Assembly: GCF_017908035.1 (NCBI RefSeq)
Contig: NZ_JAEQMU010000001.1
Coordinates: forward strand, 1,612,001-1,676,000
Reading direction: 5' to 3'
Source of the DNA: Sphingobacterium tabacisoli
Lineage (GTDB): Bacteria; Bacteroidota; Bacteroidia; Sphingobacteriales; Sphingobacteriaceae
DNA: 64,000 nucleotides
The translations under genes were made by a program, and so were the position numbers. Positions 1-64,000 of this stretch are shown here, in pieces (within the stretch, counting starts at the first letter, position 1; every line of letters begins with the position of its first letter). A model generated the notes under the pieces. The model was not told the DNA's origin, did not search any database, and saw only the letters and a list, made by a program, of their open reading frames with translations.

Positions 1-624
1 ATCCTTAAAGCCGCCAGGTACCTCCTTCACCACCAAATAAATGATGATGACCGCCCCTACAGTCTTCAATATACCCTGCACCACTTCCGTCCAGATTACC
101 GCTTCAATTCCTCCCATCACAGTATAGATAACGATACAGATTCCTGTCACAACCATAATAACCACCATACTGTAGCCCGTCAATGCCTGTAATGTCAACG
201 AAATCCCGAAGAAAATAGAACCTATACGCGCCAATTGAGTCAACAAGAAACAGACAACTGCATAAGTCCGGGCCCAAGTACCAAATCGTTTTTCTAGGTT
301 TGTATATGCGGATACCTCTCCTGTACTTCTGTAGAAGGGTACAAAATACTTGGTAGCCAACCATGCCGCCAATGGCATAGAGAGACTAAATGCAAATGCA
401 TTCCAATTTCCACCAAAAGCTTTCCCAGGAACCCCCAAAAAAGTATTTGAACTTAAAAATGTCGCATAGATCGATATCCCTATTGCCCATCCAGGGATCC
501 GGCCAGCAGCCCGGGTAAACTCATCGGCCGATTTATTCCTTCTCGAGAAATAAACTCCAACGAGTACCATAGCCAATAGATAGACCACGATTATGGCAAT
601 ATCAAGTAGGGGAAGATTCTTCAT
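1..624 (-). CDS. Sodium:solute symporter (SSS family), 3' part cut by window edge
   Basis: The first 208 residues of an integral membrane transporter are present; the C-terminal part lies beyond the left edge. The protein begins MKNLPLLDIAIIVVYLLAM and shows successive hydrophobic segments plus the SSS hallmarks SRRNKSADEF near the first helix and a GIxIYATFLSSNTFLGVPG stretch. The family couples sodium to uptake of sugars and similar solutes across the inner membrane. Its ATG overlaps the stop of the kinase gene (ATGA, 624-621), so translation is probably coupled. The context suggests it imports the pentose or deoxyhexose handled by the isomerase and kinase. The substrate is inferred, not seen. 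Confidence 0.9.
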   Translation of the reverse strand, partial: MKNLPLLDIAIIVVYLLAMVLVGVYFSRRNKSADEFTRAAGRIPGWAIGISIYATFLSSNTFLGVPGKAFGGNWNAFAFSLSMPLAAWLATKYFVPFYRSTGEVSAYTNLEKRFGTWARTYAVVCFLLTQLARIGSIFFGISLTLQALTGYSMVVIMVVTGICIVIYTVMGGIEAVIWTEVVQGILKTVGAVIIIYLVVKEVPGGFKD

Positions 625-2258
625 AATTCTAATTGTGTTAATTCTTTATAAGCTTGATATAATTTTTTATAGATAGCGGCACGTTCAGGATTACAATGGT
701 ACGTTTTTGAAACTTTAGCAGCAAGTTTTATTTTCGCCGTATCTATATCCGGATATGCTCCTGCTACCACAGAAGCAAAAATCACAGAGCCCAAAGCACA
801 GGTCTGTTCGCTGTCCACTACCTGCACATCACACTCTAAGACATCTGCCAATACCTGTACTACATACGGCGCCTTATTAGGAATCCCTCCTGTTGCGATG
901 ACCGTTTTTATAGGAATATTATAGGAACGAAAACGGTCGATAATAGCCTTAGAACCAAAGGCTGTTCCTTCTACCAAAGCTTTAAAAATATGTCCAGCCT
1001 CTGTGGCAAGAGTAATCCCGTACGCAGTAGACGCTTTAGTAAAATCTGCATCTGGAGTCCGCCGTCCATTATGATAATCAGTAAATAGCATATCGTCTAC
1101 AGTCAAAGGGATAGCTGCGGCTTCTTTTGTCACGTGCTCAAAGAAATTATCCTCCAACACTTTACGTTGCTGATCTGACAGGTTGAGATTTTCCATTTCC
1201 AAAACTGGTTTAAGCATCATCTTCTTGAGCCAGTTATAGATATCGCCAAAAGCAGATTGTCCTGCCTCGAACCCGACCATTCCAGGATCAATAGATCCAT
1301 CCACCTGTCCACAGATTCCCTCCACCAACGGAGGATTATCTTCCTTGGGAACCACCAGCATATCACATGTCGACGTACCGATTACTTTGATCAAGGTGTA
1401 CGCTTCACTCCCCGCTCCTACAGCTCCGTGATGAGCATCAATTGCACCTACATTGATCAATGTATCTTTATCAAAACCAAACCTCTTCACAAAATACTCT
1501 CCTATTTTCCCAAACTCCTGATCTGAGGTATATGTATTAGTATAGAACCTATTGATCAGATGATAAAAAGTAGAATCCAGTGAACAGAGAAACTCAGACG
1601 ACGGTAGGCCACCGTGCGATTCATTCCACATCGCTTTATGTCCTGCGGCACATCTATTACGTTTTATTTCCGAAGCCTTAGTCGTCCCTGATAAATAAGC
1701 TGGTATCCAATCAGACTGCTCGACCCAGGTAAACGCCACCTTAGCCACCTCCGGATCGACACGATTTATGTGTAGGATTTTCGACCAGAACCATTCAGAT
1801 GAATAGATTCCTCCACTAAACCGTGTATAGTCGATCGCCCATTTTTTTGCCAAGACATTAATCTCATCAGCCTCCTTTATCGCGGTATGGTCTTTCCAGA
1901 GGATAAACATCGCATTAGGATTCTCCTCAAAACCATCACATAATGCTATTGGATGGCAACTTTCATCAACGGCAACAGGTGTAGACCCCGTAGTATTCGT
2001 CCCAATTGCTTTTATCTGCCTGATTGTTTCTGGTGGCAGATCTTTCAACAATTCGGTAAAAACATGATCAATACACTCGATATAATCGAGCGGATGCTGT
2101 CTATATTGATCTCTTCCAGGATTACAGTACAGCCCCTCTTTCCAGCGCTTAAAGTAAGACACCGCTGTAGACAATACCTTCCCTGTAGTCGAATTGACCA
2201 ACAACCCACGCACTGAATCCGTGCCGAAGTCCATTCCTATTACCAGTCTTCCCTCCAT
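621..2258 (-). CDS. araB: Ribulokinase (FGGY carbohydrate kinase)
   Basis: 545 residues, full family length. The protein matches AraB closely: GMDFGTDSVRGLLV at the N-terminus (phosphate-binding fold), NTTGSTPVAVDE, PNAMFILWKDHTA, GGIYSSEWFW, then IGTSTCDM and GICGQVDGSIDPGMVGFEAG. AraB phosphorylates L-ribulose in L-arabinose catabolism; E. coli AraB is also known to accept other 2-ketopentoses. It lies 10 bp downstream of the isomerase gene and overlaps the symporter by 4 bp, so the three form one operon. No araA or araD is present inside the window; they could lie beyond the left edge. The product class is certain; the physiological ketose is less so. Confidence 0.92.
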   Translation of the reverse strand: MEGRLVIGMDFGTDSVRGLLVNSTTGKVLSTAVSYFKRWKEGLYCNPGRDQYRQHPLDYIECIDHVFTELLKDLPPETIRQIKAIGTNTTGSTPVAVDESCHPIALCDGFEENPNAMFILWKDHTAIKEADEINVLAKKWAIDYTRFSGGIYSSEWFWSKILHINRVDPEVAKVAFTWVEQSDWIPAYLSGTTKASEIKRNRCAAGHKAMWNESHGGLPSSEFLCSLDSTFYHLINRFYTNTYTSDQEFGKIGEYFVKRFGFDKDTLINVGAIDAHHGAVGAGSEAYTLIKVIGTSTCDMLVVPKEDNPPLVEGICGQVDGSIDPGMVGFEAGQSAFGDIYNWLKKMMLKPVLEMENLNLSDQQRKVLEDNFFEHVTKEAAAIPLTVDDMLFTDYHNGRRTPDADFTKASTAYGITLATEAGHIFKALVEGTAFGSKAIIDRFRSYNIPIKTVIATGGIPNKAPYVVQVLADVLECDVQVVDSEQTCALGSVIFASVVAGAYPDIDTAKIKLAAKVSKTYHCNPERAAIYKKLYQAYKELTQLEL

Positions 2259-2268
2259 TACGACAGTT

Positions 2269-3879
2269 TTAGTTTATTCCACAAAAATTGACCTTGATAC
2301 CCATTGCCTCTATAGCGACACCTTTTATTGCGGCAGCACGTGCAACATCAAAGTCACCATCTACGTAGACTACCTGTATATGATTTGCCTTGTGTTTGGC
2401 CATCATTTGATCCCGGCTTACCCCATCCAGCACCCCATGCATAATCGGCCATTGTCTATCCGTCAGATTCCATCTGCGGTTGGTTTCCTCTGCAGGTAAT
2501 TCTACAACCCTTCCTGTACCTATATCGCACAACAGTTCATTGTTCTCTATATAGACTCTGCTCCACACGATTTTTCCCGGCCGGCTGATTCCCCGCAATG
2601 TACCGCCTCCTTTTTTAAAGAACATCGCCGGTTGGCGAAGACTATCAGCCCCTTCATATCCGCCAATAAAATGCGAAGCTGGAGCTGCACCAGAAATCAA
2701 AAACACCCAGACAAACTCGTTCACACCATCGACTATATAATCCTCTCCGTAACGCAGGTCATGCAAGGTATTGTCCCCATTCAACCCGAGTGCATTCCAT
2801 AGATGATACGTAACATAGCCATCGATTCCCGCACATTCATCTACTTCATTAAAGTGAGGCAAAGCCTTACCAGGATACAACTCTATACCTGCTTCACTAT
2901 AGACTGGAGGCCTATTCGTATTATTCAAAAGCCCCTCTACAAGGTCACTTGCAGGTACAAGGTCCTTTAATCCTTGTTGATACTGAATACCAATGGTATC
3001 ACAGCCAAATTCGTCTGCCAACCGCAAGGCGGCGATATACATTTTACATTGCTCTATAGTCTGCTCACGTGTCAATTCCGTAGCCCCATCTTGTCCCCAA
3101 TCAAACGACATCCCTTTGTTCAGCATCCAACTCAAGACATTTTCAGCATCACTATCCGACACCGTCAACATTTTAGCATACAAAGTGGATTGACTTAACC
3201 GTTCTTTAAATATTCCCAGCTTATGAATGAGAGCATCGGGTACAATCGCGTTAAACATCCCCATACAGCCCTCATCAAATACCCCCATTACAATTCTGTC
3301 ATCAAGTATCTTATGGGCAAGCTTCTCTGCCACATCGCGATCTGCTTTAGCTAAGTCTTTTCCGTCAAAAGGTTTGACATGCGAATAGTCATGTGTTATT
3401 GTTCCCTTTTCTGTCCACTCCGCCAACTTATCCATAAAAAAATCATCCGTAAAGTCCTTGCTCCACAAAAAGCTGTACTCTACCTCGGCCTTGGTCAGTG
3501 ATCCGGTCAGGTTCATAGCTCCGACCAATCCTGGATAAGTTCCATCCCAGTTCGCCACAACCAATATTGGCCCTTGATGTGCTATCAATCCCGCCAATAC
3601 ATGGTGACTATACTGCCATACACTTTCTGCTACAATAAGTGGAACCGTCTTATCTATATTTCGAAAAATCTTGATCCCTTCATGTTGATAATCGATAAAC
3701 CCATGACCTTTTTCAGCATTGTAACCATGCGCCCGATTAATTTTCCATCCCAATTTCTGAAATGCTGTCTGCAACATTTCTTCCATTTTTTGTTGCATTG
3801 GCCAGCAATTAAGGTTTGCTGCCGGTCTTAGATCTCCACTACAGACAAGGACTGCTTCTTTATTCTTTTCTGATACCAT
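2269..3879 (-). CDS. L-fucose isomerase-like protein
   Basis: 536 residues, cytosolic, no signal peptide. The sequence resembles the fucose isomerase family (COG2407 type): an N-terminal Rossmann-like region, a central VMGVFDEGCMGMFNAIVPD block, the acidic NEVDECAGIDGYVTYHLWNA segment that probably supplies metal-binding Glu/Asp, and a C-terminal WPIMHGVLDG...KHKANHIQVVY block. The E. coli enzyme interconverts L-fucose/L-fuculose and D-arabinose/D-ribulose. It is the first gene of the operon with a ribulokinase and a symporter, so it probably supplies the ketose to that kinase. It is somewhat shorter than E. coli FucI. Substrate could be D-arabinose, L-arabinose or a related sugar. Confidence 0.8.
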   Translation of the reverse strand: MVSEKNKEAVLVCSGDLRPAANLNCWPMQQKMEEMLQTAFQKLGWKINRAHGYNAEKGHGFIDYQHEGIKIFRNIDKTVPLIVAESVWQYSHHVLAGLIAHQGPILVVANWDGTYPGLVGAMNLTGSLTKAEVEYSFLWSKDFTDDFFMDKLAEWTEKGTITHDYSHVKPFDGKDLAKADRDVAEKLAHKILDDRIVMGVFDEGCMGMFNAIVPDALIHKLGIFKERLSQSTLYAKMLTVSDSDAENVLSWMLNKGMSFDWGQDGATELTREQTIEQCKMYIAALRLADEFGCDTIGIQYQQGLKDLVPASDLVEGLLNNTNRPPVYSEAGIELYPGKALPHFNEVDECAGIDGYVTYHLWNALGLNGDNTLHDLRYGEDYIVDGVNEFVWVFLISGAAPASHFIGGYEGADSLRQPAMFFKKGGGTLRGISRPGKIVWSRVYIENNELLCDIGTGRVVELPAEETNRRWNLTDRQWPIMHGVLDGVSRDQMMAKHKANHIQVVYVDGDFDVARAAAIKGVAIEAMGIKVNFCGIN

Positions 3880-3958
3880 AGTAAACTAATTTATAATAGG
3901 TATTACAAAAATCAGATAAGATCAGACGAAATTTGTTTAACAATTTAGCTAGTTATTC

Positions 3959-3979
3959 CAACATTTTATCATAATGTTG
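3959..3979. promoter_or_regulatory. Inverted repeat between divergent isomerase operon and AraC gene
   Basis: A perfect 7-bp inverted repeat, CAACATT...AATGTTG with a 7-nt spacer, sits in the 152-bp region between the divergent transcripts. A direct repeat TTTATC overlaps it (3965-3970 and 3980-3985, 15 bp apart). Position suggests an operator for the AraC-type regulator; no binding evidence exists. Confidence 0.45.
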
Positions 3980-4031
3980 TTTATCTCACATCATTTTCAC
4001 AACTTTAGTGAGAAAAGAAGGTAGACCAATT

Positions 4032-4904
4032 ATGAAAGCGAAGTTTCATCAAGTTCCTAAAACGAGCGACCATACATTTAAAATCCGACATGATTTATTG
4101 CCTCATTTCGGAACTATATGGCACTATCACCCTGAAATAGAATTGCATTATCTGATCAAAGGAGAGGGAATCCGCTTCATCGGCGAGAACATCGCTAACT
4201 TTGAAAAAGACGAACTTATATTATTGGGCAGCAACATCCCCCACACCTGGAAATGCAATATTAAATCCGATAGCGAATATTATGTAGAGGCTCTAGTATT
4301 ACACTTTCACCCTGAGTCATTAGGTCACAATTTCCTGAGCCTACCCGAAACATTAAAGGTTCAAAAACTGCTTACACTAGCTCGCCAAGGTTTGATTATC
4401 CAAGGTAACTCCAAGCAAAAAGTTGTGAAATTGATGAATAAAATGAAAGAGTCTACGGGTATCAATAAGATCGTATATCTATTAAAGATATTTGATCTAT
4501 TGAGCAATAATGCAGAGTACGAAATCATCTCGCCTAATTATGCCAGTTCATCTTCCAATAATTTTGACGACGAACGCATAAACAAGATATTCAATTACAC
4601 TTTTAATAATTTTAAAAGAAATATAACGCTAGAAAAGATGTCTGAACTGAGTAATCTAAGTGTAACATCTTTCTGCCGATTCTTTAAAAACCTAACACAG
4701 AAATCGTACTATGATTTTCTAACGGAAATCCGCATAAATCACGCCTGTAGGTTACTTATTAACTCCAATATGAAGATAGGAGCCATCGCCGAAGAAAGTG
4801 GTTTTGAAAACACCTCTAATTTTTACAGGCATTTTAAACGATTTAAAGACAGTACGCCCAGTACTTTTAAAAAGGATTACCTAAACGATTTCGAAAAAGG
4901 ATAA
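4032..4904 (+). CDS. AraC-family transcriptional regulator with cupin sensor domain
   Basis: 290 residues from the ATG at 4032. A GTG at 4008 is in frame, but AGAAGG about ten bases ahead of 4032 and the usual family start favour the ATG. Residues 1-100 form a cupin-like sensor (GTIWHYHPEIELHYLIKGEG, FIGENIANFEKDELILLGSNIPHTW). The last about 100 residues are a double AraC helix-turn-helix (ITLEKMSELSNLSVTSFCRFFK and MKIGAIAEESGFENTSNFYRHFKR). It is transcribed away from the isomerase/kinase/symporter operon across 152 bp, which is the standard arrangement for a local sugar-responsive regulator. The ligand is inferred to be the sugar or an intermediate. Confidence 0.9.
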   Translation: MKAKFHQVPKTSDHTFKIRHDLLPHFGTIWHYHPEIELHYLIKGEGIRFIGENIANFEKDELILLGSNIPHTWKCNIKSDSEYYVEALVLHFHPESLGHNFLSLPETLKVQKLLTLARQGLIIQGNSKQKVVKLMNKMKESTGINKIVYLLKIFDLLSNNAEYEIISPNYASSSSNNFDDERINKIFNYTFNNFKRNITLEKMSELSNLSVTSFCRFFKNLTQKSYYDFLTEIRINHACRLLINSNMKIGAIAEESGFENTSNFYRHFKRFKDSTPSTFKKDYLNDFEKG

Positions 4905-4966
4905 TGACATCTTAATTCCGAGTATACAGTAGACATCACTTTCTAAATCGCAGATCTACTACAGCG

Positions 4967-4999
4967 TAAAACGGCTCCGATAAAATCGGAGCCGTTTTA
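4967..4999. terminator. Bidirectional Rho-independent terminator
   Basis: A 14-bp perfect stem (TAAAACGGCTCCGA / TCGGAGCCGTTTTA) with a 5-nt loop lies between the convergent AraC and TlpA genes, with A/T runs on both sides. It can serve both transcripts. Confidence 0.9.
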
Positions 5000-5001
5000 A
5001 A

Positions 5002-6123
5002 TCAATTATTTATCAACTTCGCCAATGCTTTTTCCAATTCTTCTCCGTGCAACCCCATAGCCACAATACGTCCATCGGGATCAATAAGATAGTTCTGCGG
5101 AACAGCCCGGATAGCGTACTTCACTGCTGCTTCATTCTTAAAGTATCCTAAATCAGACACATTAGTCCACACCAAGCCATCTTTCTCTATCGCATCCAGC
5201 CACGCCTTCTTTTTAAAATCTAGGGAGACTCCCAGTATGGTAAAGTTATGGTCCTTGTACTTATGATAAGCCTTTACGAGATTTGGATTATCCTGCCTAC
5301 ACGGCCCGCACCAAGAAGCCCAAAAATCAAGCAAAACATATTTACCGCGATAATCTGACAGCCTTATAGGTACACCTGCTGTATCGGCCTGTACAAAATC
5401 GGGGGCCAATTCCCCTATTTTAAGTATTTTCATTGCCTCAATCTGAAAACGGAGCTCCCTACCTTCCGGGCTCTTTCGCAATCGCTCTGTTAGACTTTCA
5501 AAAAGTGGTTCCACCAATGCTACGTTTACCGGCCCTCCGCTTATATAGTTCAAAGCATACAAACTGAAGTAAGAATCGGGATACGCGGTAACAAATTCTG
5601 CGTATCGTTCGTTCAGATTGTTGACAATAGCACGTCGCCTCTCCTGAATCCTAATAAGTTCAGCCTCGTCCTTCGTTAGTTTAGCTCTGCCCGCCAAACG
5701 TTTAGTTTCTTCAAGTCCTACGAATTCCCTAAATAACACATAGTCCTTACTTTGGCTTCCTTTTACAAAATCTGCGTTCAACAAAGAGTCTTTAGCCACA
5801 ATCTCTACTATCCCTGGCTCCAAAAAGCACTCCTTGGTATCAAAAACTCCTGTTAGTTTCCTATTCAAGTGTTCCAGTCTAAGTGTAGCTGGCACAGCCT
5901 CGTCTACATCTACTTTAAAAGCAAATTTCCCATTTTTTAAATGAGTGGAGTCACGAAACATGACTCCATCTACATTATAACTCAACAGAACCTTAGCCCC
6001 ATTTATTCTCCCCACCTTACCTTTTATATGGGTCGTATGTTGAGCACACACAAACAATGGCAGAGATAGGCAACTAAACACAATAAGCCTTCCATACCAC
6101 ACACACATTTTAATATTAATCAT
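5002..6123 (-). CDS. TlpA-like thioredoxin with N-terminal DUF4369
   Basis: 373 residues, exported: a signal peptide ends near residue 27 (CLSLPLFVCAQ). A DUF4369-type beta domain follows (about 30-130), then a helical linker, then a TlpA/AhpC-type thioredoxin fold from about 235 to the end with WASWCGPC (Cys272 and Cys275) and the cis-Pro segment AVPQNYLIDPDG. It is the last gene of the sigma/FecR/SusC/SusD set and overlaps the SusD gene by 8 bp. Such proteins reduce disulfides or act on cysteine-containing ligands in the periplasm; the true partner is unknown. Confidence 0.88.
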   Translation of the reverse strand: MINIKMCVWYGRLIVFSCLSLPLFVCAQHTTHIKGKVGRINGAKVLLSYNVDGVMFRDSTHLKNGKFAFKVDVDEAVPATLRLEHLNRKLTGVFDTKECFLEPGIVEIVAKDSLLNADFVKGSQSKDYVLFREFVGLEETKRLAGRAKLTKDEAELIRIQERRRAIVNNLNERYAEFVTAYPDSYFSLYALNYISGGPVNVALVEPLFESLTERLRKSPEGRELRFQIEAMKILKIGELAPDFVQADTAGVPIRLSDYRGKYVLLDFWASWCGPCRQDNPNLVKAYHKYKDHNFTILGVSLDFKKKAWLDAIEKDGLVWTNVSDLGYFKNEAAVKYAIRAVPQNYLIDPDGRIVAMGLHGEELEKALAKLINN

Positions 6124-7456
6124 AACCTTCGTTTTGACTTAGGTTAGGATTCAACTGCCTTTCTCTACTCGGAATCGGATAAAGCACATCTGTTTGTTGC
6201 CAAAATTCCGGCTTTAATGCTCCAATCACGGTATTTACACGATTCGTACGCTTCAGGTCTAACCAACGATGTCCCCATTCTGCAAAATACTCTACTCTAC
6301 GTTCTCGCTCAATAAGAGATAGGGCTACTTCCTGGCTTGGCATCTCTACCTCTCCGAGCTTTGCACGCTGTCTTACCTTGTTCAAATCCTCCTTTGCACC
6401 AACAAGATCCTTCAAATAAGCTCTTGCTTCTGCACGGATCAAATATTGTTCAGAAAGGCGCAGCACCACATCAAATTCATTTCCAACACCCCCTCTTACT
6501 TTATATTTGAACGGGAATGCATATCCTGCCGAAGTGCCAACCCATGCAGCCTTCCTTGCGTCACCATTTTCAAACAGGCTCAACAACGAAGGGTGGATCA
6601 CTAAACTAGGCACACTTCCTGAGGTAGGAACTGTATTCATTCCTACAGTAGTATATCCCAAATGAGACACATCGAAAGCAAAAATCACATCTTCTTTATT
6701 CCCTTGGATAAAGATATATCCCAAGTCGTTACTTAAGCTGTACAGCCCCGTCTGCTTTATCACCTCCGTAGAGAGTTCTTCAGCCTCTTTATATTTTTCC
6801 AAATACAAGTACACTCTGGCCAGCAACGCAGTCGCAGCCCACTTGTTTACACGCGTGCGCTGTATTTTGCCAACCGGATAAGCCGCGGGCAACAACTCAA
6901 TAGACTTCTGCAGATCCTCCACAATCAGGTCGTATACCTTTGCTACAGGTGTACGTTCCATGAGTTCATTCTCCTGCCGATCTATTCCTGTTATCAATGG
7001 CACTTCACCGAATAAATTGACCATATAGAAGTAATAGAAACTTCTTAAAAAGAAAGCTTCTCCCAAGGCCTGATTTTTGACTACCTCCGAAAAAGATGCT
7101 TTCGGCACCCCATCCAATATCGCATTAGCACGATATATCCCCACATACACCTCAGACCACAAGTTTCCGACTGTAGACTCGTTAGATTCTAGACTATTGG
7201 TTGTATATTGATCGTATGCCATAATCGTTGCATCCAAATCATCGGCCAGCATACTGGTATGTAAAGAGAGCAAGCCCAATGCATTTGAATTTCCACCATT
7301 GTACATTCCTGCAACAGCAGCCTGTAGACTGGCTTCATCTTCAAATATAAGTGACGTTTTCACCGCATTTTTCGGATCACCCACGTCCAGCCATTTCTCA
7401 CAGCTAGAGAAAAGCAAAGTGGTTAAAATAGAAATAAATATAATAGACTGTTTCAT
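6116..7456 (-). CDS. SusD/RagB-family outer-membrane lipoprotein
   Basis: 446 residues. The lipoprotein signal is MKQSIIFISILTTLLFSSC, with Cys19 as the lipid-anchored residue. The TPR-rich SusD fold is recognisable from ALGEAFFLRSFYYFYMVNLFGEVPLIT, the helical repeats RVNKWAATALLARVYLYLEKY, and the C-terminal ERRVEYFAEWGHRWLDLKRT followed by YPIPSRERQLNPNLSQN. SusD caps the SusC barrel from outside the cell and binds substrate. It lies 11 bp after its SusC gene. Substrate cannot be told from sequence. Confidence 0.93.
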   Translation of the reverse strand: MKQSIIFISILTTLLFSSCEKWLDVGDPKNAVKTSLIFEDEASLQAAVAGMYNGGNSNALGLLSLHTSMLADDLDATIMAYDQYTTNSLESNESTVGNLWSEVYVGIYRANAILDGVPKASFSEVVKNQALGEAFFLRSFYYFYMVNLFGEVPLITGIDRQENELMERTPVAKVYDLIVEDLQKSIELLPAAYPVGKIQRTRVNKWAATALLARVYLYLEKYKEAEELSTEVIKQTGLYSLSNDLGYIFIQGNKEDVIFAFDVSHLGYTTVGMNTVPTSGSVPSLVIHPSLLSLFENGDARKAAWVGTSAGYAFPFKYKVRGGVGNEFDVVLRLSEQYLIRAEARAYLKDLVGAKEDLNKVRQRAKLGEVEMPSQEVALSLIERERRVEYFAEWGHRWLDLKRTNRVNTVIGALKPEFWQQTDVLYPIPSRERQLNPNLSQNEGYD

Positions 7457-7467
7457 GATAAGATCGA

Positions 7468-10400
7468 TTATAAAGTAGTATGAAGTCCGATAGTATATAC
7501 CTTCAATGGTGGAATTCCTGCCATTCCTTGAGTCTCTGGATCGAAACCGATGTATTTACTTGCAGTCCAAAGGTTTTGACCGCGCAGATAAACACTTAGA
7601 TTTTTCAGTCCCAAAGATTTCACCTGTTTAGGTTCAAACTGATAAGTCAAAGACACATTTTTCAAACGGATATACGATGCATCTTTAAATGTACCATCCG
7701 ATGCCCGCCATCTATTATACGAAGTAGCTGCCTCTCCTCCACGCAGGGTTGTAAGTCTAAACGGTTGATTTAGCACATCTGCAACCGCATTGTAAGCATT
7801 GCCTGGTATATAAGGCATCCCGTCATGATAGATATTAAAACCATCTTTCTTTACAAAGGAGAATAAGAAATCTAACGCAAAACCTTTATAATTAAAGCTG
7901 TTATTTACACCTCCAAAGAACTTAGGATCTGAATTCCCCAATACAACCTCATCCCCTTTCCCAGTAGTTTCATAAACTCCAGTTGTGATACTTCCATTGC
8001 CATCCATATCCTGGAATTTGGCTATTCCATTTTCAAACCCCAACAAGTGGTATCCTAAAGCAACTGATAGTGGCTGTCCAACAACATACTTACTATTCAG
8101 GGAAGATTTTTCCAGACCAGGATAATTCAACAGGGTATTCTTTGCGGCAGTGAAGTTGATTGAGGTATTCCAAGAAAAACTTCCTTTATCAATATTCTTT
8201 GTTGTTAGGTTGAATTCCCAACCTTTATTTTGTACCAAAGCAGGCAGATTCTCCAAATAGGTTTCAAAACCTGTTTGTGCTGCCACCGGAATATCAATCA
8301 ATAAATTATTAGAGCGGTTTCTGTACCACCCTGCACTAAATGATACTTTATCCTGCAGGAAGTTAAGATCTAATGCAAAATCCAATTTACGGGTTACTTC
8401 CCATTTAAAGTGTTCATTTGGCAGTGTTTCGGGTACCAAGGAAGCTACGCCATTATAATGAGTCGCAAAAGAACTAGCCGCATAAGTCGCCAAATAAGCA
8501 TAGTCTTGATTCGGATCATTACCTATCGTACCGTAACTTCCACGTACTTTACCGAAGCTAAGCCAAGGTAGATTCTCTTTCATAAAGTGCTCTTCTCCAA
8601 AAATCCAAGCTGCACCAATACTTCCAAAGTTTCCAAACCTATTACCTGGGCCAAATCGAGAAGAACCATCGCGTCTAGCATTCACATTTAGGATATATTT
8701 ATTCGACATCACATAGTTAAGACGTGTAAATGCCGAAATATAACGCGTCGAAGCATACCCACTCAAAGAAACCTGACTATTAACAGAAGCCAAATTTCGA
8801 TATAGCGCATCATTGGTAAAAGAACCGATTAAAAACAAAGGTTGTCCTGCCACAGAGTTCAGATAAGTTCCCCCTATAAGCGCTTCCATACGCCCTGGCC
8901 CCAACATACGTTGGTACGTCAGCTGTGGTTCGATCGAGAAATTCTGGTTGTAGTTGTTATTATAAGACAATTGCCCAGTAGACATTGTATTCGGATTTCG
9001 AGAATTTCTCGTCATCGCTCTATAATTTTCATTATTGATTCTATTGAATCCCAACTCCGTTTTAAACTCCAGTCCAGGTATAATCACATACTTGAGCGAG
9101 CTATTCAACAATATATTATCCGTTACAGATTCCATTGGCCCTAACAAAGCTGCTGCCGGATTGACATATGAATTGTGCCAATAGAATGATCCATCATCCT
9201 TATATAATGGCAAGTTTGGTGGCAAAGCGTATATTGCAGAAAGACTAGCCGAAGGGAGGTTATTGATATTCTTGGTATAACCTCCAGAGAAATTCATAAA
9301 AAACTTAGAATTTGCCGATTGCGTCTGCATATTGAAGCGAACCGTACTTTTCTTATCTTGAAAGCTATACGGAAAAATCGAATTTTGTGTACGGTGATTT
9401 GCACTAACAAAATATTGATATTGGCTAGACCCTCCTGATACCGTTGCCGTAGCATCGATCATACCTGCTAGATTGCCATATACGTAATCAATAAAATCTG
9501 TTTCACCATCACCAAAAGTCAATAAGTCTGGCGCGTTAGCAGCAGTTGGCTTTAAATTATCATTTTCAAAAGCCTTTTTACGAACCGCAATATATTCGTC
9601 TTTAGATAACATCTTCAACCTATTTGCCATCTGGCTTACTCCAGAATATATATTAGCCCCAATCTTCATCTCGCCCGCCTTGCCTTTCTTCGTCGTAATA
9701 ATGACTACACCATTTGCTGCACGCGAACCATAGATTGCTGTTGCATCAGCATCTTTCAAGATATCAATACTCTCAATATCACTACTTGGAATATTGTCTA
9801 GTGGACTAAAACCACCACCTACTATCCCATTAACCACTGGATTGCCCGAAGTTTGTTCTGTAGGTGTTGCCGAAAAAGGAACCCCGTCTACGATATACAA
9901 TGGATTTTGACCAGCGTTGATTGTATTTTGACCACGGATCTCCACCTTCACTTGGCTTCCTGCGATACCTGATCCCTCACTAATATACACCCCAGCCACT
10001 CTTCCTGACAATGCCTGTAGCGGATTCGATACCGGTTGCTTCTCTAGATCTTCGGCACGTACTGTAGCCACAGCACCTGTTGTCAGTCGTTTTGACGTCT
10101 TACCATAACCTATCACCTGTACCGCATCCAACGGGTTGTCCAACATCGTCAATACGATATTTCCCAACTGAGGTCTACCGATCAGCTCTTTAGTCAAATA
10201 GCCCACATATGAAATCACTAATATTTCACCATCCTGCACATTTTTCAGCACAAAATTACCATTGGAATTGGTCTGTATACTCTTATTCGTACCTTTCACC
10301 GATACCGTAGCACCGCCCAATGCTTGTCCATTCTGCCCAACAATACGCCCTTCCATATCTATTGTGGCCTGCACTTCAGTTCCTTTGGTCACCAAAACAT

Positions 10401-10764
10401 CATGTTGTCCTTTGCGGATGGTAATTCCCTCCGTAGTAACTTGGTAGGTCAACGGAAGACCTTTCAACGCTAGCTCCAATACTTCTTTGATGTCTGCATT
10501 TTTCAAATCTACAGAAACCTTATAGCTATCACTAAGCGTCTTTGCATCATAAAAGACATCCACATTGCTCTGTTTTCTTATCTCTTTAAGTAAGGAAACT
10601 ACCGTTACATCCTTCATCTTCACGGTCACCCTTTGGCCAAAAGCCATGGCATTCGCTTGCATGAGGCAAGCTGTAAGCACCGCTGTCCCCAACTTGGTCC
10701 GCCAGGTCAAGGGGATACTTCCTAGCATCCGCCCGGACCAGTTCTTGTTCTCTGATTGATTCAT
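7468..10764 (-). CDS. SusC/RagA TonB-dependent receptor with STN domain
   Basis: 1098 residues. The order is: N-terminal membrane/signal segment, an STN domain (about 50-120) that contacts FecR in trans-envelope signalling, a carboxypeptidase-regulatory-like domain (about 135-210), the TonB plug with the SusC signature NPLYIVDGVPF and KDADATAIYGSRAANGVVIITTKKGK, and a 22-strand-type barrel ending in an aromatic-rich C-terminus. The STN domain, with FecR and an ECF sigma gene directly upstream, indicates substrate-induced autoregulation. It forms an uptake complex with the SusD gene that follows. Confidence 0.95.
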   Translation of the reverse strand: MNQSENKNWSGRMLGSIPLTWRTKLGTAVLTACLMQANAMAFGQRVTVKMKDVTVVSLLKEIRKQSNVDVFYDAKTLSDSYKVSVDLKNADIKEVLELALKGLPLTYQVTTEGITIRKGQHDVLVTKGTEVQATIDMEGRIVGQNGQALGGATVSVKGTNKSIQTNSNGNFVLKNVQDGEILVISYVGYLTKELIGRPQLGNIVLTMLDNPLDAVQVIGYGKTSKRLTTGAVATVRAEDLEKQPVSNPLQALSGRVAGVYISEGSGIAGSQVKVEIRGQNTINAGQNPLYIVDGVPFSATPTEQTSGNPVVNGIVGGGFSPLDNIPSSDIESIDILKDADATAIYGSRAANGVVIITTKKGKAGEMKIGANIYSGVSQMANRLKMLSKDEYIAVRKKAFENDNLKPTAANAPDLLTFGDGETDFIDYVYGNLAGMIDATATVSGGSSQYQYFVSANHRTQNSIFPYSFQDKKSTVRFNMQTQSANSKFFMNFSGGYTKNINNLPSASLSAIYALPPNLPLYKDDGSFYWHNSYVNPAAALLGPMESVTDNILLNSSLKYVIIPGLEFKTELGFNRINNENYRAMTRNSRNPNTMSTGQLSYNNNYNQNFSIEPQLTYQRMLGPGRMEALIGGTYLNSVAGQPLFLIGSFTNDALYRNLASVNSQVSLSGYASTRYISAFTRLNYVMSNKYILNVNARRDGSSRFGPGNRFGNFGSIGAAWIFGEEHFMKENLPWLSFGKVRGSYGTIGNDPNQDYAYLATYAASSFATHYNGVASLVPETLPNEHFKWEVTRKLDFALDLNFLQDKVSFSAGWYRNRSNNLLIDIPVAAQTGFETYLENLPALVQNKGWEFNLTTKNIDKGSFSWNTSINFTAAKNTLLNYPGLEKSSLNSKYVVGQPLSVALGYHLLGFENGIAKFQDMDGNGSITTGVYETTGKGDEVVLGNSDPKFFGGVNNSFNYKGFALDFLFSFVKKDGFNIYHDGMPYIPGNAYNAVADVLNQPFRLTTLRGGEAATSYNRWRASDGTFKDASYIRLKNVSLTYQFEPKQVKSLGLKNLSVYLRGQNLWTASKYIGFDPETQGMAGIPPLKVYTIGLHTTL

Positions 10765-10816
10765 TAAAAAATGGTAAATTATTGTTAGTTAATTAAATCT
10801 CATTAAGCGACCACAC

Positions 10817-12022
10817 TCAGTAACGCGTCACGTATACCTTTCGTCCTTCTATCCTAAAACGCACCATCTTGGTCGACTCGATAAATCGGAGTACCGATGC
10901 CAGACTCTTCTTTCTCGAAATCCAGCCTCCAGCCTCCAAATCCTTTGGCAACGACTCGTCGTAAACCATTTCGACGTCATACCAACGTTCGATCTTACGC
11001 AATGCTGTACGGAAGTCTACCTGTTGAAATGCAAAATCGCCATCCTTCCAATCGGTTATATTATCAAGATTTACCGTCCTTATCCTAAGCTCGCCATCCC
11101 GATTCACCGCCTGTTGCCCAGGATTAAGCCGCCGCTCCACTCCTCCAGTATGTAAACGTACAGCTCCTTCGAGAAGTGTGGTAGTCACAAAGGGTTCGTC
11201 GTTATAAGCGTTGACATTAAAATGCGTACCCAATACCTGAACCTCCTGATTGCGGGACTTGACAACAAATGGATGTTTCGTATCTTTCGCTATCTCAAAA
11301 TAAGCCTCCCCTTTCAGCTGTACTACCCGCTTTCCAGCCTCCACTAATGCAGGCCTATAGGTCAGTTCAGACATCGCATTCAACCAAACTGTGGATCCAT
11401 CAGGAAGCAATACACGATAGGTCTGTCCCCGATCAGTAGCTAATACATGGGGATGTTGCACATCTCCTTCTGAAGCCCCTACACGATAAGTAAGCTCACC
11501 ATCTACTCCTTTCTCCACCATTATTCCAGCTTCCGATGCGATCTCTCCCTTTGCAGCGTCTCCCAACACAATAGTACGTCCATCCGCCAGACGTAACGTC
11601 GCTCCCTCTGTGCCCGCTGGGATATCATGATGAACCAAATCGGTATCTACCCCTGACTCTGGAGCATTCAGTCCAGAGTAATAGAACCAACCTCCGATAC
11701 ACAAAATAGCGACCACTGCGGCTGCTACAGATAACCGTTTCCACATTACTTTTCCCATCACACGTATCTTTTTATCCTCCTGATCCGCCTTAGCGAAAAT
11801 CAACCCTAAGATTGCATCAGCCCTTTGCTCCTCAAGTCCCTCTTCCGACAAATCCTGCTGTGTACTATCGGGAATCAAATCCTTTATCTGTTGTTGATAA
11901 AAAGGATCATTAATATATCCCCATAATTCGTCTTGCTCCGCTAAGCTGATACGCTGTGCAAAGTAAAGAGCCATTAAATCTTCTAGCCTCTGATGAGATG
12001 GTCTATCCTGATCTGTGTTCAT
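10817..12022 (-). CDS. FecR-family anti-sigma factor
   Basis: 401 residues. A cytosolic N-terminal region (1-92) binds the sigma factor; one transmembrane helix follows (about 95-113, LSVAAAVVAILCIGGWFYYS); then the periplasmic FecR domain (DGSTVWLNAMSELTYRP, GEAYFEIAKDTKHPFVV, VLGTHFNVNAY) and a C-terminal DUF4974-type domain (FQQVDFRTALRKIERWYDVEM). The gene lies between the ECF sigma gene (150 bp upstream) and the STN-bearing SusC gene (52 bp downstream), the standard sigma/anti-sigma/receptor order. Confidence 0.94.
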   Translation of the reverse strand: MNTDQDRPSHQRLEDLMALYFAQRISLAEQDELWGYINDPFYQQQIKDLIPDSTQQDLSEEGLEEQRADAILGLIFAKADQEDKKIRVMGKVMWKRLSVAAAVVAILCIGGWFYYSGLNAPESGVDTDLVHHDIPAGTEGATLRLADGRTIVLGDAAKGEIASEAGIMVEKGVDGELTYRVGASEGDVQHPHVLATDRGQTYRVLLPDGSTVWLNAMSELTYRPALVEAGKRVVQLKGEAYFEIAKDTKHPFVVKSRNQEVQVLGTHFNVNAYNDEPFVTTTLLEGAVRLHTGGVERRLNPGQQAVNRDGELRIRTVNLDNITDWKDGDFAFQQVDFRTALRKIERWYDVEMVYDESLPKDLEAGGWISRKKSLASVLRFIESTKMVRFRIEGRKVYVTRY

Positions 12023-12172
12023 ATGTAAGGTTAGTTTTCCCTATTTAATTGTATTGACACTATAACAACAACAAATGGGGAGATGAAAAGTAATATTTTT
12101 TTAAAAATCGAAACAAAAACAAATAACAGCCTTTATAAAAGACTATTAAAAAAATAATTTCTGAATAAAAAG

Positions 12173-12778
12173 TTAAGAAAAGAGCAGGGCAAATAATAAA
12201 GTGTAGGTAATACCCATCGTTTTAAAGTGATTTCGAATTTTCTTGATAGCCTCTTTCATGTGCGAGTGCACTGTTTCATAAGATACCCCCATCTGCTCTG
12301 CTGCCTCCTGATATTTCAGTCCTTGAATATGACAAAGTTCGTAAGCTACCCTTTGTTGAGGTGTTAAGGTGTCTAAGGCTTTCTCCAATACCGTTGTAGC
12401 CTCCTTCCAGTGTATGGTATCCTGAGTAGAGTTGATATTGACCTCTGTCTTGCGGATGATTTGTTCTTTAGATTTCGATTCCTGTGCCATTTGTCGCAGG
12501 ATATTGAAAGAATGATTCCGAACGATCCGATTTAGGTAGGCTCCAAAGTTATCGACATCGACCAATCGTTCACGTTTTTGCCAGATTTTAAAAAAGATAT
12601 CCTGCACAACCTCTTCTGCCCAGTATTCGGAATGCGTCAACTTTTTACCAGAGAGATAAACATAGTTGTGGTATTGTTTAAAGAGCAATGTAAAGGCATG
12701 CCTGTCACCATCCGCTATTTTTAACAGGAGTTTCTTTTCTTCTTCTAGTAGGTCGTCAGCCATGTGATCTGCTGTCAA
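12173..12778 (-). CDS. FecI-type ECF RNA polymerase sigma factor
   Basis: 201 residues with region 2 (FTLLFKQYHNYVYLSGKKL...AEEVVQDIFFKIWQKRERL) and region 4 (LTPQQRVAYELCHIQGLKYQEAAEQMGVSYETVHSHMKEAIKKI). A second in-frame ATG lies five codons in (MADDLL) and could be the start. The protein ends in a hydrophobic tail (GITYTLLFALLFS) beyond region 4. It should direct transcription of the downstream FecR/SusC/SusD/TlpA genes when released by FecR. It is divergent from another ECF gene at 13072, separated by 293 bp of AT-rich promoter DNA. Confidence 0.94.
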   Translation of the reverse strand: MTADHMADDLLEEEKKLLLKIADGDRHAFTLLFKQYHNYVYLSGKKLTHSEYWAEEVVQDIFFKIWQKRERLVDVDNFGAYLNRIVRNHSFNILRQMAQESKSKEQIIRKTEVNINSTQDTIHWKEATTVLEKALDTLTPQQRVAYELCHIQGLKYQEAAEQMGVSYETVHSHMKEAIKKIRNHFKTMGITYTLLFALLFS

Positions 12779-13071
12779 AACTACAAAAAAGTAAAAACTA
12801 AAAAAATAGAAGTGTAATTATATAAGAACTACTAACATATACAATCCCACACCGAGACTAATTGCAACCCTACATCAATAGTAAAAAAGCGTTCACTCTC
12901 TATGTAAGAGATATGCCGATCTTATAACAGAAAAATAAAATTTTAATTGATTCGCATATAATTGCTAACTTGAGTTACCAATTCATAAAAACTTCATATA
13001 AACTTAACAGATGTGCATCATCTTAAAACAGCTTTAATAGCTAATTTCGGCAAACATTCGATGTCCAAAAC

Positions 13072-13617
13072 ATGAGTGAACACGACGCTATAACACGCAC
13101 CGATTTTCAAGAGTTATTTCTGATCTGGAACAGAAAGATCTATCACTATGCTTTATCCAAAACGGCCTCGACTTATATTGCAGAGGAAACGGTACAACGT
13201 GTGTTCATAAAGCTTTGGCATAACCTACATCACAACGACGTAAACATAAAAATTGAGGCTCAACTCTTTTGCATCGCAAAAAGTGTCTTGCTTGATATTA
13301 TCAAAGAAGAACGACGTAGAAAGACCGATACGTTAGACAACGATTATCCCGTAATACACCACCAAACTCCATCAGAGATATACCGCGTTAAAGAATTAGA
13401 ACAGCAGTTGGAATCCATCATTAATAAGATGCCCATAGCTCGAAGAACAATATTTCGGATGAGTCGCTTCGAAAATCTAAGTTACAAAGAGATTGCACAG
13501 CAATTGTCTATATCACCCAAAACTGTCGAAAACCATATTGGCCTCGCCCTACAGACTCTAAAGCGAGCTTTTTATAATTTCCTCCTCCAGATTACTATTA
13601 TTTTCATTTTCTTTTAG
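13072..13617 (+). CDS. FecI-type ECF RNA polymerase sigma factor
   Basis: 181 residues. Region 2 is LFLIWNRKIYHYALSKTAS...AEETVQRVFIKLWHNLHHN; region 4 is MPIARRTIFRMSRFENLSYKEIAQQLSISPKTVENHIGLALQTLKRAF. The C-terminus is again strongly hydrophobic (YNFLLQITIIFIFF). It heads a plus-strand ECF/FecR/SusC/SusD locus, and the FecR start codon follows 32 bp after its stop. It is a diverged paralogue of the ECF gene on the opposite strand, so each locus probably keeps its own specificity. Confidence 0.93.
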   Translation: MSEHDAITRTDFQELFLIWNRKIYHYALSKTASTYIAEETVQRVFIKLWHNLHHNDVNIKIEAQLFCIAKSVLLDIIKEERRRKTDTLDNDYPVIHHQTPSEIYRVKELEQQLESIINKMPIARRTIFRMSRFENLSYKEIAQQLSISPKTVENHIGLALQTLKRAFYNFLLQITIIFIFF

Positions 13618-13649
13618 GGGTATTTCGTTTTTGCGTCGTATTCTATACG

Positions 13650-14669
13650 ATGAAGATAACCAAACAACTCGTAGATCGCTACTTAAAGGGTGAATGCTCC
13701 ACCAAAGAGGCCTCGGCTATCGAAGCCCTCCTGGAGAAAGACCCTACTGCACTGGACGACTTCCTTCCAGAAGAAGAGTGGTTGAATAGCCCTATCGATC
13801 GCCCGTACGAGGGACAAGAAGAAGCTTACAGACGTCTAGCACGGCAGGTATATCCACAGGCAAAGGTTCGAATGCGACATATACGCATAGCAGCCTCAAT
13901 AGCAGCTATATTTCTACTTTTATTTGGCGTATACCGGCAACAATATCACCCCTTAAATCAACCGAGTACTGCAATAGCCACAGTAAGCGACAGTTTAAAG
14001 CCATCTGCCAGCAGTTTATATTACATCAACTCTGGTTATGAGAATATGATTCTAACAACTAGTGATGGCTCTACAATTACCCTTTATCCACACTCAGAGA
14101 TCCGCTACGCTGAAGATTTCGCTCCACTTTCCGAACGCATACTACATCTTAAAGGACGAGCTAGATTTGATGTAGCCAAAGATAAATCCAAACCTTTCCG
14201 TGTCGTATCAAAAGGTATTGTGACAACTGCTTTGGGGACTATATTTATCGTCGATGAATTCAAAGCTTCTGAGACCCGTGTCCGACTATTAGAAGGATCT
14301 ATACAGGTCGTCTCTCAGCGCAAAGTCGACGCGGGCGCTGTTGTAAAAACCTTTAAACCAATGGAAGAGATCACCATCAACCACCACCAAGGTCAGATTG
14401 TGGAAGAGAAGAAAATAAACAATACATTAGCTAATCGTGAGGCCTATTTTAGCCGACATTCACAACGTTTGTACTTTAAAAACCTCGCGCTACAAGACGT
14501 TGTTAGCATATTACAGCAAAACTACGGCATAGACCTACATTATCCAGCTCAAAACCTTCAGGACAAATACTACAGTGGCACCTTTCAGGAATCAGCACAG
14601 GTATACCAGGATATTATTAAGGAGATAAACTACTTACACCATACAGATATTACCTACACAAAAAAGTAA
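13650..14669 (+). CDS. FecR-family anti-sigma factor
   Basis: 339 residues, at the short end for the family. The sigma-binding N-terminus is MKITKQLVDRYLKGECSTKEASAIEALLEK; one transmembrane helix (about 90-105, IAASIAAIFLLLFGVY) follows; the periplasmic part holds the FecR domain (DGSTITLYPHSEIRY, GRARFDVAKDKSKPFRVVSKG, ALGTIFIVDEF) and a C-terminal DUF4974-like segment (FKNLALQDVVSILQQNYGIDL). It precedes a SusC gene by 22 bp. That SusC shows no STN domain, so how the signal reaches this FecR is unclear. Confidence 0.92.
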   Translation: MKITKQLVDRYLKGECSTKEASAIEALLEKDPTALDDFLPEEEWLNSPIDRPYEGQEEAYRRLARQVYPQAKVRMRHIRIAASIAAIFLLLFGVYRQQYHPLNQPSTAIATVSDSLKPSASSLYYINSGYENMILTTSDGSTITLYPHSEIRYAEDFAPLSERILHLKGRARFDVAKDKSKPFRVVSKGIVTTALGTIFIVDEFKASETRVRLLEGSIQVVSQRKVDAGAVVKTFKPMEEITINHHQGQIVEEKKINNTLANREAYFSRHSQRLYFKNLALQDVVSILQQNYGIDLHYPAQNLQDKYYSGTFQESAQVYQDIIKEINYLHHTDITYTKK

Positions 14670-14691
14670 TAAATATTAAAAACAACTAAAT

Positions 14692-17600
14692 ATGAACAAG
14701 TATTTACCCAACAAGAAGCAACTTATCACGGCGCTTCATCTCCAGTTGAAATCTCCTGGGATCCATTGGAAACTTCGGTTAGGTCTATTAGGACTAGTCT
14801 GCGTCAGCAGTCAGGTAGTAATGGCTCAATCTAACGCAACGGTCAGTGGTGTCGTGCGTGATAGTAAGGGAGCTAGTGTAGCTTCAGTCACTGTAACCAT
14901 CGAAAATCCATCCACTTCTTTTCGTCAGGTGACTAGAACCAAAGAAGATGGTACATTCAACTTTGATCGCATTCCCGAAGGACAAGGCTACAATATCAAA
15001 CTCAATTCTTTAGGTTTCAAACCAAAAACATTGAGTAATTATAACATTAGTGCAAAAGACAAGGTTGCAATCTCCATCACACTGGATCAAGAAGCCGAAG
15101 ATCTTGAAGAAGTGGTCGTCACCGCCCTAGGCATCAAACGGGATAAAAAAGCATTAGGTTACACCGTTGCCGAGCTCAAAGGAGACGAACTTACAAAAGG
15201 TAAAGAAAGTAACGTAGCCAATGCACTATCAGGTAAGGTTGCCGGTGTACAAGTTAGCCGCGCGGCATCGGGCGCGGGAGGTTCTGCTAAAGTTGTAATT
15301 CGCGGCAACAACTCCTTAATTGGCAACAGTCAACCACTTTACGTAGTCGATGGAGTACCTATCGATAATCAAAACACTTCAGCCCCCAGCCAATCAGGCG
15401 GGACCGATTATGGGGATGGTATTGGAAATATCAATCCAGATGATATCGAGAGTATGTCTGTATTAAAGGGCCCCAATGCTGCCGCTCTGTATGGACAACG
15501 GGGTAGTAACGGGGTCATATTAATCACCACGAAATCCGGAAAAGCAGGCAAGACCTCCTTCCAGTTCAACAGTGACTACGCAATCGGCAACGCTTTAGTA
15601 CTCCCGGACTTTCAAAATGAATACGGGCAGGGTCTCAATGGTACATTTACGCATTTTCGCAAAGACGACGGTACTATTGTACCAATGAGCCAAGCATTAG
15701 CCAATAATTTTGCAGGTATGCCTAAGATGTCTGCTGGACGAGATCGCACGACCCGGGCGAGTTGGGGAGCACGTATGGAAGGGCAGACCTATGAAGATAT
15801 GTATGGCAATATCCTACAACTCACTCCTGAACCCGATACTTATCAAACATTCTTCCAGACCGAAAAACAACGGATCAACAATCTCAGTGTAGATGGTGGG
15901 AATGAGAAGTTAAACTACCGGTTCTCTTTTGCTAATACAAATATCGATGGTTACATCCCTACCAATACATTGAATCGTAATAATTTTGGTTTACGTACTC
16001 AAGCCAAAATCACTGATAAGTTTCATATCGATGTAAAAGCCAACTACATCATGCAGCAGGCTGAAAATAGACCAACACTATCGGATGCATCTGATAACCC
16101 AGCTTATCTATTTATCAGTCAACCCCGTAGTTTGAGCAACAATATCGCTTCACAATACAAATGGACTGCCAATGATGTAGCTCGTCAACTTGGATTCTCC
16201 GGAATATACGAAGGCCTCGAAAAAACCTACGCGACCAATAGTTCGACAGCCAATCCTTTCTGGACCATCAACGAAAACCATAACGAAGACCGCCGAGATC
16301 GCGTCATCGGTATGTTGCGTCTTAGTTACGACCTCTACCCTTGGCTTAAGCTTTCAGCTACTGGAGGAACTGATTTCTACACCGATCAGCGTTTTCGCTA
16401 CCGCCCAATCAACACTTACCAAAGTTTGAATAAAAAAGGTGATATGCGTGAAGAAGTATTACGCTCTCGCGAAGACAACTACGATATCTTAGCCAGTTCA
16501 AATTTTTCCGCTACGGACGACATCAAACTAAGCTTTAATTTAGGAGCCAGTCATCAGAATCGCTATTTCCGCATGACAGGCAATACGGGTAATCAATTTA
16601 TCGTGCCGAATCTATTTGTGATCAATAATACCACGACAAACTCTTACCTATTCGATCTTGTCGAGTCACAAATTAACTCTGCCTATTTTTCCGGACAGTT
16701 TGGATTCCGCGACTATTGGTTTGTAGACTTTTCTGCACGCAACGATTGGTCGTCAACATTATCCAAAGAAAACAATTCATTTTTTTACCCGTCGGTAAGC
16801 AGTAGTTTAGTTCTTACTGATGCTTTCAAATGGCAGTCACCGATTCTTTCCTATGCCAAGATCCGCGGTTCATGGGCACAGGCGGGTAGCTCTGGCAATC
16901 CCTACCAACTTACTGGCGCTTACTCGCTCAACCAGTTTACACATGGTGGTATCCCTATGGCTTCGTACACCGAGATTATACCAGATCCTAATCTAAAAAA
17001 TGAGTTAACAACGTCTATAGAAGCTGGTTTAGACCTGCGTATGTTGCAGAATAGATTATCATTCTCCTTCACCTACTACCAAGCACGCACCAAAAATCAG
17101 ATTCTAGACGTGCCAATTTCGCCATCCAGTTTATACGTCAAAAATAGGATCAATGCGGGTGAAATCTCCAATAAAGGTTTTGAATTCGTAATTAGTGGTA
17201 CCCCCGTTAAAACGGATAATTTTGAATGGACCAGTCAGTTTAACTTTAATCGCAACCGCAATAAAGTGGAATCCCTGTACCCAGGTGTAGACGTATTCTT
17301 ATTAGGTACTGACAGAGGTATTAATGTCGTAGCTGAGGTAGGAAAACCATTCGGGCAACTCAAAGGCACTCAATTTGCTTGGATTAAAGACGAGCAAGGC
17401 AATCGTCTAATCGATCCAAATACAGGGTTACCGTTACGTACCACGGGTCGTGTGGAGACCGATCTTGGCAATGCACAACCCGACTGGATAGGTGGTTTCG
17501 GCAATACGTTCAACTATAAAGGTATCAGCCTATACGCTTTAGTCGATATCCGTCAGGGCGGTATTATCTTTTCACAGTCTAATCGGGAGCAGATTGTCTA

Positions 17601-18042
17601 CGGTACTAGTAAGAAAACCCTTGAAGGACGCGACGGCACATACGTAGCCGATGGTATGGTAGCGGTAGCAGATGGCAATGGCCAATGGAGTAGCACTGGA
17701 GTCAAAAACAGCAAGCAGGTTACAGCTCAGGACTATTGGAATATGGTAGCAAGTGACAAAGAAGTGATGGTTTCAGAGGAGATGATTAACGACATGAGCT
17801 ATATTGCAATGCGTGAGATTGCGCTATCCTACAGCTTGCCAAAGAAATGGATGCCTCATCAGGTTGTTCGTACTATCAAGGTAGGATTATATGGTCGTAA
17901 TCTCTTTTATTTCCAGCGCAAGACAGATGGATTTTCACCCGAATCTGCCGCATTCAACGTCCATAACTCATCTATAGGTATCGAGTCGACCTCCCTACCT
18001 ATGATGCGTAATTTCGGTATCAATCTTAACATCGGTCTATAA
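14692..18042 (+). CDS. SusC/RagA TonB-dependent receptor without STN domain
   Basis: 1116 residues. The signal peptide ends near residue 45 (LVCVSSQVVMAQ) and is followed directly by a carboxypeptidase-regulatory-like domain (SGVVRDSKGASVASVTVTIE), then the plug with QPLYVVDGVPI and KGPNAAALYGQRGSNGVILITTKSGK, then the barrel. No secretin/TonB short N-terminal domain is visible between signal and regulatory domain. It lies behind an ECF sigma/FecR pair and its stop overlaps the first possible start of the SusD gene. Substrate unknown. Confidence 0.95.
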   Translation: MNKYLPNKKQLITALHLQLKSPGIHWKLRLGLLGLVCVSSQVVMAQSNATVSGVVRDSKGASVASVTVTIENPSTSFRQVTRTKEDGTFNFDRIPEGQGYNIKLNSLGFKPKTLSNYNISAKDKVAISITLDQEAEDLEEVVVTALGIKRDKKALGYTVAELKGDELTKGKESNVANALSGKVAGVQVSRAASGAGGSAKVVIRGNNSLIGNSQPLYVVDGVPIDNQNTSAPSQSGGTDYGDGIGNINPDDIESMSVLKGPNAAALYGQRGSNGVILITTKSGKAGKTSFQFNSDYAIGNALVLPDFQNEYGQGLNGTFTHFRKDDGTIVPMSQALANNFAGMPKMSAGRDRTTRASWGARMEGQTYEDMYGNILQLTPEPDTYQTFFQTEKQRINNLSVDGGNEKLNYRFSFANTNIDGYIPTNTLNRNNFGLRTQAKITDKFHIDVKANYIMQQAENRPTLSDASDNPAYLFISQPRSLSNNIASQYKWTANDVARQLGFSGIYEGLEKTYATNSSTANPFWTINENHNEDRRDRVIGMLRLSYDLYPWLKLSATGGTDFYTDQRFRYRPINTYQSLNKKGDMREEVLRSREDNYDILASSNFSATDDIKLSFNLGASHQNRYFRMTGNTGNQFIVPNLFVINNTTTNSYLFDLVESQINSAYFSGQFGFRDYWFVDFSARNDWSSTLSKENNSFFYPSVSSSLVLTDAFKWQSPILSYAKIRGSWAQAGSSGNPYQLTGAYSLNQFTHGGIPMASYTEIIPDPNLKNELTTSIEAGLDLRMLQNRLSFSFTYYQARTKNQILDVPISPSSLYVKNRINAGEISNKGFEFVISGTPVKTDNFEWTSQFNFNRNRNKVESLYPGVDVFLLGTDRGINVVAEVGKPFGQLKGTQFAWIKDEQGNRLIDPNTGLPLRTTGRVETDLGNAQPDWIGGFGNTFNYKGISLYALVDIRQGGIIFSQSNREQIVYGTSKKTLEGRDGTYVADGMVAVADGNGQWSSTGVKNSKQVTAQDYWNMVASDKEVMVSEEMINDMSYIAMREIALSYSLPKKWMPHQVVRTIKVGLYGRNLFYFQRKTDGFSPESAAFNVHNSSIGIESTSLPMMRNFGINLNIGL

Positions 18043-18062
18043 TGTATCAAAAGACAATCCAC

Positions 18063-19571
18063 ATGAAAACACCTATCATCAAACATATTCTTTTCTTAGG
18101 TCTCAGCACTGCAGCTGTGCTGACTAATAGTTCCTGTACTAAAGATTTCGAGCGCATCAATACACCGCCAACATCAGTCACGACAGTAGATCCCGCTCTA
18201 TTATTATCCCGCATCCTTCGTGACGGTACATTTCAAGAATCAGGCGAACTCCCAAACAATAAATTCGGATCTTGGGTACAGCATTGGGCTGGAGGGCCAG
18301 TAGTGCCAGTATCCCGATACTTTGAGGGTCCCGAAAATCTGATATGGAGTCAGCATTTCCAACTGCTCCGCAACATCAGTCAGATCAAGCAAGAACTCAA
18401 AGGTCTAGAAAATGATCCGGCTGGTCGCAGCAAGCTCGCCATTGCAGAGATTTACGAAGTATATCTATATCAACGCCTAACCGATCTATTTGGCGACGTT
18501 CCTTTTTCCGATGTTACCCAAAGTAGCGGAGCCATCAACCGTACCCCTAAGTTCGACAAGCAGGAAGATATCTATCCCGCATTGGTTCAGCGTCTAGATC
18601 AGTCACTGGCCAAACTTACCACGGGTGACGCAAGCTATGGTACCGCAGATTTTTTCTATGGTGGCAATATCGACAAATGGAAAAAATTCGGCAACTCACT
18701 CAAGTTACGTATAGGCATGCGTATGCGTTATGCCAATGCAAGCCTCGCTCAGCAAACCGTGACATCAGCCCTATCGTCCAATTATGGGTTACTCTCAAGT
18801 AATGCGGACAATGCTGCTGTAGCCACATTTAACAATGCACAGGCTGAAAATCAAAATCCGATATTGCGCCAGTTTACCACGGGCAGTGCCGATTTACGCT
18901 ATTTAGCCAATACACTGGTAGAGAAACTAAAAGCTGACGACGATCCGCGCCTTCCAATACTGGCTCATCCAGTCACCGTAGGTGGCACCACCACGTACCA
19001 AGGTATAGGCGTCGCCCTTACCGACAATCAGCTATCACAACTCATTCGAGCTAACTATTCTACTGCCAATAGAAACACCTGGTTCAGTCTGACATTTGCA
19101 CCGATTGCGAGCTACGCCCTGACCTATTCAGACATCTGCTTTTACAAAGCAGAGGCCGCACTCCTTGGCTGGGGAGCGACTAATAGTCAAGCACATGGCC
19201 TATTCGTAGATGGTGTAAAAGCTGCTTTTGCATTACCTCCCTACAACCTATCGACCCTACCTACAACCTATGAGCAAGGTACTCTAAGCTTTACCAACCT
19301 AAGCGACACGGAGAAAATGGAAAAGATAGGCACTCAGAAATGGATACATCTTTTCGGTCGGAATATGGAAGCATTCGCTGAATGGCGCCGCACTGGTTAT
19401 CCACAACTTACACCAGGTCCGAATCCAGGTTCTACTAACGGTCAGATCCCTAGACGCGGCATCTACTCGAGTGAAGAAGCCGAGCTGAACCAAACAAATT
19501 ACAAAGAAGCCGTAAGCCGCATGACCAATGGCGACTCTTTCCTATCCAAAGTATGGTGGGATAAACGATAA
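18063..19571 (+). CDS. SusD/RagB-family outer-membrane lipoprotein
   Basis: 502 residues from the ATG at 18063. An in-frame ATG at 18042 overlaps the SusC stop, but the internal start gives a clean lipoprotein signal (MKTPIIKHILFLGLSTAAVLTNSSC). The SusD-like fold is supported by IAEIYEVYLYQRLTDLFGDVPFSDV, KFGNSLKLRIGMRMRYANA, and C-terminal KWIHLFGRNMEAFAEWRRTGYPQLTPG and IPRRGIYSSEEAELN. The pattern is that of the SusD-like/SusD_2 branch. It partners the SusC protein encoded upstream. Confidence 0.92.
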   Translation: MKTPIIKHILFLGLSTAAVLTNSSCTKDFERINTPPTSVTTVDPALLLSRILRDGTFQESGELPNNKFGSWVQHWAGGPVVPVSRYFEGPENLIWSQHFQLLRNISQIKQELKGLENDPAGRSKLAIAEIYEVYLYQRLTDLFGDVPFSDVTQSSGAINRTPKFDKQEDIYPALVQRLDQSLAKLTTGDASYGTADFFYGGNIDKWKKFGNSLKLRIGMRMRYANASLAQQTVTSALSSNYGLLSSNADNAAVATFNNAQAENQNPILRQFTTGSADLRYLANTLVEKLKADDDPRLPILAHPVTVGGTTTYQGIGVALTDNQLSQLIRANYSTANRNTWFSLTFAPIASYALTYSDICFYKAEAALLGWGATNSQAHGLFVDGVKAAFALPPYNLSTLPTTYEQGTLSFTNLSDTEKMEKIGTQKWIHLFGRNMEAFAEWRRTGYPQLTPGPNPGSTNGQIPRRGIYSSEEAELNQTNYKEAVSRMTNGDSFLSKVWWDKR

Positions 19572-19613
19572 ATTAAAAATGGGCTACCGATATCGGTAGC
19601 CCATTTTTAATTT
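19570..19613. terminator. Rho-independent terminator (perfect 44-bp palindrome)
   Basis: A perfect palindrome with 22-bp arms (core GGGCTACCGAT/ATCGGTAGCCC) flanked internally by AAAAAT/ATTTTT begins at the last base pairs of the SusD stop. It ends the ECF/FecR/SusC/SusD transcript. Confidence 0.9.
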
Positions 19614-19762
19614 ATATCCAACTCTCCGTCTTCCTATTGTAAAAAGAGCGTATCGTGACTCTATTTATAAACCATTTTCAGCAAAAAACATAGTCCAAGG
19701 CATTATCTTTGTAAAGCTTAAAGAGTAAGGTCAATCCTGTTCTTATAGAAATGAAATAGAAA

Positions 19763-20857
19763 ATGAAACAGCTACTAACACTTTTTGCGCTTGCTATTGG
19801 CATTTTCATGCTTGCTAAAATTGGCTTTTCGCAGAAGACATCAGCTATAAAATCGTCAAAACAACAACATACTATGGATACTACAAACCCACATGATCAG
19901 GTTATATATTTTGCCGGCGGATGCTTTTGGGGCACCGAGCACTTCTTTAAGCAGGTGCGTGGCGTGACAGCGACAGAGGTAGGCTATGCCAACGGTGATA
20001 CCGAAAACCCTTCTTATAAAGATGTCTGCACTGGTAATACCGGATTTGCTGAAGCCGTAAAGGTAAGCTATGACCCGACGGTCATCGATCTTAAACTATT
20101 AATAGACCTATTCTTTAAGACCATCGATCCTACCACCCTCAACCGACAGGGCAATGATGTAGGTACACAGTACCGTACGGGGATCTACTATACTAATGTG
20201 GCAGATATACCAGTGATCGAAGAGCGTCTTTCAGAATTAAAGAAGCAGTACCATGCTGAGATTGTTGTGGAGGTAGACCCACTTAAGAACTACTACGATG
20301 CGGAGACCTATCACCAGAAATACCTGGACAAAAATCCAGGCGGATACTGCCATATCGGCCCAGACCTGTTTGAAATAGCTAGACAGGCCAATCCAGCTCC
20401 AGCCACATCAACCTACAAGAAAGCGGACAAAGAGACGTTGAAAAAGACCCTTACTCAGCTTCAGTATGAGGTGACACAAAATAATGCAACCGAACGCCCT
20501 TTCAATAATGAATATGATAATGAATTTAGAGAGGGGATTTATGTCGATATTACTACTGGCGAACCACTATTTATCTCTACTGATAAATTTGACGCTGGTT
20601 GCGGATGGCCGGCATTCTCCAAGCCGATTAACAACAGCCTGATCGAAGAGGTATCCGATAATTCACATGGTATGCGCCGTGTAGAGGTACGTAGCAAAAC
20701 TGGAGATGCACATCTAGGTCATGTATTCAATGATGGCCCAGCCGATAAGGGCGGGCTACGCTATTGCATTAACAGTGCCTCGCTAAAATTTGTTCCCAAA
20801 GACCAGATGAAAGCAGCTGGTTATGAAAAGTACATCCAGCTACTGGATAAAAAATAG
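19763..20857 (+). CDS. msrAB: Exported peptide methionine sulfoxide reductase MsrA-MsrB fusion
   Basis: 364 residues. An N-terminal signal/anchor ([20 protein letters not shown]) places it in the envelope. MsrA covers about 45-205, with the catalytic GGCFWG motif (Cys54) and [10 protein letters not shown]. MsrB covers about 225-355, with [23 protein letters not shown] and the catalytic RYCINSASL (Cys335). Zinc-binding CxxC pairs of some MsrB proteins are not seen. The two domains reduce S- and R-methionine sulfoxide in oxidised proteins using thioredoxin-type donors. It is monocistronic, with terminators on both sides. Confidence 0.95.
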
Positions 20858-20859
20858 TG

Positions 20860-20898
20860 TAAAGAAGGCCCGGCATAGTCAATGTTGGGCCTTCTTTA
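20860..20898 (+). terminator. Rho-independent terminator after msrAB
   Basis: A 17-bp stem (TAAAGAAGGCCCGGCAT with ATGTTGGGCCTTCTTTA, two G-U pairs) with a 5-nt loop sits just after the msrAB stop codon. Confidence 0.85.
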
Positions 20899-21284
20899 TA
20901 AAAACTACCAAAAATACATCTAGGTTCTCGCCCAAGCCCCGCCCCCTCCACCTATCAACTATAGGTTGATCATTACCGAAAAGCCTTATATTCCTCACCT
21001 CCAGGATGGCAAATATTCTGTTTTGCACTTTCATATTAGCATTTGAGTTTCTCCATGTCAAAATACTACTCAAAAAAAAGCAAAACAACCTATAATACAA
21101 CAAGTTAACACAACAACTTTACAATTTCTTTTGTTTTTACATCAGTTTTAAAAAAATATTCCAAACATTCCTGTTACAAAATCGTTTTACCTCTGAGACC
21201 TATCTCTACATTTTAATTTCATGAACAACTAATGCAATGATCTAGATCATTGCAACCGAATACTTATAAACTTAAAACACAATC
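20899..21284. other. Long AT-rich region upstream of an orphan SusCD pair
   Basis: About 390 bp without a convincing gene; a 74-codon minus-strand frame here has no recognisable features. It must hold the promoter of the SusC gene at 21285. Its only clear structure is the perfect palindrome at 21233-21254. Confidence 0.5.
21233..21254. promoter_or_regulatory. Perfect 22-bp palindrome upstream of SusC
   Basis: Eleven-bp arms TGCAATGATCT / AGATCATTGCA meet with no spacer, ending 30 bp before the SusC ATG. Since this SusCD pair has no sigma/FecR genes, a dimeric repressor or activator site, or a leader hairpin, is plausible. Function is inferred from position only. Confidence 0.5.
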
Positions 21285-24200
21285 ATGATTAAACAACCAA
21301 AACTTAAAACCGGTCGTGGTGTTGCGGGGCAAAGGACATTAAGGGTTAGCCTCCTGGTGTCTGGTGCACTGCTTCTCATCGGGAATCCGCTACTCGCGGC
21401 CCCCACATTTTCTTCAGACCTCGTTATGAATGTACACCTCGTCTTCCAAGAAAACGAGATTCAGGGAATCATCAAAGATAGCGCTACCAAGACCCCATTG
21501 GCAGGAGTTACTATCAAAGTTGTTGGCAAAGCTCTCGCCACTTCGACAAACGATCAAGGTATGTTCCGCATCAAGGCGGCCCCAAATGATGTCATTGAAA
21601 TCAGCTACATTGGTTATGAGACCACAAGGAGAACCATTCCGTCTGGTACCACCAACCTACAGATCGAACTGGTATCCGATGCCAGTAGTCTAGAAGAAGT
21701 CGTCGTGACAGGCTATGGTACCCAACGTAAAAAGGACCTCACTGGCTCAGTCGCTATTGTCGATGTAGCACAGATCAAAGCCCAGCCTGCAGCTACAGCA
21801 GTGGAAGCATTGCAGGGTAAAGCGGCCGGTGTACAGATTGTCAATGATGGCGCTCCAGGTTCCACTCCTCAGATCAAAATCAGGGGTTATAGTACGATCA
21901 ACAACAATGAACCACTATATGTCATTGATGGTGTACCTTACGAAGGCAAACTAAGTTGGTTCAATCCAAGCGACATTGAAACCATGCAGGTACTAAAAGA
22001 TGCTTCTGCTGCATCTATTTATGGCTCGCGCGCCAACAATGGTGTTGTCATCATCACGACCAAAAAAGGTAGCGCAGGCAAGCCACAGATCAACCTCGAT
22101 GTATATGGCGGAATCCAGGCACCCCAATATAGCCGTTATCCTAAAATGATGACCCCCCAGCAGGTATACGACATAGACAACAAGCTCAACGGCACCAATC
22201 TACAATTACCAGATTACTTACGTGCCGGAGCCAAAACGGCTTACGAGATTACTCCTGCTGATGTGGACATGTCACTTTACAACTATACCAGAGACCCGGC
22301 GACCTTCTATCAGATCACCAAGGCTAACAAAGAAGGTACCGACTGGCTTCGCGAAGTTTCCAGATCAGCACCTACACAAAGCTATCAGTTGTCCGCTACA
22401 GGTGGCGGAGAGAAAGCTACATATGCTATGTCAGGAGGGTATCTCAACCAAAAAGGAACGATTATCCACTCTCAGTTTGAGCGGTTCAATGTACGTAGCA
22501 ACACGCAATTCAAGGCCTTTGACGACAAGTTACGCTTCGGCCAGAATATGCAATACAGCTTTACCAAAGGTGTCGGTATGGGCGTGAACCCCAATGCAGC
22601 CGGAGGTTATATGGGCGATGCCAGTATCGTTGCCTGGGCACTCCGTGCCCAGACTATCATCCCAGTCTACGATGAAGGGGGCAATTTTGCGGGTAGTAAA
22701 GGCAAAGATCTCGGAAATGCCCGGAACCCCGTAGCCGAAGCTTTTAGAGGTAAAGATAACTTTAATAAGAGCAATTTCTTTTTTGGCAATGCCTTCGGCG
22801 AAGTTGATATTATTGACGGCCTGACCGCACGCACCAGTTTTGGTTTACGTTACGAAAATTGGGGCGGTATCTCTATCACCTATCCCAACCCTGAATTTTC
22901 AGAGGGCTCCACCACAAACAACTCAATGAGTGAGAGCCAAGGCTACAATTCCGAATGGACCTGGACCAACACCTTAACGTACAACAAGAGATTCGAGAAG
23001 CACAGTTTAAATATCCTTGCCGGTACAGAAGCAATCAACAGCAATAGCAGAGATATATCCGGCAGTAGAAATAGCTTTTTTACCTTAGGAAGCTTAGACT
23101 ACTTCTATCTTAACGCAGGGACCGAAAGCTTTGGAAATACTGGTACTGGATCTGTAGGTTCTTTGTTTTCTATCTTCGGAAAGGTGGACTATAGTTTCGA
23201 CGATCGCTATATATTAAGTGCTACTGTACGTAGGGATGGTTCCTCTAACTTTGGTCCCAACAATAAATATGGTACCTTCCCTGGTTTCAGTGGAGCATGG
23301 CGTGTTTCTTCCGAACAGTTTATGGAGTCTGTAAACTGGATCGACGACCTAAAAATCCGTGCAGGTTATGGTGTGACAGGTAACCAACGTATCCCAGCAA
23401 ACAATTATATTGCACGCTATGCAAGTTCGGTTACCCATTCCTCTTATCCTATAGGTGGTACCGTACAGAGCGGGCTATGGCAGAGCAACCATGCAAACGA
23501 AGATGTCAAATGGGAACAGGTCAATGCTTTTAACATCGGATTAGATTTTACCTTACTCAACGGTGATATTGACGGTACATTCGATTATTACGATAAGAAG
23601 ACTAAAGACATGTTATTCAGAGTGCCTCAGCCTGCTACAGCTGCAGGCCGGGCAACAGCCCCTTATATCAATATTGGCGATATGCGCAATCACGGCATCG
23701 AGTTCTCCCTAGGCTACCACTATGGACGTAGACAGCAAAAGGATTTCACGTTAGACCTAACAGGTACCTTTAGCAAGAACATTAATAAAGTCGTGGCGCT
23801 GGCCCCTTCCGTATCGCAACAGAATTATGGTAAGTTCAGAGCGCTCGAAACAACGATCCTTAAACCCGGTGAAGTCTTCGGAGCCTTCTATGGTTATCAA
23901 GTAGCGGGTGTATACAAAGATGCAAATGACGTTGCCAACTCACCCAATTATGCGGATGGGAAAGCCCGTCCAGGAGGTTTAAAATACGTTGATCAAAATG
24001 GAGACAACGTAATCAATGGGGCCGATCGCACCGTAATCGGTAATCCACACCCCGACTTCATTTACTCCCTAGCTGTCAACGCAGGGTATAAAAACTGGGA
24101 TTTAGCCATGTTTTTCTATGGATCCCAAGGCAACGATGTTTTTGATGCTACAGCTTACTTCACAGACTTTGGTACTTTTAATGGAGCCAGAAGTGTCCGT

Positions 24201-24557
24201 CTTCTTGACGCATGGAGTCCAGAAAACCCCAATTCTTCGATGCCATCTTTAACGAACAAGCCTTCTGAACATGAATCTGCAACATCCAGCTACTATGTAA
24301 AAGATGGCAGTTTCCTGAAGATGAAAAACCTTCAGATTGGCTATACACTACCTGTAAAAGAGCTTTTTGGTCAAAACAGCAATCTTGGCAAGCTACGTAT
24401 CTACGCTGGTGTCACCAACCTATTTACGATAACCAAGTATGATGGTTTTGATCCAGAGGTAACTGCAACACCGAGTGATTATCCGGCCATTGGCGTCGAC
24501 CTTGGGGTATATCCGCAGTCACGTCAATATCTGTTAGGTTTAAGTTTAGGCTTTTAA
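21285..24557 (+). CDS. SusC/RagA TonB-dependent receptor
   Basis: 1090 residues. After a signal segment (VSLLVSGALLLIGNPLLAA) comes a carboxypeptidase-regulatory-like domain (IQGIIKDSATKTPLAGVTIKVVG), then the plug with EPLYVIDGVPY and KDASAASIYGSRANNGVVIITTKKGS, then the barrel ending YLLGLSLGF. No STN domain is present and there is no sigma/FecR pair beside it, so regulation must come from elsewhere. It is followed after 12 bp by its SusD partner. Confidence 0.95.
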   Translation: MIKQPKLKTGRGVAGQRTLRVSLLVSGALLLIGNPLLAAPTFSSDLVMNVHLVFQENEIQGIIKDSATKTPLAGVTIKVVGKALATSTNDQGMFRIKAAPNDVIEISYIGYETTRRTIPSGTTNLQIELVSDASSLEEVVVTGYGTQRKKDLTGSVAIVDVAQIKAQPAATAVEALQGKAAGVQIVNDGAPGSTPQIKIRGYSTINNNEPLYVIDGVPYEGKLSWFNPSDIETMQVLKDASAASIYGSRANNGVVIITTKKGSAGKPQINLDVYGGIQAPQYSRYPKMMTPQQVYDIDNKLNGTNLQLPDYLRAGAKTAYEITPADVDMSLYNYTRDPATFYQITKANKEGTDWLREVSRSAPTQSYQLSATGGGEKATYAMSGGYLNQKGTIIHSQFERFNVRSNTQFKAFDDKLRFGQNMQYSFTKGVGMGVNPNAAGGYMGDASIVAWALRAQTIIPVYDEGGNFAGSKGKDLGNARNPVAEAFRGKDNFNKSNFFFGNAFGEVDIIDGLTARTSFGLRYENWGGISITYPNPEFSEGSTTNNSMSESQGYNSEWTWTNTLTYNKRFEKHSLNILAGTEAINSNSRDISGSRNSFFTLGSLDYFYLNAGTESFGNTGTGSVGSLFSIFGKVDYSFDDRYILSATVRRDGSSNFGPNNKYGTFPGFSGAWRVSSEQFMESVNWIDDLKIRAGYGVTGNQRIPANNYIARYASSVTHSSYPIGGTVQSGLWQSNHANEDVKWEQVNAFNIGLDFTLLNGDIDGTFDYYDKKTKDMLFRVPQPATAAGRATAPYINIGDMRNHGIEFSLGYHYGRRQQKDFTLDLTGTFSKNINKVVALAPSVSQQNYGKFRALETTILKPGEVFGAFYGYQVAGVYKDANDVANSPNYADGKARPGGLKYVDQNGDNVINGADRTVIGNPHPDFIYSLAVNAGYKNWDLAMFFYGSQGNDVFDATAYFTDFGTFNGARSVRLLDAWSPENPNSSMPSLTNKPSEHESATSSYYVKDGSFLKMKNLQIGYTLPVKELFGQNSNLGKLRIYAGVTNLFTITKYDGFDPEVTATPSDYPAIGVDLGVYPQSRQYLLGLSLGF

Positions 24558-24569
24558 AAAAATCAAATC

Positions 24570-26282
24570 ATGAAAAAAGAAAAATTATATATAGCACTGA
24601 TATCTACCGCTTTTCTATTCGGGGGATGTAGTAAAGATTTTCTCACGAAGGTACCCCAAGGCGAATTAATTAGCGAACAAATTACTAGTGGAGATGGTGT
24701 CGAAGCCCTATTACTAGGAGCATATGGGATTATGAACGGCAATGTCAGCGGTTCATGGGGCAACTATGCATCAGCCCCCAGTCAATGGGTATTTGGAGAG
24801 CTGACCTCTGATAATGCACACAAAGGGTCTGATGAAAAAGATCAGCCGGCAATGAACAATCTTGAATCACTGAAACCTACCGCTATCAACGATCAGCTCG
24901 TCACAATGTGGCAGGTCTATTACGAAGGCGTAAACCGCTGTAATGCTACCTTGAGGTTACTCAAACAGGACCAAAGCAGCAAAAAAGAAATCTCAGCCCA
25001 ACGGGCTGTCGAAATAGAGGCGGAAAGCAAGATGCTACGTGGACACTATTATTTCTATCTGTGGCGGGTCTTCAAAAGCTTACCTTACATCGACGAGAAC
25101 ACCACATTTGATGAAGCCAAGGTAAAGCCGAATGATACCGATATCTATGATAAGATCATAGAAGATGTCAAATTTGCGACCGACAATCTTCCTGTTGCCA
25201 AGTTCAAGGGAGAATCCGGAAGAATGGATAAAAACATAGCAAAAGCCTATCTCGGCAAGCTCTACCTCTACCAGGGTAAACATGCCCTTGCTTTACCTCT
25301 ATTTGAAGAAGTAATCGGTAGCAAAGACCTTCTCAGCATGCCTTTCCAGAACAATTTTGATATCGACAAGGAAGATGGTCCCGAGGCCATCATGGTCTCG
25401 AAGCATGCGATCAATCCCAACGGCTCAGGCGACAATGCCAACGTAGGTGACATGCTTAGCGGATTATATGGGACTTCACCAGTTGGCTGCTGTGGTTTTT
25501 ATCAACCTACCATTGATCTCGTAAACGTATACCAGGTCGATGCAGATGGTCTTCCCTACCTCAATGGAGAATATCGGACCAAACCAAACACATCCGACAT
25601 GCAGCTAAGCATTGAAGACAAAAAGAACTATATACTTGATCTCAAATTTCGTGTAGATCCTCGTCTCGACTATACCGTAGGTCGCCGTGGCGTACCTTAT
25701 CTTGACTACGGAATCATGCCAGGAGACGCCTGGATACGTGATGCCTCCTTTGCCGGTCCTTTTGTCGGTATCAAGACCATGATCAAACAAAGTCAGTTTC
25801 CAGGAAATGTTGTTGCTGGAGAAAACTACATCACCGGGCTAGATGTAAATATCATACGCCTGGCGGATGTCGTATTAATGGCCGCAGAATGTGCTGTAGA
25901 AGCTTCCGACCTGGAAAAAGCCCGCAAATATGTCAACATGGTGCGTGAGCGTGCCAACACATTACCACGTAAGCAAGTCGGCGGTGTCAACACTGCAGAT
26001 TATCTAGTCAAGCCGTATTCGAGCTTTCCTGACCAAACATACGCACGCAATGCCGTACGTATGGAACGTCGTTTAGAGCTTGCGCTAGAAGGCCATCGCT
26101 ACTTCGATTTGGTACGTTGGGGCATCGCCAAGCAGGTACTTGAAAGTTACTCTGCATTCGAAGCCAAGTTTTTACCATACTATGGTGGGTTGACTTATCA
26201 GCCTCACAATGCTTATTTCCCTATTCCGCAGACTGAAATTGACCGCAGCGGAGGGACGTTGAAGCAACATAAAGAGTATTAA
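24570..26282 (+). CDS. SusD/RagB-family outer-membrane lipoprotein
   Basis: 570 residues. The lipoprotein signal is MKKEKLYIALISTAFLFGGC. SusD features include EIEAESKMLRGHYYFYLWRVFKSLPYID, IAKAYLGKLYLYQGKHALALPLFEEVI and the C-terminal RMERRLELALEGHRYFDLVRWGIA and YFPIPQTEIDRS. It is the second gene of a two-gene SusCD operon closed by a terminator at 26316. Substrate not deducible. Confidence 0.95.
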   Translation: MKKEKLYIALISTAFLFGGCSKDFLTKVPQGELISEQITSGDGVEALLLGAYGIMNGNVSGSWGNYASAPSQWVFGELTSDNAHKGSDEKDQPAMNNLESLKPTAINDQLVTMWQVYYEGVNRCNATLRLLKQDQSSKKEISAQRAVEIEAESKMLRGHYYFYLWRVFKSLPYIDENTTFDEAKVKPNDTDIYDKIIEDVKFATDNLPVAKFKGESGRMDKNIAKAYLGKLYLYQGKHALALPLFEEVIGSKDLLSMPFQNNFDIDKEDGPEAIMVSKHAINPNGSGDNANVGDMLSGLYGTSPVGCCGFYQPTIDLVNVYQVDADGLPYLNGEYRTKPNTSDMQLSIEDKKNYILDLKFRVDPRLDYTVGRRGVPYLDYGIMPGDAWIRDASFAGPFVGIKTMIKQSQFPGNVVAGENYITGLDVNIIRLADVVLMAAECAVEASDLEKARKYVNMVRERANTLPRKQVGGVNTADYLVKPYSSFPDQTYARNAVRMERRLELALEGHRYFDLVRWGIAKQVLESYSAFEAKFLPYYGGLTYQPHNAYFPIPQTEIDRSGGTLKQHKEY

Positions 26283-26315
26283 GAGAAAGTCACATCCTAT
26301 TAAATTTAATTCTAT

Positions 26316-26350
26316 TTGAGCCGATCACTTTTTTGATCGGCTCAATTTTT
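26316..26350. terminator. Bidirectional Rho-independent terminator
   Basis: A 12-bp perfect stem TTGAGCCGATCA/TGATCGGCTCAA with a T-rich loop and T-run lies between the convergent SusD gene and the small lipoprotein gene. Confidence 0.88.
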
Positions 26351-26798
26351 ATCTCTTCCATCTTCCATAGACGTATACCGCCACGACCAGAAGGATCAAC
26401 AGGCCCCACCATCTTGCTATATTCGGGTAGGATATCCATTTGCTTTCTGTATCACTCCTCAGCTCGCTACCCTCCCTACCTAAGCTATCGTAAACCATAC
26501 CCAATCTACCTGCACTTATTTCACCTCCTTTTCGCTCGATATAAGCAACTTTTCCGGATCGACCCCATAATCCCTCATTGGGATAAAAATAGAAGCTAGA
26601 ATCGCTTAAAAACATCCAATAACGAGAAGCGCTGTCTCTGCCAGCGTACTGCGACCAGGTCATACTTGCGGCGACCTGCCTTTCGATCTGCTGGTCATGC
26701 GCTATGTTTTGACGAGATTCCTTGCTTGTTCTGCAGGAAGCAAAGCAGCCTATAAGGCACAAAAAACATATAAATATTTTATTTACATAAACAATCAT
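26349..26798 (-). CDS. Small lipoprotein with C-terminal transmembrane helix, function unknown
   Basis: 149 residues from the ATG at 26798; a start 14 codons further upstream is possible but would spoil the lipoprotein signal MIVYVNKIFICFLCLIGCFASC. The middle region (about 30-115) is soluble and polar, with WSQYAGRDSASRYWMFLSDSSFYFYPNEGLWG. A C-terminal helix (WWGLLILLVVAVYVYGRW) ends the protein. It is convergent with the SusD gene and shares its terminator. I do not recognise the family. The lipid anchor plus membrane helix fits an inner-membrane or envelope-spanning role. Confidence 0.65.
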   Translation of the reverse strand: MIVYVNKIFICFLCLIGCFASCRTSKESRQNIAHDQQIERQVAASMTWSQYAGRDSASRYWMFLSDSSFYFYPNEGLWGRSGKVAYIERKGGEISAGRLGMVYDSLGREGSELRSDTESKWISYPNIARWWGLLILLVVAVYVYGRWKR

Positions 26799-27454
26799 AT
26801 TGTTCTGATAATAAAATAAATTAAAACTACAAAAACCCAAACACAGAATTTAATTTGGCTAATATTTTCAAGCTATCATTACCAATAGATCCGACTGTAT
26901 CCCTTTCCTAATAGCCGCTCCATTGTTCAGGAATGTCATTACGACCAGCAGCCATTGTATATACAGCACGCTCTTGTTTCTTCTCCTTCCATATCCGTTA
27001 ATAATATCCCACCTTTGTATAAGAATCTTTCCATTAACACAACCTACAGCAGATACTGCTGTACATAACTCGTCCACAGCCTTCAATTACTACCAAACAC
27101 TGAAAATTTCATTGCTATTCCTCTTTTTTTTAATAGTACAGGCTTTTATTATTTCTATTTTAGTAACCCTTTAGAAAGGTTTCCCTTAAGGCCTCAGATC
27201 AATCAAAACCAACTTTAGATCTACAATCTGAATCACTTTAAAATTAAAGTAAAAAAACACATGAAAACAACTAAAAACATAAAAATCAAACAACTAAATA
27301 TAAAAATATAGAATTTCTATACATTGTAAAAAAACCTGTTTTACTAATACCCGCTTTCCCTTTGTATCTTTCTTTCTCTATTCATTCCTTCCAGCGAGCA
27401 GGCTTTCATACTAATCATAATATCCACCATAGTCTTCGGTTTCGATATAATTAA

Positions 27455-27631
27455 ACAATCTCCTTGATAGGAAGTGAAAATTATCAGACACATATCTCTT
27501 TAACCAAGATAATCTACCGTGCAGACTACATCACCATACAGCAAACCCAAGAAGGCTGGAAAGTAAGCAAAACCGCCACAACATCCCCATACGCTTCAGA
27601 TACCTTAGATAAACCGAAGGAGTCTTCATAA
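27455..27631 (+). pseudogene. Possible gene remnant
   Basis: An open stretch of 58 codons with no ATG ends at TAA 27629-27631 and reads, for example, IIYRADYITIQQTQEGWKV near its middle. Its composition looks protein-like, but the 5' part is missing. I cannot name the family. Confidence 0.25.
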
Positions 27632-27705
27632 AAAGTTTATATACACCTAAGCCCGCAGGAGTGTGGACCTTTTTCCTGTTGAATAAATACTAAATCATAA
27701 AAGCA

Positions 27706-27738
27706 AAAGGGTTCAGACTTATCTGAACCCTTTCTAGC
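27706..27738. terminator. Rho-independent terminator
   Basis: A 12-bp perfect stem AAAGGGTTCAGA/TCTGAACCCTTT with a 4-nt loop, followed by CTAGCTTTTTC. It lies downstream of the zinc-ribbon gene on the minus strand and of the remnant on the plus strand. Confidence 0.8.
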
Positions 27739-27920
27739 TTTTTCTTACATCCTTTTTTTTCGTTTCTGTGTCTCTTTTTTCGAATAAACCCTATGTCTAT
27801 TCTTTGCGGATGTTGTACTTAAGCGTTTATTTTATAAGATTCTCCTATCTCAGGAGCATCCTGTTGCTTTTTGATATAATAACGTATGGTATTTTATATT
27901 ATTGTGTTGATATATGTTTT

Positions 27921-28250
27921 TTAACCAAAATATTTCTTTTGATATTTCTCCTTCATCTTGTGATAGCGGTGCGGGCTTTCCTTTGTCACGTGGTAGCCAC
28001 CACAGTGCTCACAGGTATATTCATACCGCTGTTCGGGTTTACCACCTCCCTTAGTATGAGATCTTTTACGGCGTTCCGGTGTCTTTAACCATTTTTTATA
28101 TTTCCACTTCATCCATTGAATGAAAAGACGAGCCTCCGATTTGGTATTGAATCGCACCTTGCCCGTAGCACGGCACTTACGTCTTTCGATCACATCGTTG
28201 GCCTGCAAACTTCGAAACAACGATTCTAAGAAATTTTTATTATCCCCCAT
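27921..28250 (-). CDS. Small basic zinc-ribbon-like protein, function unknown
   Basis: 109 residues, very rich in Lys and Arg. Near the C-terminus, YTCEHCGGYHVTK gives a CxxC plus His arrangement of the zinc-ribbon kind; a further Cys lies in RRKCRATGKVRF. The start overlaps the end of the LytTR gene by 11 bp, so the two are cotranscribed and probably translationally coupled. It may bind nucleic acid or act with the LytTR regulator; both are guesses. Confidence 0.65.
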   Translation of the reverse strand: MGDNKNFLESLFRSLQANDVIERRKCRATGKVRFNTKSEARLFIQWMKWKYKKWLKTPERRKRSHTKGGGKPEQRYEYTCEHCGGYHVTKESPHRYHKMKEKYQKKYFG

Positions 28251-29349
28251 GATTTACTCCTCCTATACTAATTTTGATTTTTCTCAATAGCCAGATTTTA
28301 ATGGAGGCTATTTGCGTTGATGTCTTATAAGCCACCATTTTAGTATGCTTCGCATCATCTAGTATTATTTCTAACAGATCAGCTTTATGCTGCGTCGCAG
28401 ACATGACACTGCTTAGCGGGACCAAATAATTACGGTTTATTCGCATATAGTCTCTTTCCTTTAACTGCTTTTCCAAACGATTCAAGCCCCCGCTTTGATA
28501 AAAGTATTCTTCTCCATTACGCAGTCCAATAAATATCATTTCTTCTGCAGTCCTGAAATATGCTATATCATCGTCCTTATAACCTGTAAGCTGCGAATTG
28601 ACCTCTACCACATGTAGAGGGAGCTCTTGGGTTTTCTTTTCCTTACTCAGTTCCTGTAGATAATTATCCCTTAACAACTTATAAGCATCCTGCAACTCAT
28701 TATGTTTTACATCTGAGATTATCTGCTGCACCCTATTTGTCTGTGATTCCGCTTCGTAGCCGCTACATGTCTGCATCAAGACCAAGTTCTTTTGGTTCAT
28801 TGCTTCAAGTTCTTCCTGTAGCAAATTATATTTAGATTCGAACTGCTTGACCTTATCGCTAACCTGCATCTGATTCGCTTTTAGCCTCCAATAAACTTTT
28901 GACAACCTATTGCCGCGGTCGATCACGTACATAAATCCAAACCAACCGTTCAATATGATTAAAAACGATACTATAAAATATGCATCTGTGGGTAAATAGA
29001 GCGATTGTTGGAGTGCTACCGGCAGTACCTGCGCTATTAATCTATGCGCTATTGTCAAGAAAAATAGCGGTAAAGCCCCAGCAGCAGCCGTTTGATAGAA
29101 AAGACGAGGCACCCAAGACCGATGCCAAGGATGTTCCCTGTTTAACACCACTGTGCACCACACCATAAAATACACGGTAAGCATGACAAACAATACATAC
29201 AAGCATACAATAAAAACGAAAGTCAATGGATCTAATGCCTCAAAATACTTTCCCTGATGCCCATGCACACTGATCAGCATAGCAAAGAGTATCCCGCTCA
29301 GCCATGCTGGGATATGAAATGGTCTATACCTGTTCGTAGAACTCTTCAT
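28240..29349 (-). CDS. Membrane-anchored LytTR-type transcriptional regulator
   Basis: 369 residues. Four hydrophobic helices lie in residues 12-140, followed by a coiled-coil (about 145-200) and a C-terminal LytTR DNA-binding domain (about 250-355) with DDIAYFRTAEEMIFIGLRNG and RDYMRINRNYLVPLSSV. There is no receiver domain, so it probably senses a signal through the membrane part. It is divergent from the membrane-protein gene at 29659 and may regulate the neighbouring accessory genes. Confidence 0.88.
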   Translation of the reverse strand: MKSSTNRYRPFHIPAWLSGILFAMLISVHGHQGKYFEALDPLTFVFIVCLYVLFVMLTVYFMVWCTVVLNREHPWHRSWVPRLFYQTAAAGALPLFFLTIAHRLIAQVLPVALQQSLYLPTDAYFIVSFLIILNGWFGFMYVIDRGNRLSKVYWRLKANQMQVSDKVKQFESKYNLLQEELEAMNQKNLVLMQTCSGYEAESQTNRVQQIISDVKHNELQDAYKLLRDNYLQELSKEKKTQELPLHVVEVNSQLTGYKDDDIAYFRTAEEMIFIGLRNGEEYFYQSGGLNRLEKQLKERDYMRINRNYLVPLSSVMSATQHKADLLEIILDDAKHTKMVAYKTSTQIASIKIWLLRKIKISIGGVNHGG

Positions 29350-29658
29350 AACATATCGGTTGTTACTCTCTCCTGTTTATAATTGACTTGGATTAGCGTA
29401 CTCCACTAGCATCAAGTAACAGCAATTTACACATAACTTTTTGAATAAAAATGTAAATATTTATATTTCAACACATTAACAGAGACAACCTTAATATATC
29501 CACACTTTCAACGCCACATTTTACCGCTTCGCCCTCGCTTAAGGACTGTTCACCTGTCCATTATTAATATTCACCCATTTTACCCAGGCACTCAACCCAT
29601 ATATACAACAGTAAAACAGATACTTATGCGTAATTTTACACTATAAACATGAAGCATT
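29350..29658. other. Divergent promoter region
   Basis: 309 bp, AT-rich, between the LytTR gene and the plus-strand membrane-protein gene. It should hold both promoters. I see no clear inverted repeat or confident promoter boxes. Confidence 0.5.
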
Positions 29659-30642
29659 ATGAGCAACTACACTTATCACTATTGGACCGTTCGTATATTG
29701 TTGTACCTTGTCATGGTATTATTGGCCGTGCTATGCATTCAGTTCTTGAGCCATTTAATAAATCATGTAGCTTATGGTTTTGAAAACAGCGCTTGGGCAA
29801 GGATACTTGTCAATTTCCTACTTATTGTAGGAAATATATTATTGATAACTGCATTGCTATGTCTGCTGTATGTCTTAGTTTCCGTTATTATGCCAGAAAA
29901 CTTCAAGCGCCCTGAGTTTTTAGAACGCTACCGGGAGATTGCTAGCTTAGACAGTTTGTTTAACGCTCCAAGCAGTCGCGGCAACTGTTACCTGATTCTA
30001 CTGACGACATTAGCCACACTTTTTGGCCTCCTATTCCGTATCAGTATCAGTGCGCAGCTCATCCTTTCGGGCGTTCTACTCATATTTTTCTATCTTATCC
30101 ATTGGCAGCATCACGCCAATAGCGGGCTACCCACATTTATATATGTCATGATCTGCCTGTTTATCTCCACGATACGTATTTCCTTTTTGCAACAGTACGA
30201 GCTTTTTAATGCTGGATGGCCCTTTCTACTCGCTGTCTTGCTCAGCCTGTTGTTTACAGCAGGGTGGGTAATGCTCAAGATACGTCGCATACCAGTGGGT
30301 AGTAGCAGCAGGGAGTGGCATATCAGCTTAATAGTTGTCACCAGTATTCTGTTTTTTCAACACTTTCATGTCGCTCTCAAAACCATCAACTGCCAATACG
30401 ATCCTATCCACGAAAATGTTGTATACAGCGCTACTGTCTACGAGAAATGTGCTCCCTACAACAATCGCTACCTTTTATCTTTGACTTATATGCATAAGGG
30501 CAAAGAATATGGCGTTTTAATGCCTGTCCATGAATTAGCCTATCAACAGGTTTCGGTTGGCAATACATTATCCATCCATCTACATCCAGGACTACTGGGC
30601 TGGCCTTGGTACCACGATGATATCCATACCCGATACCGATGA
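29659..30642 (+). CDS. Polytopic membrane protein, function unknown
   Basis: 327 residues. About six transmembrane segments (for example LLYLVMVLLAVLCIQFL, ILVNFLLIVGNILLITALLCLL, CYLILLTTLATLFGLLF, WPFLLAVLLSLLFTAGWV) precede a C-terminal soluble part of about 85 residues (YSATVYEKCAPYNNRYLLSLTY, then VSVGNTLSIHLHPGLLGWPWY). The stop overlaps the next gene's start by 4 bp (ATGA at 30639-30642), so the two proteins are probably made in step. Family not recognised. Confidence 0.7.
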   Translation: MSNYTYHYWTVRILLYLVMVLLAVLCIQFLSHLINHVAYGFENSAWARILVNFLLIVGNILLITALLCLLYVLVSVIMPENFKRPEFLERYREIASLDSLFNAPSSRGNCYLILLTTLATLFGLLFRISISAQLILSGVLLIFFYLIHWQHHANSGLPTFIYVMICLFISTIRISFLQQYELFNAGWPFLLAVLLSLLFTAGWVMLKIRRIPVGSSSREWHISLIVVTSILFFQHFHVALKTINCQYDPIHENVVYSATVYEKCAPYNNRYLLSLTYMHKGKEYGVLMPVHELAYQQVSVGNTLSIHLHPGLLGWPWYHDDIHTRYR

Positions 30643-31751
30643 CGTCTACGCTCCTCATACTGCAACGTAACATCGACCAATACCACGATTTCGGTGAGGC
30701 GGACTTCTTCGTAAAGGAGGACGCACTGGCCGAGCTATGCCATAATATACTGGTCGAGCAGGCTCATATCTATAGGCAATCCCCCAATAAAGATATCGCC
30801 GAGTCAATGAGCGACCGATGCTACCGCCTCCTGACACAGTTACTAAACGAGACCTATGCTTTACCAAAAGCAGATAAGCTATTTACGGCAATATCCCACT
30901 TGATGAACTCCTTTGAACTCTGCTACGGACAGCATATCCAACCCGACAATATACTGGCGCTGTGCGAGGTAGATCGGCTCCATTGTTATGTAAAGGATCG
31001 CTTGGGACCTATACTGCTGCAGTTAAAGAACAAAGGTATTCGTGCGATTTTTCTCGATGAGATACAGCATGCTATGGATAGCTTATTTGAAAACGACAAG
31101 AATCCACAGCTACAATACTACCACCGGCAGTATATCCCGCGACTGATCCAGACTTTGGGACAGATGGCCAGCGACTGTCGCCCCAAAAACTGGCAGTACC
31201 GGCTGATAGCTACGTTGGTGGGGTTCAACTTCAATTACCTCGGATTTTACAACCGATGGGCCCAGTACCAAGACGAGCTACTGGAGCAGGCAGCAGCAAA
31301 TGGAAAATCTAAAGAAGCCCTGCTGAGTTTAGAAAAGGAAATCTGCACCTATCAACAGCATGCGCAGATCGGATATAATATACACGACCGCGACTTGAAG
31401 GCCTATATGCAAGAATACCTACGTTTGGAACGGAAACAACTAAAACAAGCGCAAGACATCACGAGTGCTTCTGCCTATTCTTTCATTCCATTCAATGCAA
31501 ACGGCAATCAGCTCAAGCTGCTGTTCCATGTATTTTATAAAGTTGACCTATTTGCAGCTGAGAATAAGGAAGAGGCCGCCAAACATATCGCGCCCAATGT
31601 ACGTACCCGAGAAGGGAACCCGCTGACGGTACAAAGTCTTGCGAAACATGACAAAGCTAAACTAGAAGATCAATACCCCTTTGTCATACGCAAGCTCAAG
31701 GATACAGTCAAAATTTTGGAAGAAGAGTACCGTGAGAGCACGAAAAAGTAA
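30639..31751 (+). CDS. Cytosolic helical protein, function unknown
   Basis: 370 residues, no signal peptide or membrane segment, mostly predicted helical and rich in Gln, Leu and Lys. Notable stretches are IRAIFLDEIQHAMDSLFEND, WQYRLIATLVGFNFNYLGFYNRW and C-terminal DQYPFVIRKLKDTVKILEEEY. Translation is coupled to the membrane protein before it. It has some flavour of accessory or mobile-element proteins, but I cannot place it in a family. Confidence 0.7.
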   Translation: MTSTLLILQRNIDQYHDFGEADFFVKEDALAELCHNILVEQAHIYRQSPNKDIAESMSDRCYRLLTQLLNETYALPKADKLFTAISHLMNSFELCYGQHIQPDNILALCEVDRLHCYVKDRLGPILLQLKNKGIRAIFLDEIQHAMDSLFENDKNPQLQYYHRQYIPRLIQTLGQMASDCRPKNWQYRLIATLVGFNFNYLGFYNRWAQYQDELLEQAAANGKSKEALLSLEKEICTYQQHAQIGYNIHDRDLKAYMQEYLRLERKQLKQAQDITSASAYSFIPFNANGNQLKLLFHVFYKVDLFAAENKEEAAKHIAPNVRTREGNPLTVQSLAKHDKAKLEDQYPFVIRKLKDTVKILEEEYRESTKK

Positions 31752-32233
31752 AATAGTAGGGGCTAGCCCCCTATCGCCCCCTACAGCACGTTCAAGATTT
31801 AGCCTAAAAAGCTCCTCGGAGATGCTATCAACACTGATTTTTGCGGGAATAATCATTTCGTAAAACCATTAAAATCTCCCCCCTTCGCTCTACCTAACCT
31901 GCTCTATCACTCAGAAACGCATTTGACACCCCAAATTACCGCCCCTATCAGCAAAGCCTATTCGTACTACCTTTGATTTTGAAGGCACACGAGAGGTAGC
32001 AAATTGGTGCTTCGGTAGGCAGCTATCCCGAGAAAGGTTCGGGGTAGCCCCCTATCTCAAAAGGAGGTTAGAGAGTGAACGAGTTAACAAGTGATCGAGT
32101 GATCGAGTGATCAAATTAACAAGCAAGGCTAGATAATCCCGATGAAAAATCGGGACAGGCTAGATAACTAAATAACAGGCGCAGTGAAACGAAGTCCCGA
32201 CATAGTCGGGAATAACTTCATAACAATAAAAAA
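31752..32233. repeat. Repeat-rich leader upstream of MauE-like gene
   Basis: No gene is seen. It holds a GGGGCTAGCCCC palindrome (31759-31770), the 12-mer TAGCCCCCTATC twice (31764-31775 and 32045-32056), six degenerate 8-bp tandem units of the GTGATCGA type (32075-32122), and two hairpins, TCCCGAT/ATCGGGA (about 32137-32155) and GTCCCGAC/GTCGGGA (about 32191-32213). Confidence 0.7.
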
Positions 32234-32827
32234 ATGAAAATGATTGACAAACATAACATTCAAAACGGCATACGCATATTCCTGATGCTATTCTGGCTGT
32301 ACGTCGCTATAGACAAGCTATGGGACAGGGCACTATTTCACCAAGCTCTGGTCAAGCAACCCTTTCCAGACTGGTGGGCAGATGTACTATTATGGGGACT
32401 GCCAGGTATTGAGCTACTGATCTCTATACTATTCCTGGGTAGACCTTTGAAAACAGAGAAAATCTTAATACGCAGAGCATACCAGCTATCTAGCCTATTG
32501 TTAATCGTATTCACTATGTACATAGCATTAGGAGTAGCAGGCCTATATGCGGAAAAGCCCTGTGGCTGCGCTTCGATATTCGCAGGAGTGCCCTGGGCAT
32601 GGCATTTATTGATCAATCTTATACTATTGCTAGTATCGCTTATGGGAGCCCTTATGACAGAGTCAAGCGCCACAAAAGGAGGACTTAAAGCATACAAGAG
32701 ACAGATCAAATTGTTCAGCCCCTATATCCTGAAATTAGCCGCTGCCCTTTTCATCCTTATACTTATCCGCTTCAAAGTATTTAAGCGACGCTTTGCCCCT
32801 TTCCCGGGCAGGCCGGTACTCCAATAA
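32234..32827 (+). CDS. MauE/DoxX-like redox-associated membrane protein
   Basis: 197 residues with about five transmembrane helices. The first begins IRIFLMLFWLYVAIDKLWD, typical of the DoxX/MauE fold, and a conserved-looking CGC motif (Cys110 and Cys112 in EKPCGCASIF) sits at a membrane face. In methylamine utilisation, MauE works with the thioredoxin-like MauD in forming disulfides of a small exported subunit. Here it precedes a small exported protein with two cysteines and converges on a TlpA-like gene. A later ATG (codon 3) is possible. Confidence 0.8.
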   Translation: MKMIDKHNIQNGIRIFLMLFWLYVAIDKLWDRALFHQALVKQPFPDWWADVLLWGLPGIELLISILFLGRPLKTEKILIRRAYQLSSLLLIVFTMYIALGVAGLYAEKPCGCASIFAGVPWAWHLLINLILLLVSLMGALMTESSATKGGLKAYKRQIKLFSPYILKLAAALFILILIRFKVFKRRFAPFPGRPVLQ

Positions 32828-32885
32828 ATTATGATACGTGGGGCTCCGCGTAAAACTTGAAAAAGAACACCCGAGGTATTAACAA

Positions 32886-32919
32886 GACAGATACCCCTCG
32901 TAAAAGCAATGTATCTGTC
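32886..32919 (+). other. Intercistronic stem-loop
   Basis: A perfect 9-bp stem GACAGATAC/GTATCTGTC with a 16-nt loop lies between the MauE-like gene and the small exported protein gene. It lacks a T-run, so it is more likely a processing or stability element than a terminator. Confidence 0.5.
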
Positions 32920-32984
32920 AAAAATAATAAATTAGAGTTTTTTGTCGGGTAAACTTTTTTTAAGATTACAAAAAAGGCCCTCGT

Positions 32985-33311
32985 ATGAAAGCAATTTCAT
33001 ATATCAAAAAAAATAGCATGCTCCTATTAGCAGGAGCCGCTATTCTAAGTTTTTCCAGCTTTAAAGCTGTTGAAAAATATTTGCAGACTAGTTACTATTG
33101 GTTTGAGTATGATGCGACTGGTACAACCCTTTTAAACCAGACAGCAGAGCCTGTATTATCTCCAGAAAATCCATTTGGCTGTGATACTGGAGATCAAAAG
33201 TGTGCTAAAGCATATACCAGTTACAATATGGTTTCCTCCAGCGACTATAGACCTGGAACGGAAGCACTGGAACTTGGACAGCCAATAATAGTCCATAAGG
33301 ACAGCAATTAG
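32985..33311 (+). CDS. Small exported two-cysteine protein (DUF6520-like)
   Basis: 108 residues. An N-terminal hydrophobic signal (SMLLLAGAAILSFSSFKA) is followed by a short polar mature part with two cysteines in FGCDTGDQKCAKAY (Cys66 and Cys73). It resembles the short Bacteroidota exported proteins grouped as DUF6520, though I cannot confirm this. It is the last gene of the MauE transcript and ends before a shared terminator. The two cysteines and the MauE neighbour suggest a disulfide-bonded product. Function unknown. Confidence 0.7.
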   Translation: MKAISYIKKNSMLLLAGAAILSFSSFKAVEKYLQTSYYWFEYDATGTTLLNQTAEPVLSPENPFGCDTGDQKCAKAYTSYNMVSSSDYRPGTEALELGQPIIVHKDSN

Positions 33312-33357
33312 TAGTAGGAAAAATTCATTAGACAACATTAAGAGCTGTTTATAAGTT

Positions 33358-33402
33358 AAGAAGCCCTCAGAATCTCCCCATTGGAAGAACTGGGGGCTTC
33401 TT
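33358..33402. terminator. Bidirectional Rho-independent terminator
   Basis: A 13-bp stem AAGAAGCCCTCAG/CTGGGGGCTTCTT (one G-U pair) with a 19-nt loop lies between the convergent small-protein and TlpA-like genes. Confidence 0.8.
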
Positions 33403-33424
33403 CCGATTAAAAGTCTTAACAGCT

Positions 33425-34738
33425 TTAATCGATAGTAAGCACGTCTATCAATTCATATCCAACTTCAATCTTAAATCCAGTATTTTTTAAATAATCTATC
33501 GCTTCATCAGCTGTCATCCTCTTGTCTAAAATCATGTTTAAAGGCTCATTTAAAACAGCATCCCCTTTAGCTGTTAAAATTGGAGAATTTGTGTAGGTAT
33601 TATTAAAATATTTAATAAGTTCCGATATGCTCAATATAGACTTTCTTTGTTCCGGAGGAATGTATTGGTTTTGCTCTTTACCTCTCTCAACTCTACCAGA
33701 GACGGCTTCTATCCGAAAACATTGCATTTTTTGAGGGCGAATACCAGTTTTCACATCCAAGGAACTTTCCAGCACCTGCAATGCGGCATGTTTGAGTTCT
33801 TTCTGAGAAATACCGTCATGTCCTGCTACAAACAAACAAAACAATTGTTTTTCTCTAAATGCAGTTCTTTCAGCAAAGTCCGTAATGCGTCTGAGACTAT
33901 CCCGATCTTTAAATCGGGCACTGACCTTTTCCGATCGAATTATAAACCTATTCCTATCATCATCAATCCATTTTATCGTTGCTAGATTTTTCTCCTCGTC
34001 ATATATCGATTGCACCATTTCGTATAATGTCTTATTGATATAAACTAGCTTTTCATTCTTCCTATTTACCTGTTTCTTATAAGTCAGTATATTAGAAGAA
34101 AGACCTTTAGCATACGGTGTCATCTTTATTGAAAGAAAGGTAGAGTCTCTTCGCTCCTCGCTTTCTATTACGTTATGAAGGCCGATCCTCTCATAAAACT
34201 GCATTTTAGACACACGTGCAACACGATTCAGTAAAGACATATCTCCCTTTAGAACAAGTTCTAAAACCTCTTTATTTAAAGCTTCTCCCGATGTTTTCAC
34301 CAAAAACTCCCCGTTTCTATCTAACCAAACCACATCTGGATTAGCGATCACCCCAAATAAATTGTTTAAGATTGTGTCACCATATATGGATGGAAGCCTA
34401 AATTCATAAGGTCCTCCTAATTGCTTAGCGGAGGCTCCTGCCACTTGGTTCAAATCATCCTTGGTGACAGGAATTATAACGATATCATCTGGATACTCGA
34501 GCTGTAGCTCATAAAGTTTGGGCATCTGCTGAATGCAAGAGGAGCAGAAACGATTCCAAAAATCAAAGACAATAAACTTACCCTTGTACTGCTGTAAATC
34601 AATAGAATTGGTGTCCCTGTTAGGTTTAAATAGCTTATGCGCATGTTCGAATACGACATCTCGGATTGTTTCATTCGATTGTGCAGATAGCTGTGCAATC
34701 ATAAAAAGACAGAGTAGAGAAAATAAAAAACTACGCAT
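33425..34738 (-). CDS. TlpA-like thioredoxin with a C-terminal domain of unknown function
   Basis: 437 residues. The signal peptide ends near residue 20 (FMIAQLSAQ). Unlike the other two TlpA-like proteins here, the thioredoxin domain comes first (about 25-165), with an unusual WNRFCSSC active site (Cys65 and Cys68). Then follows a 250-residue region ending in SILSISELIKYFNNTYTNSP and ADEAIDYLKNTGFKIE, which recalls DUF3738/STN-like short domains. It closes the SusC/SusD operon and lies one base after the SusD stop. It probably acts in the periplasm on a ligand of that uptake system. Confidence 0.82.
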   Translation of the reverse strand: MRSFLFSLLCLFMIAQLSAQSNETIRDVVFEHAHKLFKPNRDTNSIDLQQYKGKFIVFDFWNRFCSSCIQQMPKLYELQLEYPDDIVIIPVTKDDLNQVAGASAKQLGGPYEFRLPSIYGDTILNNLFGVIANPDVVWLDRNGEFLVKTSGEALNKEVLELVLKGDMSLLNRVARVSKMQFYERIGLHNVIESEERRDSTFLSIKMTPYAKGLSSNILTYKKQVNRKNEKLVYINKTLYEMVQSIYDEEKNLATIKWIDDDRNRFIIRSEKVSARFKDRDSLRRITDFAERTAFREKQLFCLFVAGHDGISQKELKHAALQVLESSLDVKTGIRPQKMQCFRIEAVSGRVERGKEQNQYIPPEQRKSILSISELIKYFNNTYTNSPILTAKGDAVLNEPLNMILDKRMTADEAIDYLKNTGFKIEVGYELIDVLTID

Positions 34739-34739
34739 G

Positions 34740-36137
34740 TCAGTTGGATAAATTATAAAGATTAGGATTTAGGTCGACAACCGGATCCGGTACCGGATAA
34801 ACGTAACGTCGATCGTTAGGATTCATCTGGTAGAGTTTGCTGTTAATTTCACGGGTTAAAACAGTGGCATATTCTGGATCAAGATTTAACCGTTTTAGAT
34901 CTGGCCAGCGCAACCCTCTCCATACCAACTGCTTTCTCCGTTCGGCTAAAATAAGTTTCATCAAAGCTTTACTATCCATTTCTCCATAAGGCATAAAGGT
35001 TGATATGCCCATATTTTTCTTCCACCTGGACAATAATATTTTATTTAAGTCTTTTAGAGCCACATCAGGGTATCCCAGTCTCAAACTCGTCTCCGCACGA
35101 TTAAAGTACAACTCGTCATTGGCCAACCCTGCAAAAAAATAACCTGTACCATCGTAATTTCCATAAAATCGATGCCCATCCCCGACGGACTGCGCTTTGA
35201 AGAATAAAAGCCGTCGCAGATCGTTCTGATCATAAGATTTATACAAGCTCGTATCCATACGAACTTGCGTCGTAAGAAGCATCATGTTACAGTTGAAAAT
35301 CACTTCGTCATTAAATCTTGGAAATGGATAATTGGTTGTGGTCGAATACGTATTATAATCTAACAATTGGTCATTTACTTCAAGACATAAATCAGCATAA
35401 TAATGACTTCGCTCATAGTTCTGCATCCATAGATAAACTCTTGACAGAAGTGCCCAACATGCTCTTTTGGAAGGCCTTGTCTTATATATTGGTTCTTCAG
35501 GCAAAAGTTCACTGGCCTTTAATAAATCTTCAATAATCCTTGCGTAAGTCCTTTCAAGCGAAGAGATACTAAGCTTTTCTCCGACATCGGCACTCATCCG
35601 CAAAGGAATACCGGCTGATTGATCTGCTTTTCCTTTTTCGTACGCAGGCGTAAACACGCTGGTTAGCATTGAAAAAGCATGAGACCTATGAAATAATGCC
35701 ATCCCATACACGAGGTCCCACTGTCCGCTGTTTTCATTCCCCTTTTCAATCTTATGCAGGTTCTCTAAAACTATATTACAGTTTAAAACTGTGATATAAG
35801 GTCTATTCCAATCTTTGATATCCAATGCTGGATAGGGATTCTCCTGCCAATTATAAACAGCTCTTGCATATTCATCTATATTATTCAGATACCGGGCGTC
35901 CGGTATCCATACGTTGTCTGATCCGATTTCCAACATTGCCGGATATAAAGGCTGTGTATTACCGGCCCCATTCATTGCCACATCGTCGTCCATCAATGCC
36001 AGATAATCGTCGAGCGTAGACGGAACAGTCATGGAGGCATCTGGCTTTACATCCAAAAATTCTTTCCTATTACAGGAAATAAAGAAAACCAACATCGCGA
36101 TGATTAGCTTTATATAAAATAACTTTATTGCTTTCAT
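34740..36137 (-). CDS. SusD/RagB-family outer-membrane lipoprotein
   Basis: 465 residues. The lipoprotein signal is MKAIKLFYIKLIIAMLVFFISC. SusD features include LVYGMALFHRSHAFSMLTSVFTPAY, RACWALLSRVYLWMQNYERSHYYADL and the C-terminal LILAERRKQLVWRGLRWPDLKRLNLD with YPVPDPVVDLNPNLYNLSN. It lies 20 bp after the SusC gene and is followed by the TlpA-like gene without a gap. Part of a SusC-SusD-thioredoxin operon without a local sigma factor. Confidence 0.92.
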   Translation of the reverse strand: MKAIKLFYIKLIIAMLVFFISCNRKEFLDVKPDASMTVPSTLDDYLALMDDDVAMNGAGNTQPLYPAMLEIGSDNVWIPDARYLNNIDEYARAVYNWQENPYPALDIKDWNRPYITVLNCNIVLENLHKIEKGNENSGQWDLVYGMALFHRSHAFSMLTSVFTPAYEKGKADQSAGIPLRMSADVGEKLSISSLERTYARIIEDLLKASELLPEEPIYKTRPSKRACWALLSRVYLWMQNYERSHYYADLCLEVNDQLLDYNTYSTTTNYPFPRFNDEVIFNCNMMLLTTQVRMDTSLYKSYDQNDLRRLLFFKAQSVGDGHRFYGNYDGTGYFFAGLANDELYFNRAETSLRLGYPDVALKDLNKILLSRWKKNMGISTFMPYGEMDSKALMKLILAERRKQLVWRGLRWPDLKRLNLDPEYATVLTREINSKLYQMNPNDRRYVYPVPDPVVDLNPNLYNLSN

Positions 36138-36157
36138 GAGAAAAATAAAAAAATGCT

Positions 36158-39100
36158 TTATAATGTTACATTTACGCCGAGGGCATACTGTGGCCCCGTC
36201 CTAACCATTTGTTTAAAATAAGGGTCTATCCCCTGCCTATTCTTCAATACTACCAAAGGCAGGTTTTGGACATGTAAAAAAGTTTGAAGCCTATCTAATC
36301 TGGAACCACAGATTCTTACCCCTGAAAATGAAGCGCTCAGCCTAACATTCTCAACTCTTAAATGATCTCCTTTCAACACCTGGTTAGACGCATTTCTATA
36401 TACAAGCTCACGGTAACTGTTAGCAGGATATACCATCGACGGTACATCTGTCGAGTTTTCATCTCCGGGATTTTTCCATCGCAGTGCAAAATCGCCGTGA
36501 CCGTTCCAAGAACTGAATAATTCAGAATAGCTTAAAGCAGCCCGTCTAAAGAAATATCGCGTCTTATAACTGAGAGCAAACGACAGCTCCAATGCTTTGT
36601 ACCTTACATTATTGTGTACTGCACCATACACAGTAGGCTGTATACTTCCATGAAAAACCATATCTTCCAGTGCAGTAGAACCATATACTACATCATAGTT
36701 TTGACTTTCTTCCCCTTCAAACAACAGTACAGGATTACCTTTGGCAACATCCAGTCCCACCCAAGGAAAACTATACATGCCAAATACTGGGCTGTTCAAA
36801 ACTGGATTTATGGTATTATCCATCATAGAGAGATAGGTGTTTCCTTTGGGACTTACCGGCATAAAGTACTTTGTTACAATGGGATTTGATGTACCTAAAG
36901 AAGTCGATAAATTCCATTTTACACACCTATCTATCAGCAATAGGTTTAGATTAGCATTCACCCCCGTTGTTTTCATCTCGCCGACGTTACCGTAAAAGGT
37001 AGACCTCCCCAACGTAGGATCTAACGGAGCGCTTCCCATTAGATCTTTAGATCTTTTGTCAAAATACTCTAAGCTTCCAGTGACCCGATTATCCTTTAAG
37101 GCGAAGTCAATTCCTACATTAAGAATGTTTACTTTTTCCCACCTCAAATTCGCATTAGGCAACATGTCTAATGATGCTCTGGATAAAGGAGTGGTTCGGG
37201 AACTGCCAGATACGGTAATCACAGGGAGAGCAGAAGCATCTCGCGCAATATTGCCGCTCTGACCATAAGTGATCCTTAGCCCCAACTTAGGAACCAATCC
37301 GTTATGATAGAACGGTTCTTCCGATAATTTCCAGAGAAGACCTGATGACCATAGTGGAGTTCCTTTCTTGTTGCTATTTAAGCCAAATAGATTAGCTTCA
37401 TCTTTTCGAACGCTAGCTGTCAGTGTGTACCGCTCTTTAAAAGTATAGGATCCGTTAGAAAAATAAGAAATAAAATTATCTGTATACTTAGCGATAGATC
37501 TATTGGAGGCTATGCGTTGTTTTAAAAAACTATTATTAAACAGTGTAAATTCTGAAATAAAATCAATTGATGATTCCATTCCGTAGAACTCTTCATTGTA
37601 CCCATATTTTCTATCCGTCTCTACATCTGTTTTACTACTTCGAATCTCCCATCCGCCCATCAATACAAGCTGATGACTATTCGCCCACACTTTATTCCAA
37701 TCCACCTGTATACGTCCTTGATGTACTTTTCGCTTGGCATAAGAGACATCTCGAATTCCTCCTCTAGGAACAGGAAAGCTCAATCGTCCATTCGCTTGTT
37801 GCTGAGCAAATGAATTTACATAACTCCTGGCGTAGTAGGATTCGGGGCTATAGAAGGTTCCCCCATCTGTTAACTGATCTTCAAACTGATACCTAACCCC
37901 TATATTTAGTCCCTTGAATGGCGACATCAACACGGCAGAGTTTATAAGAAAATCAGAGATTTTATTTGAGGTATGCCGTTGATGGATTTCTTCCAATGGC
38001 GTATAAGACCAGTCCAGCCCCTTCTTTAGCGATTCATCTATAAACCTCTTATTATTATCCAAATACAATACTTGAGCTATACCGTTATCATCTCTTAATC
38101 TGGCGTAAGGATATATCGCTTTATTACCTCCAAGTGCAAATGGGGCCTGCCCACTGAGGTTCAAGCCAGGGTTATTCCCTGCTCGAAAAGTCATATTGGT
38201 ATAGGAAAGACTATTAGCCAATGTCAACCAAGTGGCAATCTCAGTCTCACTATTCATCCGTAAAGACAACCGTTGATCACTTTGTGCGATCAAATTGCTC
38301 CGATTTAAATCGTAACCTGCAGAAAAAAGATAGTTTCCACTACGAGACTTATTTCCTATTGATACAGCATACTGCTGTTTTGTTCCAGGCCTGTATAGCT
38401 CATTTAGAATATCCTTTCTTATATCGTAAGTTTTAAACTTGGCAAGTTCGGCAACTACCTTCTCTTCTGTAAGGATACCGTCCCTCTGCTTCTGTAGCAG
38501 CTCTATAACCGGCGTGAATGGTGGGTGACCATTATTTCGAGCATCGGCCTCCTCATCATTTATGTAATGGCCTTTGTCAAACAAAAATTTTTCCAATTCG
38601 ATATAGTCCGCACTCGATATCTGTGACACGGTCGAAAGATCAGGTTTGGCCTGGATTCCCAGTGTACTGTTAAAACTTATTGCCGGCTTATTTCCTTTGG
38701 CTCGTTTCGTTGTAATAACGATGACCCCATTTCCAGCACGTGCCCCCCATATTGAAGCGGCTGCTGCATCCTTGAGCACAGTGACCGATTCTATATCGTT
38801 GGGATTGATGTTTCCTATCTCACCATCGTAGGGGAAGCCATCCAGTACAATCAGCGGTTGTACATCAGCATAAATGCTGGATCGCCCCCTAATCAGGAAT
38901 TTGTCCGGCGCCCCTTCGTTTCTGTCGACAAGCAATCCTGGAACCTGTAGCTCTATACGGTCGATGATATTTCCACTGATCGTTTGGTTCAGTGCTTCGT
39001 TGTTCACGAACTCAAAACTCCCTGTAGCTCGTTCTTTCGGTATATTCTGATAACCCGTAGAGACCACCTCGACCTCTTCAATTTCCTTGCTGCCGCCCTG

Positions 39101-40894
39101 CAGCTGTATCTTTAAAAATGTAGTTGTATTATCATAAGCAACACTTTGCTCTTTAAAACCTATATATTTAATTATTAAAACTCCCTGAGATTTATCTACA
39201 GCGATACTAAATGTACCTTTTGCATCTGTCCGCACTGTCTTTTTACCATTTGTGACCGTCGCCCCTTCGATGACCGCCCCATCGGTAGCCGAGCGTACCT
39301 CTCCCTGAAGTACAAGTCCGGAATCCTCTAGTAGCTTATCCCGTTGCTGAGGGGTTTGAGCAAGCGCCCTAACCCCCAGCAGATCGGGAATACTAAACAA
39401 CACACACAATATCGTTAAAGCTAATAGCTGATAGCCTTTGGCCAATTGCATACACCACACACTTCGTACATCACCTCGTTTCTCCCTCCCGTCATGTCGA
39501 TTGTATCCGCCAGTTGGCGGAGGAATAGAGACATCTAAAAACTTTGCAAAAGAATTGACTTGTTTTAAAGCGATTTGCCGACCTCTATTTTCTTTCACGA
39601 CCACAGACTCCACTTTGTCCCCAAACTCCTCACAGAGCCCCCGAAACCCCCTTGAAATCGATCGATTCATCCAGAGGTCTTCTACAGAAAATGCTCTACC
39701 CTCCTTATGACTAGCTACTTGCGACATACGGCCATCCCTCTCCAAAGCTACCACAGACCTACTACCAGTTAGTACCTCCTTAGTACCTCTTTGGTAGCTC
39801 TCTAGTACCTCTCCAGTACCTTTACCCCCACTATTCAGTACCTTTCCCGTACCTTTACAGTACCTTTCGAGTACCTTTTCTGTATCATTTGCTACCCCCT
39901 CGTCATTGCGAATTGGAGGAACGACAACGAAGCAATCTCCCTCTCCCTCACTACGCCACTTTATTGTCTCACGCTTGGGTGTTTCTTGTATCGTTGCTAG
40001 TTCATCCTTAGTCCGTTGTAGGCTCATCCTTAGTTCATCCTTAGTTGTTTGGTAGTTCATTCCTAGTTCAACCCTAGTTATAGGCTGTGTTAAGGCTAGT
40101 TCAACCTTAGTTCGGGTACCCTCCGCTTCGACAACTCTTCGAGAGCTCTTCGACTCTTCTTCGAGACCGCTTCGAGACTGGTTCGGGACTGCTTCGAGGC
40201 TTCTTCGGGTGGTCTTCGACAAGGCTTCGACGACCCTTCGACGTACCGCCGAACAGGACCCGAACAACGGCCGAACAACAGTCGAACGTGTCTGCAACAT
40301 GGTACGACCCAATCCCGGAGCCACACCGAACCAACCTGCTACCCCACCCGAAGCGCTCTTAGTGCGTTGCCTAAGTAGTCTCCAAGTAGTCTTGAAGTAG
40401 TAACAGTGCGTTATAAGTGTAGTCCAAGACAACACATGACGACTACTTAGCCATAGGCTAGACAGTGCCAAATCCTTAATGGATCTGTGCTTTATCCGTA
40501 GCCTGTCGGTATCTTGTTCGGGACTGCTCCGTACCAGCTTCGGCGTCCGCCTATCTCCCGCCTTATGTTTCTCTACCTTTTCTCTACTGTTTACATAGGC
40601 AAACGAGAGGGAATCGATAGAGAATCTGTAGGGAATCGGTAGACATTTGCCGAACAAGGGGCGAACAAGATGCGAAGCCTGTACGAACGTCGTAAGAAGA
40701 CTTTCCCTGTCTTCGTCTTCTCTACCGTCACTGCGCACTGTTTCGTCATTGCGAACGAAGTGAAGCAATCTATCTCGAAATCTATTATTTCGTTCTATCG
40801 GGCGTCCAGAAAGGTCTTGATAACTGGATAACATGTTAACATGATAACTCTGTCGATTAGACAGTCCTCTTCCACCCCTAAAAAAATGTTTCAT
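36158..40894 (-). CDS. SusC/RagA TonB-dependent receptor with a 481-codon repeat-rich N-terminal extension
   Basis: The frame is open for 1578 codons. The SusC protein proper begins at Met482 (39451): signal peptide MQLAKGYQLLALTILCVLFS, a carboxypeptidase-regulatory-like domain, the plug with QPLIVLDGFPY and KDAAAASIWGARAGNGVIVITTKRAK, and the barrel, 1097 residues in all, a normal SusC length without STN. The first 481 residues are rich in Arg, Lys, Glu and Ser and include about 310 residues encoded by 11-bp tandem repeats, read as 11-residue repeats (for example TKVEL, TRVEL, TKDEL, TKDEL at 11-residue steps). An extension ahead of a signal peptide is very unusual. The real start may be 40894, 39451 or in between. 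Confidence 0.85.
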   Translation of the reverse strand: MKHFFRGGRGLSNRQSYHVNMLSSYQDLSGRPIERNNRFRDRLLHFVRNDETVRSDGREDEDRESLLTTFVQASHLVRPLFGKCLPIPYRFSIDSLSFAYVNSREKVEKHKAGDRRTPKLVRSSPEQDTDRLRIKHRSIKDLALSSLWLSSRHVLSWTTLITHCYYFKTTWRLLRQRTKSASGGVAGWFGVAPGLGRTMLQTRSTVVRPLFGSCSAVRRRVVEALSKTTRRSLEAVPNQSRSGLEEESKSSRRVVEAEGTRTKVELALTQPITRVELGMNYQTTKDELRMSLQRTKDELATIQETPKRETIKWRSEGEGDCFVVVPPIRNDEGVANDTEKVLERYCKGTGKVLNSGGKGTGEVLESYQRGTKEVLTGSRSVVALERDGRMSQVASHKEGRAFSVEDLWMNRSISRGFRGLCEEFGDKVESVVVKENRGRQIALKQVNSFAKFLDVSIPPPTGGYNRHDGREKRGDVRSVWCMQLAKGYQLLALTILCVLFSIPDLLGVRALAQTPQQRDKLLEDSGLVLQGEVRSATDGAVIEGATVTNGKKTVRTDAKGTFSIAVDKSQGVLIIKYIGFKEQSVAYDNTTTFLKIQLQGGSKEIEEVEVVSTGYQNIPKERATGSFEFVNNEALNQTISGNIIDRIELQVPGLLVDRNEGAPDKFLIRGRSSIYADVQPLIVLDGFPYDGEIGNINPNDIESVTVLKDAAAASIWGARAGNGVIVITTKRAKGNKPAISFNSTLGIQAKPDLSTVSQISSADYIELEKFLFDKGHYINDEEADARNNGHPPFTPVIELLQKQRDGILTEEKVVAELAKFKTYDIRKDILNELYRPGTKQQYAVSIGNKSRSGNYLFSAGYDLNRSNLIAQSDQRLSLRMNSETEIATWLTLANSLSYTNMTFRAGNNPGLNLSGQAPFALGGNKAIYPYARLRDDNGIAQVLYLDNNKRFIDESLKKGLDWSYTPLEEIHQRHTSNKISDFLINSAVLMSPFKGLNIGVRYQFEDQLTDGGTFYSPESYYARSYVNSFAQQQANGRLSFPVPRGGIRDVSYAKRKVHQGRIQVDWNKVWANSHQLVLMGGWEIRSSKTDVETDRKYGYNEEFYGMESSIDFISEFTLFNNSFLKQRIASNRSIAKYTDNFISYFSNGSYTFKERYTLTASVRKDEANLFGLNSNKKGTPLWSSGLLWKLSEEPFYHNGLVPKLGLRITYGQSGNIARDASALPVITVSGSSRTTPLSRASLDMLPNANLRWEKVNILNVGIDFALKDNRVTGSLEYFDKRSKDLMGSAPLDPTLGRSTFYGNVGEMKTTGVNANLNLLLIDRCVKWNLSTSLGTSNPIVTKYFMPVSPKGNTYLSMMDNTINPVLNSPVFGMYSFPWVGLDVAKGNPVLLFEGEESQNYDVVYGSTALEDMVFHGSIQPTVYGAVHNNVRYKALELSFALSYKTRYFFRRAALSYSELFSSWNGHGDFALRWKNPGDENSTDVPSMVYPANSYRELVYRNASNQVLKGDHLRVENVRLSASFSGVRICGSRLDRLQTFLHVQNLPLVVLKNRQGIDPYFKQMVRTGPQYALGVNVTL
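39490..39536. repeat. REP-like palindromic element
   Basis: The core TCCGCCA/TGGCGGA (39506-39521) is flanked by GTCATGTCGATTG on the left and AGGAATAGAGACATCT on the right, the build of dispersed REP-type repeats. It lies inside the leader of the SusC frame. Confidence 0.55.
39771..40703. repeat. Array of diverged 11-bp tandem repeats with changing consensus
   Basis: Strict 11-bp spacing is seen in consecutive blocks read on the plus strand: AGTACCTTTCG-like units from 39771 to about 39891; TTAGTTCATCC-like units 39997-40117; CTTCGA-headed units 40126-40246; CCGAAC-headed, then CCTAAG-headed units 40249-40402; further in-phase units 40517-40703 (including GATAGAGAATC and GCCGAACAAGG). A REP-like element interrupts the array at about 39899-39940. 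All lies within the open SusC frame. Confidence 0.88.
39899..39940. repeat. REP-like element
   Basis: The ends CGTCATTGCGAATTGGAGGA and ACGAAGCAATCTC match the common bacterial 'GTCATTGCGA...GAAGCAATC' dispersed repeat. It lies between two 11-bp repeat blocks, in frame with SusC. Confidence 0.6.
40743..40770. repeat. REP-like element
   Basis: A short version of the same repeat, CGTCATTGCGAACGAAG followed by TGAAGCAATC. In the SusC frame it reads LLHFVRNDE, a peptide often produced when such repeats are translated. Confidence 0.6.
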
Positions 40895-41515
40895 TCTTTA
40901 AGTTCATTAGTGTGACCTAATGAGGGCGGGACTGAGAGCTACTTCTATCAATAACCAACCGTACCCAATCCTTGATTAGGCCACACGGTTCAATAAAATA
41001 GTTAACTGAATATCAAGGATGTGCCAAATGAGAGTTAAAGTAATATAATCGGTTTATAATGCACACCTCAAGAAATAGGAAAGTCATAATAAATGACTAA
41101 GCTTCCGGAGCTACTCTGGCCCTTTGATAATGTTTTTTGTTCTTTGTTTTAAGCTCATACTCGTTATTGGTTAACGAGTCTTGGGCGTGTAGAATCGATA
41201 AGTGCGGGACTACATGCCGTGCCTACAGTTTAAGTTTCTGACGCCTAACGTAACACGGACTAACAGTAGGCCCACACCTATCTTAAAAAGCAAATATAGT
41301 AAAATGCCTTAAATAAGGATAGATATGGGTATTTAAACTACTGCCTTGCGTTACGGCGTCAGAATATGTAGGCGCAAGACTCTGGATTTAAACACCAAAA
41401 TTCTTAAGAAAACAACTATTATTTTCTTTCTATACCAAAGATAAGTATTAGCACTGAATAAATGAAATTATATACGAGAAAAATGATATAAAGAAATATT
41501 CATGTACTTGATAAC
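40895..41515. other. Intergenic region with inverted repeats
   Basis: About 620 bp without a gene, between the divergent SusC leader and the XRE-like gene. It holds an ATCCTTGAT/ATCAAGGAT inverted repeat (40968-40976 with 41012-41020) and a larger imperfect palindrome at 41176-41382. Promoters for both sides must lie here; I cannot place them. Confidence 0.55.
41176..41382. repeat. Large imperfect palindrome
   Basis: Left-arm segments GAGTCTTGGGCG (41176), TTCTGACGCCTAACGTAA (about 41236) and CCTATCTT pair with right-arm AAGGATAG, TTGCGTTACGGCGTCAGAA (about 41345) and GCGCAAGACTC (41372-41382). It could be a MITE-like element, a structured RNA or a recombination site. Confidence 0.5.
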
Positions 41516-42076
41516 ATGGATGCAACTAATATCGAATATTTGTCACCTCTCGATCTTTATATTATAATTAAAGTCAAATTTTATCGTCTTGAACTTGGAA
41601 TTCCTCCAAAAGAGCTTTCTAGCCACTTAGATAGAAATAAAAACTACATTGGGAATATTGAGAGTAGCGCACATAACGGAAAGTATAATGATTCAGTCTT
41701 AAATGATATTGCAGCGTACTTCACACAAAAAGCAAAAGAGCGTAAATCTACAAGCAAAGTTGAATTCTCGATTCACGACTTCTATCCCACTGACATCCTT
41801 AGTGACAACAGAGTTATCAAGGATATACCACATATCCTCAGCGAATCTGGTCCTACAGGAACACTAAACTCTCTCATCGAATCAACAGACTTTTTCAAAA
41901 CAAAAAAAACTCTAAAAGAGATTGTTAAAAAAGCAAACGAAGTTCAAAATCAAACTTGGAAAGGTAGTAATTTTACTCAACCATTGGAAAATGCTGTAAA
42001 AAGCGAACGCCTTACTTTAACGATTATTGATGGTCTTAATAGCTATACACTAACCAAAAACAAAAAAAAGGATTAG
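41516..42076 (+). CDS. XRE-like helix-turn-helix protein (paralogue 1)
   Basis: 186 residues. An HTH-like segment lies at about 10-60 (IKVKFYRLELGIPPKELSSHLDRNKNYIGNIES). The C-terminal half is Lys-rich and ends PLENAVKSERLTLTIIDGLN. It is the first of two tandem genes (28 bp apart) whose N-terminal and C-terminal halves resemble each other, and is AT-rich compared with the SusCD loci, suggesting recent transfer. A regulator or antitoxin-like role is possible; the family is not recognised. Confidence 0.6.
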   Translation: MDATNIEYLSPLDLYIIIKVKFYRLELGIPPKELSSHLDRNKNYIGNIESSAHNGKYNDSVLNDIAAYFTQKAKERKSTSKVEFSIHDFYPTDILSDNRVIKDIPHILSESGPTGTLNSLIESTDFFKTKKTLKEIVKKANEVQNQTWKGSNFTQPLENAVKSERLTLTIIDGLNSYTLTKNKKKD

Positions 42077-42104
42077 TATATTTGCCCAAGCAGTTGCCAA
42101 TATT

Positions 42105-42749
42105 ATGAAATCCAGATTCAGTGAAGTAGAGAAACATGAAATGCCAATGGTAGAGATTGAGAAAATGCTCAATGTCTTTTTACTTAGAACAGCCAAAGGT
42201 TATAGCCAATATGAGTTGTCTTTTCTACTAGGTCAGGAAGATTTTTATGTTCGGAAAATTGAGGATATAAACCATACCCTTGAGTATAAAATCGAAAAGT
42301 CAAATATATTAAGGCAGATTTTCAATTGCGGATTTCCAGCCATAGTCCCAAATACCAATATCTCTCCAAGGTATACAATTAAGATCTTTGAACTCAAGAA
42401 TGAAACGGAGCACATCACATACAAATCTGAAAAAGTATTTGCCGACGGCACTATAGAGGAAATTGCAATATTTGGTACAGAAGACAAGGAGCTGCTGCTG
42501 CCATCGGCAAGTACAGTCACCGAAGAAGAAGTCACGGCGTGGGTATTAGCAAAATGCCAGACAGACTATTTCAACACATCCAGAACAGCCCTCCAAATAC
42601 TCAAGGACTACGAAGCAGAACTAGAACAGCCAATCCGTCCCCTATTCCTCGTCAACGCCCTAAAATCCTGCAACGGCACGAAAGGAATGCCAAAGATCAA
42701 CAAGAAGAAGGATGACAATGCGAGGTTTGTTTATTGGACCAATGGTTGA
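42105..42749 (+). CDS. XRE-like helix-turn-helix protein (paralogue 2)
   Basis: 214 residues. An HTH-like segment lies at about 18-60 (LNVFLLRTAKGYSQYELSFLLGQEDFYVRKIED). A middle beta-rich stretch (YTIKIFELKNETEHITYKSEKVFADGT) leads to a C-terminal domain IRPLFLVNALKSCNGTKGMPKIN. It follows paralogue 1 by 28 bp and ends before a terminator at 42847. The pair probably forms one transcript. Target and role unknown. Confidence 0.62.
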   Translation: MKSRFSEVEKHEMPMVEIEKMLNVFLLRTAKGYSQYELSFLLGQEDFYVRKIEDINHTLEYKIEKSNILRQIFNCGFPAIVPNTNISPRYTIKIFELKNETEHITYKSEKVFADGTIEEIAIFGTEDKELLLPSASTVTEEEVTAWVLAKCQTDYFNTSRTALQILKDYEAELEQPIRPLFLVNALKSCNGTKGMPKINKKKDDNARFVYWTNG

Positions 42750-42846
42750 CGTCCAAATTATATATCAAACAACTACTAGACTTACCTATTTTACCACCAA
42801 GCATATTTGTGTGCCCCTTCGCAAACTATTGCTATGATACAGAAAA

Positions 42847-42885
42847 AAAGCTACCCCAAAGTACATTCAGAGTAGCTTTCAATGT
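42847..42885. terminator. Probable Rho-independent terminator
   Basis: An 8-bp stem AAAGCTAC/GTAGCTTT with a 17-nt loop lies between the XRE pair and the convergent lipoprotein genes. The loop is long, so this is less certain than the others. Confidence 0.6.
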
Positions 42886-42974
42886 AATACACTAAACTTT
42901 GTTATAGATAATTATCGAATGTATTTGTATTATTTTTGTTCGTTTATTTTACCGTCATGAGTACTTCTGAAAAT

Positions 42975-43403
42975 TTAATAAGACATAAAAACACGGATTC
43001 CGCCTTTATTCATAGTTGTAAATGATATTATCTTGTTTTCCTCAGTAAGTATATGGAAATCAATTCTGGTTTTATCTTTTTGAGATATAGTATAGATTTC
43101 TCCATCTTTCACATCTTCATAAAAATATTTTGATGTGTCACTGATTCGTGTGATTACTAAATCACTAAGAGGTACTTTCTTTAGATATTGCTGCAGCGAG
43201 TTCAACTGTATATCGAGAAATTCATTACGTTGTTGAATGAGAGTATCTCCAGTTATTAATTGATATTTATCCCTGATAGCTCCAAAGTTATTACATTCTT
43301 TTACATCAGACAAAAATCCTTTAATGAGCCCCTTATGTCCTTGATAAGAACAGTTAACACTCACAATTAAAATGGAAAGTAAAAATAATATTGTACGATT
43401 CAT
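42975..43403 (-). CDS. Small lipoprotein, possible partner of the papain-like lipoprotein
   Basis: 142 residues from the ATG at 43403; the frame is open further upstream, but only this start gives the lipoprotein signal MNRTILFLLSILIVSVNC. The mature part is polar, with LNSLQQYLKKVPLSDLVITRISDTS and a C-terminal beta-rich HILTEENKIISFTTMNKGGIRVF. It lies 10 bp after the stop of the larger lipoprotein gene. Size, location and order would suit a periplasmic immunity or accessory protein; this is inference. Confidence 0.62.
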   Translation of the reverse strand: MNRTILFLLSILIVSVNCSYQGHKGLIKGFLSDVKECNNFGAIRDKYQLITGDTLIQQRNEFLDIQLNSLQQYLKKVPLSDLVITRISDTSKYFYEDVKDGEIYTISQKDKTRIDFHILTEENKIISFTTMNKGGIRVFMSY

Positions 43404-43413
43404 GATGACTATT

Positions 43414-44826
43414 TTAGTTTGAGTTACTAGTTGAGACAAAAGTACTTCCAGATCTCGGGGTCCTAAATGAATGTCCTCTTGAGGGAGGTCTAAAGGTTCT
43501 AAGATCTTGACCAAGATCTCCTGGATTAAATCCACCTCCTCCTGGCCAACGACCTGATGTGCTAGGTAAATTTAGCCCACCCGCCTTTGCTACATCTATA
43601 GCAAAAGTTGTACAATTGTACGAGTCTAGGTTATACAACGTATTATATGAACTTATAGTATTCAATACGTTCACTGTATTCGTCGCTGGGACATTAAATG
43701 AAAAAGATACACTTGCGGCATGCCCTGAGTCATCTACCAATACACTAGGAGATGTATTTTTGGTAAATGGATTTACACTACTTGACGGGTAGAATCCAAC
43801 TACTCTAGTAACGTTCCCCTGATTTAAAGCTACCCATGTATGACCAACATTTGGGTCCGTTGGAAAACCAGACCAAGTATCTCTAGAGTTATATTTTGGT
43901 TGTTCAACATAAATTGTTAAATAAATCCCCTGATTTCTGTTGAAGACGCTTAGATATGATTTTATATCAGTAATAATATCTCCTGGGGCTTCCTCTAGTA
44001 AATTGAGCGATACATCAGCAGCCCATTCAGAGCTTGGCGTCCAAGTACCTGTACCGCTTCCCCCACCATTATCTCCTCCTGGCGGTGTCGGATCATCATT
44101 GCACACTATGTCAATTATAGAAGCACGCTGACTCCATGCGGCTGAATAATCACACGGGCTCGACGACGCTGGAACATTGCACGTCCCATACGGGCTAGTT
44201 GCGAGGTACAAAGTGCCTTGGCAATCCGTATACCAATCGCAGGTTACTATAGTAATGCAGCTTTGTGACCTAGAAGTAGATGTTAGTTTACTTATTCTAT
44301 TGGCTTGATTATTTTTATCAGATAGCACAGTCCCATCCTTGTAGACAAACAGAGAGGTGTGATTTGTAATTAAATCTTTGAGTTTTAATGTTCCATTTTT
44401 TAGAAACTGACTTTCAATATTACTGTCTATAACAAGAAATTTTCCAATAAAAACTCTATCTGTATTAGAGAACAGCAAAAATGGTATGCTGTTTATCGTC
44501 GTTACTTCTCTCCTTTCTTTACCATCGTCAACTACAGGTTTTACTCTCACTAAAAAGTAAGTTGTTGAGTCATCTATAATTTCTTGTTTTACTGAGCTCC
44601 AGTCTGGCTCGTAATTTATAGAACTCCCCTCCTTGAAATCTTCTTTTGTTTTTTCCTTAATATTCTTTTTTAGATAAATTTTTTGCAACTCTGTTATTCC
44701 AATAGAATGATTTGTTTGCATTTCTAGCTTTGGAACTATGTCATCGTTCTTACAGGACGCTTGAATCAATAATAATAGTAAAATTAACCAAGCAGGAATA
44801 AATCTGATAGTTTTGTTTGTTCTCAT
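43414..44826 (-). CDS. Lipoprotein with papain-like (NlpC/P60-superfamily-like) domain
   Basis: 470 residues. The lipoprotein signal ends at Cys25 (WLILLLLLIQASC). Residues 30-180 form a domain of unknown type; a Cys-rich segment (Cys190, 196, 202, 216, 225, 242) and a Gly/Pro linker (245-262) follow. The C-terminal domain (about 265-445) has PNVGHTWVAL (His329) and YNCTTFAIDVAKAGG (Cys405), a His-then-Cys order like circularly permuted NlpC/P60/papain-like domains. It may hydrolyse peptides or amides at the cell surface or act as a toxin. AT-rich, accessory-looking. Confidence 0.65.
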   Translation of the reverse strand: MRTNKTIRFIPAWLILLLLLIQASCKNDDIVPKLEMQTNHSIGITELQKIYLKKNIKEKTKEDFKEGSSINYEPDWSSVKQEIIDDSTTYFLVRVKPVVDDGKERREVTTINSIPFLLFSNTDRVFIGKFLVIDSNIESQFLKNGTLKLKDLITNHTSLFVYKDGTVLSDKNNQANRISKLTSTSRSQSCITIVTCDWYTDCQGTLYLATSPYGTCNVPASSSPCDYSAAWSQRASIIDIVCNDDPTPPGGDNGGGSGTGTWTPSSEWAADVSLNLLEEAPGDIITDIKSYLSVFNRNQGIYLTIYVEQPKYNSRDTWSGFPTDPNVGHTWVALNQGNVTRVVGFYPSSSVNPFTKNTSPSVLVDDSGHAASVSFSFNVPATNTVNVLNTISSYNTLYNLDSYNCTTFAIDVAKAGGLNLPSTSGRWPGGGGFNPGDLGQDLRTFRPPSRGHSFRTPRSGSTFVSTSNSN

Positions 44827-45461
44827 GTTTGTTTATTTAAGTTTACCAAATTAACCAACAATAGATTACCCAACAATTAATTTAAAATTACCTTTTAGCT
44901 AAATAATGATATTATTCTTTAAGAACTATGAGTCCTGAAAAAAGGAATTTTTTATATAGATATGTTACACCATAAATTATCAATAATGCCTATCCTAAAA
45001 ATTATAACTATAAATAATCAATTGAGACTGAGAGGTTATACGCCTAACGTTTTCCGAAAATATTAGTGATAAAAATAGCATTTTCGCTAAACTGTTCTGA
45101 ACAAATCTAAAAACCTGATTGAGGAGTGATTAAACAAAGAAAAAGGTATGTTTGTATCATTATAAGAACCCCACGCGAACCGAACGCTTAAAGAATTGAG
45201 TATTCATGCAATAAAAAAGCAAAAAATTGAAAAGGCAACTAATTAAACGACTGAATTACTATTATCCAATGCATTTAAAAACCGAGGCTCCTACCCTTTT
45301 GATTAGGTAGAGGCCTCGGTTTTTTATTGTGGAATGCTAAATAGCTCCTTAGTTTTTAATTGAGCCTGATATTTATCGGTTCTGAGGATATAAAGCTAAC
45401 ATAGAGAGGTGAAGCTAACTTACCTCCAATTTTATTAACAGAAAATCACTCTCTAATACCA
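44827..45461. other. AT-rich region without genes
   Basis: 635 bp. The only clear features are an 11-mer ACGCCTAACGT at 45040-45050, also found at 41241-41251, a small CGAAAAT/ATTTTCG hairpin (about 45054-45094), and the terminator at 45277. No supported coding frame. Confidence 0.5.
45277..45326. terminator. Strong Rho-independent terminator without an obvious upstream gene
   Basis: A long stem (AAAACCGAGGC with GGCCTCGGTTTT, then CTACC/GGTAG) with a T-run on the plus strand. On the minus strand it lies downstream of the truncated oxidoreductase at 45462; on the plus strand no gene precedes it. Confidence 0.8.
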
Positions 45462-45719
45462 TTAATATCCGATTGTAAAACGCTGTTTGTGGTGATTCTG
45501 CTCTTCAAACTCATCTATCATTGCTTTTGCATAATCTTCTACCGAAATATTGCTTTCTCCTTTTTCATCCACAATCAAATCATCAATTCCCAAGCGATAA
45601 TTACCGGTTCTTTCACCTGGAGCCAAATTACCTGCAGGCGAGAAAAAAAAACAATCAATATCTTCCTCATTCAATAAATGATTCGTGTAGAAATCAGCTA
45701 ATGACTTTACACCAGCCAT
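45462..45719 (-). pseudogene. C-terminal fragment of an NAD(P)H-binding (YwnB/NADH-flavin reductase-like) protein
   Basis: 85 residues match only the end of the COG2910-type short-chain family: FFFSPAGNLAPGERTGNYRLG, DDLIVDEKGESNISVEDYAKAMIDE and a final RFTIGY are typical of that C-terminus. The Rossmann GATG half is absent; family members are about 210 residues. The DNA upstream belongs to an unrelated membrane-protein gene, so the 5' part was lost. Confidence 0.75.
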
Positions 45720-45772
45720 AATTTCATCTGGATTTCCATTATAAAATGGACATTACTTACTTAAATTCTTAA

Positions 45773-46255
45773 TTAACTTGCCTCTTCTTCGTTGCTTTTT
45801 CTATAGATAGTATCTGTATAATGGAGGAATAAGTTCATTAGAAACATCATTGCTATGAAGGTAACAGTATATTGAAAAAGCATCTGGCTATAGGAAGGGA
45901 GAAATAAGGGGGTGTAAGTTATAGCCATCAAAAACATCCAAAACAATGATATCCCTGTTAAAACAAGAAACTTTTTCCAAAAACTAAAGACAATCGATTT
46001 TCTAATAGCAATATATTTAATAATTTCAAAGGGAAACAATATAAGAACAGTGAAAATTAAAGGCACTAAAGGATAATTTAAGCTTTTCTGAACTGCAGCC
46101 AATAAGAAACTAGCAAAGTCAGGATAAACCAAATAATTCAACTGATAATCGCGATCTAAAAAATTACTTAGGTAACGTAAAGAGTACACTATTGGAAAAA
46201 CAACGAAACCTGCTACTAAGTTTATAAAAATTCGTTTTAACATAATTGATAGCAT
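45773..46255 (-). CDS. Four-helix membrane protein, function unknown
   Basis: 160 residues with four hydrophobic segments (INLVAGFVVFPIVYSL, YPLVPLIFTVLILFPFEII, FLVLTGISLFWMFLMAITYT, FQYTVTFIAMMFLMNLFL). The start overlaps the preceding frame's stop by one base (TAATG). Very AT-rich. It follows an interrupted ORF that might be the end of a toxin-like protein, so an immunity role is possible, but no family is recognised. Confidence 0.6.
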   Translation of the reverse strand: MLSIMLKRIFINLVAGFVVFPIVYSLRYLSNFLDRDYQLNYLVYPDFASFLLAAVQKSLNYPLVPLIFTVLILFPFEIIKYIAIRKSIVFSFWKKFLVLTGISLFWMFLMAITYTPLFLPSYSQMLFQYTVTFIAMMFLMNLFLHYTDTIYRKSNEEEAS

Positions 46256-46746
46256 TAATTACAATCGGTAGATAATACACTTAATGGCTTTCTTCCTTCA
46301 AGTACGTCTTTAACAATAGCCCAATCCGGACGATGGATCTGAGCTGTATTTTTTACTGTGTTTCCTTGCAAGTTATTAACAAATGTAACAATTTTATCTT
46401 GAAATGAATTCCATAGTGCATCCCCTCGCCCAAAAGGTAGATTAAACATATCCTGCACAAAGGAGACATCCCAACTGGTAAGACGATCTACTCCTCGATT
46501 ACTGACCATTGTCCGGTACTTGCATATCTATTGCCATAACTGCCCTGTTGAACTATGAGCATCGTTTAAATTTTGAATTCTCGAAACAATCGGTGAATTC
46601 AGGACTGGAACAATATGTGGAGAAGCAGAAATCGTATTGAGACGGTCGATTTCGGACGGGCTAGGAACAAATGACGCTGTGCCCATCCATTGCTGGACGA
46701 TGTTACAAGGAATGTTTGGGATCATATGATCGAAAGCAACAATCAT
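46255..46746 (-). pseudogene. ORF interrupted by one in-frame TAG
   Basis: Two frames, 46528-46746 (72 codons) and 46255-46509 (84 codons), are in the same phase and separated by a single amber codon at 46528-46530 and six codons. Together they would give about 163 residues (FDHMIPNIPCNIVQQWMG ... SWDVSFVQDMFNLPFGRGDA ... HRPDWAIVKDVLEGRKPLS). Either a nonsense mutation or a sequencing error broke a single gene. The family is not recognised; the last codons overlap the membrane-protein start. Confidence 0.55.
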
Positions 46747-46883
46747 CTCTTGTTTTGCAACAAAACATTGAATACCTTAGAAGATAGTATTACATGTAAT
46801 TAGGTAGTATTAAAAACCGTATTTAAATACCTGAATAATCGAGGTCTTGAAAAATTCATTGCTGCCTTTGAGAGTTAAAGAAA

Positions 46884-47429
46884 ATGATATACCCTGAAAA
46901 ATTGTTACCTAATGCATCTGAAACGTTTGAGGTCAACGGTCATCCCGTTATGATCCCTAAATGTAAAGTTGACTTTATGAAGTGGGCCGGCACGCCACTA
47001 AGCTATACATTTGGCGGTAAGCCGATAGTAGACCATAAAGGTATCCCCATGTTTGCTGAGATGGCTATCCTGAATAATTTTAAAGATGATGGCTGGGATG
47101 GGAGATGGGTGGAGACCTATGGCAAACCAAGGCTCGCTCCTATCTATCTGTCAGAATGGATTGATAAGGATTATAAAAGTCAGGTACACGCACCTATTGA
47201 CCATAAAATGGTGAACATGCTGCTACAGCTCGTAACCAAAGAAAACGGTAATAATTTTGGTGGATGTTGGGATGTGGTGACATGGAAGGATGATAATATA
47301 ATCTTTGCAGAATCTAAAAGGAGTAAAAAGGACGCGATACAATCTACTCAAAACAGATGGCTGGCCGCCGCTCTGGAAGTCGGATTTACGACGGACAACT
47401 TTCTGATGGTGGAATGGCAGTTGATATAA
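46884..47429 (+). CDS. VRR-NUC-like PD-(D/E)xK nuclease domain protein
   Basis: 181 residues, cytosolic. The C-terminal part shows the arrangement GGCWDVVTWKDDNIIFAESK then QSTQNRWLAAALEVG: Asp130, the E-x-K pair Glu143/Lys145 and Gln156...Trp159, as in VRR-NUC-type PD-(D/E)xK folds. The N-terminal 110 residues are unassigned (FMKWAGTPLSYTFGG, IYLSEWIDKDY). It is monocistronic with a strong terminator after it. Such stand-alone domains occur in phage, plasmid and defence contexts; activity here is inferred. Confidence 0.6.
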   Translation: MIYPEKLLPNASETFEVNGHPVMIPKCKVDFMKWAGTPLSYTFGGKPIVDHKGIPMFAEMAILNNFKDDGWDGRWVETYGKPRLAPIYLSEWIDKDYKSQVHAPIDHKMVNMLLQLVTKENGNNFGGCWDVVTWKDDNIIFAESKRSKKDAIQSTQNRWLAAALEVGFTTDNFLMVEWQLI

Positions 47430-47548
47430 ATGAGCATAGTTATATGGAATAGCAATGGAGGATTCCATTCTGAAAGTGTACAGTATCTTGTACTAAGATA
47501 TACTTTATACGGATACTAGGGCGGTATATATATGGTTCTGTCTTTTGA

Positions 47549-47588
47549 TTACAAAGGGTCTTCATATCATGATGAAGACCCTTTGTAA
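47549..47588. terminator. Bidirectional Rho-independent terminator
   Basis: A perfect 17-bp stem TTACAAAGGGTCTTCAT/ATGAAGACCCTTTGTAA with a 6-nt loop lies between the nuclease-like gene and the convergent TlpA gene. Confidence 0.9.
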
Positions 47589-47594
47589 CTAAAA

Positions 47595-48728
47595 TTAAGG
47601 TAACTGTTTCTCTAAAAACTGGAGCAATTCTTCTCCGCGCAGATTTTTCGCAACGATCTTACCCGTTGGATCCAAAAGAAAATTCTGTGGTATCGCCTGT
47701 ATACCATAAAGCTTTGTCACTTCACTATTGAATCCATTCAGATCAGATACATGGTTCCATCTTCCGACTTTATCTTCTTCGATAGCTTTGATCCATGCTG
47801 CTTTACCATTTTTACTGTCCAATGAGACGTTTAAGATCGTAAAGCCTTTATTCGAGTATTTGTCAAAGGCCTGAATGAGATAAGGACTTTCCTGCCGACA
47901 GGGGCTACACCAGGATGCCCAAAAATCAAGTAACACATATTTTCCCCGTAGACTATGCAATTGAAGTTGTTGACCATCCACTGTATGGGAAGTAAAATTA
48001 GGTGCTTCGGCTCCTATGGTGGTGTTTTTCATCAAGTCAAGCTTAGCACGCCATTTTAAGCCTTCTTCCGTATCTTTTAAGGGAGATGACAACGATGAAT
48101 ATAGGCTATTCATTTCCTGATAATCTGGGAAGGCTCCGCCCACACGTTCCAATGCATAAAAACTAACTGCGGATGTTGGATGTTGTTGTATAAAACTGCT
48201 ATAAACTCCTTTGATCAATAAAGCTATTTCTTCATTTTCCTTTTTGTAATGCATTATAAACTGCTCCGACTTACGGTTCTCATCCGTTAAGGTCGCAAAT
48301 AGTGCTTCGCGACGTTGCTCTAAAGGTCGTAAATCACCTTTCAGTATGGAATAATCTTTATTGAACGGACCAGATACAATTGTTGCCGTCCGCAAAGAAT
48401 CGGAGGGTTGAAAAGAAGTTTTTCCTTTCTCAAGATAGAAAAACACCTTGTCCGAGTTTTTCTTTAACCCTGGATTTGCCTGATGGCTTACGAAAAGGCG
48501 CGCTATGGTCTCTTTGGAAATATCAGCACGGAATTCAAACTTTCCATTAGCTGACAGTACCATAGAGTCTTGCATGGATTCATCCTTTTTTAAATAATGG
48601 AGATAAACAACATCTCCAGCATTCTGATGCCTCAACTGTCCTTTGATATGAACTTTTTGTTGCGCAGCAGCTGCCTGTATCGATCCCATAAGGACGCAAG
48701 CTAAAATTATAGTCTTCAAATGCATCAT
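47595..48728 (-). CDS. TlpA-like thioredoxin with N-terminal DUF4369
   Basis: 377 residues. The signal peptide ends near residue 22 (CVLMGSIQAAAAQ), a DUF4369-type domain follows (about 25-120), then a helical linker and a thioredoxin domain (from about 238) with WASWCSPC (Cys274 and Cys277) and AIPQNFLLDPTG. It is close in build to the protein at 5002-6123 and likewise closes a sigma/FecR/SusC/SusD locus. Its ATG overlaps the SusD stop by one base. A codon-2 Met is an equal start. Confidence 0.88.
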   Translation of the reverse strand: MMHLKTIILACVLMGSIQAAAAQQKVHIKGQLRHQNAGDVVYLHYLKKDESMQDSMVLSANGKFEFRADISKETIARLFVSHQANPGLKKNSDKVFFYLEKGKTSFQPSDSLRTATIVSGPFNKDYSILKGDLRPLEQRREALFATLTDENRKSEQFIMHYKKENEEIALLIKGVYSSFIQQHPTSAVSFYALERVGGAFPDYQEMNSLYSSLSSPLKDTEEGLKWRAKLDLMKNTTIGAEAPNFTSHTVDGQQLQLHSLRGKYVLLDFWASWCSPCRQESPYLIQAFDKYSNKGFTILNVSLDSKNGKAAWIKAIEEDKVGRWNHVSDLNGFNSEVTKLYGIQAIPQNFLLDPTGKIVAKNLRGEELLQFLEKQLP

Positions 48729-50176
48729 TATGGATTATTTATCATTCCTGGATTTTCACTCATTACTTTTTCAGGAAAACGCATCGTGAGACGTTCCGGA
48801 CGGAGTATAATCCGCTCTTTTTCTTTACCATCGGCATCATAATATATATGGGTATATTCCTTACCGGCAAATATCGGATCTACGGATAATCTACGCATAT
48901 CAAACCAACGCTGACCCTGTAAGGCAAATTCACGAAGACGCTCTTCGATCACGAACTTCACTAGAAGATTTTTATCGGTTATAGTTATCTTGGCCTCCTC
49001 TATAGGCATCCGCTTGACACGCAATGCTTCTAAATCTTTAATCGCTTCGGCTGTGTTTGCTAATCGTGCATTTGCTTCTGCTCGTATCAGGTACATTTCG
49101 GCCAAACGCAAACCGAACTGTGCCTGTGTACCACTATTGCGACGTCTCAGTCCCGGTACAGCAAATTTTCCCCCTCCGCTGGGCTCTGGCGTAAAAAATT
49201 TGAGGCGTTGGTCATTAGCCGAAAATAAAGCGAATGCCTCCGGTGACAATAAAATATCGGACAGCTCGGAATTCCAGCCATTCAGACCATGCTGCTTTGG
49301 AAAAAGATTTTCGATATTATTCCATGCCGGTGGATAGAGACTCTGGTAGCTAGTTAGTGCCCAATTGGGATCATACCCCCAGGTACCTCCTATTGCCATG
49401 GTCGTATTCAGATCGTAGAGTTGCGTTACAAATGTGGTAGGCAAATTGCTGAATGCTTGATTCATCATCGCCAGAGACTCTTCGTATTTGCCCATAAACA
49501 GATAAACCTTCGCCAGCAATGCCTCTGCTGCCGCTCGGGACATCCGTGTTCTTAATGCGGGATTTTTAGGCAAATAGGGAATTGATTCGTTAAGATCCTT
49601 TACCATAAAGTCATAGATCTGAGCTACCGTAGCACGTTGAAAACTTGTCTTGGCCACATCGGCCTCCGTTAATAATGGGATAGATAAAGCGGTGGAGGCA
49701 GTAGCAGCGGAATAAGGAGCCCCATAGTAGTTGCTCAACATAAAGAAGGTCCAAGCGCGGTTTGCCTTACCCTCGGCACGCAATGCTTCTTTTTGATCAA
49801 GGCTACCATCCTGCGCATCCATGACTTCATTTATGATTTTATTATAGGTATAAAGCTGAGGCATAATAGCCAGCATTTCAAAAGCGTCTTCATCATCATT
49901 ATAGACTTTATCTTCCCACCGAAAAAGTCGTTGGGTTCTCAACTGAGCTCCGTTAAAATAGGGATCTACCACCGCAACCTCATCCCCCATGGGCACCTGT
50001 GCATTGGCCGGAGAAGCTCCCGTATTGATCAGCGTGGTGTTCTGAAATAAAAGATCATACTCCGAAACTTTACTCGCTATAAATTTGCCTTTGGGGGTAA
50101 TTTCCAAAAAGCTTTTACTACAAGAAACAAAGCAAAAAGCTAGGCTTATTGTATATATTAAATAGTTACTTTTCAT
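48728..50176 (-). CDS. SusD/RagB-family outer-membrane lipoprotein
   Basis: 482 residues from the ATG at 50176, which gives the lipoprotein signal MKSNYLIYTISLAFCFVSC; an ATG four codons upstream (50188) is less likely. SusD features are EGKANRAWTFFMLSNYYGAPY, AAAEALLAKVYLFMGKYEESLAMM and the C-terminal FVIEERLREFALQGQRWFDMRRLS followed by TMRFPEKVMSENPGM. Partner of the STN-bearing SusC gene 13 bp upstream of the longer start. Confidence 0.93.
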   Translation of the reverse strand: MKSNYLIYTISLAFCFVSCSKSFLEITPKGKFIASKVSEYDLLFQNTTLINTGASPANAQVPMGDEVAVVDPYFNGAQLRTQRLFRWEDKVYNDDEDAFEMLAIMPQLYTYNKIINEVMDAQDGSLDQKEALRAEGKANRAWTFFMLSNYYGAPYSAATASTALSIPLLTEADVAKTSFQRATVAQIYDFMVKDLNESIPYLPKNPALRTRMSRAAAEALLAKVYLFMGKYEESLAMMNQAFSNLPTTFVTQLYDLNTTMAIGGTWGYDPNWALTSYQSLYPPAWNNIENLFPKQHGLNGWNSELSDILLSPEAFALFSANDQRLKFFTPEPSGGGKFAVPGLRRRNSGTQAQFGLRLAEMYLIRAEANARLANTAEAIKDLEALRVKRMPIEEAKITITDKNLLVKFVIEERLREFALQGQRWFDMRRLSVDPIFAGKEYTHIYYDADGKEKERIILRPERLTMRFPEKVMSENPGMINNP

Positions 50177-50200
50177 TTTTAAATTCAATTAAATCATATT

Positions 50201-53200
50201 TTAAAACTCCACCTGAACACCGAAAGATACCGCGTTTTGCCCCGTGTATACATTGTTCAAAATCTCAGGATCTATACCATAGCTGTTATTTTTCCATACC
50301 ATGACATTCGAAAGCTGGGCGCGCAAAGAAATCTGTCTTGTATAGACTCTATCGGCCCATGCTGTTGGCAATGTGTAGCCTAAAGAAATATCGCGTATCT
50401 TGAGGTAAGAAGCGCTGATCACGTTGAGATCTCCTTGGCTATAGTAATTGGTATTGCGCAGATTGGTCCGCCCTGAAGAAATATCTACGTAAGCAGGTAT
50501 CTGTGTGTACTGCTCATCCCCTGCCTGCTGCCAGCGCTGCATAAACTCGCTGCTCACATTTTCGGTGATCCGACCGCCAGTCCAGAGCGTATTCAGATTT
50601 GGCCTTCTCATGAAATGCCCCAGATTAAAAATTGCATTGACATTTAAAGACAGGTTTTTATACGCAAACCTATTGGAAAGTCCGCCGTTCCAACGGGGTT
50701 GCACGGTACCCATAAATCGAATGTCTTCGGCCAACGTTTTATTAGGTTCTTTCGTTAGTGTACCATCCGCTAAATGTACCTGTGGATCGCCAAGGGCATC
50801 CAAGCCTGCATAGGCATAGGCAAAGAGGGCGTACGCATCGTATCCAGCGACAAATTGCTCTCCGACCATGCCGGCTCCCGTAGAAATTGGCGTAGCGCGG
50901 TTTAATTTGGTGATTTTATTTTTATTATAGGCCAGATTTAATGTGGTACCCCAAGTAAATACGCGGGTACTTATATTTCTACTGTTCAAGCTCAACTCTA
51001 AACCTGTATTTTTCATGTCGCCCAGATTGCCGGTAATGTTGCTATAGCCGGTAAAGGAGTTGGTCGGCATGTAGCCAATCAGATTTTCTGTTTTCTTACT
51101 GTAGTAATCAAAGGAACCATTCAGTCGATTGTTGAACAAAGCAAAATCAACTCCTGCATTGATATTGAAGGTGGATTCCCAAGTTAAGGATCTATTGGCT
51201 GGCGTGACAATATTGACGCCGACACCGCCTGGAAAAACTGAATTTGTGGTGGTACCAATAATATCCTGCGATGCGGCCGTACCGATATTCGGCGAATTAC
51301 CAGTCACCCCCACAGTCGAACGGAGGCTCAGATCGTTGATCCATGAACTATTGAAAAATGCCTCACGACTCACTTTCCATGCAGCACCTACGCTCCATAC
51401 AGGTCTATTCTGGGCCGATTTTTCTTTACCATATAAGGACGACTCATCGATACGCCAGCTTGCATTGATCGTATATTTTTTGTCGTAGGTGTAGCCTGCA
51501 TTCGCATAGTAAGAAACGAAGCGGTTTTCGTCTTCGCTATATCCTGCCACCGTCGATGGAAAAAGGACACTCCTATTCGTTCCTGAATTGCCGATCACTG
51601 GGCTCGTAATTCCATTTGCCAGTGTATTCAGATCTACAGGAATATTGGTGAGCAAATCCGGCTTATATCCCCATACGGTATTGTAATTGCCCTTTGTCAA
51701 AAAGGCCTGTGCCTCTTGCCCGAATAAGGCTGTGACGGCATGCTTGTCGTACGTATTGTCAAATACCAATTGATTTCTGACTGTCCAGTTTTTAGACTGT
51801 TGGTCAGCGGTATAGAACCGTGCGTCTGTCTTAGGCAGATAAGCGGTTCCGGAGGTAGTCGTAAATTGAGCACGTTGAAGACGCACAGCATAGCTTTCTT
51901 GCTGGCTTAAAGTTTCTGTCTTACTAGATCCTCTGGTCAAACCATAGGTACCTTCGAATCTTAACCCTTTATAAATATCAAGACGCAGTCCTGCTGTGAT
52001 ACGTGCACGTAGCTGATTGATATTAGTGCTCCCATAGTTCATTTCATCCAAGGGATTGTAGGCCAACGGTATTTTACTACGATTTTCATAAACCGTGCGG
52101 ATAGAATCTGCCCAGTTCAGGTAGCCCATATCCAAACTATTACCTTCCAGATCTTTATATCTGATGTAAGGAAGCAAAGAATTTGTCGGTGCCACGGTTG
52201 GTACTGATTTACGATCGATATTGGAAAGATCTGTAATCAGGTATGCCGATAACCGATTATTAATCTTTAGGTCCTGACGCAGATTCACTTTATACGTTTT
52301 ATCCTTGTTACCAGGGCTGTGGTTTTTATCGTCTGTATAGGCTGCAGACCCGTAAAAACCATAGCGGTCTCCTCCACCGGAAACAGATAGCGTATGGTTC
52401 ATCAAAAAGGCATTGCGGTACCATGTGTCTGCCAGGTGGCCAAGATTATCAATACGACCTAAACTGTCTAATTGGCGATCGCGTGTTGCGGCATCCATAT
52501 TGCCCAAATAAGCTTGATATAAAGGTCGCTCATGTGGAGCTACAAAAATACCCGTAAAATTGCTGGATGTAGGGGTGTTGATCGCTCCCCAAGTGACATT
52601 AACAGGATCAAAAATTGCTTGCGCAGCATCAACGAGTTGTCTACTGTTTAATTTGGGAAGATAATTGAGATCTGGCTTCCCTTCCATCTTCATAAATCCA
52701 CTATAGGAGATTTTTAATCGATCTGACTTAGTACCTTTTTTTGTCGTGATCACGATGACTCCGTTGGATGCTCGTGCGCCCCAGATGGATGCGGCTGTAG
52801 CGTCTTTTAGGACAGAAACATCTGCCACATCATTCGGGTTTATTAAGGCGACTTCATTCATCGATACAATGATCCCATCCACAACCAGCAAAGGTGTACG
52901 ATTAGCATTGATCGATGTCACGCCTCGTATGGAAAACTCCTCACCTCTACCAGAGGAGTTTACAGTAAGTCCGGGCACCAGTCCATCCAATCGATCAAGG
53001 ATATTCATTGATGTGGTACGATCCTGAACAACAGCCATATCCGGCTTACCAAATGATCCGGCACTACGCTCTTTACTAATCTGCTGATAACCGGTAGAGT
53101 ATGTAACCGCTACCTCATCTAGGACTTGGCTCTTTACATTCAAATAGATGTCCCCCATTTCTTCAAGTGCAGGAAATGATGTACTTTCAAGGCCAACATA

Positions 53201-53743
53201 ACTAACTACAATAGATGCATGGCGTGGTACACGTTTCAATCGAAAGTGCCCCTCTGTATCTGTCGTAGCTTGAATTGCAGTTCCTTCGACCGTTATGGAA
53301 GCTCCACTGAGTACTCTATCACTGGAAAGAACCCGGCCACGGATATCGATATAATCCTGAATGTTTGTACTTTGATGGCTATTAGAACTACTTTTGAGAG
53401 TTACAATATTCCCATTAATGGAATAATCAAGATTCAGTTGAGTGGCTAAGACTGCTAAAGCCTCCCGCACGCTCGTGTTATTAAATTCGACCGCAATGTT
53501 TTTCCTTAGGGGAATTTTCTGTCCGTCAAAAATAAAATCATAGCCACTTTGCTTTCGAATTTCCATCAAAATTGATTCGACAGCAGCCTCCTTTTTTACA
53601 AGATTAATGGTCTGACCATAGGCGGCCGTTTGCAAAGCCATAGCAATGGAAAATGCTCCGATTAAAAGCGGCTTTTTGAGCCCAATAGCTGGCCTATACT
53701 TATACCTACTGGCAAAGGGATTCGGCATTTTTTGTTTTCGCAT
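50201..53743 (-). CDS. SusC/RagA TonB-dependent receptor with STN domain
   Basis: 1180 residues. The signal segment (KPLLIGAFSIAMALQTAAYGQ) is followed by an STN domain (about 48-120, VESILMEIRKQSGYDFIFDG, NTSVREALAVLATQLNLDYSI), a carboxypeptidase-regulatory-like domain (about 130-210), the plug with TPLLVVDGIIV and KDATAASIWGARASNGVIVITTKKGT, and the barrel. The STN domain and the upstream FecR and ECF genes make this a complete trans-envelope signalling receptor. Substrate unknown. Confidence 0.95.
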   Translation of the reverse strand: MRKQKMPNPFASRYKYRPAIGLKKPLLIGAFSIAMALQTAAYGQTINLVKKEAAVESILMEIRKQSGYDFIFDGQKIPLRKNIAVEFNNTSVREALAVLATQLNLDYSINGNIVTLKSSSNSHQSTNIQDYIDIRGRVLSSDRVLSGASITVEGTAIQATTDTEGHFRLKRVPRHASIVVSYVGLESTSFPALEEMGDIYLNVKSQVLDEVAVTYSTGYQQISKERSAGSFGKPDMAVVQDRTTSMNILDRLDGLVPGLTVNSSGRGEEFSIRGVTSINANRTPLLVVDGIIVSMNEVALINPNDVADVSVLKDATAASIWGARASNGVIVITTKKGTKSDRLKISYSGFMKMEGKPDLNYLPKLNSRQLVDAAQAIFDPVNVTWGAINTPTSSNFTGIFVAPHERPLYQAYLGNMDAATRDRQLDSLGRIDNLGHLADTWYRNAFLMNHTLSVSGGGDRYGFYGSAAYTDDKNHSPGNKDKTYKVNLRQDLKINNRLSAYLITDLSNIDRKSVPTVAPTNSLLPYIRYKDLEGNSLDMGYLNWADSIRTVYENRSKIPLAYNPLDEMNYGSTNINQLRARITAGLRLDIYKGLRFEGTYGLTRGSSKTETLSQQESYAVRLQRAQFTTTSGTAYLPKTDARFYTADQQSKNWTVRNQLVFDNTYDKHAVTALFGQEAQAFLTKGNYNTVWGYKPDLLTNIPVDLNTLANGITSPVIGNSGTNRSVLFPSTVAGYSEDENRFVSYYANAGYTYDKKYTINASWRIDESSLYGKEKSAQNRPVWSVGAAWKVSREAFFNSSWINDLSLRSTVGVTGNSPNIGTAASQDIIGTTTNSVFPGGVGVNIVTPANRSLTWESTFNINAGVDFALFNNRLNGSFDYYSKKTENLIGYMPTNSFTGYSNITGNLGDMKNTGLELSLNSRNISTRVFTWGTTLNLAYNKNKITKLNRATPISTGAGMVGEQFVAGYDAYALFAYAYAGLDALGDPQVHLADGTLTKEPNKTLAEDIRFMGTVQPRWNGGLSNRFAYKNLSLNVNAIFNLGHFMRRPNLNTLWTGGRITENVSSEFMQRWQQAGDEQYTQIPAYVDISSGRTNLRNTNYYSQGDLNVISASYLKIRDISLGYTLPTAWADRVYTRQISLRAQLSNVMVWKNNSYGIDPEILNNVYTGQNAVSFGVQVEF

Positions 53744-53812
53744 GTTGTTAGGTTAAAATGTATTTTGACTAAAAAGTCGTGATTAGTGTTGTATCAACGA
53801 GTTGTTATGGGT

Positions 53813-54994
53813 TTATTTTGATTTATACGGTCTTACGATTAAGGTGCGATCTTTTAACTCAAAACGTACCAAGTCAAGACTTTCTATCGCACGAAGTACC
53901 GCCGAGAGAGGTTGCTTTTTAGACACCCAGCCGCCAGTCAGCATCGCTTTGTCAATGTCACCTTCATAAACAATACTGACATCATACCAACGGGCAATTT
54001 TTTGTATGGCATCATCAATTTTGACATTATTGAGTGCAAAATCTCCCTGCTGCCAATCAACTGTATTTTTCGGATCTGTCTTGGCAACCACCGTACCAGA
54101 ACGGTTGGTGACGGCCTGTTCTCCCGCATTTAGAATATGTTCTGCGGTCTGGTTTTTGACCGACACACGTCCCTCCAATACGGTCGTGGCTCCAGCATCG
54201 TCATTCGGATAGTCACTGACATTAAAATGGGTACCCAGCACACGTATCATCTGCCTACTTGTATGAACTATAAACGGATGTTTTGAATCTTTTGCAACTT
54301 CAAAATAGGCCTCTCCCTGTAGCTGTACCTGTCGAGTCCCTCCTTGTTCCAAAGCTGCTGTAAACTGGAGCGTCGATGCCGCGTTTAACCACACTTTAGT
54401 TCCATCAGCTAGCTTAATGGTATAAGACTGGCCATTTTTAGTTTTGATGGTATTTACCCCCGATTTTGGAATTTCGCTTTCTAAATAATTAAATGTAAGC
54501 TGTCCGTGTTCATCATTAAATATTTTGATACCACCATCATTGTCGATCTCGCCACTGGTCAAATTAGACAATGTAATTTCCCGACCATCTTCTAGAATAA
54601 GTGTTGCAGATTCATTTCCCGGAGCAATATCCTGCTTCATCTCATCAGCACGATCTTTTGGTCCGACCTGTTGATATTGATAAATACCAAAGAAAAGGAA
54701 TAAGAGTGCGACTGCTGCTGCCCAATAAAATTTAAAGACTGGGCGCTTAACATTTTGTCCGAAGGCCAACTGCTCTTTAATAGAAGTATATACCCTTGTT
54801 TGCCTGTCCTCATCCGAAAAACTCACATCCGTGTCTTCCGTCATCAGCTTTTCCATCAATTTTTTCACATGCTGTGCGCAAGGTTCTTCGAGGATCATCT
54901 CATAGTAGGAATACCTTTCCTCAATAGATGCTGTATTGGTATAAATCTTATAGAACAGTTTTTCCACTGTCTGTATTTTATCATTCTCCATCAA
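53813..54994 (-). CDS. FecR-family anti-sigma factor
   Basis: 393 residues; an alternative start is the second Met. The cytosolic N-terminus (1-85) is followed by one helix (about 88-105, FYWAAAVALLFLFFGIYQY), the FecR domain (DGTKVWLNAASTLQFTAAL, GEAYFEVAKDSKHPFIV, RVLGTHFNVSDY) and a DUF4974-like end (NVKIDDAIQKIARWYDVSIVY). It sits between the ECF sigma gene (115 bp) and the SusC gene (69 bp). Confidence 0.94.
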   Translation of the reverse strand: MMENDKIQTVEKLFYKIYTNTASIEERYSYYEMILEEPCAQHVKKLMEKLMTEDTDVSFSDEDRQTRVYTSIKEQLAFGQNVKRPVFKFYWAAAVALLFLFFGIYQYQQVGPKDRADEMKQDIAPGNESATLILEDGREITLSNLTSGEIDNDGGIKIFNDEHGQLTFNYLESEIPKSGVNTIKTKNGQSYTIKLADGTKVWLNAASTLQFTAALEQGGTRQVQLQGEAYFEVAKDSKHPFIVHTSRQMIRVLGTHFNVSDYPNDDAGATTVLEGRVSVKNQTAEHILNAGEQAVTNRSGTVVAKTDPKNTVDWQQGDFALNNVKIDDAIQKIARWYDVSIVYEGDIDKAMLTGGWVSKKQPLSAVLRAIESLDLVRFELKDRTLIVRPYKSK

Positions 54995-55109
54995 GATCGC
55001 GTTAGTCTAAAGTAATATGGATCAATAGTACGTACTATTGCCTTCTATTAATAGAAACGATTAGCTTGAAAGGAACTACTATAGGATGTTGGCTTTTTTT
55101 TAAGAATAA

Positions 55110-55709
55110 TTAAGATTGTGTCAGAAGATAAAATATGGCAAAGGAAAAAAAGTCCATATGTTTTTCCAGGTAATGACGAATTTGTTTTAGCGCACTCACC
55201 AGTTGATTGGCCACAGTGCTTTTAGCAATATTTAATTTCTCAGCAATCTCATCATGGCTCAGGCCTTCATTTCTACTGAGTTCGTAAATAACTTTCTTTT
55301 GAGGAGATAGGGTATTTAGGGCTTGGCCAAGCAATATCAGTGTTTCTTTGTAAAGAACACGTTCTTCACTCCATGAACCCATCGTTGCTTGTTGGGAAAT
55401 CACAAAGTCAAGTATTGGTTTTCTTGTCGTAAGTCTTTTCTGGTAATCAAGCACCTTATTGGAAGCCATCCGAAAGAGATATGCTTTGGGGTTTTCTATA
55501 TCTTTCAGATAATCTCTCTTCTGCCATAGGTCGATAAAAATATCTTGCACGAGGTCATCAGTAATATCCGGAAAACCAAGTATTCTATCCACAAAAGTAA
55601 ATATCTTAGGGCTATAGTGCGTATAAATAACTGAAAAAGCCTTTTCACTACCCAACGATAGTTCTTTAAAAATCATCAGCTCTTCCCTATTTTTTGCCTC
55701 AATGTTCAT
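55110..55709 (-). CDS. FecI-type ECF RNA polymerase sigma factor
   Basis: 199 residues. Region 2 is FSVIYTHYSPKIFTFVDRIL...TDDLVQDIFIDLWQKRDYL; region 4 is LSPQKKVIYELSRNEGLSHDEIAEKLNIAKSTVANQLVSALKQIRHYL. As in the other two ECF genes here, a hydrophobic tail ends the protein (DFFSFAIFYLLTQS). It heads the third sigma/FecR/SusC/SusD/TlpA locus. A TAGTTTTG box (minus strand, 55752-55745) about 36 bp upstream resembles the Bacteroidota -7 element, though the -33 partner is imperfect. Confidence 0.94.
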   Translation of the reverse strand: MNIEAKNREELMIFKELSLGSEKAFSVIYTHYSPKIFTFVDRILGFPDITDDLVQDIFIDLWQKRDYLKDIENPKAYLFRMASNKVLDYQKRLTTRKPILDFVISQQATMGSWSEERVLYKETLILLGQALNTLSPQKKVIYELSRNEGLSHDEIAEKLNIAKSTVANQLVSALKQIRHYLEKHMDFFSFAIFYLLTQS

Positions 55710-56141
55710 TTCTATTGGCTAACGAAAATTTATACTCCAAGAACCAAAACTAGTGAATTATAAACAGATTGCATAATCTACATTGATCTATGAATAAACG
55801 ACTCGTAGTTGATTTTGCCAAATTTCCATAAAAACTAGATACGTTAACATGGAAGCGAAACTAATCGACATATCTTTCTAATCATTACACAATAAAAACA
55901 TAATTATCTGGTTCAGTTAATTCAAAAGATTTCACACGTCTATTCAACAGAATAAATGAATATCAAAACAACCTAGAGTAGTTTAAAAAAGATCTGCGAC
56001 GATTATCCTATGGTAGACTTAATGTAGCCTTTCCCGTTAAACAACTTCAATTCAATCATTTTTAAGCAAAATGGTGGTGCTTAACGTAAAAATATTTAGA
56101 AAGATTATATTATTGAAAAAATAAAATTTGACTAGCATGCT
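55710..56141. other. AT-rich region between poxB and the sigma gene
   Basis: 432 bp on the 3' side of poxB and the 5' side of the ECF gene. Apart from a possible -7 box near 55745 I see no repeats, strong hairpins or coding potential. Confidence 0.5.
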
Positions 56142-57878
56142 TCAAAATAAATCTTTGATATGCTTGTAATTGCTCTTGACGGTATCTATTACTTCTCCAG
56201 CCTTACCACCAAGCATCAACTTGGACATGGTCTTAGCCATACCGAGCACATAACCCATTTCTACCTTCGGTGGCATAGCAAGTGCATTGGGGTCGGTAAA
56301 TATATTAAGTAAATAGGGTCCATCTGAGGCTATAGCTTCTTGGATTGCATCACTAACTTCCTCGGGATTATGTACATTTTCGCCAGTAAAACCCATAGCA
56401 TGAGCTACCAAAGCAAAATCAGGATTAACCATATCAGTTTCGTTGTCTGGCATACCGGCAACTTCCATTTCAAGCTTAACCATTCCGAGTGATCTATTAT
56501 TGAAAACAATAATTTTAATCGGTAGATTATATTGCTTAATAGTAGCCAAATCTCCGAGCAACATGGATATACCTCCATCACCGCATAGTGCTATAACTTG
56601 TCTACCAGCCTGTGCAAGTGACGCACCGATAGCCATGGGCATAGCATTTGCCATGGAGCCATGATTGAATGATCCCAACATTTTGCGTGAGCCTGTACCC
56701 GTAATAAATCTAGCCCCCCAGACGCATGTCATTCCCGTATCTAAGGTAAAGATGGCATCATCCGCAGCAAATTTATCTAGTAGATGTGCTACAAATTCAG
56801 GATGAATAGCATCTTCTTTGCCCATATCCTCAACGTAACTCAGATTACGAGTCTTAACTTTTTCGTAAATCTCCAGTTGCTCATCAAGAAAAGTACGATC
56901 ATGGTGCTCATCTAAAAGAGGAAGTAATGCTTGTAAGGTATGCTGTACATCTCCACAAAGACCTAAAGTCAAACTCGCTCTTCGACCTAAAAACTCAGCT
57001 TTTTCATCCACTTGTACGATCTTATTGCTTTCGGGAATAAAATTGTCATAGGGAAAATCTGTTCCAAGAAGTAGTAATACCTCTGCATCATGCATAGCAT
57101 GATAAGCTGCTGCCTGACCTAATAGCCCGGTCATTCCAATCTCATAGGGATTGTTAGGTTGTATCCCCATCTTACCCCTGAAGGAATAACCTACCGGAGC
57201 CTTGCGCTTATTGGCTAAGGCTACAACTTCTTGATTTGCATGGCTAGCGCCAATACCACAGAAAACTGTCATTTTACTTGTTGAGTTAAGCAAGGAGGCC
57301 AAACGCTTCAATTCGTCATCGGATGGACGTAAAATAGACTCAGTTCTAAATATTTTACGAGTTGGCGCGCCTTCTATTTCATCCATCTCGAAAACATCTC
57401 CAGGAATTCCAATTACTGAAACTCCTTTTTTAGAAATCGCATGTTGCAAAGCAGTATGTACTACTTTATCTACTTGCTCAGCACGGGTGATCATTTCGTT
57501 ATAATGACTACAATCATCAAATAGTTTGATGGTGTTGGTTTCCTGAAAATAACTACGACCTATTGATATGGTGGGTATAGTTGAAGCAATTGCCAAAACG
57601 GGCAAATGTAAACGATGCGCATCATAAAGTCCATTTATTAGATGTACATGCCCCGGACCGCTACTACCCGCACAAACGGCAATCCCATTTAACTCTGCTT
57701 CTGCAGTCGCAGCATAAGCCCCTACCTCTTCGTGCCTAACATGTATCCACTCTATCTTCTTGCTTTTCTTAACGGCTATATTTAGATGATTTAAACTATC
57801 TCCAGTAACTGCATAAATTCTCTTTATGCCAGCATCTTCTAAAATAGTGACGATTTGTTCTGCTACATTTCTTGCCAT
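56142..57878 (-). CDS. poxB: Thiamine-dependent pyruvate dehydrogenase (quinone)/pyruvate oxidase
   Basis: 578 residues, full length. The three TPP-enzyme domains are visible: N-terminal Pyr domain (IYAVTGDSLNHLN, RHEEVGAYAA with the conserved Glu near 50), a central FAD-type domain (KMTVFCGIGASHANQEVVAL), and the PP domain with CGDGGISMLLGDLATIKQY and IIVFNN. The C-terminal segment GKAGEVIDTVKSNYKHI resembles the membrane-binding tail of E. coli PoxB, which oxidises pyruvate to acetate and CO2 and passes electrons to quinone. It stands alone, divergent from a lipoprotein gene 247 bp away. Confidence 0.92.
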   Translation of the reverse strand: MARNVAEQIVTILEDAGIKRIYAVTGDSLNHLNIAVKKSKKIEWIHVRHEEVGAYAATAEAELNGIAVCAGSSGPGHVHLINGLYDAHRLHLPVLAIASTIPTISIGRSYFQETNTIKLFDDCSHYNEMITRAEQVDKVVHTALQHAISKKGVSVIGIPGDVFEMDEIEGAPTRKIFRTESILRPSDDELKRLASLLNSTSKMTVFCGIGASHANQEVVALANKRKAPVGYSFRGKMGIQPNNPYEIGMTGLLGQAAAYHAMHDAEVLLLLGTDFPYDNFIPESNKIVQVDEKAEFLGRRASLTLGLCGDVQHTLQALLPLLDEHHDRTFLDEQLEIYEKVKTRNLSYVEDMGKEDAIHPEFVAHLLDKFAADDAIFTLDTGMTCVWGARFITGTGSRKMLGSFNHGSMANAMPMAIGASLAQAGRQVIALCGDGGISMLLGDLATIKQYNLPIKIIVFNNRSLGMVKLEMEVAGMPDNETDMVNPDFALVAHAMGFTGENVHNPEEVSDAIQEAIASDGPYLLNIFTDPNALAMPPKVEMGYVLGMAKTMSKLMLGGKAGEVIDTVKSNYKHIKDLF

Positions 57879-58125
57879 AGTCTCGTTAATTTTATATAGT
57901 AAAGAACAACTACCTTATTACATTGTTTTTTAGAGTACATGTAATTATAAAAAAGCAAATAAAATTCTATAACTTGGTGATTCGGCATTTTTTATTAAGT
58001 TGTTCCATATAAAACAATATGGCCCATCTGACTGTTGTTTATATTATTGTACAAATACATTTTGGCAATTTTAAAAAATTCATCATAGGATTATGAAAAA
58101 AATAAACATAAAAAATTTATAAGTA

Positions 58126-58614
58126 GTGGTAATAGCTTTTCTAACTGCCACTTCTTGCAACTCTCCGCAAAACACGGATGATACAAGGACTTCGGATTCT
58201 ATAGCTATGCACGATGAAGTCGTTGATAATAATACGAAAGATCTTACTATCCCCTATACAATTGCACAACATTATTTTGTGAATAACACCGTTACAAACG
58301 GAATAGAAAATCCAAAAATCGAAACGAAAGAAGTATTTGACAGCATATTCGGCGCCGCAGCTGTTATGGGAAAAGATGGCAGACCTACAGATATAGATTT
58401 CACGAAACAATATGTTATTGCTGTGACAACACCTGTCACAGATGTCGAAACAAAGCTAGAGCCTGTAGATCTTAAGAAATCTGCAAATGGTGAAGTGCTC
58501 TTTACCTACAAAATGATAACTGGTCAAAAGCAATCGTACACCTCGCATGCAGGTCTAGCTATTATTGTAGACAAATCTGTAACGGGCAATGTAGTTGCCA
58601 ATGAGGTACAGTAA
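58126..58614 (+). CDS. Putative lipoprotein with broken signal peptide, function unknown
   Basis: 162 residues if read from GTG 58126 (VIAFLTATSC, lipobox Cys11). An ATG at 58093 with MKKINIKNL is in the same frame but is followed by TAA at 58120-58122, so the natural signal peptide MKKINIKNL-x-VVVIAFLTATSC is interrupted by one stop codon. The mature part is polar then beta-rich (FDSIFGAAAVMGKDGRPTDIDFTKQYVIAV, ...SHAGLAIIVDKSVTGNV). It may be a recent pseudogene or start at GTG. Family not recognised; common-looking Bacteroidota lipoprotein. Confidence 0.65.
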   Translation: MVIAFLTATSCNSPQNTDDTRTSDSIAMHDEVVDNNTKDLTIPYTIAQHYFVNNTVTNGIENPKIETKEVFDSIFGAAAVMGKDGRPTDIDFTKQYVIAVTTPVTDVETKLEPVDLKKSANGEVLFTYKMITGQKQSYTSHAGLAIIVDKSVTGNVVANEVQ

Positions 58615-59110
58615 AATTTTTATTTATTTTAATCATAACCGCTTTCGGACATTGGCCCGAACACCTTTCATACAATACGCATACAGTAGCTGACACGATA
58701 TTACAGCCTATTAATTTAGCCGTTGCTGCTGAAGAAATCTGAATTGATGATGCTTATTTCAGAGTACATCATTTTGCACAACAGCGGGCTTTACCATTTC
58801 ACATACAGCTGGCTGAACAGATAAGGCTGTACAAAGAAGCATCAAAAAAGTTAGCCATCAAAGAGATCCACAGGTATCTGTGAGCCGTTCGATATTTGCG
58901 CTGACGAACGATCAGGATAAATAAGTGATACTACTCCTAAAAATGCTTTAGTAAAGCTAAAACATAAAAAGAAATGTTAAGGATAAATTAAAACCACACA
59001 TTAATTATAATTTCCAAGTCCAGCACGCCTGCTGGTTCCGCAATTAGGTATTTACATATTTTGCTCTCATCATTAAAATGAATTTTAATATCATGTAGTT
59101 CATAAACCTT
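58615..59110. other. Region with degraded coding sequence
   Basis: 496 bp without an intact gene. A frame at about 58744-58884 on the plus strand reads protein-like (YFRVHHFAQQRALPFHIQLA), bounded by stops, and may be the remains of a gene whose family I cannot name. The rest shows nothing. Confidence 0.35.
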
Positions 59111-59851
59111 TTAGACCATTCCACCGTTTATTCCAAGATTTTGTCCGGTTATCCAATATGATTCATCACTTGCTAGAAATAGTATGAGAGGTGCAATATC
59201 CTGCGTCTCGCCAATTCTGTTGAATGCGGTCATACTTCCGATCCTCTGAATATCTGCTTCTGTTTTCCCGTGCATAAAGAGCTCGGTATTAATGGGCCCT
59301 GGTGAAACAGTGTTGGCGGTGACTCCTCTACTTCCTACTTCCTTTGCAAATACCCTCGTCATTTGCTCAACAGCCGCTTTTGATGCTGAATAAGCGCCAT
59401 AGGTAGGGAACATCACTCTTGTTACAGAGCTTGAAATATTGATTATCCGTCCGTTGTCTGCCAGTTTTGTTGCCGCTTCTTTCATAGAAAAGAAAACGCT
59501 TTTAGCATTGATAGAAAATGTCCTATCGAAGTCTTCTTCCGATGTATCTTTTGTAAGCTTTGTCACCATAATGCCGGAATTATTAATTACAATGTCTATT
59601 TTTCCATACTTTTCGATCGTCAGGTTAAATAATTTAGTGATCTCAGCAGGCTTACTGACATCCGCTTGAATTGCATATGCTTGTCCACCTGACAGCATGA
59701 TTTCATTCACAACTTCGTCTGCATGTTGTTTATTAGACGAATAATTTACAATTACGCTTACTCCATTGCGAGCCAAAAGCTTTACAACTGCTTTGCCTAG
59801 CCCCCGAGATGAACCCGTCACGATAGCTACTTTATTTTTCCAATTTGTCAT
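59111..59851 (-). CDS. Short-chain dehydrogenase/reductase
   Basis: 246 residues from the ATG at 59851. A start eight codons upstream would run into a palindromic operator, and the SDR fold begins directly after MTNWKNKVAIVTGSSRGLG. The cofactor motif is TGSSRGLG (12-19), then NNSG, the catalytic Ser of INISSSV and YSASK (Tyr/Lys), and a C-terminal SDESYWITGQNLGINGGMV. This is a classical NAD(P)-dependent oxidoreductase close to 3-oxoacyl-ACP reductase-like enzymes; substrate unknown. It follows an AraC-type gene on the same strand. Confidence 0.92.
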   Translation of the reverse strand: MTNWKNKVAIVTGSSRGLGKAVVKLLARNGVSVIVNYSSNKQHADEVVNEIMLSGGQAYAIQADVSKPAEITKLFNLTIEKYGKIDIVINNSGIMVTKLTKDTSEEDFDRTFSINAKSVFFSMKEAATKLADNGRIINISSSVTRVMFPTYGAYSASKAAVEQMTRVFAKEVGSRGVTANTVSPGPINTELFMHGKTEADIQRIGSMTAFNRIGETQDIAPLILFLASDESYWITGQNLGINGGMV

Positions 59852-59860
59852 TTCTTTATT

Positions 59861-59876
59861 TTTGTGTATACACAAA
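59861..59876. promoter_or_regulatory. Perfect 16-bp palindrome before the SDR start
   Basis: TTTGTGTATACACAAA is a perfect palindrome ending 9 bp ahead of the chosen SDR start codon, within the 70-bp gap after the AraC-type gene. It is a likely binding site for a dimeric regulator; the protein is not known. Confidence 0.5.
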
Positions 59877-59921
59877 GGTAAAGTGTTACGGAGACATGTT
59901 TATGGTGAGAGTTTCAGAATT

Positions 59922-60287
59922 TTAAACAGTCCTTGACTTTCTATAGGCAGAAGGTGTTTTACCTGTGTGCTTTTTGAAATATTTCGTAAAATTAGTGTGC
60001 TCGTAGGTGAGTTTAAAGGCAACTTCCGAAATCGTCAGTTCGGTGTTTTCTAAGAGTTTCTTAGCAACCGTAATGGTTTTCTCATGACAAATATCACACG
60101 GAGATTTACCTGTGGTCTGTTTAATAGTATTGCTCAGATGAGTGGGATGAATATGTAGGATTTCAGCTAAATCGTGTATTTCATAATAGATATCTGTCTG
60201 TCCAGAAACAATCTCTTGGAGATGCTTATCCAGTTCCTCCAAAAATCTTGATGTTATTTCATCTGGTCGTGGTATGCTCTTGGTCAA
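59922..60287 (-). CDS. Stand-alone AraC-type DNA-binding protein
   Basis: 121 residues consisting of little more than the AraC double helix-turn-helix: IHDLAEILHIHPTHLSNTIKQTTGKSPCD and LTISEVAFKLTYEHTNFTKYFKKHTGKTPSAYRK. There is no sensor domain; about 30 N-terminal residues precede it. It is 70 bp upstream of the SDR gene on the same strand, so it probably controls or is cotranscribed with it. Confidence 0.88.
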   Translation of the reverse strand: MTKSIPRPDEITSRFLEELDKHLQEIVSGQTDIYYEIHDLAEILHIHPTHLSNTIKQTTGKSPCDICHEKTITVAKKLLENTELTISEVAFKLTYEHTNFTKYFKKHTGKTPSAYRKSRTV

Positions 60288-60603
60288 AATTGTTATAGTT
60301 AATTAAACAATATAGTTCTAATCTCAAATCTGTTCTCGGTATGACTAATTATTTATAGTTCTTTATATTTTTTATCATTCCAGAACACTACAAGAAAATC
60401 GTAACCACTAATATAACCCGGCATTATACGATCTTCACCATAAGGTAAGTCCCCCACTTGCAAGTAGCATGACTAGCATAGAGAACTACCTTCTCAGTAT
60501 CAGCAATATCCTTGATTACTTCAACGATTTCCGCGACATCTATCCACCTGTATTAATACTCCTTACTTGTATATTTGAGGAAACCAAGCCCTAAAGATAA
60601 GAA
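60288..60603. pseudogene. Region with possible minus-strand gene remnant
   Basis: 316 bp. On the minus strand two frames look protein-like and join by a frame change: EVIKDIADTEKVVLYASHAT and, in another frame, LPYGEDRIMPGYISGYDFLV. This suggests a decayed small gene just downstream of the DUF4303 gene. No function assigned. Confidence 0.3.
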
Positions 60604-61194
60604 CTATTTGCGCCATGTCTTCATCCAATCCAGATATTGCTGTCTATATGGATTGTCGTTCAGTAGGGTAATCATATCCTTCAGCTTCTCCCGATCGTAT
60701 TCATAATCTGTTACCGAAAACATTAGGAAAATATCCCTACCGGCCAGCTTTCTAAAAAAATCCTCCTGCTTTAACTTTAACAATACATCAATGCAGGTTT
60801 GATACAAGGTTTGCTGGAATTCCACGAATTCTTCGTCATCGTCGTCGTCATCCTCATCGCTGTATTCGTCATCGTCTTCCTCAAAATCGGCTTCGATGGC
60901 ATCATACAGTTCACTACAGATTTTATTGAACTCCTTGTCTGCCCCATCGGCTTCATAACGCCATTCGGCAGGCTCAAAGGTATAGTATACTAAATCTCGC
61001 TCCGGGGCAGTCGCTAGAAATTCTTGGGTATTGGTCGATGGACAAACTGTCATGGCCCCTTCGTCGCTGTATAAAGCAAAAGCATATATTCCTTCGTCGG
61101 CATGATCGGCCACCATTTCCTGAAAGGCCTTTCGGGTGGCAGCTTCTATTTGAATGGCCAGTTTATAAAAATCAAAATTCTTTTTTTCAGTCAT
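60604..61194 (-). CDS. DUF4303-family protein, putative immunity protein
   Basis: 196 residues, cytosolic and strongly acidic, with a run of Asp/Glu at about 104-122. Features of the DUF4303 family are visible: IYAFALYSDEGAMTVCPSTNTQEFL, TFEPAEWRYEADG and a C-terminal RDIFLMFSVTDYEYDRE. DUF4303 proteins have been listed among immunity proteins of polymorphic toxin systems. No toxin gene is adjacent in the window. Its start overlaps the preceding gene by 8 bp. Confidence 0.78.
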   Translation of the reverse strand: MTEKKNFDFYKLAIQIEAATRKAFQEMVADHADEGIYAFALYSDEGAMTVCPSTNTQEFLATAPERDLVYYTFEPAEWRYEADGADKEFNKICSELYDAIEADFEEDDDEYSDEDDDDDDEEFVEFQQTLYQTCIDVLLKLKQEDFFRKLAGRDIFLMFSVTDYEYDREKLKDMITLLNDNPYRQQYLDWMKTWRK

Positions 61195-61573
61195 TATCAG
61201 TTACAATTTCATCCGTTCCAAAATCATTTTCGATCCACCCGTGGAACCCCATACACATCCCATCCCCATGGAGGGTATCCAGTTCTTCCACTACTTTATC
61301 CTCTTTATAAAGCACAATATTCGTTTGCAGAACCAACCGGTAACTTTCATTTTCTAAATCACCAAAGACACCATCCATCTGCATCATCATACCATATAGG
61401 GTGTTGTCAATGGCCGCGATATGAGCCGCACGCAGTGTCTGATCTATATCAGAAGGGATTTTGCCAATGGCATATTTGCGAATATTCTCAAAAATAATAT
61501 AACCTGCTCCATGTTGCAGCCAAAGCTCACGGTCGCGCTCGCCAGATGGCGGAGTTGCTAATTCTTTATTCAT
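61187..61573 (-). CDS. Small hypothetical protein coupled to the DUF4303 gene
   Basis: 128 residues, no signal or membrane segment. It reads LWLQHGAGYIIFENIRKYA, a central FGDLENESYRLVLQTNIVLYKED and an acidic C-terminus (HGWIENDFGTDEIVTDND). The 8-bp overlap with the DUF4303 gene means the two are cotranscribed. A second immunity-like protein or partner is plausible; the family is not recognised. Confidence 0.65.
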   Translation of the reverse strand: MNKELATPPSGERDRELWLQHGAGYIIFENIRKYAIGKIPSDIDQTLRAAHIAAIDNTLYGMMMQMDGVFGDLENESYRLVLQTNIVLYKEDKVVEELDTLHGDGMCMGFHGWIENDFGTDEIVTDND

Positions 61574-61774
61574 TACTCCTATACTTCAAAATATTACTAT
61601 TGCCACTAATCCTTCTAATCTGATCCAGTATGCAAAGCAATATTAAACACTAATTCGGAAAAAGACAATCCCAATTATCGGCTATATATTAAAAAACCAT
61701 CAACTTCCATCCCCCTTCCCTATAATTCGGATTGTACTATTTAAAAAAATCATGTAACATTTACACATAGTTAC

Positions 61775-61816
61775 TATGCTAGCATACAATTGGCACAGCT
61801 TTTGTAAATGTATCAG
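61775..61816 (+). promoter_or_regulatory. Sigma-54-like promoter with upstream palindrome
   Basis: TTGGCACAGCTTTTGTA at 61790-61806 fits the -24/-12 pattern TGGCAC-N5-TTGC except that the last C is T. A perfect 12-bp palindrome TATGCTAGCATA (61775-61786) lies just upstream. No coding gene follows on this strand. Confidence 0.4.
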
Positions 61817-61887
61817 TATTCATAATTTAGGTTAATAATTGGTTAGTTAAAAAGACCTGAAGCTCCCCGCTTCAGGTCTTTTTTTGG
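61812..61887 (+). ncRNA. Candidate small RNA ending in a strong terminator
   Basis: The sigma-54-like promoter at 61790 is followed within about 75 nt by a terminator hairpin AAAGACCTGAAG/CTTCAGGTCTTT (61851-61887) with a long T-run, and there is no ORF between them or after them on the plus strand. The transcript start is an estimate, and the hairpin may alternatively end an unseen transcript. Confidence 0.4.
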
Positions 61888-61956
61888 ATAATCAGTATAT
61901 AGCTAACCTAAGTTGTGCTATTATATTGATCATTTAGGCTAACGATCCTTAAGACA

Positions 61957-61992
61957 AAAAAAGCCAGTCTGTTAATACAAACTGGCTTTTTT
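61957..61992. terminator. Rho-independent terminator
   Basis: A 12-bp perfect stem AAAAAAGCCAGT/ACTGGCTTTTTT with a 12-nt loop, 15 bp downstream (minus strand) of the beta-helix lipoprotein gene. Confidence 0.85.
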
Positions 61993-62007
61993 GATCTAAT
62001 CAGCTTA

Positions 62008-63765
62008 CTATTTGATAGAAACGTCTGCTCCCATCACTTTCTTGTTGGTACGGGATACATTGTTCTGATCTATAAGTAACTTTGCTCCTTCCAATCCCTG
62101 TAAGTTATTGGCAAGGATTTCGAGCTGAAGAGCTGACAAACCTTGGGTTGTGGCAGCAGAAGCGCCTTTGAGTGGAAATGTATCGCCAAATCCTCCATTT
62201 TGTCCAAATGCCGCGAAGGAAGTGTTTGGGTCAAACTGAACTGAAGTGGGCTTACCATCAGCATCAAGTACCTGAGTACCCAATACGGATGACATAACGG
62301 AATAACCCGCATAGGTACTCCCTCCCATATCTGGCCAACTTCCGCCTAGATTGCCTGACACAATAGAGTTATAAATATATAGGTTATTATTATTGGCTGA
62401 TGAGTTGTGAATGCCCACACCTCCTGTAGCTGTAGCGGTGGTACCTGCTTCATTGCCCGAAACGGTCGAGTTAATAAGATGGAAGGTAGTCGCGCCATAC
62501 AATGCTATACCGCCACCGAAACTTGCGCCACCGGCTTTGTTGCCATAGATAGTAGAATTGACAATGTAAAACAAGGATTTTTCACGGGCATAAATTCCGC
62601 CACCTACAGAATTATTACCGAATATACCACAGGTATTCTTAGCAATGGTAACGTTATAAAGGATATTAACGCTTTCGACCGCGGTATTCAGGCTGTATAA
62701 TCCAGCGCCTACACCTCCGATTCTATTTCCGACAATCTCGGAATCATACATCACAAGACGAGAACCGTCATTCCAAATCCCACCACCATTAGAGGCGGCG
62801 ATTGTAGTATAATTATTCTTGACAGACACTTGATCCATAGTAACATCAGCTAATGCTGTTAAATAAACCCCTGGAGCATGGTTGGCAGAACCGTTATCGA
62901 TTATAGAGACATTGGTCAATCGTACCTTGGCTTTGGAAATAAACAATCCTCCACCATGTTGCCTACTGACCGTAGTACCTGCAGCGCTGACCGAACCTGT
63001 TCCTCCTGCCATACCTTTAGTAATTGTAATTCCATTCAATTCAACCTGTTGACCTTCGGCTTTGGGTGCGATGATAGTAACCACGTGTAAAGACTTACTA
63101 TTACCATTGAACTCCGTTTTATACAAGTTAGGATCTGCAGTAGCTCCGGTAGAAGCCTGAGCAGCATATCCTCCTATCAGGTGTACATTCTCTGCTATCT
63201 CGAAGGTAGCGTCCTGAGCAGAGGTACCCCCTGTCAACATTTTACTCGGGGTGTATACTCCTGCCGCGATATGGATATAGTCTCCATTTACCGCTTCATC
63301 CAATGCCTTATGCAGTGAAGTAGCATTAGTCCAAGAAAGCCCATCGGCAGTGACCTGCCCATCCACACGTACATAAAAATGTCGTGTGACATCTGGTATA
63401 GGATCTCCTGCAGATTGTTTAATCTGTATCTGTGCCTGTACTGCATCGGTGATGTAAGCCACGACTGTACCCGTGCGGGCGTTGAGCTCTCGGTTTCGGG
63501 CGGTAATGATTCCTACTTTTCCGGAAGATGCCCCGTTAGGCTTAACAAAAGACAGCCAGCTAGCGTCTGTCTTCAGCCGAAACGGAAGGTTACTATTCAC
63601 ATCCACCCACAGGGTGTCCAGTGTATTGGGGGCATCCAATGACGTGCCTGTAAAACTAATATCGCCTGTGTTGGGCGTAAAGCTTTCGAGATCGATATCT
63701 TTACAGGAAACTAGGCTAAACAGTCCGCATATAACAATAAAAATACTTTTTACTATACGATTCAT
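62008..63765 (-). CDS. BACON-domain lipoprotein with right-handed beta-helix
   Basis: 585 residues. The lipoprotein signal is MNRIVKSIFIVICGLFSLVSC. A BACON-like domain follows (about 40-120: NLPFRLKTDASWLSFVKPNG, ARTGTVVAYI, IQIKQSAGD), then a parallel beta-helix with many Gly/Asn-rich turns (GGLFISKAKVRLTNVSIIDNG, NGGGIWNDGSRLVMYDSEIVGN, GGGIYAREKSLFYIVNSTIYGN). The build fits surface proteins that bind or cleave polysaccharide; no catalytic residues can be assigned. It follows the phosphodiester glycosidase gene by 8 bp. Confidence 0.85.
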   Translation of the reverse strand: MNRIVKSIFIVICGLFSLVSCKDIDLESFTPNTGDISFTGTSLDAPNTLDTLWVDVNSNLPFRLKTDASWLSFVKPNGASSGKVGIITARNRELNARTGTVVAYITDAVQAQIQIKQSAGDPIPDVTRHFYVRVDGQVTADGLSWTNATSLHKALDEAVNGDYIHIAAGVYTPSKMLTGGTSAQDATFEIAENVHLIGGYAAQASTGATADPNLYKTEFNGNSKSLHVVTIIAPKAEGQQVELNGITITKGMAGGTGSVSAAGTTVSRQHGGGLFISKAKVRLTNVSIIDNGSANHAPGVYLTALADVTMDQVSVKNNYTTIAASNGGGIWNDGSRLVMYDSEIVGNRIGGVGAGLYSLNTAVESVNILYNVTIAKNTCGIFGNNSVGGGIYAREKSLFYIVNSTIYGNKAGGASFGGGIALYGATTFHLINSTVSGNEAGTTATATGGVGIHNSSANNNNLYIYNSIVSGNLGGSWPDMGGSTYAGYSVMSSVLGTQVLDADGKPTSVQFDPNTSFAAFGQNGGFGDTFPLKGASAATTQGLSALQLEILANNLQGLEGAKLLIDQNNVSRTNKKVMGADVSIK

Positions 63766-63773
63766 AACGTGTA

Positions 63774-64000
63774 TTATTTTGCTATTAACAATAAACCGTT
63801 GGCTACAGCACGCTCTGCTCCGCCATTATCCGAAGGCCAGTTGCGTAACTGAAAACGATCTGTATTAAAATCGGGTGTACTGCGCTGAAAATAGGTACTG
63901 GAACCTCCACCATCAAGATTGATCGCATCGTACGCCCCAAGTGCCTTGAGGCACTGCCCCAGCTCTTCGTAGCTCATACCATTGGAATAATGGAATCTAC
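63774..64000 (-). CDS. Phosphodiester glycosidase (NAGPA domain), C-terminal part
   Basis: Seventy-odd codons at the right edge; the frame stays open to base 64000, so the internal ATG at 63977 is not the start. SNGMSYEELGQCLKALGAYDA, then INLDGGGSSTYF and DNGGAERAVANGLLLIA are the C-terminal hallmarks of the NAGPA fold (PF09992), which removes N-acetylglucosamine from phosphodiester linkages in the mammalian uncovering enzyme. In Bacteroidota such exported proteins occur in glycan-related operons. Confidence 0.88.
   Translation of the reverse strand, partial: RFHYSNGMSYEELGQCLKALGAYDAINLDGGGSSTYFQRSTPDFNTDRFQLRNWPSDNGGAERAVANGLLLIAK

What the first reader, a model, noticed from the sequence alone, without database searches (positions are those of the whole stretch)
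39771..40703. About 930 bp of 11-bp tandem repeats whose stop triplets are removed only in the SusC frame
Seen directly: successive blocks with exact 11-bp spacing but different consensus (AGTACCTTTCG, TTAGTTCATCC, CTTCGAGACCG, CCGAACAACGG, GATAGAGAATC). Because 11 is not a multiple of 3, each reading frame meets every phase of the unit once per 33 bp. In block 39997-40117 most units carry TCA and TTA/CTA (TGA, TAA, TAG on the minus strand). Units 2, 5, 8 and 11, where TCA would fall in the SusC frame, have lost it, and units 3, 6 and 9, where TTA/CTA would fall in frame, have lost that. This every-third pattern is what selection for translation would leave. The product is a domain of 11-residue repeats. 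Inference: gain or loss of one unit would shift the frame, so the array could act as a switch for SusC translation, or the peptide repeat itself has a role.
Basis: partly seen in the sequence, partly recalled or inferred. Interest (0 to 1): 0.9.

Follow-up and report, generated by a model that had tools for sequence, protein, structure and literature searches.

The report
Frame-locked 11-bp arrays in SusC leaders
In Sphingobacterium, an outer-membrane transporter gene starts with about 500 codons made largely of 11-base DNA repeats; this stretch is kept free of stop codons while its protein sequence appears to drift freely, and related leaders are shared and swapped between unrelated operons.

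Summary
Confirmed and extended. The 11-bp periodicity is real (lag-11 identity 0.52, other lags 0.25); the minus strand has 0 stops in the SusC frame, 28 and 43 in the others; the every-third pattern is exact (15 of 15 off-frame stop sites present, 0 of 7 in-frame). The stretch is the N-terminal leader of a Sphingobacterium SusC-SusD-TlpA operon, between a start motif (MxxFxxxGxxL in many relatives) and the signal peptide; relatives run from about 20 to 590 residues. Homologous leaders front SusC or thioredoxin-like genes. In seven leaders of one genome substitutions are equal at the three codon positions and every indel is a multiple of 3: frame kept, amino acids free. Substitution instead follows 11-bp phase (CG core 0 of 30 columns variable, rest 47 of 133), suggesting nucleic-acid constraint. 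Such arrays also occur outside genes, often upstream of DUF6266 genes. Leaders and operon bodies recombine: a body 97% identical to the window's stands behind a different leader in S. faecale. A frame switch is not supported: measured intact alleles have 20 or 23 units; the one off-phase leader (18) precedes a truncated SusC. Translation from the distal start, export and array function remain inferred.

The parts
36158..40894 (-). 1578-aa ORF: leader + signal peptide + SusC/RagA TonB-dependent receptor
   Evidence: Plug 4.9e-13, CarbopepD_reg_2 8.2e-8; TIGR04056 2.2e-128 on the SusC part
39452..40894 (-). leader, 481 codons, 0 stops in frame
   Evidence: homologous leaders
40859..40894 (-). 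start motif MKHFFRGGRGLS (MxxFxxxGxxL in many, not all, relatives)
40536..40734 (-). 11-bp periodic segment (block E)
40350..40432 (-). 11-bp block F (TACTTNNNGAC type)
40120..40333 (-). 11-bp blocks D/C (TTCGG then TCGAAG type); CG core invariant between the leaders compared
39990..40114 (-). 11-bp block B (GAACTA type), every-third stop pattern
39762..39882 (-). 11-bp block A (GGTACT type)
39356..39451 (-). signal peptide MQLAKGYQLLALTILCVLF..ALAQ (cleavage site inferred)
   Evidence: hydrophobic maximum
32789..39304 (-). operon body (SusC after the signal peptide, SusD, TlpA-like) about 95-97% identical to an S. faecale operon that has a different leader
34740..36137 (-). SusD-like protein
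   Evidence: SusD-like_3 2.7e-31
33425..34738 (-). TlpA/ResA-like thioredoxin-fold protein
40910..40986 (-). 5'UTR stem-loop GTGTGGCCTAAT..ATTAGGTCACAC, 15 nt before the leader ATG, similar stem in several relatives
   Evidence: (z -1.8)
41516..42749 (+). two divergent small genes upstream (HTH-like by eye only; no Pfam match, one weak sub-cut-off NCBIfam hit), 81% identical to those of a different S. faecale operon

Best explanation
This is the translated leader of a Sphingobacterium SusC operon. Translation starts at the ATG at 40894 and runs through about 495 codons, largely 11-bp arrays, into the signal peptide and SusC. Short relatives show the likely ancestral form, a start motif followed within about 20-57 residues by the signal peptide; arrays and other dispersed repeats have accumulated in this n-region. 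Selection keeps the reading frame open but not the amino-acid sequence. The arrays are a dispersed element constrained in 11-bp phase, so their own role is most likely at the nucleic-acid level (protein binding, DNA bending or recombination). Upstream genes, 5'UTR, leader and signal peptide together act as a shared 5' module behind which SusC-SusD-TlpA bodies are exchanged. Shown by sequence: open frame, frame-preserving indels within one genome, no codon-position bias, 11-bp-phase constraint, leader/body discordance. Inferred: that SusC is made from the distal ATG, that the long n-region stays cytoplasmic and is removed, and that the arrays bind protein or aid recombination.
For: 28 of 29 rows with E <= 1e-20 free of stops. 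0 stops against 410 and 547 in the other frames over 6827 codons of 18 leaders (selection of these leaders is partly circular). G092, seven leaders: mismatch by codon position 0.087/0.079/0.090, all indels 3, 9, 114, 123 or 168 nt. CG core 0 of 30 variable columns against 47 of 133 in six leaders; of periods 5-19 only 11 gives a signal (p = 0.0013; others p >= 0.13), codon phase p = 0.84. Graded leader lengths. Same leader on SusC or thioredoxin-like first genes in G092. Body 97.0% over 5916 bp with leader 75.9% over 598 bp for G000a/G057b; leader 80.8% over 1389 bp with no body match for G000a/G057a. GAACTA- and GGTACT-type arrays outside genes have stops in all six frames (L080, L081). Precedent for an 11-bp direct-repeat array as a protein site: ospC operator of Borrelia (PMC10127594, passages).
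Against: No expression or proteomic data. 17 of 18 leaders have a Met within 18 codons of the signal-peptide core, so an internal start is possible, though in five it lies only 2-3 residues before the motif and in G092d the nearest is 80 codons away. TCGAA-type arrays are stop-poor in every frame even when non-coding, so openness there says little. In the cross-species alignments many single gaps are not multiples of 3 and 53-160 aligned positions per pair are out of codon phase (segments there are partly not homologous). Of seven loci with a broken or missing body, two (L220, L231) still have the leader open through the signal peptide and four (L232, L235, L241, L246) are open over 285-394 codons before stops appear; only L190 is broken inside the array. 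The 11-phase test treats columns as independent; in G092 alone it is weaker (p = 0.017). The window's own C/D array has no excess RNA structure.
Confidence: 0.6

Rival explanations
1. Frame switch (contingency locus): gain or loss of 11-bp units turns SusC on and off.
For: The unit is not a multiple of 3 and the other frames are full of stops. One S. faecale leader (L190) has 18 instead of 20 units and is out of frame.
Against: Units are degenerate (0.52 identity to the neighbour). Four intact alleles measured hold 20, 20, 20 and 23 units. L190 also carries an in-frame TAG and a truncated SusC, so it looks like decay. All seven G092 leaders are in frame.
Confidence: 0.1
2. SusC starts at an internal Met next to the signal peptide; the leader must be translated only to keep Rho from stopping transcription.
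For: A Met lies within 18 codons of the signal-peptide core in 17 of 18 leaders; a 500-residue n-region is unusual for export (recalled).
Against: Coupling would not need the same frame, yet at the 23 loci of the strongest rows the match reads open in the frame of the first gene except at L190. In 5 of the 17 the Met is 2-3 residues before the motif, and G092d lacks it. Short relatives start at the distal motif.
Confidence: 0.22
3. The 11-residue repeat is a functional (for example coiled-coil) N-terminal domain of SusC.
For: 33 bp gives 11 residues, so the peptide is periodic.
Against: Equal substitution at the three codon positions; periodicity is in the DNA at 11, not 33 bp; no Pfam match over cut-off in the leader; similar arrays are non-coding elsewhere.
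Confidence: 0.04
4. Selfish repeats only: the arrays have no function and are merely tolerated in a permissive n-region.
For: Arrays are dispersed, also near unrelated genes in another family (G342). The leader also holds another dispersed repeat read in two codon phases.
Against: The CG core is conserved between leaders while spacers change; the array is among the most conserved parts of the G092 leaders; repeated association with DUF6266 genes and SusC/TlpA operons.
Confidence: 0.25

Closest known systems
11-bp direct repeats of the ospC operator in Lyme borreliae, site of the repressor Gac (PMC10127594, passages seen)
   Same: Tandem 11-bp direct repeats, 2 to 7 copies, plus an inverted copy, at the 5' end of a surface-protein gene; a protein binds at or near them.
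   Different: Few near-identical copies, not translated; here dozens of degenerate units inside a reading frame and at other places. No relationship is claimed.
Rickettsia palindromic elements (RPE), as described in PMC10969869 (passages seen)
   Same: A dispersed repeat that sits inside reading frames without breaking them.
   Different: RPEs are about 150-bp elements inserted in unrelated metabolic genes; here 11-bp tandem arrays of variable length lie in one place, before the signal peptide.
Extended signal peptides of autotransporters (ESPR; PMC2805444, abstract and introduction seen)
   Same: N-terminal extension in front of an ordinary signal peptide.
   Different: That extension is about 25 residues; here up to about 590 residues with no visible amino-acid constraint, on SusC and TlpA-like proteins.
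Simple-sequence contingency loci (recalled)
   Same: Tandem units not a multiple of three inside a surface-protein reading frame.
   Different: Degenerate units, frame conserved across species, unit number 20 or 23 in the intact alleles measured.
DNA-inversion phase variation of surface genes in Bacteroides fragilis (start of abstract of PMC4747536 in the search listing)
   Same: Recombination changes surface-gene expression in a related phylum member.
   Different: No inversion site or recombinase was looked for here; exchange is seen between species and loci, and the leader is coding.

Membership tests
SusC/RagA TonB-dependent receptor (the gene body) | TIGR04056 over curated cut-off, Plug domain | tested here: met
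   430 bits against 368.25; Plug 4.9e-13
SusC/RagA TonB-dependent receptor (the gene body) | SusD partner next to it | tested here: met
   window 34740-36137, SusD-like_3 2.7e-31
Phase-variable tandem-repeat contingency locus | near-identical units able to slip | tested here: not met
   lag-11 identity 0.52; TRF 64-83% matches in short pieces
Phase-variable tandem-repeat contingency locus | unit number varies between alleles so that frame changes | tested here: inconclusive
   20, 20, 20, 23 units in four intact alleles; 18 in a truncated one; no isolates compared
RPE-like in-frame dispersed repeat | same kind of repeat both outside and inside ORFs, frame kept | tested here: met
   L080, L081 against leaders
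RPE-like in-frame dispersed repeat | element of fixed length with defined ends | tested here: not met
   arrays of variable length and several core types
Extended signal peptide (ESPR type) | short extension of about 25 residues | tested here: not met
   leader lengths about 20 to 593 residues
Structured cis-regulatory RNA | excess folding stability of the array | tested here: inconclusive
   z -3.1 to -6.8 in 9 of 10 arrays, about 0 for the window's; no Rfam family in window 39000-43000
11-bp operator array bound by a regulator | a protein binds the repeats | not testable with these tools
   only phase constraint is shown

The most novel reading that the evidence does not exclude
A nucleic-acid element, an array phased to about one helical turn (11 bp), is laid over coding sequence whose amino acids are free but whose frame is locked. 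It forms the common 5' docking module through which Sphingobacterium exchanges SusC-SusD-TlpA operon bodies between loci and species. This would be both a new kind of dual-constraint sequence and a new route of surface-receptor diversification.
Probability: 0.35. Interest if true: 0.88.

Novelty: new variant of a known kind. Interest (0 to 1): 0.77.

Why it matters
Coding sequence that seems selected only for being open is rarely seen so cleanly: no stops, frame-preserving indels and equal change at all codon positions over hundreds of codons. It gives a natural measure of how long a signal-peptide n-region can become, a test bed for how non-coding repeats become protein, and a candidate mechanism for exchanging nutrient-receptor operons in a genus rich in SusC genes (56 scored matches over the cut-off in this genome).

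Tried and rejected
RNA structure of the array in the window: no excess stability (z 0.2, -0.2, -0.05). Protein domain in the leader: nothing over cut-off in Pfam. Known RNA family: none in window 39000-43000 at E <= 0.5; in 11 other loci one hit, away from the leader (DUF805b at L199:225-259). A preference for 33-bp over 11-bp duplication: not seen, identity falls with lag 11, 22, 33 in all 21 leaders.

Limits of the counts; 23 leaders were listed in the script (G010, G014) had no coordinates and were skipped, 3 of the remaining 21 (G107a, G107b, G097a) were dropped because the signal-peptide motif was not matched; the 18 were taken from open ORFs, so their zero stops is partly by construction. 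The less circular figure is 28 of 29 rows, but that includes the query, several rows per locus, at most 17 scored candidates per genome, and a threshold chosen by me; weaker rows with many stops occur at intact loci too, where I take them for the array read out of frame. figures include poorly aligned segments; 3 of 20 loci dropped (plug motif not matched). Of 13 thioredoxin-type first ORFs, 8 are over a curated cut-off and 5 (L222, L223, L243, L245, L250) are not. I first took loss of frame in L190 as a clean natural control; checking the other damaged loci showed it is one of seven, so I no longer do.

Papers: ten searches (the last-but-three two aimed at RPE and ESPR) listed no description of these arrays or leaders; only listings were seen, plus passages or sections of three papers. 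Most subscription papers are not in that library. DUF6266: no paper in it.

Full report
1. Check. The 11-bp periodicity at 39771-40703 is strong (lag-11 identity 0.518; lags not divisible by 11 mean 0.249, sd 0.018; codon shuffles at most 0.299), and no other stretch of the window reaches it. On the minus strand the SusC frame has 0 stops over 39451-40894, the other frames 28 and 43. The every-third pattern in 39997-40117 is exact: 15 of 15 off-frame stop sites present, 0 of 7 in-frame (p = 6e-6).

2. What it is. The stretch lies in one ORF, 36158-40894, that ends in a SusC receptor (TIGR04056 2.2e-128), followed by SusD and a TlpA-like gene. The genus is Sphingobacterium: 6 of 7 named loci are of that genus, and contig lengths tie G009 to S. 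paucimobilis HER1398, G057 to S. faecale C459-1 and G068 to S. nematocida. A second SusC in the same genome (C1:465125-466618) has a leader 56% identical in protein over its best stretch. In the genus 42 of 93 genomes have a match to the leader at E <= 1e-5, arrays outside leaders included. Of 29 rows with E <= 1e-20, at 23 loci, 28 are free of stops.

3. Anatomy. Many leaders begin with MxxFxxxGxxL; others do not (G009a and G107a MKTNKIDI, L087 MNIKNLY, L222 MRKLRNW, L239 MNTLKLL). They end in a signal peptide; start-to-core distance runs from 21-29 residues (L066, L067, L052) through 50-218 to about 490-590. The first gene may be SusC or a thioredoxin-like protein: in G092 seven operons share one leader, two in front of SusC and five in front of another ORF, of which the two tested, L193 and L199, have thioredoxin-fold hits. 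In all, 13 of 15 array-bearing first ORFs without a SusC plug that I tested gave thioredoxin-type hits, 8 of them over a cut-off; L241 and L246 gave none. In L199 the leader and its signal peptide stand in front of what looks like a second signal peptide (by eye).

4. What selection sees. In the seven G092 leaders mismatch by codon position is 0.087, 0.079, 0.090, variable columns 64, 51 and 63 of 274 each, and every indel in the 21 pairs is a multiple of 3. Between species codon positions are also equal (for example 0.277, 0.267, 0.289 for window against G009b), but there single gaps are often not multiples of 3 and 53-160 positions per pair are aligned out of phase, because parts are not homologous. 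Over 18 leaders the coding frame has 0 stops in 6827 codons, the others 410 and 547 (partly circular). Thus the frame is kept and amino acids are not. The same mismatches sorted by 11-bp phase are uneven: in the TCGAA block of six leaders the CG columns vary in 0 of 30, the rest in 47 of 133 (p = 1.2e-5); among periods 5 to 19 only 11 stands out (p = 0.0013), codon phase gives p = 0.84. In G092 it is 0 of 36 against 21 of 164 (p = 0.017). I read this as constraint on nucleic acid.

5. The arrays outside the leader. In 800 kb of the own genome four segments outside the SusC leader pass the threshold; all four lie 104-222 bp upstream of an ORF. The pattern TCGAA-N6 repeated four times is in 22 of 93 genus genomes and in 2 of 295 genomes of a class sample (the own one, and G342 of another family with 11 hits on 11 contigs); the reversed control pattern gave 0 hits in the genus and 1 in the class sample. 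Several non-leader arrays lie upstream of similar genes; all six tested are DUF6266. Others lie elsewhere (L205 between convergent genes; L211 of G342 by an unrelated gene). GAACTA- and GGTACT-type arrays in non-coding DNA carry stops in all six frames (L080, L081), but TCGAA-type arrays are stop-poor in any frame. In some arrays (G092, G065:C18, G009:C2) units of opposite orientation face each other, and 9 of 10 tested have folding z of -3.1 to -6.8; the window's is about 0.

6. Unit number and damaged loci. Between fixed anchors G009a and G057a hold 20 units (G000a has the same spacing), G057b 23, and L190 18. L190 is out of frame, has an in-frame TAG, and its SusC is cut off. It is one of seven loci with a broken or missing body. 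In L220 and L231 the leader is still open through the signal peptide and the damage is in SusC; in L232, L235, L241 and L246 the leader is open for 285-394 codons, then stops or foreign sequence follow and no body is left. So damaged loci do not yet show how fast the frame is lost.

7. Exchange. From window 39304 to 32789 the operon body is about 95-97% identical to one in S. faecale (G057:C37), whereas flanking sequence is 74-78% and another stretch of the window matches that genome at 76%. The leader there is different. The window's upstream genes, 5'UTR and leader instead match another S. faecale operon (81% over 40862-42734), whose body is unrelated. In G092 the leaders are 81-99% identical in 60-column windows, the array among the highest, and identity falls to about 40% on both sides. 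So the upstream genes, leader and signal peptide behave as one module and the operon body as another. No recombinase was looked for.

8. How it likely works. Translation from the distal start through the array into SusC is the simplest reading of points 2 to 4. Export of such a precursor, for instance as a signal anchor cut by signal peptidase, is inference. A Met lies near the signal peptide in 17 of 18 leaders, so an internal start remains possible. The role of the arrays is unknown; phase constraint and placement favour DNA binding or recombination over a peptide function. A precedent for 11-bp direct repeats as a protein site is the ospC operator of Lyme borreliae (PMC10127594, passages).

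9. Known or new. SusC operons, in-frame dispersed repeats (PMC10969869, passages), long signal peptides (PMC2805444, abstract and introduction) and 11-bp operator repeats are known. The combination here, 11-bp phase constraint inside a frame-locked leader that is exchanged between operons, was not in the listings of ten searches of the paper library.

Noticed in passing
window 40910-40986 (-), and L140, L138, L146, L089, C1:779067: 5'UTR stem GTGTGGCCTAAT..ATTAGGTCACAC ending 15-18 nt before the leader ATG in these loci (67 nt in L202); AAT/ATT in some is AAG/CTT in others, as if compensatory. No Rfam match in the window region. Possible new cis-regulatory RNA.
   Followed up: partly
L193-L196, L199 (G092), upstream of the leader ATG: A different 5'UTR hairpin with apparent compensatory changes (CGTAGTCT..AGACTACG, GCATAGTTT..AAACTATGC) inside GCCCTC..GAGGGC.
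   Followed up: no
window 39901-39943 and 40742-40772: Dispersed repeat GATTGCTTC..CGCAATGACG inside the leader, read in two different codon phases; also four copies in 800 kb of the genome.
   Followed up: partly
L225, L227, L228, L229, L204, L214: DUF6266 genes with an 11-bp array upstream; no paper on this family in the library.
   Followed up: partly
G342 (L211-L215): TCGAA 11-bp arrays, 11 hits on 11 contigs, in a genome of another family of the class.
   Followed up: partly
window 61785-61886: Short sequence around a terminator-like hairpin with many similar copies in the six relatives searched.
   Followed up: no
L232, L235, L241, L246: Leader ORFs with arrays but no SusC or thioredoxin body behind them, possibly orphan leaders.
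   Followed up: partly
L231, L233, L234, L200, L201: Several contigs end inside or near these leaders, as if the arrays break short-read assemblies.
   Followed up: no
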